DNA from: Flavobacteriales bacterium
Lineage (GTDB): Bacteria; Bacteroidota; Bacteroidia; Flavobacteriales; UBA7430
Direction of reading: 5' to 3'
Length of the DNA stretch: 43,148 nucleotides
Assembly (NCBI GenBank): GCA_029247585.1
Contig: JAQWKY010000090.1
Coordinates: 1-43,148, forward strand
The translations under genes were made by a program, and so were the position numbers. The notes under the pieces are model-generated. The model ran no database searches. It worked only from the letters and a program-made list of their open reading frames with translations, and was not told the origin of the DNA. Within the stretch, counting starts at the first letter, position 1. Every line of letters begins with the position of its first letter. Of this stretch, positions 1 through 43,148 are shown in pieces.

Positions 1-1279
1 CCAATACGCCTGCTACACCGGTACTATTTGCAATACCAAGATTACAGGTGTCTGTTCCCGGACATGCAGTTACATCATGAGTACTGTCAGCCCCCGGCTC
101 TGCAAAACCTAGTCCATCTAACTCACTGTAAAGTACTTTTAGATTCGCCTCTGGGACGAACTTAATTACAAAACCTTGTCCGATAGTAAATCGAATTTCG
201 TCGGAAGCCAAGCGCTCTACAATCTTTGCCAAGGCACGTGCTTGAGTCGTTGTAAAGTCTCCCGTAAGAAGTCTTACATTTACCGCAAAGTAGCCCTCTT
301 GCTTTTGAGCAATCACATTACTTTTAAACCACTTATCGTATGCTTCGGCGTCAACATCTACAGCAACGGCTTCGGTTAAAGGCTCCGGTCTTTTAGTCTC
401 TTCATAAGCCTCGTGATCTATGTGAAAAGTTTTATATTTTAAAGCTTTACGCTCTAACTCTACCAATCTTTGAAACTCTTCAACACCAATCTTTTTCACC
501 AAGTACTTTAAGCGTGCTTTGTTTCTTCGGGCTCTTTCACCGTGTTTGTCAAATACACGTACCAGTGCTTCACTATAAGGAATAATCGCATCTTCCGGAA
601 GGAAATCGTAAACCGACTGAGCTAGGTAAGGCTGAGCACCCAAACCTCCTGCAATTACCACTTTAAATCCGCGTTGCTCTACATTATCAATAATCTTTGT
701 TTTGGCAATAAACCCAATGTCGTGAATGAAGGTGTAAGCGCTGTCTTCTTCGTTTGATGAAAAGGCAATTTTCACCTTACGCCCCATCTCTTGAGAGATA
801 GGGTTTCTCAAGAAGAAATCAAACATAGCGTGTGCGTACGGACTCACATCAAACGGTTCGTTTTTATCGACTCCGGCTAAAGCAGAAGCGGTAATATTTC
901 TTACCGTATTTCCACAAGCTTCACGCAAGGTAACATCATCTTTTTCGAGCTCTGCCCACAGTTGTGGTGTTCTATCCAAACTCACGTAATGAATTTGAAT
1001 ATCTTGACGTGTGGTAATGTGAAGTTTTCCTGTTGAATATTCATCCGCTACGTCGGCAATTCTAAGTAACTGGTTCACTTTTGTCTTTCCGTAAGGAAGC
1101 TTAATCCGGATCATTTGCACACCAGATTGACGCTGCCCATAAACCCCTCTAGCCAACCGAAGACTTCTAAACTTATCTTCGTCTAACTTCCCATCTTTAA
1201 ACAGGTGGATTTTTCTTTCCAGCTCAATAATATCCTTTTCTACTATGGGATTTTCAATTTCAGTTCTAAAACTTTGCAT
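1..1279 (-). CDS. nitrite/sulfite reductase hemoprotein (partial, runs off left edge)
   Basis: Reverse-strand translation from ATG at 1279: MQSFRTEIENPIVEKDIIELERKIHLFKDGKLDEDKFRSLRLARGVYGQRQSGVQMIRIKLPYGK..., later ...TACPGTDTCNLGIANSTG..., the siroheme/4Fe-4S signature of the nitrite/sulfite reductase family. Not in the ORF track because its stop lies outside the window. Confidence 0.93.
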   Translation of the reverse strand, partial: MQSFRTEIENPIVEKDIIELERKIHLFKDGKLDEDKFRSLRLARGVYGQRQSGVQMIRIKLPYGKTKVNQLLRIADVADEYSTGKLHITTRQDIQIHYVSLDRTPQLWAELEKDDVTLREACGNTVRNITASALAGVDKNEPFDVSPYAHAMFDFFLRNPISQEMGRKVKIAFSSNEEDSAYTFIHDIGFIAKTKIIDNVEQRGFKVVIAGGLGAQPYLAQSVYDFLPEDAIIPYSEALVRVFDKHGERARRNKARLKYLVKKIGVEEFQRLVELERKALKYKTFHIDHEAYEETKRPEPLTEAVAVDVDAEAYDKWFKSNVIAQKQEGYFAVNVRLLTGDFTTTQARALAKIVERLASDEIRFTIGQGFVIKFVPEANLKVLYSELDGLGFAEPGADSTHDVTACPGTDTCNLGIANSTGVAGVL

Positions 1280-1309
1280 GCTATTTGGGGGTTTAGTGTT
1301 TTTGGGTAT

Positions 1310-1340
1310 AAAAAAAAACCTTTCGATGAGGAAAGGCTTT
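1310..1340 (-). terminator. intrinsic terminator (attenuator) in the leader of the sulfite reductase gene
   Basis: Minus strand AAAGCCTTTC-CTCATC-GAAAGGTTTT followed by an uninterrupted T-run; ends about 30 nt before the reductase ATG. Confidence 0.85.
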
Positions 1341-1363
1341 GTATATCTATGATTTCTTGTTTG

Positions 1364-1474
1364 TCATGAGCATATATCTAACCTTTCGTTTTGTGTACAA
1401 CAACACATTACATAACAGGCACAACAATTCATCATTGCGTTGTTCTGGTTAGTGTATGTATTTGAATTTTTCAT
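1364..1474 (-). CDS. Cys-rich leader peptide, ORF2 (36 aa: MKNSNTYTNQNNAMMNCCACYVMCCCTQNERLDICS)
   Basis: Manual codon-by-codon reverse-strand reading; 7 Cys in 36 residues; between ORF1 and the terminator. Confidence 0.65.
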   Translation of the reverse strand: MKNSNTYTNQNNAMMNCCACYVMCCCTQNERLDICS

Positions 1475-1524
1475 GCTGTTGGTTTGTATGGGTAATTTTG
1501 AGTCTGCTTAAATGAAGGTTCACC

Positions 1525-1611
1525 TTAGCAACAACAGCAAGCTGCCTGTGTGGATACACAAGCTGATCTAGAAAGATCATTCGATAGGGCTAAAAAAGTA
1601 ACTTTGTTCAT
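1525..1611 (-). CDS. polycysteine leader peptide, ORF1 (28 aa: MNKVTFLALSNDLSRSACVSTQAACCCC)
   Basis: Manual reverse-strand reading; ends in four consecutive Cys codons (TGC TGT TGT TGC) followed by TAA, upstream of sulfite reductase. Confidence 0.75.
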   Translation of the reverse strand: MNKVTFLALSNDLSRSACVSTQAACCCC

Positions 1612-1650
1612 CACTTTTAGGGTCTGTAAAGAATTGTTAAAAACTTTTTG

Positions 1651-1683
1651 TAAATATACAACCATAATCGACTATAAAACAAA
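1651..1683 (-). promoter_or_regulatory. candidate promoter for the Cys leader/sulfite reductase transcript
   Basis: Minus strand TTTG (1683-1680), 21-nt spacer, TATATTTA (1658-1651), close to the Bacteroidota TTTG / TAnnTTTG consensus; about 40 nt upstream of ORF1. Confidence 0.45.
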
Positions 1684-1858
1684 CTATTTTTTGATTATTT
1701 TAAAATAAATCGCCTAACCGCACTGTAAGAGGCGCCATTTGCTTGTGGGAAATTCTTATTCACACGCCCTAAATATTAGAAACTTAACAACAAATACATA
1801 TATGGAGTTAATTCAATAATATTGTTTATATTTAATAGATGATATAATTAAATTTTCG

Positions 1859-4393
1859 ATGAACTATTTATGGGTAATACTGTTGTTTGCAAGTCCTTTG
1901 AATGCCCAATTTGCAGATGATTTTTCTGATGGCAATTTCAAAAAAAACCCGCCCTGGCAAGGCATAGAAGAACATTTTGAGATAGATGATAAAAACAGAT
2001 TGCACTTAAATGCGCCCAGAGAAAGTGGGGCTTCCTACTTAAGGACAAAGACTGAGCTGTTAGAAAATGCCTCATGGGAAATGTCCCTGACATTAGAGTT
2101 CAATCCCTCCTCATCAAACTATGTAGACTGGTATTTAATGGCGAATGATTCGGTGTTAAAGAATTCCACAAAAGCCTATTTTGTTCGAATTGGAGGTGCT
2201 CTGGACGAGGTTTCACTTTACCGTAAAACCAACGAAGAAGAAATTAAACTTATTGATGGCTTGAATAAGCGCATTGATAGCAATCCTGTGAATCTGCGCC
2301 TAAAAGCCACACAAACCCTAGATGGGCACTGGAGTTTATGGATAGATGCATTGGAGGGAAAGGGCTGGGTTTTGGAAGGTGATGTAAGAGACTTTGAAGT
2401 TCGTGAAACGAGTTACTCAGGCGTCCATTGTGTATACACTTCCACGCGTAGTAATCGATTTTATTTTGATGATTTTATCCTTGAGGGCACGCTCTTCATA
2501 GATAGCATTCCTCCGAAACTAATTGCATCTTCAATCGTAAAAGAAAATACAATCCAACTGAATTTTGATGCTGAAGATCTTAGTCTTCCCTCTTTGAGTC
2601 ACTACAAATTAACCCCCCAATCAGTACGACCCAAACAAGTTCTACAAACCGGAACTAAAATAATCCTCATCTTTGAAAATGCACTTCCAAGTAACGAGCA
2701 TTTTCAACTCAAAATAAGCGGTATATCAGACACTTTGGGCAATCTAATGGCAGATACACTTCTCAACTTTTACAGACAGAAACATCAACAATTCGACCTC
2801 GTCATACATGAGATCATGATGAATCCAGAGCCTACTGTTCAATTGCCAAACGTGGAATATATTGAACTCTTCAATCGTGCTAATTATGCGCTAAATATCA
2901 AAGGTTGGCAAGTAAAAACAAATAGCTCGGTACGGACAATTCCGGAGGTTACTCTCGAAGCTAATGAATACCTCCTACTGATGAACCCGGAAGATTTGTA
3001 TGCTTTTAACAATGCTTTAAAACGCCCTCTGAGCCCATGGGTATACTTAGGCAACACCGAAGGCTATATAGGCCTTTTGGACGAGAAAGGGGCAATCATC
3101 CACGAGGTCCAATACCATAAATCATGGATTCAAAACTCGAATAAAGAACGAGGGGGTTGGTCACTAGAAATGATTGACCCAAAGCATTACTGTGCTGGAA
3201 AAAACAATTGGGGGGCCTGTAAAAACCAAGTCGGCGGAACACCTGGATATTCAAACAGTATAGAAGAAAATAAACTCGATAGTAACCGTGTACATATTAA
3301 AGCGATTGAAGTCATTCAGCAAAATGAAATACAATTTAACTGGTCAGAAAATCTGTACGACTCGACACTTTTCAAAATCGACTACACCTACTTTCATCCC
3401 GAAATTAGTGTTCATAGCATCCACCATATGAGGAACAAAACCTTTGTTGAATTTACAGACAATTTGGAAGAAGGGAAAAGCTATTTATTTAACCCAAGTA
3501 AACTCAAAGACTGCTACAACAATGAAATAGGGCAACACGAACTAGAATTTATAAAAGGGGCCTGGCCCAAAGTAGGCTCCATTTACCTCAATGAATTATT
3601 GTTTAACCCCAAGGTAGGAGGTTATGACTATGTGGAACTTTACAACGCCTCAGAAGAATACGTGGACCTTTCCAAACTTTACCTTGGAAATTACGACAGC
3701 CTTTTTAATGACATTACAAATACAGAGCGCATCAGCTTAAGGCCCATCAACTTTCCGCCAAAGGCCTACCTTGCTTTGTGTGAAAGCAAAGATTGGATTG
3801 AATCAAATTACAAAACAAATGAGCATCTGTTTTTTCTTGAGGTCGATCAGCTTCCGAACCTCCCTAATAAAAAAGGAAGTATCGCCTTGAGTAATCTGGC
3901 TTATGAAATTATCGACAAGTATTCCTACCATGAAGACAGTCATTTCTCTCGATTAGAGTCCGTAAAAGGGGTTGCTCTTGAAAGGTTAAATCCTTCGTCA
4001 GAAGAATGGTTCTCGGCATCATCGACTGAAAATTACGGCACTCCCGGTAGAAAAAACTCACAATTCACTTACTCAGTGCCGAGCAAAACAAAATTAGAAA
4101 TCGTACCCGACGTTTTTACCCCCAATTTGGATGGCAAAGAAGACTTCACAAACATCACATTAGTGCCAAAAAATCCGGTGAAGACAAACATCCGTATTTA
4201 CAATAAAAAAGGATTAGAAGTCCGAAAAATCTGTCAATCGGAATTGATCACTCAGAAAACAAGCTGGATTTGGGATGGGTTGGACGAAGAGAGTCTCGAC
4301 CTACCGATGGGCATTTATATGATTGTTGTTGAATTGTGGGCATCGAAAGGCAAGCCCGAGTATTTAAAGCACCCTGTAGTTATACATTACTAA
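1859..4393 (+). CDS. secreted lamin-tail-domain protein with C-terminal gliding/T9SS-type domain
   Basis: Signal peptide MNYLWVILLFASPLNAQ; two LTD-like segments (LVIHEIMMNPEP...VEYIELFNRANYALNIKGWQV and SIYLNELLFNPKVGGYDYVELYNAS); C-terminal VPDVFTPNLDGKEDF...WIWDGLDEE...MGIYMIVVE. Confidence 0.8.
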   Translation: MNYLWVILLFASPLNAQFADDFSDGNFKKNPPWQGIEEHFEIDDKNRLHLNAPRESGASYLRTKTELLENASWEMSLTLEFNPSSSNYVDWYLMANDSVLKNSTKAYFVRIGGALDEVSLYRKTNEEEIKLIDGLNKRIDSNPVNLRLKATQTLDGHWSLWIDALEGKGWVLEGDVRDFEVRETSYSGVHCVYTSTRSNRFYFDDFILEGTLFIDSIPPKLIASSIVKENTIQLNFDAEDLSLPSLSHYKLTPQSVRPKQVLQTGTKIILIFENALPSNEHFQLKISGISDTLGNLMADTLLNFYRQKHQQFDLVIHEIMMNPEPTVQLPNVEYIELFNRANYALNIKGWQVKTNSSVRTIPEVTLEANEYLLLMNPEDLYAFNNALKRPLSPWVYLGNTEGYIGLLDEKGAIIHEVQYHKSWIQNSNKERGGWSLEMIDPKHYCAGKNNWGACKNQVGGTPGYSNSIEENKLDSNRVHIKAIEVIQQNEIQFNWSENLYDSTLFKIDYTYFHPEISVHSIHHMRNKTFVEFTDNLEEGKSYLFNPSKLKDCYNNEIGQHELEFIKGAWPKVGSIYLNELLFNPKVGGYDYVELYNASEEYVDLSKLYLGNYDSLFNDITNTERISLRPINFPPKAYLALCESKDWIESNYKTNEHLFFLEVDQLPNLPNKKGSIALSNLAYEIIDKYSYHEDSHFSRLESVKGVALERLNPSSEEWFSASSTENYGTPGRKNSQFTYSVPSKTKLEIVPDVFTPNLDGKEDFTNITLVPKNPVKTNIRIYNKKGLEVRKICQSELITQKTSWIWDGLDEESLDLPMGIYMIVVELWASKGKPEYLKHPVVIHY

Positions 4394-4424
4394 AAAGCGA
4401 CCCAAAAAAAAGAAAACAAAAAAA

Positions 4425-4521
4425 GGGCAAGCTACTTAAATCACAGTGCTCAACCCTCTACCCTTGCTGCGTTCCCGCCCTGGGGGAATTCGAGGGGAGC
4501 GACTTGTCTAAGACTTGCCCC
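4425..4521 (-). ncRNA. ffs: signal recognition particle RNA (small bacterial 4.5S type)
   Basis: Minus strand GGGGCAAGTCTTAGACAAGTCGCTCCCCTCGAATTCCCCCAGGGCGGGAACGCAGCAAGGGTAGAGGGTTGAGCACTGTGATTTAAGTAGCTTGCCC then a T-rich tail; terminal GGGCAAG/CTTGCCC pairing, SRP-like apical core, and TATCTTTG -7 box (4532-4525) just upstream. Confidence 0.85.
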
Positions 4522-4524
4522 GCG

Positions 4525-4532
4525 CAAAGATA
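4525..4532 (-). promoter_or_regulatory. -7 box TATCTTTG of the SRP RNA promoter
   Basis: Exact TAnnTTTG match on the minus strand immediately before the RNA 5' end. Confidence 0.6.
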
Positions 4533-4595
4533 CGATTCTTTGGATTTTGACGACCTAAACTTTGGAAATTTTATCGGCCTTGGCAAGCAATAAAA

Positions 4596-4624
4596 AATCC
4601 CTTTTCCGATTCGGAAAAGGGATT
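4596..4624 (-). terminator. intrinsic terminator downstream of glyS
   Basis: AATCCCTTTTCC-GATTC-GGAAAAGGGATT perfect hairpin followed on the minus strand by TTTT. Confidence 0.85.
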
Positions 4625-4648
4625 GAATGTATCATCTCAAAAATAAGC

Positions 4649-6190
4649 TTAACACTTAGCTAAATTGTGACGTATGCTTACGGATTGATCGATGATGTCT
4701 CGAACGGCATCTATGGGCACCCGTTCTTGTTCCATACTGTCTCTGTGGCGAATGGTCACACAATTGTCCTTTGCCGAATCATTATCCACCGTAATACAGA
4801 AAGGAGTTCCATTCGCATCTTGCCGACGATAACGGCGTCCAATAGAATCTTTTTCTTCAATCACACAATTGAATTCTAATTTCAATTCATCGTATAATTT
4901 TCGAGCCAATTCCGGAAGGCCGTCCTTTTTTGTCAAGGGTAAAATAGCCGCCTTTACCGGAGCTAAAACTGGAGGTAAAGCCAACACAACTCGCGTATCG
5001 TTGTCACCTACTGTTTCCTCACGGTATGCATTGCACATGGTCAATAAGAACATTCGGTCCACACCAATAGAGGTTTCAACCACATAAGGGGTGTAACTTT
5101 CATTGATTTCAGGATCGAAATACTGAACCTTTCTACCTGAGTATTCCTGATGCGCTTTTAGATCGAAGTCGGTACGTGAGTGTATGCCTTCTACCTCTTT
5201 AAATCCAAATGGGAATTGGTATTCTATATCGGCGGCGGCGTTGGCATAATGCGCCAACTTCTCGTGATCGTGAAAACGGTATTTCTCCGCTTCCACCCCT
5301 AAAGATAAATGCCATTTATGGCGTGCCTCTTTCCAATGCTCGTACCATTTCATTTCTTCACCAGGGCGAACAAAAAATTGCATTTCCATTTGCTCAAATT
5401 CACGCATGCGGAAGATAAACTGACGCGCCACAATTTCGTTACGGAACGCCTTACCAATTTGTGCAATACCAAACGGGACTTTCATACGTGCCGTTTTCTG
5501 AACATTCAAAAAGTTCACAAAAATCCCCTGCGCCGTTTCCGGACGCAGCCACAGATCACTCGAACCATCGGCGGTAGCACCCATTTTAGTTCCAAACATC
5601 AGATTAAACTGACGAACATCGGTCCAATTAGCGGTCCCGGAGATCGGGCATTTTATTTCTAACTCTTCAATCAGCGCTTTTACATCTTCCAAATCTTCTT
5701 TTTCTAAGCTTCCATTCAGACGCTTGGAAATAGCCGCCATCTTTTCCTTGTAACCCAAAACTCTTGGATTCGTTTCTAAAAACTGAGCCTTATCAAAAGC
5801 CTCACCAAAACGCTTGGCAGCCTTCTTTACTTCTTTGGCAATTTTACCTTCAATCTTTGCGATGAAATCCTCTACCAAAACGTCTGCTCTATAGCGCTTC
5901 TTGGAATCCTTGTTGTCTATCAAGGGATCATTAAATGCGTCTACGTGTCCTGAAGCTTTCCAAATCGTAGGGTGCATGAAAATTGCAGAATCGATGCCGA
6001 CAATGTTTTCATTCATCTTCACCATAGATGCCCACCAATATTCCTTGATGTTTTTCTTGAGCTCTGATCCGTTTGATCCGTAGTCATAAACAGCTGCTAA
6101 ACCATCGTATAATTCACTCGATTGAAAAACGTATCCGTACTCCTTAGAGTGCGCGATTACTTTCTTAAAAATGTCTTGTTGATTTGCCAT
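4649..6190 (-). CDS. glyS: glycine--tRNA ligase
   Basis: MANQQDIFKKVIAHSKEYGYVFQSSELYDGLAAVYDYGSNGSELKKN..., ...LRPETAQGIFVNF..., typical class II glycyl-tRNA synthetase. Start moved to the internal Met (6190), just after a TACTTTTG box. Confidence 0.97.
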   Translation of the reverse strand: MANQQDIFKKVIAHSKEYGYVFQSSELYDGLAAVYDYGSNGSELKKNIKEYWWASMVKMNENIVGIDSAIFMHPTIWKASGHVDAFNDPLIDNKDSKKRYRADVLVEDFIAKIEGKIAKEVKKAAKRFGEAFDKAQFLETNPRVLGYKEKMAAISKRLNGSLEKEDLEDVKALIEELEIKCPISGTANWTDVRQFNLMFGTKMGATADGSSDLWLRPETAQGIFVNFLNVQKTARMKVPFGIAQIGKAFRNEIVARQFIFRMREFEQMEMQFFVRPGEEMKWYEHWKEARHKWHLSLGVEAEKYRFHDHEKLAHYANAAADIEYQFPFGFKEVEGIHSRTDFDLKAHQEYSGRKVQYFDPEINESYTPYVVETSIGVDRMFLLTMCNAYREETVGDNDTRVVLALPPVLAPVKAAILPLTKKDGLPELARKLYDELKLEFNCVIEEKDSIGRRYRRQDANGTPFCITVDNDSAKDNCVTIRHRDSMEQERVPIDAVRDIIDQSVSIRHNLAKC

Positions 6191-6306
6191 AGCTGCAAAA
6201 GTAATAAATAGTATGATATGACCGAGAGGTGTTTGGCTAAGTTCATGGATTAACACCAGGCCCTGATAAAACAATACCTCAGAAAGGTTCGGTCAAGACG
6301 AAAAGA

Positions 6307-7281
6307 TTATTTTTTACGATCGATGACGTATTTTATAAGCGCTTGTAAAGAGGTTTTGGCCTCGGAATCAGGCATCTCAGAAATGATTTCTACAGCCTTT
6401 GCTTGATAAGCATACATCTTTTCCTCAGCGTATTTTAGCCCTCCACTTTGGCGAACGAAATCAATGACTTCCTTTACTTTTTTCGGATTGTTGTGATGTC
6501 TTTTGATGATATTGATGATCTGCCTACGTGTACTTTTATCACATTGCTGAAGTGCAAAAATAAGGGGCAAGGTCATCTTTTGTTCCTTAATATCGATCCC
6601 CACAGGCTTACCAATCAGTCCTTGTTTTTGGTAGTCAAAAAGGTCGTCTTTAATTTGGAAGGCAATTCCAATCGCCTCACCAAAATCCCACATCTTTTGA
6701 ATTTGTTCTTCATCTTTTGTTACGGAAGAACATCCGACAGCACAACAAGCAGCGATCAATGAGGCGGTTTTCTTACGAATAATTTCATAGTAAACCTCTT
6801 CAACAATATCCAATCGTCTGGCTTTCTCAATCTGTAATAATTCTCCCTCACTCATTTCTTCAACTGCACGAGAAGTAAGCTTTAGAAGGTGAAAGTCTTC
6901 ATTTTTTACCGCCAGTAATAAGCCTTTGGAGAGTAAAAAGTCGCCAACCAAAACAGCGATCTTATTTTTCCATAGCGCATTGATCGAAAAAAATCCGCGA
7001 CGCATATTGGCATCATCAACAACATCATCATGAACTAAGGTTGCCGTATGTAAAAGCTCGATCATTGAGGCTCCACGAAAAGTACTCTCATTCATCTCGC
7101 CACATAATTTAGCAGATAGAAAAACAAACATCGGTCGCATTTGTTTCCCCTTACGCTTTACGATGTAATTTGTGATCTTATCCAATAAAGGCGTTTTACT
7201 CGCCATCGAAGCTTTGAACTTGGACTCAAAAGAGTCCATTTCATTTTTTATTGGAGCTTTTATTTGATCGATAACCGACAT
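6307..7281 (-). CDS. polyprenyl (octaprenyl-type) diphosphate synthase
   Basis: GKQMRPMFVFLSAKLCG, LLHTATLVHDDVVDDANMRRG (first DDxxD) and FQIKDDLFDY (second Asp-rich motif). ATG at 7281 preferred over the TTG ORF start at 7290. Confidence 0.93.
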   Translation of the reverse strand: MSVIDQIKAPIKNEMDSFESKFKASMASKTPLLDKITNYIVKRKGKQMRPMFVFLSAKLCGEMNESTFRGASMIELLHTATLVHDDVVDDANMRRGFFSINALWKNKIAVLVGDFLLSKGLLLAVKNEDFHLLKLTSRAVEEMSEGELLQIEKARRLDIVEEVYYEIIRKKTASLIAACCAVGCSSVTKDEEQIQKMWDFGEAIGIAFQIKDDLFDYQKQGLIGKPVGIDIKEQKMTLPLIFALQQCDKSTRRQIINIIKRHHNNPKKVKEVIDFVRQSGGLKYAEEKMYAYQAKAVEIISEMPDSEAKTSLQALIKYVIDRKK

Positions 7282-7405
7282 GAAGGCCAAATGTAATAAT
7301 AATTGTCCTTTTGACTTCGTGTAAAATAAATTATTGGTGGGCTTATGGATGAAAAAATTACGTAAATTACAGAGACCTTCCGGTAACTGTCAGGATTATC
7401 TATTA

Positions 7406-7522
7406 TCATCCTAAGCTTTTCGACGGGTGAGTATGCCGTTCTTCGACAGGCTCAGAGTGACATGCTTTTTTATCATTAATCATCCTGCACCTTCAATTGT
7501 CATCCTGAACTTGTCGAAGGAT
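7406..7522. repeat. dispersed intergenic inverted repeat family (TGTCATCCTGAACTTGTCGAAGGAT-like)
   Basis: Three related units: tcatcctaagcttttcgacggg (7406-7427), ttcttcgacaggctcagagtgaca (7439-7462, inverted), tgtcatcctgaacttgtcgaaggat (7498-7522). Confidence 0.7.
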
Positions 7523-7581
7523 AAGACAACTTAATGAAAAGCAAAACTTTTGACTGCATGACTGCACGACAATTACTTTTT

Positions 7582-7714
7582 CTGCTAGTCCGCTTGTTTA
7601 CCACAAAACAATTTTATGGGCTTTTGTCTTGATGCAAAAGGACGTAAATAGGTTTGCGAAAGCAAACAATTTATTTGCCGAAGGAAACTTTTAGGTACCG
7701 AAACGGACTAGCAG
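7582..7714. mobile_element. MITE-like non-coding element (133 bp) with 11-bp TIRs and a 10-bp TSD
   Basis: TIR CTGCTAGTCCG (7582-7592) / CGGACTAGCAG (7704-7714); flanking direct repeats ATTACTTTTT (7572-7581 and 7715-7724). Confidence 0.7.
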
Positions 7715-7715
7715 A

Positions 7716-8759
7716 TTACTTTTTATTGGCTAACTGCCCACAAGCCGCATCGATGTCTTTACCTCGACTTCTTCGAATGTTTACCACGACCCCTCGTGCT
7801 TCAAGATAATCTCTAAAAGTGTCTACTTTCTCCTCTTTTGCTTGTTTGAACTCCCCCCCATCAATCGGGTTGTATTCGATGATGTTCACTTTACAGGGAA
7901 TGTGTTTGCAAAATTCGTAGAGTTCATGTGCATCTTGTAATTCATCATTAAAATTGTCGAAGATGATGTATTCGTAAGTAACTCTCGATTGTGTTTTTTC
8001 GTAAAAATATTTTAGTGCTTTTGCCAAAACCTCCAAATTATTGGTTTCGTTGATGCCCATTATTTTATCACGCTTCTCATCATTTGCCGCGTGAAGTGAT
8101 AATGCCAAATTGAATTTCACATCATCATCAGCCAGCTTTTCGATCATTTTAGCAACTCCGGCAGTAGAAACAGTAATGCGTTTCGGCGACATACCCAAGC
8201 CTTCTTCAGACGTAATTTTTTCTATAGACTCCAATACGTGATTGTAGTTCAATAAAGGCTCCCCCATCCCCATGTATACGATGTTCGAAAGCGGCTGTCC
8301 GTTTCGCTCCAGAGCCTGATCTCGAATGATTCTTACCTGGTCGTAAATTTCATCGGCATGAATGTTACGCATGCGCTTTAAGCGTCCCGTGGCACAAAAC
8401 TCACAGGCCAAACTACATCCTACTTGAGAGGAAATACAGGCCGTCATTCGGGTATCTGCAGGAATTAACACCCCTTCACAAATTTGATCATCAAACAAAC
8501 GAAAGGCGTTTTTTATGGTTCCATCGTTGCTGTATTGAGAGTCGTCTATTTGAACCGCATTAATGGTGAAGCCCTCCTTCAGCATTTGTCTAGTAGACAA
8601 CGAAAGGTTTGTCATCTGGTCAAAATCGGTAGCCGACTTTTTCCACAACCACTCATATACTTGCTTGGCACGAAAGGCTTTTTCGCCTTTAGCCACAAAA
8701 TATTCTTTGAGTTTTTCTTTCGATAAAGCTCTGATGTCCTGTTTCTCCTGCTTTTTCAT
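7716..8759 (-). CDS. rlmN: 23S rRNA (adenine(2503)-C(2))-methyltransferase RlmN
   Basis: SSQVGCSLACEFCATGRLKRMRN (radical SAM CxxxCxxC), VYMGMGEPLLNY, RRSRGKDIDAACGQL. Start set at the MKKQEK Met (8759). Confidence 0.97.
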   Translation of the reverse strand: MKKQEKQDIRALSKEKLKEYFVAKGEKAFRAKQVYEWLWKKSATDFDQMTNLSLSTRQMLKEGFTINAVQIDDSQYSNDGTIKNAFRLFDDQICEGVLIPADTRMTACISSQVGCSLACEFCATGRLKRMRNIHADEIYDQVRIIRDQALERNGQPLSNIVYMGMGEPLLNYNHVLESIEKITSEEGLGMSPKRITVSTAGVAKMIEKLADDDVKFNLALSLHAANDEKRDKIMGINETNNLEVLAKALKYFYEKTQSRVTYEYIIFDNFNDELQDAHELYEFCKHIPCKVNIIEYNPIDGGEFKQAKEEKVDTFRDYLEARGVVVNIRRSRGKDIDAACGQLANKK

Positions 8760-8764
8760 CGATG

Positions 8765-8788
8765 CAAAGATAGGGATTCTTACCTTTG
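8765..8788. promoter_or_regulatory. divergent back-to-back -7 boxes: TATCTTTG (minus, 8772-8765) and TACCTTTG (plus, 8781-8788)
   Basis: Two exact TAnnTTTG motifs facing outward, 8 bp apart, between rlmN and the amidohydrolase. Confidence 0.6.
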
Positions 8789-8802
8789 TTAAAATTTTAT
8801 TG

Positions 8803-9975
8803 ATGCGCATCATTCAGGCTTCTTATATCATCCCGCTAAATGCAGCTCCCATGGCAAACGGTTACTTGTACATGGAGGATGACGGAACCGTCATTCACAT
8901 TACACAAGAAGCTCCTATTACCCATCAATTCGAAATAGAAATATACGAGGGAATTGTTTGTCCAGGCTTTGTAAATACACATTGCCACTTAGAACTTTCG
9001 CATATGAAAGGAATGATGCCTGAGGGTTCGGGGCTTCCTGCATTTGTGGATCAAATTCCGAAACAAAGACAAAAAAGTACACTCGACTTGGCTCAATCAA
9101 TGAAGCAAAGCGACCAAGAAATGTGTGAGGCGGGGATCGTAGCCGTTGGAGACATCTCGAATACGGAAACAACCATTCAAATAAAAAGCGAAAGTTCAAT
9201 CCGTTACCATTCCTTCGTTGAACTTTTTGGTTTGAACAAAAACGAAGCGCTTCATTTATTGGCTGAGGGGAAAAAAACACTAAAAAAATTCAAAACAGCC
9301 GATTTGGCTGCATCACTCGTGCCTCACGCACCCTACTCTGTTTCACCGGATTTACTCAAAGGTATTTATGCTTACTGTGAGGGTTCCTTGCTGAGTATTC
9401 ATCACCAAGAAACTCCTTCCGAAAATGAACTTTTTTTGCAAGGTCAGGGCGATTTGGCTGAAACATTCTTGAAAAAAGATCTCGATCTCAGCGCTCATTT
9501 GAACTTTGGAAAAAACGCTACAGAATTTAGCCTCATACCTTATTTGTCTAGACATCAAAAAATCCTTTTGGTCCATAATACCTATTCATCAGCCTCAGAC
9601 ATCGACCGTGTGATAAACCATTTCACAGATGCATACTGGTGTACTTGTCCGAAGGCGAATTGGTATATTGAGCGCCGTTTACCCGACTATAATTTATGGC
9701 GTAAAAAAGGACTGAAAATTACCTTGGGTACGGATTCCTTGGCTTCAAACGACTCCTTAAATATTTTGGAAGAGCTGAAACTGATTCAAAATAAATTCCC
9801 AAATATTCCGACCGCTGAACTGCTCTCTTGGGCTTGTAAAAATGGAGCAGATTATTTTGGATTCCACACTTTAGGAACCTTCAAAACCGGAAATAAACCC
9901 GGTGTGGTTTTAATTGAAAAGGTAGATGGTTTGCAATTAACCCCTGAATCTAAGGTTCGGGTATTGGCTCATTAA
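8803..9975 (+). CDS. amidohydrolase-family metal-dependent hydrolase (aminofutalosine/S-adenosylhomocysteine deaminase-like)
   Basis: MRIIQASYIIPLNAAPMANGYLYMEDDGTVI..., CPGFVNTHCHLELSHMKG, VPHAPYSVSPDL, ITLGTDSLASNDSLNILEEL. ORF track start at 8563 is over-extended. Confidence 0.87.
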   Translation: MRIIQASYIIPLNAAPMANGYLYMEDDGTVIHITQEAPITHQFEIEIYEGIVCPGFVNTHCHLELSHMKGMMPEGSGLPAFVDQIPKQRQKSTLDLAQSMKQSDQEMCEAGIVAVGDISNTETTIQIKSESSIRYHSFVELFGLNKNEALHLLAEGKKTLKKFKTADLAASLVPHAPYSVSPDLLKGIYAYCEGSLLSIHHQETPSENELFLQGQGDLAETFLKKDLDLSAHLNFGKNATEFSLIPYLSRHQKILLVHNTYSSASDIDRVINHFTDAYWCTCPKANWYIERRLPDYNLWRKKGLKITLGTDSLASNDSLNILEELKLIQNKFPNIPTAELLSWACKNGADYFGFHTLGTFKTGNKPGVVLIEKVDGLQLTPESKVRVLAH

Positions 9976-10637
9976 CGAGACATGAGAATCTCTGCTAAGA
10001 GTAAATCTTTGGGGCTGGTTAATTTTACATTCGAGTCCTCTCCCTCACAAAGGTGTACTTTCTCACCTAGGGCCTCCACCACAGAAGCATCATCAGTAAA
10101 TGTATCTCTTTCTTCTTGTTCATAGGCTGCTTGTAAAAGCTCAGAAGAAAAACACTGTGGCGTTTGCACCGAATAATACTGACTTCGGTCCAGGGCTTTG
10201 CTCGAGTCTTCGGTCACTAATCGAATGGACTCAGAAACGGGGCAAACCGGAATGAGCGCCCTCTTCAATTCCGTCTCTTTGTACATCTTCAAAATAAGAT
10301 CTGAGCTGATGAGTGGACGTACTCCATCGTGTACAGCAATAATTGATTCTTCTGAACAATATTCCAAACCCTTTTTTACCGATTTGAACCTCGACATTCC
10401 TCCGGCAGCTATTTGATGAGGAATGTTGAACTGATGTTTCCTGCAAAGTGTTTCCCAAGTGCTGTGATGAGAAGAGGGTAAAACAACAATAAGCTCAATG
10501 GAAGCATTGGCTCTGTAAAATTTCTCCATCGTATGCATTAAAACAGGTCTGTCCGCCAACTCCATAAATTGCTTCGGAATCGAACTTTTCATTCTTTGCC
10601 CACTACCGCCTGCGACTATGATGGCATATCTCTTCAT
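9972..10637 (-). CDS. ispD: 2-C-methyl-D-erythritol 4-phosphate cytidylyltransferase
   Basis: MKRYAIIVAGGSGQRMKSSIPKQFMELADRPVLMHTMEKF..., VHDGVRPLIS, QTPQCFSSELLQAAY, TDDASVVEALGEKVHLCEGEDSNVKLT. Confidence 0.96.
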   Translation of the reverse strand: MKRYAIIVAGGSGQRMKSSIPKQFMELADRPVLMHTMEKFYRANASIELIVVLPSSHHSTWETLCRKHQFNIPHQIAAGGMSRFKSVKKGLEYCSEESIIAVHDGVRPLISSDLILKMYKETELKRALIPVCPVSESIRLVTEDSSKALDRSQYYSVQTPQCFSSELLQAAYEQEERDTFTDDASVVEALGEKVHLCEGEDSNVKLTSPKDLLLAEILMSR

Positions 10638-10710
10638 TTCTATTTCCCCGTGATTTACCGAAAAGTACGGCGTATGTTTGACTCTTCAAAATTTTACCGC
10701 TCAAAACAAA

Positions 10711-10742
10711 AAAAGCTAAAAGATCAAGACCTCTTAGCTTTT
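10711..10742 (-). terminator. intrinsic terminator downstream of queA
   Basis: Minus strand AAAAGCTAA...TTAGCTTTT followed by a T-run. Confidence 0.7.
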
Positions 10743-10766
10743 CTGTAAAATTCTATTTTTTCTTGA

Positions 10767-11828
10767 TTACAAGATTAACATCGCATCTCCGTATGTAAAG
10801 AAGTTGTATTTCTCTTTAATCGCTTCTGCATAAGCCTTTTTTAGCAAATCAAAACCACAAAAAGCGGCAGCATGCATCATCAAGGTCGATTTAGGTGTGT
10901 GTAAATTTGTAATCATGCAGTTCGGAATTCTGAACTCATAGGGAGGGAAAATGAACTTGTTGGTCCAGCCTTCAAACTCATTCAAAGATCCTGAGGTAGA
11001 TACCGAACTCTCTATAGCGCGCAAACTCGTAGTTCCAACAGCACAAACTCTTCGGTTCTCTTTAAGTGCTCTATTTACCGTTTTACAGGCTTCTTCTTTT
11101 ATAATTACTTGCTCAGACTCCATCTTGTGCTTCGATAAATCTTCTACCTCTACCGGTCGGAATGTTCCGAGACCAACGTGAAGGGTAACTTCAGCGAAGT
11201 TTACGCCTTTAATCTCCAAACGCTTCAAAAGATGTTTACTAAAGTGCATCCCAGCAGTTGGGGCTGCTACGGCACCGTGTTCTTTGGCATAGACCGTTTG
11301 GTAACGCTCATCATCTTCTGTATCAGGATCACGATCAATGTACTTTGGAAGTGGGGTTTGACCTAATTCATCCAATTTTTCTCTAAAGGCTTCATAAGAA
11401 CCATCAAACAAAAAGCGTAATGTTCGTCCTCTTGAAGTTGTATTGTCAATTACCTCAGCAACCAAAGAGCCGTCCTTACCAAAATACAGTTTGTTTCCGA
11501 TACGAATTTTTCGAGCGGGATCTACCAAAACATCCCAAAGACGATTGTCTTTGTTTAACTCACGTAACAAAAACACCTCAATCCTAGCGCCTGTCTTTTC
11601 CTTATTCCCAAACATACGAGCCGGAAAAACTTTGGTGTTGTTCAAAATCATAACGTCTTGATCGTCAAAGTAATCAATAAGGTCTTTGAAGTGTTTATGT
11701 TCAATCTTACCTGTATCGCGATGAACCACCATCAATCTAGATTCGTCTCGGATTTGCGTAGGTCTTTTCGCCAACAGCTCATCCGGCAATTCATAGTTGA
11801 AGTGTGAAAGTTTCATTTTGGTAATCAT
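10767..11828 (-). CDS. queA: S-adenosylmethionine:tRNA ribosyltransferase-isomerase QueA
   Basis: [36 protein letters not shown]..., [43 protein letters not shown]. The true start may be the internal Met. Confidence 0.97.
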
Positions 11829-11886
11829 AGCATCTGTATTTTTAGGCTTGCAAATATAGGAAATAAAATAAATTTTTTGCGATTTA

Positions 11887-12579
11887 TCAAGACTTCATCA
11901 AAAGCTCAAAGTCTTGAATATCAAGTGCGTTTTTTAATTCATAGTCCCCAATTTTTGTTCGTTGTAACTTACTCAACCAAGCGCCACTTCCCATTGCCTT
12001 ACCGATATCGTGGGCAAGAGAACGTATGTATGTTCCTTTACTGCATGCTACCCGAAAGCTTACGTAGGGCATTTCTATGCTCAAAAGCTCCAAATCCTGA
12101 ATAGAAATTGGACGAGGTTTTAATGCAATGTCCTTCCCTTTTCTAGCGCTTTCATATAGTTTTTTTCCATCTACTTTAATCGCTGAGAAGATTGGAGGAA
12201 GTTGTTGACTATCCCCGAGAAAGGACTGTAAGGTTTGAGTAATTAAATCTGTATTGATGTGCTGAGTAGCGTAAAATCGATTTTCTGCCGACTCTCCATC
12301 ATAGCTGGGCGTGGTAGCTCCCAATTTTATAGTGGCAATGTATTCTTTGTGTGCTGCCTGATATTGTTCTATTTCCTTGGTCTTTTTTCCGGTGCAAATG
12401 ATCATTAAGCCCGAGGCAAGGGGGTCTAAGGTTCCGGCATGCCCCACCTTAATTTTTTTGACTTTAAGCTTGCGTTTTATCAGCCAGCGCAACTTGTTTA
12501 CCACCTGAAAGCTCGTCCAGTGAAGGGGTTTGTTGATGCATAATACTTCCCCTTCTTTAAATTGAAACTCTTTTTTCAT
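11887..12579 (-). CDS. truB: tRNA pseudouridine(55) synthase TruB
   Basis: [63 protein letters not shown]. Confidence 0.97.
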
Positions 12580-12600
12580 TGACTTGCAGCTGAGGTAAAA

Positions 12601-13893
12601 CTAGGCCCCTTCAATTTCTTGGAGGGTTTCATCGAGTGCCAAAATGGTTTTGTCTAATAATTCTTTGCTGTGGGTTCGAGAAATAAACAACGTCTCAAAG
12701 GCCGAAGGGGCTAAATAAACCCCGCGCTTTAGCATGCCGTGAAAAACCTTTTTAAAGTATTCGGCATCCGCCGCACAAGCATCGTCAAAATTATAAACTT
12801 CATCCACGTCAAAATGAAAGCTAAGCATCGATCCCACACGATTGAGGCAAACCTTCAGCTGGTACTTGTCAAACACGTTCCGCATCCCTGACTCCAGATA
12901 TGCAGTTTTCTCTTCCAGCTCCTCAAAAATAGCCGGATGTTCATTTAATTCTTTCAATAAGGTGTAGCCACAAGACATCGCCAAAGGGTTTCCTGACAAG
13001 GTTCCTGCTTGGTAAACAGGTCCGAGAGGAGCAACCATATTCATGATGTCTTCTCGACCACCAAAAGCGCCTACCGGCAAGCCTCCACCGATAATTTTAC
13101 CCATACAAACCATGTCGGGCTGAATATTGAACCGTTTATGTGCGCCGCCCTCAGACAATCGAAAACCAGTCATTACCTCATCGAATATGAGCAAAGCTCC
13201 ATGCGCATCGCATAATTTTCGAAGTCCTTCTAAAAACCCTTGTTTTGGAGGAATGCACCCCATGTTCCCAGCCACAGGCTCTATGATGATGGCAGCAACC
13301 TCACCTTTATTTTTATTTAAAACCTCCTCGACGTCTGCCAAATCATTATAGCGCGCTAGTAAGGTGTCTTTCGCTGTTCCGCTTGTTACTCCGGGTGAGT
13401 TTGGAACTCCTAATGTAATCGCTCCCGAACCGGCCTTAATTAAAAAGGCATCAGAATGTCCGTGATAGCAGCCTTCGAATTTGATGAATTTCTCTCGATG
13501 GGTAAAGGCTCGAGCCACTCGTATGGCGCTCATACAAGCTTCGGTACCGGAGTTTACCATACGTACTTTTTCAACGCCCGGCATCATCCCACAAATGAGT
13601 TCTGCAATGTCTGTTTCAAGGGCTGTAGGACCACCAAAAGAGGTCGATGCATCTGCGGCCGTTTTTAATGCCTCAAGTACAGGCGGATGACAGTGGCCGA
13701 GAATCATAGGACCCCAAGAGCCGATATAATCAACGTATTCATTACCTTCTACATCCACTAAAACAGACCCTTTGGCTTCTCGGAAGAAAACGGGGGTGCC
13801 CCCAACAGATTTGAAAGCTCGAACGGGTGAATTTACCCCACCTGGAATGTACATTTGTGCTCTTTCAAAGAGCGCCTTGCTTGTTGTCATCAA
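12601..13893 (-). CDS. hemL: glutamate-1-semialdehyde 2,1-aminomutase
   Basis: [78 protein letters not shown]. Confidence 0.97.
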
Positions 13894-13942
13894 ACTGATT
13901 TTAATCTTTTAATTGTATGGGCTTAAGCGCACAATAGTCTCT

Positions 13943-14926
13943 TTAGGATTTCAAAAGTCGCGCAATGTCTTTGGCAAAATAGCTAGCGATTAGGTCTGCA
14001 CCGGCTCTTTTGAATCCAATAACAGACTCGAGCATGGCGTCTTCCAGATTTAACCAGCCTTTTTCTGCAGCCGCATGAATCATGGAGAATTCTCCCGACA
14101 CCTGATAAGCCGCAACTGGAACCTTAAACTTTTCTTTCACCAAGCGAACCATATCCAAATAGGGCATCCCCGGCTTAACCATCAAAATATCGGCACCCTC
14201 TTGAATGTCTAATGCACATTCTACAAGCCCTTCTTCAGCATTTGCAGGATTCATTTGATAGGTTTTCTTGTCTCCGAAACCTGGGGCTGAATCCAAAGCA
14301 TCTCGAAAAGGTCCGTAAAAACAAGACGCGTACTTCACTGAATACGACATAATACCAACGTTTGGGAAGCCCTGTTCTTCTAAAACTTCTCGTATGTATC
14401 CGATTCTTCCGTCCATCATGTCTGAGGGCGCAACAATATCGGCGCCGGATTGAGCATGTGAAAGTGCCATTTCTCCCAATAACTCGACGCTGGCATCATT
14501 CACAATTTCACCATCTTCTACCAAACCATCATGACCGTCGGAGGAGTATGGGTCTAAGGCTACATCCGTCATCACACACATCTCCGGACAGTTCTTTTTG
14601 ATGGCTTTTATGCCTCGCTGCATCAAGCCTTCCGGATTCAAGGCCTCACTGCCTTTAGAATCTTTAAGTTCATCCGGAACTTTGGCAAAAAGAAGCACAC
14701 TTCGAAGGCCTAAGTCGTAGCACGATTGAACCTCATCGATTAATAAATCGATGGTATATCGATAATAACCCGGCATCGAGGGAATTTCTTCTTTCGCGTT
14801 TTTCCCTTCCATGAAAAATAAGGGGACTATGAAGTCCGTAGCTTGTATGTGGTTTTCTTGCACCAAAGAGCGAACGGCATCAGACTGACGCAATCTGCGT
14901 GGTCGGGTATATGGATGTACAGTCAT
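13943..14926 (-). CDS. hemB: porphobilinogen synthase
   Basis: MTVHPYTRPRRLRQSDAVRSLVQEN..., MTDVALDPYSSDGHDGLV, IVAPSDMMDGRIG, ILMVKPGMPYLDMV. TACTTTTG box upstream supports the 14926 start over the longer ORF. Confidence 0.96.
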   Translation of the reverse strand: MTVHPYTRPRRLRQSDAVRSLVQENHIQATDFIVPLFFMEGKNAKEEIPSMPGYYRYTIDLLIDEVQSCYDLGLRSVLLFAKVPDELKDSKGSEALNPEGLMQRGIKAIKKNCPEMCVMTDVALDPYSSDGHDGLVEDGEIVNDASVELLGEMALSHAQSGADIVAPSDMMDGRIGYIREVLEEQGFPNVGIMSYSVKYASCFYGPFRDALDSAPGFGDKKTYQMNPANAEEGLVECALDIQEGADILMVKPGMPYLDMVRLVKEKFKVPVAAYQVSGEFSMIHAAAEKGWLNLEDAMLESVIGFKRAGADLIASYFAKDIARLLKS

Positions 14927-14969
14927 GCGAATGAATTTACCTACAAAAGTACGTTGAATTCCTGAATGT

Positions 14970-15446
14970 CTACAATTTATAATTCTGGATTTCACTAAAA
15001 GCCATTGCTTTTTGCTTGATCGCTCCGCTTTCTAGTCCTTCAATCACCAGAAGACAGGCTTTCTGAAAATCGGTCACAAGATCTTCTATGATGAAAATTC
15101 TTTTCGATGCCACAAGCTGCAAATGGTTGTTTTTGCTTTTCATTTTACGCTCCAGAACGATAAAGCCTCCGGGGCTACACATGTGGCTCATGGTACACCT
15201 GAGTTGCTTGTAAAGCCAATCATTGTCGGTAAGGTCGGCATAGGCCTTGGGGAACAGTTTATTCACCGCCAAGTGAAATCTTTTTTTGGACTGACCTTTA
15301 GCACCAAGAGGTTTCTTGTCGAGAAAACTACCCAGAGTTTCCATACCCTGACTCACCAAAAAAAAGACGGGAAAGTAAAACTGGGCCTCCAACAATTTCT
15401 GACTTTCTTCGAGTAGCCTTTGCTGAATAAATTCTTCGTTTTTCAT
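14970..15446 (-). CDS. hypothetical protein (helical, HEPN-like size)
   Basis: 158-aa ORF, MKNEEFIQQRLLEESQKLLEAQFYFPVFFLVSQGMETLGSFL...; no recognised motif. Confidence 0.65.
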   Translation of the reverse strand: MKNEEFIQQRLLEESQKLLEAQFYFPVFFLVSQGMETLGSFLDKKPLGAKGQSKKRFHLAVNKLFPKAYADLTDNDWLYKQLRCTMSHMCSPGGFIVLERKMKSKNNHLQLVASKRIFIIEDLVTDFQKACLLVIEGLESGAIKQKAMAFSEIQNYKL

Positions 15447-15479
15447 TGAAAATAAAATAATCCCGTCGGTGAAAAGGTT

Positions 15480-16097
15480 TTAGCCATTGATGGCAATCAC
15501 TTCCTTTACTAGAGTGGGTAGCATCTGCTTGAGCATACTTTCTATTCCCTGTTTAAGGGTGACTGTAGAAGACGGACAGCCGCTACATGCACCTTGAAGT
15601 AGTACAGAAACTTTTCCGTCTTCAAAAGACACAAACTTGATGTTTCCGCCATCAGACTCCACAGCGGGCGCAACATATTCCTCGAGGATTTCTACGATAC
15701 GTGTTTCAACCTCTCCCAGTTGCTCGGGTTCAACACCTTCAGTGATTTCTGTCGTTCCCTGAGCCTCTTGCTGTACCTCTGCTGTTTGTGATTCTTCAAC
15801 AACAACTCCACCGTCAGCTAGATATTCACGAATAAATTCGCGAATTTCCATCACGATGTCGTCCCATTCCATCATGTCGTACTTGGTTAAGGACACAAAG
15901 TTCTTGGCTATAAAGACTTCTTTCACAAAGGGAAAATGAAACAATTTAACGGCTAATGGCGCATTTTTCGCCTCGTCTATATTCATGAACTCCTGACTGT
16001 CTCCGTATAGGATTGCACGGTTCACTACAAATTTCATTACCCCTGGGTTGGGTGTAGATTCAGCATAAACAGTTGTGGGTACTTTATTCTCTCTCAT
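15480..16097 (-). CDS. Nfu/NifU-type Fe-S scaffold protein (Nfu_N plus NifU-like domain)
   Basis: VYAESTPNPGVMKFVVNRAI..., C-terminal VAPAVESDGGNIKFVSFEDGKVSVLLQGACSGCPSSTVTLKQGIE with CxxC. Confidence 0.94.
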   Translation of the reverse strand: MRENKVPTTVYAESTPNPGVMKFVVNRAILYGDSQEFMNIDEAKNAPLAVKLFHFPFVKEVFIAKNFVSLTKYDMMEWDDIVMEIREFIREYLADGGVVVEESQTAEVQQEAQGTTEITEGVEPEQLGEVETRIVEILEEYVAPAVESDGGNIKFVSFEDGKVSVLLQGACSGCPSSTVTLKQGIESMLKQMLPTLVKEVIAING

Positions 16098-16136
16098 CTT
16101 CCTTAATTTTACACAAAATTACAAATAAGTAGAGAT

Positions 16137-16655
16137 ATGGCATTAGTGAAATCAATAAAAGGCAAAAGTCCGATTTGGGGCAAAAATTGTTTCTTGGCAG
16201 AAAACGCAACCCTCGTAGGAGATGTGGTATTGGGAAAAGATTGTAGCGTTTGGTTCAATGCCGTCATTCGAGGAGATGTACACTACATTAAAATCGGCAA
16301 TCAGGTAAACATTCAAGACGGTGCGGTCATTCACGGCACCTATCAAAAACACCCAACGAATATTGGTAATAAAGTCTCTATCGGGCATAATGCACTTGTT
16401 CACGGGTGCACGATTCACGACCAGGTATTGGTGGGTATGGGGGCAACCGTTATGGATAATTGTGTGATTCACTCCAACAGCATTATCGCTGCTGGTGCCG
16501 TTGTCTTGGAAAACACAGTGGTTGAATCGGGTTGCATTTATGCTGGTGTTCCGGCAAAGAAGGTGAAAGAGTTAAATCAGGAACAAACCTCTCGGCTTAT
16601 CGAGGGCATATCTAATAACTACGTTAAATACGCAAGCTGGTTGGAAGAAGAGTAA
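16137..16655 (+). CDS. gamma carbonic anhydrase family (hexapeptide repeat) protein
   Basis: Left-handed beta-helix repeats: NATLVGDVVLGKDCSVWFNAVIRGDVHYIKIGNQVNIQDGAVIHGTYQ...IGHNALVHGCTIHDQVLVGMGATVMD. Confidence 0.94.
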   Translation: MALVKSIKGKSPIWGKNCFLAENATLVGDVVLGKDCSVWFNAVIRGDVHYIKIGNQVNIQDGAVIHGTYQKHPTNIGNKVSIGHNALVHGCTIHDQVLVGMGATVMDNCVIHSNSIIAAGAVVLENTVVESGCIYAGVPAKKVKELNQEQTSRLIEGISNNYVKYASWLEEE

Positions 16656-16659
16656 ACGC

Positions 16660-17178
16660 CTACAACTCTATGGGAAACTCTCTTATAATTTGTTCCACCC
16701 AAGCCGCTACGCGATCGTCGGTTTGATCAAACTGATTGTCCTCATCAATGGCTAAACCCAGAAAAGTTCCTTTCTCTAATTCGGCTTTGGATTCGGTGTG
16801 CTCATACCCTTCCGTAGACCATTTTCCAACGATGGTTCCGCCATTTTTTATGACAACTTCACCAACAATTCCGACGCCGTCAATGAAATAATCGCAATAG
16901 ACGTATTGGTCTCCTAAGCCAAAAAGCGCTACTTTTTTACCGGTAAAATCTACCTCCTTAAAGGCTTCAAAAAAAGTATCCCAATCACTCTGAAGTTGAC
17001 CATCATGCCATGTAGAAAGGCCAAGAATGATCTGATCATACTCCGCAAAATCCTCCACTTTAGCATCGTACATGTCTATCAAATAGACCTGCTCTTTACT
17101 TATTTTACTTCGAATTTTAAGAGCTATCTCCTCGGTGTTTCCCGTGTCTGATCCATAGAACAAACCAATTTTCTTCAT
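16660..17178 (-). CDS. fldA: flavodoxin
   Basis: MKKIGLFYGSDTGNTEEIA (FMN P-loop), ILGLSTWHDGQLQSDWDTF, FGLGDQYVYCDYFIDGVG. Confidence 0.95.
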   Translation of the reverse strand: MKKIGLFYGSDTGNTEEIALKIRSKISKEQVYLIDMYDAKVEDFAEYDQIILGLSTWHDGQLQSDWDTFFEAFKEVDFTGKKVALFGLGDQYVYCDYFIDGVGIVGEVVIKNGGTIVGKWSTEGYEHTESKAELEKGTFLGLAIDEDNQFDQTDDRVAAWVEQIIREFPIEL

Positions 17179-17351
17179 CGCTGATTAATTTTTTGCAAAG
17201 GTAAGCATTCTCACAATTCAACGTATAAAAACACCACTAAATGAGTTACTGCAAAGTTGGTGAACAACAAATAAATTCGGAAGTAATTGACAGGCCAATC
17301 CTATTTGTTTTGTAATTTTGCAACTGTAAAGAAGAACAAAAAAGAAAAAAT

Positions 17352-17765
17352 ATGTATCCAGAACACATGGTGGCGCCAATGCGTCAAGATTTAACTCAAG
17401 AAGGGTTTACCGAATTACGAAGCGCTGAAGAAGTTGAAAACCTTTTGGGGGCGGAATCAGGTACAGTACTTGTTGTTGTGAACTCGGTATGTGGATGTGC
17501 TGCAGGAAATGCCCGTCCGGGAGCGAAAGCTGCCGTAAAAAATGCTAAGAAACCAGATCACATCACAACGGTTTTTGCAGGGGTAGATAAAGAGGCTGTT
17601 GCCAAAGCTCGTGAATTTATGATTCCTTTCCCTCCATCGTCTCCTTGTATTGCCTTGTTTAAAGGCGGAGAAGTAGTCCACATGTTGGAAAGACATCACA
17701 TTGAAGGCCGTGCTGCTGAGGCAATTGCCGCGAACCTAATGGCTGCTTTTGACGAGTTTTGTTAA
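17352..17765 (+). CDS. bacilliredoxin BrxA/BrxB (YphP/YqiW) family protein
   Basis: MYPEHMVAPMRQDLTQEGFTELRSAEEV..., VVNSVCGCAAGNARPG (CxC), FPPSSPCIALFKGGEVVHMLERHHIEG. Confidence 0.95.
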   Translation: MYPEHMVAPMRQDLTQEGFTELRSAEEVENLLGAESGTVLVVVNSVCGCAAGNARPGAKAAVKNAKKPDHITTVFAGVDKEAVAKAREFMIPFPPSSPCIALFKGGEVVHMLERHHIEGRAAEAIAANLMAAFDEFC

Positions 17766-17778
17766 CCCAAAAATAATG

Positions 17779-17813
17779 AAAAAAAAACCCTGGAAATTCC
17801 AGGGTTTTTTTTT
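17779..17813. terminator. bidirectional intrinsic terminator
   Basis: A-run-ACCCTGG-AAATT-CCAGGGT-T-run between convergent genes. Confidence 0.85.
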
Positions 17814-17848
17814 CATCTATAAATTATTCTCAAGGGGGGTGCTAGACA

Positions 17849-20233
17849 TTAAGATCCACAAGCCACACAATCATCAGGATTTTCAATGGAGCATGCCAAT
17901 TGCTCTTCTGGGGTAAACTCTTGTACCTCCTCTGTAGCAACAACCGGCTCCATTTGGGCTTTGGATTGCTTTTGTACCGTAAATTTAATCGCATCTACAG
18001 CAGACTTCGTTCTCAGGTAGTACATTCCTGTTTTAAGTCCTTGTTTCCAAGCGTAGAAATGCATCGACGTTAACTTTCCTAGGTTTGCATTTTCCACAAA
18101 CAAGTTTAAAGATTGCGATTGATCGATAAACATTCCGCGCTCTCCGGCCATGTCGATGATGTCACGCATGCTCAACTCCCAAACCGTCTTGTAGAGGTCT
18201 TTGATGTTTTGCGGGATGATCTCAATATTTTGAATGGATCCGTTGGTGCGAAGGATATCGTTTTTCAACTCATCGTTCCACAAACCTAACTTTACCAAGT
18301 CTTTCAATAGGTGCTTGTTCACAATAATGAACTCTCCTGAAAGAACGCGTCGCGTATAAATGTTTGAAGTGTAAGGCTCAAAACACTCATTGTTTCCTAA
18401 AATCTGAGACGTCGATGCAGTAGGCATTGGCGCTAATAGCAAAGAGTTACGAACACCGCTTTCTTTAATTTCTTCGCGCAGTTCATCCCAGTCCCATCGA
18501 CCAGAAAGTTCTTTAGCTTCCACACCCCATAGATCAAACTGGAACTGACCTTGAGAAATTGGAGACCCTTCGAAGGTCTCGTAGGCTCCGTCCACTTTAG
18601 CCAGGTCTTTGGAAGCTTTCAAAGACGCAAAGTAAATCGTCTCGAAAATGTCTTTATTGAGCTGCTTCGCCTCTGGAGAGGTAAACGGCAAACGCAATTG
18701 GATGAAGGCATCAGCCAAACCTTGCACACCGAGTCCTACCGGACGGTGGCGCATGTTTGAATTCCGTGCTTCAGGAACTGGATAATAATTGCGGTCAATC
18801 ACAACGTTTAAGTTCTTGGTTACCTTATAGGTCACTTCGTACAATTTGTCGTGGTCAAATTTTCCGTTATCCACAAACATTGGCAAGGCAATGGATGCTA
18901 AGTTACATACAGCCACCTCATCTGGTGCCGTGTATTCTATAATCTCAGTACACAAGTTGGACGAACGAATGGTTCCGAGGTTCTTTTGATTTGATTTTTC
19001 ATTACAGGCATCCTTATACAACATGTAAGGTGTACCGGTTTCAATTTGAGATTCAACAATTTTCTCCCAAAGTTCACGTGCCTTAATCGTCTTACGACCT
19101 TTTCCTTCCGCTTCGTACTTTTCGTAAAGCGCTCTAAATTTATCACCGTAGGCATCTGCCAAGCCCGGGCACTCGTTCGGACACATTAGCGTCCACTCAC
19201 CATTGGCCTCTACTCGTTCCATGAACAAGTCAGGCGTCCACATGGCGTAGAAGAGGTCACGCGCACGCATTTCTTCTTTCCCGTGATTTTTTCTCAAGTC
19301 TAAGAAGTCAAACACATCTGCATGCCATGGCTCTAGGTATATGGCAAAAGATCCTTTTCTTTTTCCTCCACCTTGGTCTACGTAACGAGCCGTATCATTA
19401 AAGACGCGCAGCATAGGAACAATTCCGTTAGAAGTCCCATTCGTTCCGCGTATGTAAGATCCTTTGGCACGAACGTTGTGAATGCTTAATCCAATTCCAC
19501 CCGCAGACTGCGATATTTTAGAACACTGCTTTAGCGTGTCATAAATCCCATCGATGCTATCGTCTTTCATGGTCAATAAGAAGCATGAAGACATTTGTGG
19601 TTTCGGCGTACCGGCATTAAATAAGGTAGGTGTTGCGTGCGTGAAATATTTCTTCGACATCATCTCGTAGGTCTCGATGGCCGCATCAATATCGTCTTTG
19701 TGAATCCCTATAGAAACACGCATCAACATGTGCTGAGGTCGTTCTGCTATTTGCCCATCCAAACGCAATAAATACGAACGCTCTAAAGTTTTGAACCCAA
19801 AATAATCATATCCGAAATCCCTGTCGTAAATGATCGTAGAATCTAACACTTCTTTATGCTCTTGAATGATTTGATATATATCATCTGCCAAAAGAGGTGC
19901 TTGTTGTTTGGTAATCGGGTTTACGTATTCGTAGAGCTCCGTCATGGTTTCCGAAAACGACTTTTTCGTTTTCTTGTGCAAGTTTGACACAGCAATACGG
20001 GCTGCTAACTGCGCATAATCCGGATGCTTAACGGTTAGCGAAGCCGATACTTCAGCGGCCAAGTTATCCAACTCAAAGGTGGTTACCCCTTCGTAGATTC
20101 CTTCAATCACCTTCATAGCAACTGCAGCAGGATCTACCAAAGCGTCTAACCCATAACAGAGTTTTTGGATTCTGGCAGTAATTTTGTCAAACTTTACAGC
20201 CTCTTGACGGCCGTCTCTTTTTAATACGAACAT
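17849..20233 (-). CDS. nrdA: ribonucleoside-diphosphate reductase alpha subunit (class I)
   Basis: ATP-cone N-terminus [72 protein letters not shown]-terminal CVACGS. Confidence 0.97.
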
Positions 20234-20255
20234 AGGGATAGGGAGTTAGTGGGAT

Positions 20256-21230
20256 TTAAAAATCAGCGTCAAAGGTGAATCCTGCGTCTTCTTCTTTTCC
20301 TAAGACACCTGCTTTTTGGTATTCCGATACGCGCTTCTCGAAGAAGTTGGTCTTTCCTTGAAGCGAAATCATGTCCATGAAGTCGAATGGGTTTTCAACA
20401 TTGTAGACTTTATCACACCGCAATTCAACCAATAAGCGGTCGGTAACAAACTCTAAATACTGGGTCATCAGGTCTGAGTTCATTCCAATCAGTCGAACCG
20501 GCAATGCCTCGATGATGAACTCTCGCTCAATATCTAAAGCGTCAGTAATAATCTGGGTAATTCGTTCTTTAGGCACTTTATTTATGATGTGATCGTTGTG
20601 CAGCATGCATGCAAAATCACAGTGCAGCCCCTCATCGCGAGAAATTAACTCGTTGGAGAAGGTTAATCCAGGCAAGAGGCCTCTTTTCTTCATCCAGAAG
20701 ATGGAACAGAAAGAGCCTGAGAAGAAAATTCCTTCCACAGCGGCGAAAGCAATCAATCGTTCGGCAAAACTTGGCGACTCAATCCATTTTAGAGCCCAGT
20801 CCGCTTTCTTCTTAATGGCATCAAAGTTTTCAATGGCATTAAACAACTTGTCGGCCTCTGCTTTGTCTTTGATGTACGTGTCAATCAATAATGAGTAGGT
20901 TTCCGAATGGATGTTCTCCATCATGATTTGAAAGCCATAGAAAAACTTAGCCTCAGTGTACTGCACTTCAGAAAGGAAGTTTTCGGCAAGGTTTTCATTT
21001 ACAATTCCGTCTGAGGCAGCAAAAAACGCAAGAACGTGTTTGATGAAGTGTCTTTCGTCGTCGTTCAACTTGGTTTCCCAATCAATGATATCCTGGCTTA
21101 GGTCAATTTCCTCAGCCGTCCAAATGCTCGCTTCTTCCTCTTTGTAAAATTTCCAAATGTCATCGTGTACGATGGGAAAAAGAACAAATCGGTTTTCGTT
21201 TTCTTGTAAAATAGGTTCAACAGCTGCCAT
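20256..21230 (-). CDS. nrdB: ribonucleoside-diphosphate reductase beta subunit
   Basis: [72 protein letters not shown] (di-iron ligands). Confidence 0.97.
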
Positions 21231-21510
21231 AACACATTGTATATTTTTGAACTAAATCGTTCAATTGGTTTGAAAATCAACACTTGAGAATCAAGGAATA
21301 AAAAAGCCCATTGGGATTTGAGCTACTACAAAGATTTTAATAAAAACTCTCGCATCCAATAGCGGAATTAAAATTGCTATTTGAAGTTTTCAACAAATCG
21401 TTGATATCCATCCCAAAGTGCGCATTTATAAAGAGTTGCAAAATTCTAATTAGTGTTAAAAACAAAATTAAATTAAAAAAACACGTACAAATAAAAAGTT
21501 GATATTGGGC

Positions 21511-22092
21511 CTATGAACGGCATGATTTCTCGTGCTTTTCCGCAGCAAACTCAAGGGCTTTATACCAATCTATTCCGTATTTTTTTTGAAGAGGCTCCTT
21601 TAAAAACTTATACACCGGAACTTTTAATTTTTGACCGCATTCACAGGCGGGTTCACAGATGTTCCACTTGTGGTAGTTTACCGCCTCAAATTCTGGATAA
21701 CTTTGTACGCGAACAGGATACAATTCGCAAGAAATGGGTTTCTTAAAATCAATTTTCCCGGCTCGATTGGCTGCCTCTATGGCGCATTTTGCGGTTTTGT
21801 TTTCATCGAAAAAAACGTAAACACATTCTTTTCCTTGCACCAGAGGGGTTTCCTTTTCGCCGTCTTCGCCAAGCACCCATTTCCCTTGTTCCTCTACGCC
21901 CTTAATGCCTTTCTCAACCATGTAGGGCTTTACCTCTTCGTAGATGTTTTCAAGCACTTCTACTTCGTCATCTTCCACAGGAGCGCCACCGGTTCCCTCC
22001 ACGCAACAAGCCCCTTTGCAGGCGCTCAAGTCACAGACGAACTCTTGGTCCAAGAGGTCTTCAGAAATCAGGGTGTTTTTAATAGATATCAC
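21511..22092 (-). CDS. DUF3109 family protein (Cys-rich)
   Basis: ISIKNTLISEDLLDQEFVCDLSACKGACCVEGTGGAPVEDDE..., KPISCELYPVRVQ..., CEPACECGQKL. GTG start at 22092 proposed because TATCTTTG lies 4 nt upstream and the extra N-terminus overlaps tag. Confidence 0.85.
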   Translation of the reverse strand: MISIKNTLISEDLLDQEFVCDLSACKGACCVEGTGGAPVEDDEVEVLENIYEEVKPYMVEKGIKGVEEQGKWVLGEDGEKETPLVQGKECVYVFFDENKTAKCAIEAANRAGKIDFKKPISCELYPVRVQSYPEFEAVNYHKWNICEPACECGQKLKVPVYKFLKEPLQKKYGIDWYKALEFAAEKHEKSCRS

Positions 22093-22127
22093 CCTGCAAA
22101 GATACGGTTTTCGGAGGCAAAACTGCC

Positions 22128-22673
22128 TTAATCTGTAAGGGCTTTTTCTTGTAATTGCGCGTAAATCCTGCACGATTTGATGTGTGCACCCGAAAGGTAT
22201 CCGGTACTCATTAAAAACTCTTTGGTGATTTCTCCTCCTGTAAACTTGAAGGTTGTCTTGAACACCTTCACCCAGTCTTTATGTGCCTGAGGGTGATGTT
22301 TATCCAGCCAATTTTTAAACGAGCCAAAAATTTCTTGAAGCGTTACTATTTTCTGGGCGTTGTATAGGGCAGCCTCTATCTTCAGTCTGTTGCGAATGAT
22401 TCCGGGATCGTTCATCAATCTAGTAACATCTGCTTTGCTGTACAGCGCTACTTTGGCTATCTGAAAATTTGAATAAGCACGGCGAAAATTTTCTTGCTTT
22501 TTGAGTATGGTGGTCCAAGAAAGCCCTGCTTGGTTGATTTCTAACACCAGGCGGCCAAACAATTCATCATCAGAAGAAACGGGGAATCCATACTGGGTGT
22601 CGTGGTAAATTCTGTCCAAACTGTCCTCTGGCAAGGTTGCTACATACTCGCAATACGATTTGGGCTTTTCCAT
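22128..22673 (-). CDS. tag: DNA-3-methyladenine glycosylase I
   Basis: YHDTQYGFPVSSDDELFGRLVLEINQAGLSWTTILKKQENFRRAYSNF, DPGIIRNRLKIEAALYNA. Confidence 0.93.
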   Translation of the reverse strand: MEKPKSYCEYVATLPEDSLDRIYHDTQYGFPVSSDDELFGRLVLEINQAGLSWTTILKKQENFRRAYSNFQIAKVALYSKADVTRLMNDPGIIRNRLKIEAALYNAQKIVTLQEIFGSFKNWLDKHHPQAHKDWVKVFKTTFKFTGGEITKEFLMSTGYLSGAHIKSCRIYAQLQEKALTD

Positions 22674-22849
22674 AAGACTGTTTAACTAAGCTTCTCTATT
22701 ACATGAAGACATTCGCATTGCTGAGAAGGCTTTATTTCCAAGGCGATTCAATTATAGAATTCTCTGTCTGATGGATTGCGACCCTGTATAGGGTGTCCTT
22801 CTTGAAACTTTTCTCATCAAAATGTTAATCAAATCATTCGAAGAGAATC

Positions 22850-23038
22850 CTACCGAAACCTTTTCCATTTTTGAAATAATTCACAACAAGCTCATTATCT
22901 CTTGTGTCAAAAAAGGTCGTCTTGATTGTCGCACTTAGGGTCGCGCCATACCAGAGTTGTTCCTACAGCATTCCCCACAGACCTCGATGTGTCATCTGTT
23001 TTGGAATTTCCTTGTAATTGGACCCAGTTGAGCGCGCA
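22850..23038 (-). pseudogene. possible decayed small secreted-protein gene
   Basis: Minus-strand reading gives a coding-like segment interrupted by stops: ...IPKQMTHRGLWGML*EQLWYGATLSATIKTTFFDTRDNELVVNYFKNGKGFGRILFE*. No family identified. Confidence 0.25.
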
Positions 23039-23584
23039 TTAAAACAAGTACCTGACACCCAAAGATAGTTTAATCAAATTGTCGGCTTCATCACCAATTC
23101 CAAACGCTTCTTGTTCATCTTTAGTTGGTTTGAAATTAAAATAATCCGCATTAGCGGCCAATGCCCAGTTAGAACCCAATGGAATATTATACGTGGCTCC
23201 TAAAACGACACCTTTACAATCTATTGTAAGTTTATATCCATCAACTTCAATTACTGTACTTACTACCGCATATTGAGGCTTAAAATCAAAACGTCCTGCT
23301 GATATCATCGGGCCCAAAGATAAATACCCAACTCCCACAGTAATCCCTGGATCATATGTAGATATGTGCCCGCTCGCCCCCCAGTTCAAGGTTGCTCCAA
23401 AAGTTTCAGTAAATCGGAATCCAAGATTAATCAGACCAAGTTCAAATCCAGCATCAATAGCATCACCAGTGTCACCGATTGGCAAACCAACACCTAAATT
23501 TAGGCCGACATAACCCTTAGAGTCTTGTGCATAAGATTGTGAGGTTAATAACGTCGCTACAAATAGAACAATTAACTTCTTCAT
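23039..23584 (-). CDS. outer membrane beta-barrel protein
   Basis: Signal peptide MKKLIVLFVATLLTSQSYAQ; alternating beta-barrel pattern; C-terminal LIKLSLGVRYLF. Confidence 0.8.
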   Translation of the reverse strand: MKKLIVLFVATLLTSQSYAQDSKGYVGLNLGVGLPIGDTGDAIDAGFELGLINLGFRFTETFGATLNWGASGHISTYDPGITVGVGYLSLGPMISAGRFDFKPQYAVVSTVIEVDGYKLTIDCKGVVLGATYNIPLGSNWALAANADYFNFKPTKDEQEAFGIGDEADNLIKLSLGVRYLF

Positions 23585-23636
23585 GTTTGTTTTTCTTTAG
23601 TTAGACAACTAATCTATTGATTTTTTAGCACTAAAG

Positions 23637-23668
23637 AAAACCTCCTCAATAAAGAGGAGGCTTTGTAC
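23637..23668. repeat. direct repeat copy 1 of the tRNA-Leu terminator/3' flank
   Basis: aaaacctcctcaataaagaggaggctttgtac, 31/32 identical to 24760-24791. Confidence 0.8.
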
Positions 23669-23697
23669 ACGATGCGGTGAACTTATCGAACTCTTTG

Positions 23698-23787
23698 ATG
23701 GAAGACCTTGAAAAGCTTGGAAAGTTCTACGAAAAGCACAAAAGCTACATAAAGTCGAAATCTGAGAAGAACCTAGAAGAGGCTTAG
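23698..23787 (+). pseudogene. short coding-like fragment (MEDLEKLGKFYEKHKSYIKSKSEKNLEEA*)
   Basis: Open frame with Lys/Glu-rich coding-like composition, no recognisable family, adjacent to the direct repeat. Confidence 0.3.
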
Positions 23788-23843
23788 TATTACACTACTA
23801 CCCAGTTATAGAACTGAACTAGAACTTAGAAGGAGCGGATTAA

Positions 23844-24722
23844 TTACTTATTCCTCTCTATATTATATGAAATTCCTAAAGTAAAATTTATTGACGATAG
23901 GTTTTGGGTGCCACCACGAGAAGAAAGGTATACGATTTCATAATCCCTCTTATTGGCATACATATACCCCAAAGAATATTCTAGATTTAGATTCTTATAT
24001 AGTCTATAAAACCCATCTAAACCAAACTTATAAATAATAAAATTGTCTACATCATTTATGTTGTCTGGAAATTCACCCAAATTTTCGGCCGTCAGGACCA
24101 CAAAACCATAATTTGGGTCAATTTGGTCTCCAAAAGACAATTGAGACTTATCTAATTCTATAATATATTTATCCCTAGTAATCCCAACCCTAAAAAACGC
24201 CCTTATTATGTTGTCTTGTAATTTTATCGAAGGCCCTATAAACAATCCAAATCTATGAAGATTCCCACTTAAAACACTTGGGGGTTGATATAAAGAATTA
24301 AAAGAAAAAAAGACCTCTCCAGTAATGTGAGCAATTTTATATAAATGAGATTCATAAATTAGGGTGCTGGTAACCCCTAGACCTTGAAAAATTGATTCCG
24401 AAAAATAATTCCCCCCACCTAAAAGGCCAATTTTATTGGATGAAAAATTTGTTTCGAAAAGATTTTTAGGAGGCCTTCCCAGCTTATTAGAAAGTCGGTT
24501 ATTTATAATATCAACTCTACCAGAGTCGTGAATAATTTTAATTATTTTCTTTCGATTAATAAAATAGTTTAAATCCTCACCAAGGTGGGTGTACTTAATA
24601 TTTTTAACTCCCATTTCGACAATCTTTACACTTAAAGTGTCTCCGCTTACTAATACTAATTTATCGCTTTGACAATAACACATTAGAGGAATAAATGATA
24701 GTATCTGTAATAGTTTTTTCAT
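23844..24722 (-). CDS. hypothetical secreted/outer-membrane protein
   Basis: Signal peptide MKKLLQILSFIPLMCYCQ; 292 aa; beta-rich C-terminus (LGYMYANKRDYEIVYLSSRGG...INFTLGISYNIERNK); AT-rich relative to neighbours. Confidence 0.7.
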   Translation of the reverse strand: MKKLLQILSFIPLMCYCQSDKLVLVSGDTLSVKIVEMGVKNIKYTHLGEDLNYFINRKKIIKIIHDSGRVDIINNRLSNKLGRPPKNLFETNFSSNKIGLLGGGNYFSESIFQGLGVTSTLIYESHLYKIAHITGEVFFSFNSLYQPPSVLSGNLHRFGLFIGPSIKLQDNIIRAFFRVGITRDKYIIELDKSQLSFGDQIDPNYGFVVLTAENLGEFPDNINDVDNFIIYKFGLDGFYRLYKNLNLEYSLGYMYANKRDYEIVYLSSRGGTQNLSSINFTLGISYNIERNK

Positions 24723-24759
24723 AATCGTAATTTAAATATGAGCTAATATATGAAAAACA

Positions 24760-24791
24760 AAAACCTCCTCAATAATGAGGAGGCTTTGTAC
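24760..24791. repeat. direct repeat copy 2 / tRNA-Leu terminator hairpin
   Basis: aaaacctcctcaataatgaggaggctttgtac; on the minus strand CCTCCTCA-TTAT-TGAGGAGG-TTTTTG directly after the tRNA. Confidence 0.8.
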
Positions 24792-24870
24792 CTGGGGCGG
24801 GAATCGAACCCGCACTCTCGAAAGAACTGGATTTTGAATCCAGCGCGTCTACCAATTCCGCCACCCAGGC
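24789..24870 (-). tRNA. tRNA-Leu (anticodon CAA)
   Basis: GCCTGGGTGGCGGAATTGGTAGACGCGCTGGATTCAAAATCCAGTTCTTTCGAGAGTGCGGGTTCGATTCCCGCCCCAGGTA; acceptor GCCTGGG/CCCAGGT, anticodon loop TTCAAAA, T-arm GCGGGTTCGATTCCCGC. Confidence 0.96.
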
Positions 24871-25124
24871 TTGAAAAAGGTCGAGGGGCAAAATTAAGAA
24901 TACTTTGGCGCCCACAAAATATTTTTTGTTTTTAATTGTTCCTCTGAAGACTTTCTACGTGATTCTCACTCTTGGCTGTCTTTACCTGTGTTTTTGTCTA
25001 AGTCCGTGATAAACAAAGAGTACTCATAATCCGCCGTATACTAGAGCGTTTTCAATATAATTTCTTACATTTGCACCCCTTACAGAGGAACGGATTAATC
25101 TATTTATCAAAGGATTGCAAAACG

Positions 25125-26054
25125 ATGGATTCAACAATTAAAATATTTTCAGGTAGAGCGACACTCCCTTTAGCAAAAAAAATTGCCGAAGACTATGGTG
25201 TTCCCTTAGGAAATATCATCATTTTCAATTTCAGTGATGGCGAATTTATCCCTTCTTTTGAAGAAACCGTAAGAGGCTCTAAAGTCTTCATCATCCAGTC
25301 TACACCACCTCCATCAGACAATCTCATGGAGTTGTTGCTGATGATTGATGCCGCCAAACGCGCTTCTGCATCACAAATTGTTGCCGTGATGCCTTACTTC
25401 GGAATGGCACGCCAAGATCGTAAAGACAAGCCTAGAGTTCCTATAGGAGCAAAGCTCGTTGCCAATATGCTCACCGCAGCAGGCGCAACGCGCATCATGA
25501 CCTGCGACTTGCACGCCGATCAAATTCAAGGCTTCCTAGAAGTTCCGGTAGATCACTTGTACGCTTCTTCCGTTTTTATTGACCACATCAAATCCTTAAA
25601 CCTAGACCATTTAACCATCGCCTCTCCAGATATGGGCGGATCCAAGCGTGCGCATGCGTATGCCAAGCACTTGGGTTGCGAAATGGTGATTTGTTACAAG
25701 CACCGTAAGAAAGCCAATGAAATTGGTGATATGCGCGTGATTGGAGAGGTAGAAGGAAGAAACATCGTGTTGGTGGATGACATGGTGGATACCGCGGGTA
25801 CGCTAACCACTGCAGCAGACATGATGCTGAAACACGGAGCACTATCCGTTCGTGCAGTTTGTACTCACCCCGTTTTGTCAGGCAAAGCCTACGAACGTGT
25901 AGAAAACTCAAAAATGCTTGAACTTATCGTAACCGATACCTTGCCAAGCCAAGAGAGTCCTAAAATTAAAGTCATAAGCATCGCTCCGCTGTTTGCCAAC
26001 GTGATAAAAAACGTGGTAAACAATGAATCGATTAGTAAAAATTTTATTCGTTAA
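25125..26054 (+). CDS. prs: ribose-phosphate pyrophosphokinase
   Basis: MDSTIKIFSGRATLPLAKKIAEDYG..., FSDGEFIPSFEETVRGSKVFIIQST, RQDRKDKPRVPIGAKLVANML, IVLVDDMVDTAGTL. Internal Met at 25125 preferred. Confidence 0.97.
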   Translation: MDSTIKIFSGRATLPLAKKIAEDYGVPLGNIIIFNFSDGEFIPSFEETVRGSKVFIIQSTPPPSDNLMELLLMIDAAKRASASQIVAVMPYFGMARQDRKDKPRVPIGAKLVANMLTAAGATRIMTCDLHADQIQGFLEVPVDHLYASSVFIDHIKSLNLDHLTIASPDMGGSKRAHAYAKHLGCEMVICYKHRKKANEIGDMRVIGEVEGRNIVLVDDMVDTAGTLTTAADMMLKHGALSVRAVCTHPVLSGKAYERVENSKMLELIVTDTLPSQESPKIKVISIAPLFANVIKNVVNNESISKNFIR

Positions 26055-26082
26055 TTAGTTTATAAACCAAAAATCAAACCAA

Positions 26083-26703
26083 ATGAAATCAGTATCTATT
26101 AGCGCTGAAAAGCGTGTAGATTTGGGGAAAAAGGAAGCTAAAGCCTTAAGAGCTGCAGGGAAAGTACCTTGCGTTGTTTACGGCGGAGAAACCGTACAAC
26201 ACTTTGCGGCTACAGAAATTGCTTTCAACAACCTTGTTTACACACCGAATGTATACGCGGTGGCGATTGATATTGAGGGCACTACAGTTAATGCCCTTAT
26301 CAAAGACATTCAATTTCACCCCGTAACCGACAGAATCATTCACATCGACTTTGTTGAGTTGACTCCAGGGAAAAGCGTAAACACAGAAATTCCTGTTGTT
26401 ATTAACGGAAATGCTATCGGTGTAAGAAATGGTGGTAAATTGCGTAAAACACTTCGTAAGCTGAGTGTTCGTGCTACGCCTGAAAACTTGCCTGACGCCA
26501 TTACACTCGACATCTCTAAAATGAAAATTGGAGAGAAAATTTACGTTAGAGACGTAGATGCTAAAGGTTTTGACATTCTAACTTCTGGTAATGCGGTAAT
26601 TGTTGCTGTGAAAACGGCTCGTAATGTCGTTGAAGAAGAGGAAGAAGAAGGAGCTGAAGCTGCTGCTGACGCGCCTGCTGCTGAAGCACCTGCTGCAGAA
26701 TAA
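26083..26703 (+). CDS. rplY: 50S ribosomal protein L25/general stress protein Ctc
   Basis: MKSVSISAEKRVDLGKKEAKALRAAGKVPCVVYGG..., IHIDFVELTPGKSVNTEIPVV; acidic/Ala-rich C-terminal tail. Confidence 0.96.
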   Translation: MKSVSISAEKRVDLGKKEAKALRAAGKVPCVVYGGETVQHFAATEIAFNNLVYTPNVYAVAIDIEGTTVNALIKDIQFHPVTDRIIHIDFVELTPGKSVNTEIPVVINGNAIGVRNGGKLRKTLRKLSVRATPENLPDAITLDISKMKIGEKIYVRDVDAKGFDILTSGNAVIVAVKTARNVVEEEEEEGAEAAADAPAAEAPAAE

Positions 26704-26705
26704 AC

Positions 26706-27272
26706 ATGAAAAAATTCCTTATCATAGGATTAGGAAATGTTGGAGCTGAGTATGCAAATACGCGGCACAATATAGGCTTTAAAGTATTGGAAGCGCTCGC
26801 GAGTGCTTCCAATACTTGTTTTAAGCCCAATCGTTATGCAGATACTGCAACGATAAAAATCAAAGGCCGTTCGGTTACTTTGGTCAAACCAACCACCTTT
26901 ATGAACCTTAGTGGAAAGGCGGTAAACTACTATCTGCAGAACGAAAAAATCGCCCTTGAAAACACCCTAATCATCACAGATGATTTAGCGCTTCCCTTTG
27001 GTGCGCTTCGCATGCGGACAAAAGGCAGCGATGGTGGACACAACGGCTTAAAACACATCATTCAGACCTTAAACTGTTCACAATTCACTAGAATACGATT
27101 TGGGGTGGGCAACGAGTTTTCAAAAGGAAAACAAGTCGATTATGTACTCGGCGAATGGTCTTCTGAAGAAGAAGAAAAATTGAAGGAGCGCTTAGAAACC
27201 CTCTCCAAAATGATTCAAAGCTTTGTTTGTATTGGAGCCCCAAAAACCATGACGGACTTCAACGGGAAATAA
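26706..27272 (+). CDS. pth: aminoacyl-tRNA hydrolase
   Basis: KFLIIGLGNVGAEYANTRHNIGFKVLEAL..., KPTTFMNLSGKAVNYY, DDLALPFGALRMRTKGSDGGHNGLKHI. Confidence 0.97.
   Translation: MKKFLIIGLGNVGAEYANTRHNIGFKVLEALASASNTCFKPNRYADTATIKIKGRSVTLVKPTTFMNLSGKAVNYYLQNEKIALENTLIITDDLALPFGALRMRTKGSDGGHNGLKHIIQTLNCSQFTRIRFGVGNEFSKGKQVDYVLGEWSSEEEEKLKERLETLSKMIQSFVCIGAPKTMTDFNGK
26782..26817. repeat. 36-bp near-perfect palindrome inside pth
   Basis: AAGTATTGGAAGC-GCTCGCGAGT-GCTTCCAATACTT: every position pairs except one G/T (a wobble in RNA). Confidence 0.85.
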
Positions 27273-27371
27273 TCCCAAAACCTCTCTCAGCCCTTGTTTT
27301 TGTGACGCTTGTAAGGACATCAGGCCTTATCATTTAAATTGCTTATCTTAGTTTCACACAAAAACTCGAAA

Positions 27372-28283
27372 ATGAAAACCCTCTCTCTTTTTGCTGTGTT
27401 TATAAGCATTTCCGTATCCGCACAAAATAACAATTGTTGCATCAACCCAAATTGGGTGAATCCGGACGCCATGTGTACGGAACAATACGAGCCTGTAACG
27501 GGTTGTGATGGAAAGTTGTACAGCAATGCTTGTTTTGCATCGATTGCCGGAGTAAGCTCTTGGGAAAACAGTGCTGGAGAGCTTACCAATATAGATTGGG
27601 ATTGTGCATCTAGCCCGGTCCTTTGTGAAACACCCTCAGGAGTTGTCATTTATGAGGTGGGTGATTGGACCAACCCCGATAATCCTTGCGAAGCGGGTTA
27701 CTGCAGTGCAGATGGATTCTTTTCTCAAATCGTATATGACTGCCCCTACGAGATGGGAATCCCGTGTGAGGGAGAGTTGGTGCAAGTACCTGGGCAATGC
27801 TGTTCGGAATGCATTGAAGAGGAGCCTCTGTGTACTTCTAGCAGTGGAATAGAAATCTATGAAGCCGGAGACTGGTTTAACCCCAACAACCCTTGCGATG
27901 CGGGGTTTTGCGGCGAAGATGGAACTTTCTCCATGATGATTATTGATTGTGCAGAACCTATGGGTGTAGAATGCGATGGTGAATGGGTTGACGTGGAAGG
28001 GCAATGCTGTTCAGAATGTGTTGAAATTACCGATAACGTCTGTTCAGGAGTTTCTATTACACTGAACCAAGGCTGGAATATGATTGGTTTCGGATGTGAC
28101 AGCGACAAAAATGCTTCAACGACTTTTTCCAGCATACAGAACCAACTCATCATCGCCAAAGATGGCGTTGGAAATGCCTACTTAACCGAATATGACTTTA
28201 ACGGAATTGGTGATTTAAAACGCGGCTATGGCTACTTGATAAAAGTCACCGAAGAAATTCCGAATTATAACATTTGCAGGTAA
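27372..28283 (+). CDS. secreted Cys-rich protein: Kazal-like domain, two VWC-like repeats, C-terminal GWNMIG domain
   Basis: Signal peptide MKTLSLFAVFISISVSAQ; Kazal-like CTEQYEPVTGCDGKLYSNACFASIAGV; two repeats SGVVIYEVGDWTNPDNPCEAGYCSADG...GQCCSEC and SGIEIYEAGDWFNPNNPCDAGFCGEDG...GQCCSEC; then NQGWNMIGFGCDSD.... Confidence 0.82.
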   Translation: MKTLSLFAVFISISVSAQNNNCCINPNWVNPDAMCTEQYEPVTGCDGKLYSNACFASIAGVSSWENSAGELTNIDWDCASSPVLCETPSGVVIYEVGDWTNPDNPCEAGYCSADGFFSQIVYDCPYEMGIPCEGELVQVPGQCCSECIEEEPLCTSSSGIEIYEAGDWFNPNNPCDAGFCGEDGTFSMMIIDCAEPMGVECDGEWVDVEGQCCSECVEITDNVCSGVSITLNQGWNMIGFGCDSDKNASTTFSSIQNQLIIAKDGVGNAYLTEYDFNGIGDLKRGYGYLIKVTEEIPNYNICR

Positions 28284-28599
28284 TACACTCTAAAAAAATT
28301 CTATCCGCTATCTCTGGGATTACTCGTTGACGGATTTAAACGTTTGTGGATTACACAAAACAATCCCTTTAAAGAAGGTGTAAAGTAGTCTAGGGTCTCC
28401 GAATACATCTTGAAACGCTGTACCGGAAATGATAAGCATCGTAAATCGGGAAAAGCAATCGTTGTGGGCTATTTGAATACCTCGAAGAGTTTTATGACTG
28501 CTACTTACCCCTCAAATGCATTGGCTGCAATGCTCTAAAAGGTAAAGAACTCAAGAAGCTTCTTAACTCTTCTGTGCTTTGTTTCGGAATTCCTGAAGA

Positions 28600-30441
28600 T
28601 TATTCAACAGTAACCGACTTGGCAAGATTTCTCGGTTGATCAACATGACAACCACGCATCACCGCAATGTGGTAGGAGATTAGCTGAAGTGGTATGGTTG
28701 TCAACAATGGGCTCAAACGCTCATCTACTTCGGGAACCTCAATCACATGGTCCGCGATGCGGGTAACATCAACATCCCCTTCGTTTACGATGGCAATGAT
28801 TTTTCCATCTCTGGCCTTAATTTCTTGTATGTTACTAACGACTTTTTCGTAATGCTCCGTTTTTGTAGCAATCACAACCGTTGGCATGTCTTCATCAATC
28901 AAGGCAATCGGTCCGTGCTTCATTTCTGCCGCTGGATAACCTTCGGCGTGTATGTAAGAAATTTCTTTCAGCTTTAAAGCGCCCTCCAAAGCCACTGGGA
29001 AGTTAATTCCACGTCCTAAGAACAAGCAATTGGGTACATCCTTATAAGCTGCGGCAATTTTTTTCGATTGGGCGTCGAGCTTGAGGGTCTCTTCCACTTT
29101 TTTAGGTAGGGTATCTAACTCTAAGATTAATCTTCTAAACTCTTGCTCTGAAATTGTTCCTCGTTTTCTACCCAAACTCAAAGCCATCGTGATAAAGACG
29201 GTAACTTGGGCGGTGAAAGCCTTTGTCGATGCAACACCAATCTCAGGGCCTGCATGAGTATAGGCTCCTACGTGTGCTTCTCTCGCAATGCTCGAGCCTA
29301 CGACGTTGCAAATTCCAAAAATCGTAGCCCCCTTAGCTTTTGCCAATTTAATGGCGGATAAAGTGTCCGCAGTCTCTCCCGATTGTGAAACCGCAATGAC
29401 GATGTCTTTTTCGGTGATGATGGGGTTTCTGTAACGGAACTCTGAGGCATATTCTACCTCAACAGGGATGCGCGTTAAGTCTTCTATCAAATACTCCGCA
29501 ACGAGTCCTGCATGCCATGAAGTTCCACAGGCTACAATAATAATTCGATCTGCGGTTAAGAATTTTTGCTCGTATTCATCAAGACTGCCTAACCTAATGG
29601 TTCCCTGGTTCACCAATAAGCGCCCACGAAGAGTGTCAAAAATAGATTTCGGCTGCTCGTTAATTTCTTTGAGCATGAAGTGGTCATACCCTCCCTTTTC
29701 AATCGACTCGATTTCTATAGCCAGTTCTTGAACGTAAGGGCGTTTCAGTTCGTTGGCAATCGTTCGAATTTCTAATCCCTTTTCTAAAGAAATAAGTGCC
29801 ACCTCTTCCTCGTTAAGATATACTGCTTGCTTGGTATACTCGATAAAGGGCGTTGCGTCTGAGGCTATAAAATATTCCCCTTCACCAACGCCAATAACAA
29901 GGGGGCTACCTTTTTTAGCCACGACAATTTGATCTGGATTGCCTTCTTCTATAACTGCAATAGCATAAGCGCCAACCACCTGATTTAAAGCCACACGAAC
30001 GGCTTCTGCTAAGCTTACATCTGCATGAATTAAAATGTCCTCAATCAAGTTGACTAGAACCTCTGTGTCCGTATCGCTCTGAAAGGTGTATCCTCGTTTG
30101 GATAATCCTTCTTTGATGCTGGCGTAATTCTCAATAATCCCATTATGGATGATGGCTATACGCTTTGACTGAGAATAATGTGGGTGGGAATTCCGGTCGC
30201 TTGGAGCTCCATGAGTAGCCCATCGAGTGTGACCAATCCCTAATGTCGCTAGGGAGTCTTCTGCCGGGACAATGCTTTCCATCTGGACAACTTTTCCCTC
30301 TTTTTTGTAGATTTCTATTCCGTTGCCATTCAGCAAGGCAACCCCTGCGCTGTCATAACCTCGGTACTCAAGTCTTTTTAATCCTTTAACCAATATTGGG
30401 TACGCTTTTTTGCTCCCCAAATAACCTACTATTCCACACAT
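28600..30441 (-). CDS. glmS: glutamine--fructose-6-phosphate transaminase (isomerizing)
   Basis: MCGIVGYLGSKKAYPILVKGLKRLEYRGYDSAGVAL, GHTRWATHGAPSDRNSHPH, VACGTSWHAGLVAEYLIED, C-terminal DQPRNLAKSVTVE. Confidence 0.98.
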   Translation of the reverse strand: MCGIVGYLGSKKAYPILVKGLKRLEYRGYDSAGVALLNGNGIEIYKKEGKVVQMESIVPAEDSLATLGIGHTRWATHGAPSDRNSHPHYSQSKRIAIIHNGIIENYASIKEGLSKRGYTFQSDTDTEVLVNLIEDILIHADVSLAEAVRVALNQVVGAYAIAVIEEGNPDQIVVAKKGSPLVIGVGEGEYFIASDATPFIEYTKQAVYLNEEEVALISLEKGLEIRTIANELKRPYVQELAIEIESIEKGGYDHFMLKEINEQPKSIFDTLRGRLLVNQGTIRLGSLDEYEQKFLTADRIIIVACGTSWHAGLVAEYLIEDLTRIPVEVEYASEFRYRNPIITEKDIVIAVSQSGETADTLSAIKLAKAKGATIFGICNVVGSSIAREAHVGAYTHAGPEIGVASTKAFTAQVTVFITMALSLGRKRGTISEQEFRRLILELDTLPKKVEETLKLDAQSKKIAAAYKDVPNCLFLGRGINFPVALEGALKLKEISYIHAEGYPAAEMKHGPIALIDEDMPTVVIATKTEHYEKVVSNIQEIKARDGKIIAIVNEGDVDVTRIADHVIEVPEVDERLSPLLTTIPLQLISYHIAVMRGCHVDQPRNLAKSVTVE

Positions 30442-30487
30442 ATCCTTTACCTTAGTTCGGTTAATTTTTTAGAGGTCGGAATTTTCG

Positions 30488-31294
30488 TTACCCCTCAAAC
30501 AATGTTTCGTAAAAAGGCTTATACTGCTCTTTGTATGCACCCTCCGAAAACTCCAAGGTAGGTAATTTTGAGTCTTCAATCAACTTCAAAACATCTTTAT
30601 CAAGGTCTATGCTTCCCTTAACCACGGCGTCGGAGTAATTGATTGCCGTCTCCGTTAATTTTTTAAAGTCTGCTTTCTCAAACCCAATAAGGTCTTCTTC
30701 GCTATGTCCGTCAAACTTGAGCTTGTTGGATAAATCATCACTAAGAGTACCTTCGAAAGACTGGTTGTATAGTGAAACAACGATTTTGGTGTTCTCAAAA
30801 ATAGGATCGTCGTGGTAAAACTTTTTCAAATACATCGGCAAGAAGCTTGCCATCCACCCATTACAGTGAATTACATCTGGTGACCAGCCTAACTTTTTCA
30901 CAGACTCAATAACACCTCTACAGAAGAACAAGGCGCGCTCGTCGTTATCGTCGTAAAACTTTCCTTTCTTGTCTTCCGTAGTAAACTTTCTCTTAAAGTA
31001 TTCTTCGTTATCTATGAAGTATACTTGCATCCTTGCTTGAGGTATAGATGCAACTTTGATAATCAATGGCTGATCAATATCATTTACGATAAGATTCATT
31101 CCCGAAAGACGTATTACTTCGTGAAGTTGATGTCTTCTTTCGTTGATGCATCCAAAACGAGGCATAAACAACCGAACTTCAATGCCAGACTCATTCATGG
31201 CTTGTGGTAAAAAACGAGAAGTCTTAGATAAGTCATTCTCAGGTAAGTACGGGGAAATTTCTTGTGAAACGTATAGTATTCTTTTCTTAGCCAT
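30488..31294 (-). CDS. glycogen/starch synthase-like protein (GT5 N-terminal domain only)
   Basis: KRILYVSQEISPYLPENDLSKTSRFLPQAMNESGIEVRLFMPRFGCINERRHQLHEVIRLSG..., PDVIHCNGWMASFLPMYLK; only 268 aa. Confidence 0.82.
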   Translation of the reverse strand: MAKKRILYVSQEISPYLPENDLSKTSRFLPQAMNESGIEVRLFMPRFGCINERRHQLHEVIRLSGMNLIVNDIDQPLIIKVASIPQARMQVYFIDNEEYFKRKFTTEDKKGKFYDDNDERALFFCRGVIESVKKLGWSPDVIHCNGWMASFLPMYLKKFYHDDPIFENTKIVVSLYNQSFEGTLSDDLSNKLKFDGHSEEDLIGFEKADFKKLTETAINYSDAVVKGSIDLDKDVLKLIEDSKLPTLEFSEGAYKEQYKPFYETLFEG

Positions 31295-31396
31295 AACTTT
31301 ACATCCTGTTATTCAAATTCAAGACGCAAAAATACAAAATAATCTCGAGTTTATTAAGTTTTTCAGTAGCTTTAACCCCTGTTTTAGCAAGAAGCG

Positions 31397-32245
31397 ATGA
31401 AAATCATTTCAACCGTATCCGATTTAAGTCTTTTTTTAAATGCAAACTCAAAGTCTCGCAATTTGGGTTTTGTGCCTACTATGGGTGCCTTGCATCTCGG
31501 ACACTTGAGTTTAATTCAAAAGGCTTTGGAACAAAACGACCTTGTTCTGTGTTCAATTTTTGTAAACCCAACCCAATTCAATAACAGCGAAGACTTAGAG
31601 CAATACCCCGACCGAATTCAGGAAGACCTAAAGGCTTTAGAAGAGGCCGGATGTCATGCTGTTTTTACCCCTATCGAATCCGAAATTTACCCTAAAGACT
31701 ACGTCTCTAAACAGTACGATTTTGGTTTGCTCGACAAGGTCATGGAGGGAGAAAATAGACCGGGACACTTTGAAGGGGTTGCTGCGGTTGTGTCAAGGCT
31801 ATTTGAACTTGTAAAGCCCCAAAAAGCCTACTTCGGGGAGAAAGATTTTCAACAATTAACCATCATCAAATCGCTTGTTCAGCAGGAACGGTTAAATCTT
31901 GAAATTGTGGCTTGCCCGATTTTGAGAGAATCCGACGGCTTGGCGATGAGCTCCAGAAACCTTCTTCTTCAACCAAAAGCTCGAGAAGCTGCCGCTCGAA
32001 TCTACAAAAGACTTTTGCGGGTCAAAAGACTTGCCTCAAATCAACCCATTCCCGAAGTCAAAAAGTGGATCACCCAAGCCTTTGATGAGGACCCTGATTT
32101 AACTCTTGAATACTTTGAGATTGTAAATACCGCCGATTTACAGCGCTCTGCCAGCTGGTCTGACCACAAAGATCACATTGCTTGTATCGCCTGCTACGCA
32201 GACGCTATTCGACTGATAGACAACCTTTTTATCGAAATAAATTAA
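31397..32245 (+). CDS. panC: pantoate--beta-alanine ligase
   Basis: LGFVPTMGALHLGHLSLIQKALEQNDLVLCSIFVNPTQFN..., AYFGEKDFQQL, RESDGLAMSSRN. Confidence 0.97.
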   Translation: MKIISTVSDLSLFLNANSKSRNLGFVPTMGALHLGHLSLIQKALEQNDLVLCSIFVNPTQFNNSEDLEQYPDRIQEDLKALEEAGCHAVFTPIESEIYPKDYVSKQYDFGLLDKVMEGENRPGHFEGVAAVVSRLFELVKPQKAYFGEKDFQQLTIIKSLVQQERLNLEIVACPILRESDGLAMSSRNLLLQPKAREAAARIYKRLLRVKRLASNQPIPEVKKWITQAFDEDPDLTLEYFEIVNTADLQRSASWSDHKDHIACIACYADAIRLIDNLFIEIN

Positions 32246-32283
32246 TCCGACCGTCTAACAAACATTTTGTTTACCTTTGACGC

Positions 32284-32634
32284 ATGCAAATACAGGTCGT
32301 TAAATCTAAAATTCACCGGGTTAAAATCACCCAAGCTGACTTAAACTACATCGGTAGCATTACCATCGATGAGAGTCTCATGTTAGCCTCTAACATCATT
32401 GAAGGGGAAAAGGTTCAAATTGTAAACATCAATAATGGTGAACGCATCGAAACCTACGCCATAAAAGGTGTTAAAGGTTCGGGTGAAGTCTGCATGAACG
32501 GTCCTGCTGCGCGAAAAGTTCAACCCGGAGATATTGTGATCATCATCTCTTACGCAAGCATGCCACTTAATGAGGCTAAGAAGTTTACGCCCGCATTAAT
32601 CTTCCCAAACGAAGAAACCAACCAGCTTGATTAG
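32284..32634 (+). CDS. panD: aspartate 1-decarboxylase
   Basis: [33 protein letters not shown] (GS self-cleavage site), [20 protein letters not shown]. Confidence 0.97.
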
Positions 32635-32636
32635 TC

Positions 32637-33650
32637 ATGAAGGCCCAGATCTTATCTTTCCTTAAATATGTGTTTTTTCTGGGTATTGGCGCCCTCTTCC
32701 TTTACTTTGTCCTTCGAGATCAGGACATAGACAAGATGCTCCAAGATCTTCGCAACGCAAAATATGGATACCTTATTTTCTCGATGATCTTTGGTTACGC
32801 TGCTTACGTTTTTAGAGGCTTACGCTGGTTACTCTTACTTAAAACCATGAACTACAAAACAAGCGCCAACCTTGCCACACAAGCCATTGCTTCAGGCTAT
32901 CTTGCCAACGCAATATTCCCCAGAGCAGGCGAAATTGTTCGTTGTACAAGCCTCTACAAGGTAACGGGTATTCCGGTAAACAAACTTTTTGGAACCATTC
33001 TTTTGGAGCGCGCCGTTGATTTAGTCCTTTTGGTTTTGTGCATCACTTTAAGCTTTGTTTTGAAGTTCTCTGAACTGAGCAACTTTTTTACATCGATCTC
33101 CAGCGAAACTGAGCCCAATGAAGCTTCGAACACTCCTATTCTTATTCTCGCCGCAGTGGTTGTCATTGTGGGAGCTTTATATTTCTTTAGGAATGCGCTA
33201 AAAAACAGCAAGCTCTACCTAAAAGTTGTCGCGCTTTGGGAAGGCGTCAAAGAAGGTTTTAAAACAGCCTTTTACATGAAAGAAAAGTCTCTATTTATCC
33301 TTTACAGTTTACTCATTTGGCTGATGTATTTGTTGATGACTTACATTTGCTTCTTCAGTGTTCCTGAAACCTCCAACCTAAGCCTTGTTGACGGATTATA
33401 CATTATGGTTATTGGCGGATTGGGAATGATTGTTCCTGTACAGGGTGGGCTGGGTCCTTACCACGCAGCAGTTACCTTGGGTATTGCAAGTATTGGCCTT
33501 GCGGAAAGCACTGGAATCACGCTTGCGGTATTAATTCATACCGCTCAGTCAATAATGATTATCATCACCGGAATTATTGCGGCAATTGTTTTATCTTTCG
33601 CTAAAAGAAAAGCAGGCCATCATGAAGCAAGTGACGCTCCTTCAGTCTAA
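32637..33650 (+). CDS. lysylphosphatidylglycerol synthase/UPF0104-type flippase-like membrane protein
   Basis: Multi-TM protein: FRGLRWLLLLKTMNYKTSANLATQAIASGYLANAIFPRAGEIVRCTSLYKVTGIPVNKLFGTILLERAVDLV. Confidence 0.88.
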   Translation: MKAQILSFLKYVFFLGIGALFLYFVLRDQDIDKMLQDLRNAKYGYLIFSMIFGYAAYVFRGLRWLLLLKTMNYKTSANLATQAIASGYLANAIFPRAGEIVRCTSLYKVTGIPVNKLFGTILLERAVDLVLLVLCITLSFVLKFSELSNFFTSISSETEPNEASNTPILILAAVVVIVGALYFFRNALKNSKLYLKVVALWEGVKEGFKTAFYMKEKSLFILYSLLIWLMYLLMTYICFFSVPETSNLSLVDGLYIMVIGGLGMIVPVQGGLGPYHAAVTLGIASIGLAESTGITLAVLIHTAQSIMIIITGIIAAIVLSFAKRKAGHHEASDAPSV

Positions 33651-34113
33651 AATTTTATCCTTTTCAGAATTAAAAACACAAACAGAAAAATGGCGTAACA
33701 ACCATGAAAAAATTGTGTTTACCAACGGCTGTTTTGACTTGCTCCACCTGGGGCATATTGACTACTTAGCCAAAGCCCGCGATTTAGGAAGCCGTCTTGT
33801 AATCGGACTAAATACAGATCGCTCTGTGCAAAACATAAAAGGCCCCTCTCGGCCCGTTAAAGACGAGCTTAGTAGAGCTCATATTCTTGCCGCAATGGGG
33901 TTTGTAGATGCCGTTGTTCTGTTCGATGAAGAAACTCCTATTCATCTCATTTCTTTAGTAAAGCCCGACATTCTTGTTAAGGGTGGGGATTATGCTATTG
34001 AGGATATTGTAGGACACGAATTGGTTCAAAAATACGGCGGGAATGTTTGCACCATCCCTTTTGTTGAAGGCTATTCAAGCAGCCGACTCATCAATAAGAT
34101 TAACCAAGGATAA
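33622..34113 (+). CDS. adenylyltransferase, RfaE2/HldE C-domain-like
   Basis: KIVFTNGCFDLLHLGHIDYLAKARDLGSRLVIGLNTDRSVQNIKGPSRPV...; YSSSRLINKI. Overlaps the previous gene by 29 nt. Confidence 0.93.
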   Translation: MKQVTLLQSKILSFSELKTQTEKWRNNHEKIVFTNGCFDLLHLGHIDYLAKARDLGSRLVIGLNTDRSVQNIKGPSRPVKDELSRAHILAAMGFVDAVVLFDEETPIHLISLVKPDILVKGGDYAIEDIVGHELVQKYGGNVCTIPFVEGYSSSRLINKINQG

Positions 34114-35478
34114 ATGGCTAAACCAAAGATTAAAACAGCTTATTTCTGTCAAAACTGCGGAGCCCAACACCCAAAATGGCAAGGCCAATGTGTCGCGTGT
34201 AAAGAGTGGAACACCGTTGTTGAAGAAGTGGTTCAAAAAGAGCCCGTAAAAGTCTGGGCAAAAAAAGAATCAAAGCACAAAGTTAAAGCGCTTAAAGTTG
34301 CCGAAATCTCTCTTGAGAAAGAAGCTAGAATACAAACAAATAATGTCGAGCTCGATCGTGTTTTGGGGGGAGGAATCGTTCCTGGGGCGATTGTTCTATT
34401 GGGTGGAGAGCCCGGTATTGGGAAGTCAACGTTGATGTTGCAACTTGCTTTAAGCTTAAAGAGCTGTAAAACACTTTACGTTTCTGGAGAAGAGAGTGAC
34501 AAGCAAATTAAAATGCGTGCAGAACGACTCGGCGAAGAAGCTTCCGATTGTTACATCCTCACCGAAACCGCAACACAAAACATCTTTACACACATCCAAA
34601 GCTTAGACCCTGACTTGGTTGTAATTGATTCAATCCAAACGCTACACAGTCAGGCCATCGACTCGTCTCCAGGGTCCATTTCACAAATCAGAGAAACCGC
34701 AGCTGAGTTGTTGCGATTTGCCAAAGAAACTGCTACGCCCGTCATTCTCATTGGTCACATTACTAAAGATGGTAATATTGCCGGTCCTAAAATCTTAGAA
34801 CATATGGTTGATGTTGTCCTTCAGTTTGAGGGAGATCGAAACCACATCTACAGAATCCTCAGGGCTCAGAAAAACCGATTTGGATCTACGGCTGAACTGG
34901 GTATTTATGAAATGGTTAACTCGGGCCTTCGCGAAGTTCACAACCCATCCGAAGTTCTGATTTCTCAAAAAGAAGAAGCTCTGAGCGGTACTGCTATTGC
35001 AGCAACGGTAGAGGGGATGAGACCGATGCTTATTGAGATACAGGCACTAGTGAGCTCTGCAGTATACGGCACTCCTCAGCGAAGTGCAACAGGCTTTGAC
35101 CTTCGAAGATTAAGCATGCTCTTAGCTGTGCTGGAAAAAAGATGTGGATTTCGGCTGGGTGCTAAAGATGTGTTCCTAAATATTACCGGAGGAATTAAGG
35201 TAGACGATCCGTCAATTGATTTGTGCGTCGTAGCAGCTATTTTGTCCTCTAATGAGGATGTGGCGATTTCTGATAAAATCTGTTTCGCCGGGGAAGTAGG
35301 CTTATCTGGTGAAATTAGACCCGCTACAAGAATTGAACAACGGATTTTAGAAGCGGAAAAACTGGGCTTCGAACAAATTTTCATCTCTCGTTACAACAAA
35401 GTAGAGATCGGAAAGTTCGGCATTAAGGTCATGGCTTTTGGTAAGATTGAAGAAATTTACCAAAGGCTCTTCAACTAG
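34114..35478 (+). CDS. radA: DNA repair protein RadA
   Basis: N-terminal zinc finger CQNCGAQHPKWQGQCVACKEWNT, Walker A GGEPGIGKST, KNRFG motif. Confidence 0.97.
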   Translation: MAKPKIKTAYFCQNCGAQHPKWQGQCVACKEWNTVVEEVVQKEPVKVWAKKESKHKVKALKVAEISLEKEARIQTNNVELDRVLGGGIVPGAIVLLGGEPGIGKSTLMLQLALSLKSCKTLYVSGEESDKQIKMRAERLGEEASDCYILTETATQNIFTHIQSLDPDLVVIDSIQTLHSQAIDSSPGSISQIRETAAELLRFAKETATPVILIGHITKDGNIAGPKILEHMVDVVLQFEGDRNHIYRILRAQKNRFGSTAELGIYEMVNSGLREVHNPSEVLISQKEEALSGTAIAATVEGMRPMLIEIQALVSSAVYGTPQRSATGFDLRRLSMLLAVLEKRCGFRLGAKDVFLNITGGIKVDDPSIDLCVVAAILSSNEDVAISDKICFAGEVGLSGEIRPATRIEQRILEAEKLGFEQIFISRYNKVEIGKFGIKVMAFGKIEEIYQRLFN

Positions 35479-35499
35479 TCTCACCTCGCGAATTCCTCA

Positions 35500-35841
35500 T
35501 CAATCGTGAGGTGCTTTACAGCAAAAGTGAAGGTTTTCATAAGCCAAGGAATCCGCCTTAACCGAATCTGCAGAATAACCTAGCTCACTAATGACCGCTC
35601 TAAGGTGGTCTAAAGACGTTTTATCACGCCTATAACGGATGGTCAAAGCTCCAGACGCCACGTCCATCTCTGCATACTTTACCCCCTTTTCATAAGCTAA
35701 CGTTTTATTGACGATCAGGTTTTCGCACATCTCACAGACCGCACTCGTTTGAATGACTGCTGTAACTACTTTTTTTGCCTTGACCTGAGCAAAGGAGGCA
35801 GTTGTTGTGAGCATCGCCATCAGTAAAAGCCATTTTCTCAT
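35500..35841 (-). CDS. periplasmic heavy-metal-associated (HMA) domain protein
   Basis: Signal peptide MRKWLLLMAMLTTTASFAQ; metal site AVCEMCENLI; HMA fold sequence; C-terminal FCCKAPHD. Confidence 0.85.
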   Translation of the reverse strand: MRKWLLLMAMLTTTASFAQVKAKKVVTAVIQTSAVCEMCENLIVNKTLAYEKGVKYAEMDVASGALTIRYRRDKTSLDHLRAVISELGYSADSVKADSLAYENLHFCCKAPHD

Positions 35842-38105
35842 AATTCCTCTTTTTCTTTGTTTATTCGGAAACGAATTCCTGTGTACCATTTTCTGCCGTG
35901 AGTGGGCCCCCATATCATGGCAGCATCAAAGCCCTCACTGAAAGGGTTCCTAGCATTTCTGATTGGATTTTCTTGTACGTAATTTAGCAAATTTTCGACC
36001 CCCAAATACCATTCCAGCTTTTTAAACCGCTTGGTGTATTGCGCAGAAACCAATTGGAATTTTGGAGACCAATACGATGGAATTCGGTTTCCCTCTGAAT
36101 TGTCTTCTGGGACTCTGCTCGGGCCGACATTTTGAACCGTTATATTTACATCCCATTTGTTTTGCCAAGGTACATAAGAAACTTGAGCCATTGATCTGTA
36201 TTTAGGAACAAAAGGGACTGCTTTGTATCCAGTCTCCGAGCCGTAAGTCGTTTTGGTTTCATTCCACTTATGTGCATACTTCAATTCCCACCCCTCATAG
36301 GGCTCTATGCTTGCGTCCAATTGAAGGCTGTTGGAAAGGGATCGACCTTTCAAATTGTATATTTTTATCCGACTACTCTCTTCTAGGTCAACGACCACTT
36401 GGCTGTTAAAGTCTGTTTGATAGAAATCGATATTTAATGCTGTTTCTTTTCCGTATATGTGTGTGTTGTAGGTAAAATTAACTCCGTAATTCCACGCTTC
36501 CTCTGCGGCTAGGCTGGCATCGGGCATTTCTAAGGTTCTTGAGCTAAAGAAATACGAAATGTTTTCCGAAAAAACATTCGCTTGTCGATATGCCTTGCCC
36601 ACAGATGCGCGCACCACTGCATTTTCTAGAGGGTTGTATCGCAAGTGTAAACGAGGGCTGTACCACATACCTAAGTCTTTTGAGTGGTCTGCACGCATTC
36701 CTAGCGTCCCACAAAACCTTGCGCCTGCTTTGTATTGTAGTTCTCCAAAAACGCCCAAAATGTGGTCTTTTCGATTGAATATTTTCTCGCTTAACTGCCG
36801 TAATTTTAACCCCTCTTGATAGTGGTCGCCATAATAGGTAAGCCCAGCCTTGTAGGTTTTCGAATCATCGCCAAAATTGGACTGGTAAATTGCATTTAGA
36901 TAACTACTTTCTTGCACTCCTTTGTAATGAGAACTGCCGAAAAAAGTCTTTTGATCGTGGAGTCTAAATGTACTTATTAATGCCAGGCTTGTTCCTGGTT
37001 TGTCAAAAATAAACCCTGTTTTAGAGTGTATCTCCAGCTGTTCTGTTTGAAGCCTTACCTCATAAGGGTTTTTAAACTCAATCAGTTCTGTTCTTGGATT
37101 GTCCGTGTTGTATTGGCCCCCCAATTTCTCTTCGCTAAGATATCGCATTCCAAAAGTAATATGGCGATTGTCAAACCCGACATAATCCCAACGATTCAAT
37201 AATGATAGTCTCTTTATTTGAGGGTCTTCTACAAACCCGTCCTTATTATTATCAACCTCCTGACCTAAATAAGAATAGTGTCCTAGCAAAACCGTCTGCC
37301 AATCTCCTTCCAAAAGAGGGGAGGCAACAAAATTATTTTCCAACATGCCCATGCTGTTCAAGTAAGTATTCCACATAAGAGCTGGGGCGGTTTGAGGCTT
37401 GTAGAGCTCAACATTAATTTGTCCACTCAAAGACTCAAACCCATTGACCACAGAGCCTGTGCCTTTAGACACCTGTATAGACTCAATCCAGACTCCGGGA
37501 AGAAAACTTAAGCCATAGGAAGCGGACAAACCTCTCAAAAAAGGCTTATTTTCAAACAACACTTGAGCATAGACTCCGTCTAAGCCAAGCATTTGAATCT
37601 GCTTAGCGCCTGTCAATGCGTCGGTAAAACTTACATCAACGGAGGGGTTGGTTTCAAAACTCTCCGACAAGCTACAACAGGCGGCCTTTTGAAGCTCCTC
37701 GCTAGAAATCCATTCAACATTATTTACCTGTAATAATGACTTCGCATTTGTTTTGCGACGATCCATTAGGTTTACCTCTAAAAGTGTTTTGGCTTGTAAT
37801 ATAAATTTTACCGTCCCCTCTTTTTTTACCTCTACGGTATCACTTTCATAGCCAACAAAGCTAGCCACTAAGGACGTTGGGAACTCAGATGTTGCTTTTA
37901 AGACAAATGCTCCGAGATTATCGGAAATCGTTCCTCGCTGATCTTCAACACAAAAAACATGAGCTCCCGGCAAGGGGGCTAAAACACCTTTGGCATTTCG
38001 CTCGTATACAAAGCCCTCTATATTGATGGCAGGCGGGGCTTGCTGCGCAAATATAGGGCTCGCAAATGCAACAAAAATGAATTGTATAATGTACTTTTTT
38101 ACCAT
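35838..38105 (-). CDS. TonB-dependent receptor with carboxypeptidase-like N-terminal domain
   Basis: Signal peptide, INIEGFVYERNAKGVLAPLPGAHVFCVEDQRGTISDNLGAFVLKA (CarboxypepD_reg-like), plug and barrel; 4-nt overlap (ATGA) with the HMA gene. Confidence 0.93.
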   Translation of the reverse strand: MVKKYIIQFIFVAFASPIFAQQAPPAINIEGFVYERNAKGVLAPLPGAHVFCVEDQRGTISDNLGAFVLKATSEFPTSLVASFVGYESDTVEVKKEGTVKFILQAKTLLEVNLMDRRKTNAKSLLQVNNVEWISSEELQKAACCSLSESFETNPSVDVSFTDALTGAKQIQMLGLDGVYAQVLFENKPFLRGLSASYGLSFLPGVWIESIQVSKGTGSVVNGFESLSGQINVELYKPQTAPALMWNTYLNSMGMLENNFVASPLLEGDWQTVLLGHYSYLGQEVDNNKDGFVEDPQIKRLSLLNRWDYVGFDNRHITFGMRYLSEEKLGGQYNTDNPRTELIEFKNPYEVRLQTEQLEIHSKTGFIFDKPGTSLALISTFRLHDQKTFFGSSHYKGVQESSYLNAIYQSNFGDDSKTYKAGLTYYGDHYQEGLKLRQLSEKIFNRKDHILGVFGELQYKAGARFCGTLGMRADHSKDLGMWYSPRLHLRYNPLENAVVRASVGKAYRQANVFSENISYFFSSRTLEMPDASLAAEEAWNYGVNFTYNTHIYGKETALNIDFYQTDFNSQVVVDLEESSRIKIYNLKGRSLSNSLQLDASIEPYEGWELKYAHKWNETKTTYGSETGYKAVPFVPKYRSMAQVSYVPWQNKWDVNITVQNVGPSRVPEDNSEGNRIPSYWSPKFQLVSAQYTKRFKKLEWYLGVENLLNYVQENPIRNARNPFSEGFDAAMIWGPTHGRKWYTGIRFRINKEKEEL

Positions 38106-38245
38106 ACAGTAAACCTTAACGCGCTTTTTTGTGTCGGGGAATCAGCAACAAGAGCTCCCCTAAACTTTTTAAAACCTAAATTTACAGCTAAAACTTCAAT
38201 TTTCGTGCCCAAAGCGCTTGAGGGAGCTATGAAGATCTCTTAAAT

Positions 38246-39442
38246 TTAATACAAAAACTTGTTGTATGGGTAGCGTCGAGCGTGTATTTCCTTAACAAGT
38301 TCGTAAACGGTTGTTTTGAACCCTTCCCAATTGTCTTTTTGATGGGCAGAAATAAAAATACAGTTCTCATTCATTTTAGACATCCATGTACTTTCCCAGT
38401 CTGCCAATGAATTGTTGGCTCGAGTTCTTGGGGTTAAATCATCCTCGTCTTTGGGTGTGTATGAAAACAGGTCTATCTTGTTAAAAACCATCAAGGTCGG
38501 CTTGTCAGAAGCCTGTATTTCGTCTAGAATGTTGTTTACGGAGTCTACTTGCTCCTCAAAGTGCTCATGAGATATGTCTACCACGTGAATGAGAAAGTCG
38601 GACTCCCGAACTTCGTCTAGTGTCGACTTGAAAGACTCAACGAGTTGGGTAGGAAGTTTTCGGATGAATCCTACGGTATCGGAAAGTAAAAAAGGAAGGT
38701 TTTCAATTACCACCTTACGCACGGTTGTGTCTAGAGTCGCAAAAAGTTTGTTTTCGGCAAAAACCTCTGACTTGCTCAATGCGTTCATGATTGTCGATTT
38801 ACCCACGTTTGTATAACCTACCAGTGAAACGCGTATCATTTGCCCTCTGTTTTTACGCTGGGTTGCCATTTGCTTATCAATGGTTTTGAGCTTTTTCTTC
38901 AAAAGAGAAATTCGCTCACGGATGATTCGCCTGTCGGTTTCAATCTCTGTTTCTCCGGGCCCTTTCATACCGATTCCCCCCTTTTGTTTTTGAAGGTGCG
39001 TCCACATTCGGGTCAATCGAGGTAATAAATACTCGTATTGGGCCAGCTCCACCTGGGTACAAGCATGAGCGGTTTGGGCTCGGCCGGCAAAAATGTCAAG
39101 AATCAAGTTGGTGCGATCCAGGATCTTTCGCTCACCGAATATCGTTTCTATGTTTCGAAGTTGTGACGGGGAAAGCTCATCATCGAAAATAACAATGTCA
39201 ACATCATTTTCCTTAACATACTCTAAAATCTCATTGATTTTTCCTGAACCGATAAACGTTTTTGGATTCGGCTTAGCTAGTTTTTGCGTAAACCTAAGAA
39301 TTGGTTTAGCGCCAGCTGTTTGCGCCAAAAAAGCAAGCTCATCAAGGTATTCTTTTGACTTTTTTTCGTCTTGGATTTGGGTGATTACCCCAACCAAAAC
39401 GGCCGTCTCTCCTGTTGGTTTAATAGACCCTTTTTTTGGCAT
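38246..39442 (-). CDS. hflX: GTPase HflX
   Basis: FIGSGKINEILEYVKENDVDIVIFDDELSPSQLRNIE, KGPGETEIETDRR, VSLVGYTNVGKSTIMNAL, LLSDTVGFIRKLPTQLVESFKSTLDEV. Confidence 0.97.
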   Translation of the reverse strand: MPKKGSIKPTGETAVLVGVITQIQDEKKSKEYLDELAFLAQTAGAKPILRFTQKLAKPNPKTFIGSGKINEILEYVKENDVDIVIFDDELSPSQLRNIETIFGERKILDRTNLILDIFAGRAQTAHACTQVELAQYEYLLPRLTRMWTHLQKQKGGIGMKGPGETEIETDRRIIRERISLLKKKLKTIDKQMATQRKNRGQMIRVSLVGYTNVGKSTIMNALSKSEVFAENKLFATLDTTVRKVVIENLPFLLSDTVGFIRKLPTQLVESFKSTLDEVRESDFLIHVVDISHEHFEEQVDSVNNILDEIQASDKPTLMVFNKIDLFSYTPKDEDDLTPRTRANNSLADWESTWMSKMNENCIFISAHQKDNWEGFKTTVYELVKEIHARRYPYNKFLY

Positions 39443-39448
39443 AAATGG

Positions 39449-39883
39449 TTATGGCCAAACTGACCATGGAATCTTACTAAGAATTAATACTAGAGCAACT
39501 AAATAGGAGACCCACTTTACTTTATGCTTTGTGCGATCATCAATGTCTTTTTTAGATTTCGAGTACGCTCTCGTAATCAGAATGATGGCTATAAGCATCA
39601 TTACTGGGTGCTCTAGAGCGTACAGCCTTAATGTGGGGTCTTTCATTACAGAGCCCATGGCAGGCATAGCAGAGGTCGTTATTGGGCTGATGAAATATAA
39701 AACCAAGCCAATGGTCAACTGAAGGTGGGCCAAAATCAAGAGTATCAACCCGTTTTTACGGTGTGCCTCAGTATGTTTTTGGTTTTTTTGATAGGCGATG
39801 AATGACTTCAAAAGGGCCAGAAAAAGTACCGTCAGTAATAAATACGGCATAAAACTATGTAAGTGCTTTAGTCCTGTGTACAT
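39449..39883 (-). CDS. small multi-TM membrane protein (cytochrome b-like)
   Basis: 144 aa, four hydrophobic segments with conserved-looking His residues (HLHSFMP, HLQLTIGLVLYF, EHPVMMLIAIILITRAYSKSKK). Confidence 0.7.
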   Translation of the reverse strand: MYTGLKHLHSFMPYLLLTVLFLALLKSFIAYQKNQKHTEAHRKNGLILLILAHLQLTIGLVLYFISPITTSAMPAMGSVMKDPTLRLYALEHPVMMLIAIILITRAYSKSKKDIDDRTKHKVKWVSYLVALVLILSKIPWSVWP

Positions 39884-40092
39884 GGTTTTGGGTTTTTTAT
39901 TTCTGCTAATTTACTAATTTCAGAAGCAATGAGAGCATTACCAAGTAGTTCTTATTTACTTCTTATAAAAGTCCGTTCATGCACTCTTTTTGTTTGAGCT
40001 TTATGTTGAAATAAGACAACAGTCTCCATGCGTTTTGATCCGAAATTAAACGCAGAAAAAATTACCTTTGCAAACAGATTTATCAAACACCT

Positions 40093-40575
40093 ATGAAGTA
40101 CAGACGTTTAAGCCCTGAAGAATTAGAGCCTCTGAAAGAGGATTTTATACAGTTTCTGTCCGCCAACACAATTACAGGTGACGATTGGGCAAAAACAAAA
40201 GCAAATAAGCCTGAAGAGGCTCAAAAAATAATCGGTCTATTCAGTGATATCGTTTGGGAGAAGTCCCTAGAAAAAATTGAATCTTTAGAGCATCGAGACG
40301 ATCGATATTTAAAAGTCTTTCTCTTTGAAGAGAAAAAAATAAGCATGGTAGGTTTTTCGGTCCAAGCAGAAGGCGCCCCCTCCCTATTCGAAGAAAAAAC
40401 CTTTTCGGATCTAGCATCAGGGGCGCTGAAGTTTTCTGAACTAGAGGCAGACTTCTTTACTTCCACAAAAAACTACACGAAAGAACGCTCCTACGAGATG
40501 TTTGAAATGATGGAGGCGGGCTGCACGCCCTGTGAAAAATCTTATTTTTACGGAATAAAATCTTTGATGAAATAG
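40093..40575 (+). CDS. conserved hypothetical protein (DUF6495-like)
   Basis: MKYRRLSPEELEPLKEDFIQFLSANTITGDDWAKTKANKPEEAQKIIGLFSDIVWEKSL...; family assignment from memory only. Confidence 0.7.
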   Translation: MKYRRLSPEELEPLKEDFIQFLSANTITGDDWAKTKANKPEEAQKIIGLFSDIVWEKSLEKIESLEHRDDRYLKVFLFEEKKISMVGFSVQAEGAPSLFEEKTFSDLASGALKFSELEADFFTSTKNYTKERSYEMFEMMEAGCTPCEKSYFYGIKSLMK

Positions 40576-40664
40576 CATTGGTTTGACAAAGGCTTTAACT
40601 TTAGGAAAGAAAATGACTAAAACGAGTCCTGCTGTCTACTAAATTCTGATTTTTTCCTGTTCCA

Positions 40665-40703
40665 CAAAAAAACGGGAGTCCCTTCGTGGTTTCTCCCGCT
40701 TTT
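40665..40703 (+). terminator. intrinsic terminator after the DUF6495-like gene
   Basis: AAAAACGGGAG...CTCCCGCTTTT. Confidence 0.6.
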
Positions 40704-40775
40704 AATTCCTTTTACCGGACGTTTTATCTAATGACCAATAAATAACATGATCATTTTATCTGACGGCAAACGCTT

Positions 40776-42725
40776 TTAGTTTTTAACGATTTTGAATGTT
40801 TTTATATTTTCTTTTTCCGTGTGCACCATAAGTACGTATGCCCCTGCCGGCAAATTTTCCATACTTATGTTTGTCTGCGACCCTATTACTTTATTCTGAT
40901 CTAATAAGCCCCCCAAAACATCATACAATTGATAATCCAGTCTCTGACCACCATAATTAACGATTTCAAGTGTTAACAGGTTTGTTCTTGGATTAAAGTA
41001 AGTGGTCAGTTCCTGATCAGAATTAGCTATTTCCTTCTTTTTTATTTCCTTCTTTTTCCGGATTGGAGATTCTAAACGACAAGACGCTGCTGAAGTAGAG
41101 GTCTCACAATCTCCTCCATCGTTATTATGACACAATAAATTAGCTCCGTATTGCTGATCATTACCATCACAGTAACAATCTCCAATCCAGGACTCAGGAT
41201 GACACTCTCCACTTCCGTCACAATCTAAAATTTCTCCTGACGGACAAGTTGTGGTTGAAGTGGGAGTAGTACCACAATCTCCTCCATCGTCATCATGACA
41301 CAATAAATTAGCTCCATATTGCTGATCATTACCATCACAGTAACCATCGCCAATCCAGGTTTGAGGCCAACAGTCTCCGCTTCCATCACAGTCCAAAACT
41401 TTTCCCGGTGGACAAGCATCACTACTACAATCACAATCTCCTTGATCAAAATTAAACGCAGAACAACTAAAGTTAATTAATTCGCCCAGATGCCAATAAT
41501 CCGAATTATCACAAAGGTTATTGCCTAACCAGCTTTCCGGAGCACAATTCCCGTTGCAATCTGATATTAATGTTGGTAAATCAACAGTATTAGTAATCCC
41601 AACAGCCTTCCATGCATTTACAACTGCCTGAGCTTCACCTGTGTCAGGGCATCTACCATACATTTCTACTGCTGCATCATACATGTATTTTGCTGCATCA
41701 TGATGATTAATCGTCTCAGTAAATTTTTCGGTTATCGCTTTGTAAACGATCTTTTCTGCCTTTTGAATACCTATGCCTGACACATCATAATTTGTCCCGT
41801 TATCATTTATGCCTGAACCGCCCTCACACAAAAGATAAAACCAATAAGACATAATAGACATATTGGTATGAATACCGCCTTGATCATGGGAATTTGGATT
41901 CGTATCTGCCCAATTATTGCCTAAGTATGTATCCGGTTGATCAGCATAGCCAGGATTATTAATCTTTCTTAAACCTGACTTACCCGGTCTTTTATCAAAA
42001 TCTTCTCCAATAGACCACAAATCATCATGATTTATTGTTCCGGCATAGTTTTCTACACAAACGGCCCAAATATCAGAGAGCCCTTCATTTATGGCTCCTG
42101 ATTCTCCGACAGGATGGTTAAGACCTAAATAACCTTGAGCAACACCGTGACCATACTCGTGTGCCATAACATCGAGAGAGGTCTGACGTAGGAAACCATC
42201 TGTCCCGTTAAAGGTTGAAGGCTCTCTAACAATTATCGAAGCTTGCTTACCCTCCCCATTAATGAAATGCCACTCGGTTTGCCCATAAAGGTTCTCGCCA
42301 CGCTTTTGTGTAGCCAGTGTAATGGCAATTGGAGTGTTATGACCATCAAAACCATCTCTCCCATGAACGCTCTTAAAATAATCATAAGTCATCGCAACTC
42401 CCCAATGCGCATCCAAAGCGGCTTTAGTTTTAGGATTCATAGAACCATCTGGAGTATTATCTTGAACCGTCTGTTCCCAACTCTGATTATTTACAGTCTG
42501 ATAGGCATAACCCTTAGAGGTGAGTGTCTGTATGCCTCTGGTAAGATCAATCAAAACATATTGCCCGGCAGCCCATCCCTCTGTGATCTTCGCCGTATTA
42601 ATCGTTTGATCTCCTGAATATTCGGTAGTAACAACTACCGATACTGATTCGTATCCCGGCGTGACCTGTGCAAATGCACTTGTGATAATTAATGATGCAA
42701 CTAATAATTTATTAATTTTTTTCAT
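40776..42725 (-). CDS. M4 (thermolysin-like) metallopeptidase with LNR-like Cys-rich repeats and a T9SS C-terminal sorting domain
   Basis: VMAHEYGHGVAQGYLGL (HExxH), GAINEGLSDIWA, DQGGIHTNMSIMSYWFYLL; tandem WIGDGYCDGNDQQYGANLLCHDDDGGDCG-type units; C-terminal ENLPAGAYVLMVHTEKENIKTFKIVKN. Confidence 0.93.
   Translation of the reverse strand: MKKINKLLVASLIITSAFAQVTPGYESVSVVVTTEYSGDQTINTAKITEGWAAGQYVLIDLTRGIQTLTSKGYAYQTVNNQSWEQTVQDNTPDGSMNPKTKAALDAHWGVAMTYDYFKSVHGRDGFDGHNTPIAITLATQKRGENLYGQTEWHFINGEGKQASIIVREPSTFNGTDGFLRQTSLDVMAHEYGHGVAQGYLGLNHPVGESGAINEGLSDIWAVCVENYAGTINHDDLWSIGEDFDKRPGKSGLRKINNPGYADQPDTYLGNNWADTNPNSHDQGGIHTNMSIMSYWFYLLCEGGSGINDNGTNYDVSGIGIQKAEKIVYKAITEKFTETINHHDAAKYMYDAAVEMYGRCPDTGEAQAVVNAWKAVGITNTVDLPTLISDCNGNCAPESWLGNNLCDNSDYWHLGELINFSCSAFNFDQGDCDCSSDACPPGKVLDCDGSGDCWPQTWIGDGYCDGNDQQYGANLLCHDDDGGDCGTTPTSTTTCPSGEILDCDGSGECHPESWIGDCYCDGNDQQYGANLLCHNNDGGDCETSTSAASCRLESPIRKKKEIKKKEIANSDQELTTYFNPRTNLLTLEIVNYGGQRLDYQLYDVLGGLLDQNKVIGSQTNISMENLPAGAYVLMVHTEKENIKTFKIVKN
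41105..41417. repeat. in-frame tandem repeat inside the M4 peptidase gene (145-bp units, 168-bp period)
   Basis: 41105-41249 and 41273-41417 share long identical stretches (e.g. gacacaataaattagctcc.tattgctgatcattaccatcacagtaa). Confidence 0.85.
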
Positions 42726-42993
42726 TATTCCTTTTGTTAATTAATACCAAAGTACAAAGGTAGTTTATCTACAGTCTGACGAAATAGGTAAAACCTCTCA
42801 TTTAACAGGTGATGTCACCTATTGCGTTGTTATTCTGGCAATTAAACGAAGGCTTTAACCTTTACTAAGACGATGACTTTGAAATTGTCATGCGGTCATG
42901 CAGTTTTAAATTATTCATTATCAACTGTAAATTATCCTTTCTTATTGACTTTGACAATCTCTTCTCTAACTTCTTAACTACTGTCTCCTGAAT

Positions 42994-43026
42994 TCTGACT
43001 ACTGACTGCTGACTACTGACTGCTGA
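42994..43026. repeat. simple repeat (CTGACTACTGACTGCTGACTACTGACTGCTGA)
   Basis: Direct reading; imperfect iteration of ACTACTGACTGCTG. Confidence 0.75.
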
Positions 43027-43040
43027 TAATAATATCTCAA

Positions 43041-43073
43041 AAAAAAGACCCTTTCTTTCGAAAAGGTCTTTTA
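43041..43073 (-). terminator. intrinsic terminator for the right-edge minus gene
   Basis: Minus strand AAAAGACC..TTTCGAAAG..GGTCTTTTTTTT. Confidence 0.75.
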
Positions 43074-43095
43074 ATATTTTAATTCTAGTAAATGA

Positions 43096-43148
43096 TTAAT
43101 AGAACTTTGCTCTATTTTCCTCAATCTCTGCCAAGTCTTTTAAAGAAT
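43096..43148 (-). CDS. C-terminal end of a minus-strand CDS (partial, product unknown)
   Basis: Reverse reading ...SLKDLAEIEENRAKFY* followed by an intrinsic terminator. Confidence 0.5.
   Translation of the reverse strand, partial: SLKDLAEIEENRAKFY

What the first reader, a model, noticed from the sequence alone, without database searches (positions are those of the whole stretch)
1310..1660. Cysteine-responsive attenuator with tandem Cys-rich leader peptides upstream of sulfite reductase
Seen directly on the minus strand: two short ORFs (MNKVTFLALSNDLSRSACVSTQAACCCC*, 1611-1525; MKNSNTYTNQNNAMMNCCACYVMCCCTQNERLDICS*, 1474-1364), then AAAGCCTTTC-CTCATC-GAAAGGTTTTTTTT (1340-1310), then the sulfite/nitrite reductase ATG at 1279. 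The segment GAAAGGTT (1387-1380), starting 9 nt after the CCC codons of ORF2, duplicates the terminator 3' arm and can pair 8 bp with the 5' arm (AGCCTTTC, 1338-1331), giving a mutually exclusive antiterminator. Inference: ribosomes stalling on Cys codons when cysteine is low leave GAAAGGTT free and allow read-through into sulfur assimilation; ribosomes reaching the ORF2 stop cover it, so the terminator forms. Established knowledge: polycysteine uORFs acting as Cys attenuators are known in mycobacteria. I am not aware of this two-ORF Bacteroidota form, but novelty is unverified. Automated annotation is likely to miss it, since both ORFs are under 40 aa.
Basis: partly seen in the sequence, partly recalled or inferred. 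Interest (0 to 1): 0.88.

Follow-up and report, generated by a model that had tools for sequence, protein, structure and literature searches.

The report
Cysteine-sensing attenuator before sulfite reductase
A stretch of RNA in front of a cysteine-making operon encodes two tiny cysteine-rich peptides and an on/off terminator, so the cell can probably sense a lack of cysteine by stalled ribosomes; the same design, uncatalogued in Rfam, recurs in at least 16 families of Bacteroidia.

Summary
Both Cys-rich ORFs, the terminator and the duplicated GAAAGGTT segment are conserved in all four genomes of the family that carry this sulfite reductase (sir) gene (2 genera), while silent sites in sir are near saturation. 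In a same-genus relative the operon continues sir-cobA-cysM-JAB-CysO/ThiS-like-MoeZ-like-cysH, so it makes cysteine. Beyond the family, short Cys-run ORFs followed 15-60 nt later by an intrinsic terminator lie upstream of sir operons in 25 further Bacteroidia genomes (16 families in all; 0 of 30 Flavobacteriaceae). About 9 nt after the last Cys codon a segment pairs with the terminator's 5' arm (one leader per family, combined p 7e-10). Folding with a modelled ribosome goes the predicted way in 31 of 37 leaders (1 reversed). No Rfam family or held paper describes it. New variant of a known kind; no expression data.

The parts
1651..1683 (-). probable promoter, Bacteroidota type: TTTG (1683-1680), 21-nt spacer, TATATTTA (1658-1651); transcription start inferred near 1645
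   Evidence: conserved in all four genomes where sequence upstream of it is not; match to the Bacteroidota -33/-7 consensus is from general knowledge
1525..1611 (-). ORF1, leader peptide MNKVTFLALSNDLSRSACVSTQAACCCC*; no terminator of its own follows
   Evidence: conserved in L002-L004 with in-frame indel and Cys-run extension in L004
1528..1539 (-). ORF1 Cys codons TGC TGT TGT TGC; TGCTGTTG (1539-1532) pairs with the ORF2 start region
1474..1481 (-). CAACAGCA up to and including the A of the ORF2 ATG; predicted to be sequestered by ORF1 Cys codons
1364..1474 (-). ORF2, leader peptide MKNSNTYTNQNNAMMNCCACYVMCCCTQNERLDICS*
1397..1435 (-). regulatory codon cluster of ORF2: MMNCCACYVMCCC (six Cys, three Met in and just before the run)
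1447..1452 (-). CTAACC, possible protector strand pairing with GGTTAG (1383-1378), overlapping the antiterminator segment
   Evidence: p 0.01-0.05 in L001-L003; not supported in L004
1380..1387 (-). GAAAGGTT, antiterminator 5' strand (copy of the terminator 3' arm)
1309..1340 (-). intrinsic terminator: AAAGCCTTTC-CTCATC-GAAAGGTTTT followed by U tract; 5' arm AGCCTTTC (1338-1331) is shared with the antiterminator
2..1279 (-). sir, NirA/sulfite reductase-like haemoprotein, first gene of the operon (cut by the contig end)
   Evidence: 60-95% identical relatives

Best explanation
The 5' leader of the sir-cobA-cysM-JAB-CysO/ThiS-like-MoeZ-like-cysH operon is a ribosome-mediated transcription attenuator that reads the supply of charged tRNA-Cys and probably tRNA-Met. 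With enough cysteine a ribosome on ORF2 runs to the stop codon, covers GAAAGGTT, and the 1340-1315 terminator forms. When cysteine is short the ribosome stalls in NCCAC..CCC, GAAAGGTT captures the terminator 5' arm, and RNA polymerase reads through. Shown by sequence comparison: the parts, their conservation and the recurrence of the geometry. Inferred: the dynamics and the signal. ORF1, more tentatively (not covered by the confidence given here), is a second sensor placed in series: its Cys codons sequester the ORF2 start, so ORF2 would be translated mainly while a ribosome sits on ORF1.
For: Conservation in four genomes. Class-wide recurrence: 37 leaders with terminator in 29 genomes of 16 families. 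In 29 of 37 the complementary segment starts 6-13 nt after the last Cys codon, and the terminator mostly starts 46-60 nt after it. Duplex energies beat dinucleotide shuffles (Fisher p 3e-23 for all; 7e-10 with one leader per family). Terminator 5' arm held by upstream RNA: mean 0.73 with the ribosome on Cys codons, 0.46 with it on the stop codon, 31 of 37 in the predicted direction, 1 reversed. Window family: P(terminator) 0.95 with the ribosome at the stop codon in all four; lowest value over the Cys codons 0.52, 0.29, 0.04, 0.02. Amino-acid control: Cys 28 loci, Met 14, next Leu 9; opposite strand Cys 0. Met is 35 of 57 interior residues. The operon makes cysteine. ORF1:ORF2-start pairing: P 0.68-0.88 against shuffle means 0.06-0.37.
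Against: No expression data. At equilibrium most other leaders favour the terminator whatever the ribosome position, so the switch must be kinetic there. Some leaders show no significant antiterminator (L057, L106, L129, L137). The four family genomes are related and the ORF1 pairing in L004 is not significant (0.155 of shuffles as strong). No other tandem or terminator-less leader shows Cys-codon:start pairing beyond chance. The protector helix, needed for the serial-gate logic, is weak and not found by the test in L004.
Confidence: 0.86

Rival explanations
1. ORF2 with its terminator is the whole regulator; ORF1 is a degenerate first attenuator that has lost its terminator and adds little.
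For: In most other tandem loci each leader has its own terminator, and in the window ORF1 has none. Cys-codon:start pairing is seen only in the window family.
Against: ORF1, including its Cys run, is conserved in two genera with near-saturated silent sites, which a relic would not be; its Cys codons occlude the ORF2 start in all four predictions.
Confidence: 0.3
2. ORF1 works like the terminator-less poly-Cys uORFs of mycobacteria (translational or Rho-dependent attenuation) and ORF2 adds an intrinsic-terminator attenuator.
For: Terminator-less Cys-run ORFs occur elsewhere in the class upstream of cysH-, MetY- and MetX-like genes, resembling those reported for Actinobacteria (PMC1262725).
Against: No downstream pairing beyond chance was found for those leaders; the Rho route was not testable here.
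Confidence: 0.25
3. The ORFs encode functional Cys-rich small proteins (for example metal or thiol binding) and the terminator is constitutive.
For: The peptides are conserved within the family.
Against: Across families the peptides share only Cys/Met runs; no Pfam or NCBIfam match. The complementarity placed about 9 nt after the Cys codons is unexplained by a protein function.
Confidence: 0.04
4. A riboswitch or protein-binding leader in which the ORFs are incidental.
For: Structured leader with a terminator.
Against: No Rfam match at gathering scores to the leader or in eight related loci (best sub-threshold hit Phe_leader, 21 bits against 55); codon-level specificity for Cys and Met.
Confidence: 0.03

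Closest known systems
Classical ribosome-mediated transcription attenuators (trp, his, thr, leu, phe, ilv leaders)
   Same: Leader peptide with regulatory codons of the operon's end product, mutually exclusive antiterminator and intrinsic terminator
   Different: Cys (with interleaved Met) codons, Bacteroidia, the antiterminator strand often lies inside the leader ORF about 9 nt after the last Cys codon, recurrent tandem leaders; not matched by any Rfam 15 family
Poly-Cys leader peptides of Actinobacteria (Seliverstov 2005, PMC1262725; mycobacterial polycysteine uORFs, Canestrari 2020, known here only from citation)
   Same: Short ORF with a Cys run near the stop, upstream of cysteine genes
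   Different: The actinobacterial leaders were reported to lack conserved terminator hairpins; here ORF2 has a clear terminator and antiterminator. ORF1 alone looks more like them
uORFC-8-2 motif (Rhodobacterales cysS, PMC8632094)
   Same: uORF with tandem Cys codons followed by an intrinsic terminator; ribosome-mediated attenuation proposed
   Different: Alphaproteobacteria, two Cys codons, cysteinyl-tRNA synthetase rather than sulfate/sulfite assimilation; no tandem leaders and no Met runs reported in the passages read

Membership tests
Ribosome-mediated transcription attenuator | translatable leader ORF with codons for the pathway's product | tested here: met
Ribosome-mediated transcription attenuator | intrinsic terminator between leader ORF and first gene | tested here: met
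Ribosome-mediated transcription attenuator | mutually exclusive antiterminator | tested here: met
   (by prediction)
Ribosome-mediated transcription attenuator | protector (1:2) hairpin that gives termination without translation | tested here: inconclusive
   weak in L001-L003, unsupported by the test in L004
Ribosome-mediated transcription attenuator | read-through depends on the amino acid and on translation | not testable with these tools
   needs reporters, Term-seq, Ribo-seq
Actinobacterial/mycobacterial poly-Cys uORF attenuator | poly-Cys short ORF upstream of cysteine genes | tested here: met
Actinobacterial/mycobacterial poly-Cys uORF attenuator | no intrinsic terminator (as reported in PMC1262725) | tested here: not met
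   ORF2 is followed by a terminator; ORF1 alone is not
uORFC-8-2 (Rhodobacterales cysS) | upstream of cysS, Rhodobacterales | tested here: not met
   upstream of sir in a Flavobacteriales family
Rfam amino-acid leader families | score above the family's gathering threshold | tested here: not met

The most novel reading that the evidence does not exclude
A class-wide, uncatalogued sulfur-supply sensor of Bacteroidia that reads Cys and Met charging together in one peptide; in the window's family it is wired as a serial AND gate in which a ribosome stalled on ORF1's Cys codons must first expose the ORF2 start, so that the operon opens only when both leaders report shortage.
Probability: 0.3. Interest if true: 0.82.

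Novelty: new variant of a known kind. Interest (0 to 1): 0.64.

Why it matters
How most Bacteroidota control sulfur assimilation is poorly described (my own reading of the field). A recognisable Cys/Met leader with a terminator gives a concrete, widely distributed mechanism that annotation misses because the ORFs are mostly under 50 aa and no Rfam model exists. Joint Cys/Met codons in one leader would be an unusual sensing logic, and the ORF1-ORF2 arrangement is a compact, testable two-step switch.

Tried and rejected
Leaders upstream of sir in 30 Flavobacteriaceae-like (f5) genomes: none within about 9 kb. Other four-Cys-codon runs in G000 and its relatives: of the loci read, none beside the sir leaders is a convincing leader with terminator (the further G000 runs were read as peptides only). 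Whole-collection scan with the ORF2 motif found only three known family members plus unrelated chance-type hits, so the family sample stays at four. Equilibrium folding as a general test was too blunt because the terminator dominates; truncated, co-transcriptional folding was used instead. The ORF1:ORF2-start pairing as a general principle was rejected: eight other tandem loci and 13 terminator-less leaders show none beyond chance. Region 2 held by upstream RNA without a ribosome is not above shuffles in L001-L003 with a short upstream context. The mycobacterial paper PMC8764745 is not held.

Full report
Observation. On the minus strand the order is: promoter-like element 1683-1651, ORF1 1611-1525, ORF2 1474-1364, antiterminator strand GAAAGGTT 1387-1380, terminator 1340-1315 with U tract, sir ATG 1279.

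Conservation. Only three other genomes searched in this family carry the gene: two of the same genus and one of another genus (L002-L004). All have both ORFs in the same places. The alignment keeps the promoter-like element, the Cys runs, GAAAGG, the terminator 5' arm AAAGCCTTTC and 3' arm GAAAGGTTTT. In sir itself only 33% of codons with conserved amino acid are identical in all four (15% at fourfold sites), so this conservation is selective. ORF1 differs in L004 by 33 extra nt in frame and six rather than four Cys codons, the pattern of a translated leader. A scan of 85,462 genomes with the ORF2 motif found the same three relatives, labelled Flavobacteriales bacteria (one is UBA7430), and otherwise unrelated, chance-type hits.

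What is regulated. The window ends inside sir. In a same-genus relative (L080) the following genes are uroporphyrinogen-III methyltransferase, a CysM-type cysteine synthase, a JAB-domain protein, a ThiS/MoaD-like carrier, a MoeZ/MoeB-like activating enzyme with rhodanese domain and a CysH-type reductase. This is a sulfite-to-cysteine set of the CysO type (pathway assignment from general knowledge), so cysteine is the end product.

Recurrence. Up to 9 kb upstream of sir was read in 92 further loci of the class (several are cut by contig ends). Short ORFs with Cys runs followed by an intrinsic terminator were found in 25 genomes beyond the window's family (2 of 2 Flavobacteriales outside family f5, 0 of 30 in f5, which is Flavobacteriaceae by inference from its size and make-up, 23 of 60 other Bacteroidia), 16 families in all with the window's own. 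A few of these are weak (L106, L109). With the same criteria applied to each amino acid, Cys gives 28 loci, Met 14, Leu 9 and the rest fewer; the opposite strand gives no Cys case.

Mechanism test. For 37 leaders the RNA between the last Cys codon and the terminator was tested for pairing with the terminator's 5' arm and loop. Mean best duplex -13.7 against -8.8 kcal/mol for dinucleotide shuffles; 24 of 37 below p 0.05; Fisher p 3e-23, 7e-10 with one leader per family. The pairing segment starts 6-13 nt after the last Cys codon in 29 of 37. The sequences differ between loci (GAAAGGTT, AGAGGCTT, GGAAAAGCC, CGGGAG and others), so complementarity is kept while sequence changes. With the transcript cut just before the 3' arm, the 5' arm is held by upstream RNA with mean probability 0.73 when a 27-nt ribosome block sits on Cys codons and 0.46 when it sits on the stop codon (31 of 37 as predicted, 1 reversed, Wilcoxon p 8e-9). 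In the window's family even the full-length equilibrium shows the switch (0.95 at stop; minimum 0.52, 0.29, 0.04, 0.02 on Cys codons). In most other leaders the equilibrium favours the terminator regardless, so the switch there would have to be kinetic. The p values treat related loci as independent except in the one-per-family version.

Met codons. Between the first and last Cys codon of the clusters, 35 of 57 non-Cys residues are Met; Met is also frequent in the two codons before (28 of 64) and after (9 of 55). Loci were chosen for Cys, not Met. The window's ORF2 reads MMNCCACYVMCCC. Because sulfate assimilation feeds both amino acids, joint sensing is plausible; alternatives are internal start codons or a nucleotide-level preference, not excluded here. 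Cys/Met-run leaders without an evident terminator also precede genes that look like O-acetylhomoserine sulfhydrylase and homoserine acetyltransferase (L244, L245, L247, L251, L252; names from sequence recognition, not searched).

ORF1. In most other tandem loci both leaders have their own terminator; the window's ORF1 has none. In all four family genomes the fold pairs ORF1's Cys codons (TGCTGTTG) with the ORF2 start region (CAACAGCA), probability 0.68-0.88 with shuffle means 0.06-0.37 (L004 not significant). No other leader examined shows this. The reading proposed is a serial gate: a ribosome stalled on ORF1 exposes the ORF2 start, and a ribosome then stalled on ORF2 opens the operon. It needs untranslated ORF2 to end in termination; a protector helix CTAACC:GGTTAG exists in L001-L003 but is weak, so this step is tentative.

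Known work. No Rfam 15 family is matched by the leader or in eight related loci, and the peptides match no Pfam or NCBIfam model. In the held open-access library the nearest descriptions are actinobacterial Cys leaders without terminators (PMC1262725), the Rhodobacterales cysS motif uORFC-8-2 (PMC8632094) and mycobacterial polycysteine uORFs (cited in PMC13236596). Flavobacterium psychrophilum (PMC9723704) and Bacteroides thetaiotaomicron (PMC7366714) transcriptome papers mention leader-peptide attenuation only in general terms in the passages read. Subscription papers are not covered, so prior description cannot be excluded.

Verdict. A real attenuator by all sequence evidence, new variant of a known kind, with class-wide distribution. 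Confidence is high for the ORF2 attenuator, moderate for joint Cys/Met sensing and low to moderate for the serial gate.

Noticed in passing
L058 5439-5760; L057 8268-8537: Two other Flavobacteriales families have tandem Cys leaders upstream of the sulfate-assimilation operon: both leaders with terminators in L058; in L057 the second, MFCCSCCCC*, has none.
   Followed up: yes
L244, L245, L247, L251, L252: Cys/Met-run leaders without an evident intrinsic terminator precede genes that look like MetY and MetX; the wider Cys/Met leader regulon is unexplored.
   Followed up: partly
L109, L118, L155: Leaders ending in seven Cys codons directly before the stop (CCCCCCC*) lie about 140-160 nt upstream of cysH-like genes, without a terminator; mechanism unknown.
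   Followed up: partly
class-wide: The codon string ATG(TGY)4 occurs in 140 of 395 Bacteroidia genomes, while the reversed-pattern control columns are mostly zero; in the 30 loci read, most hits are not leaders.
   Followed up: partly
window 4421-4527, minus strand: Rfam match to Bacteroidales small SRP RNA (RF04183, 86 bits).
   Followed up: no
window 24788-24870, minus strand: tRNA-Leu (CAA).
   Followed up: no
window 1859-4393, plus strand: Divergent 844-aa ORF with a weak T9SS type B sorting domain match (TIGR04131, below cutoff); ORFs of the same length sit beside sir in L079 and L080 too.
   Followed up: no
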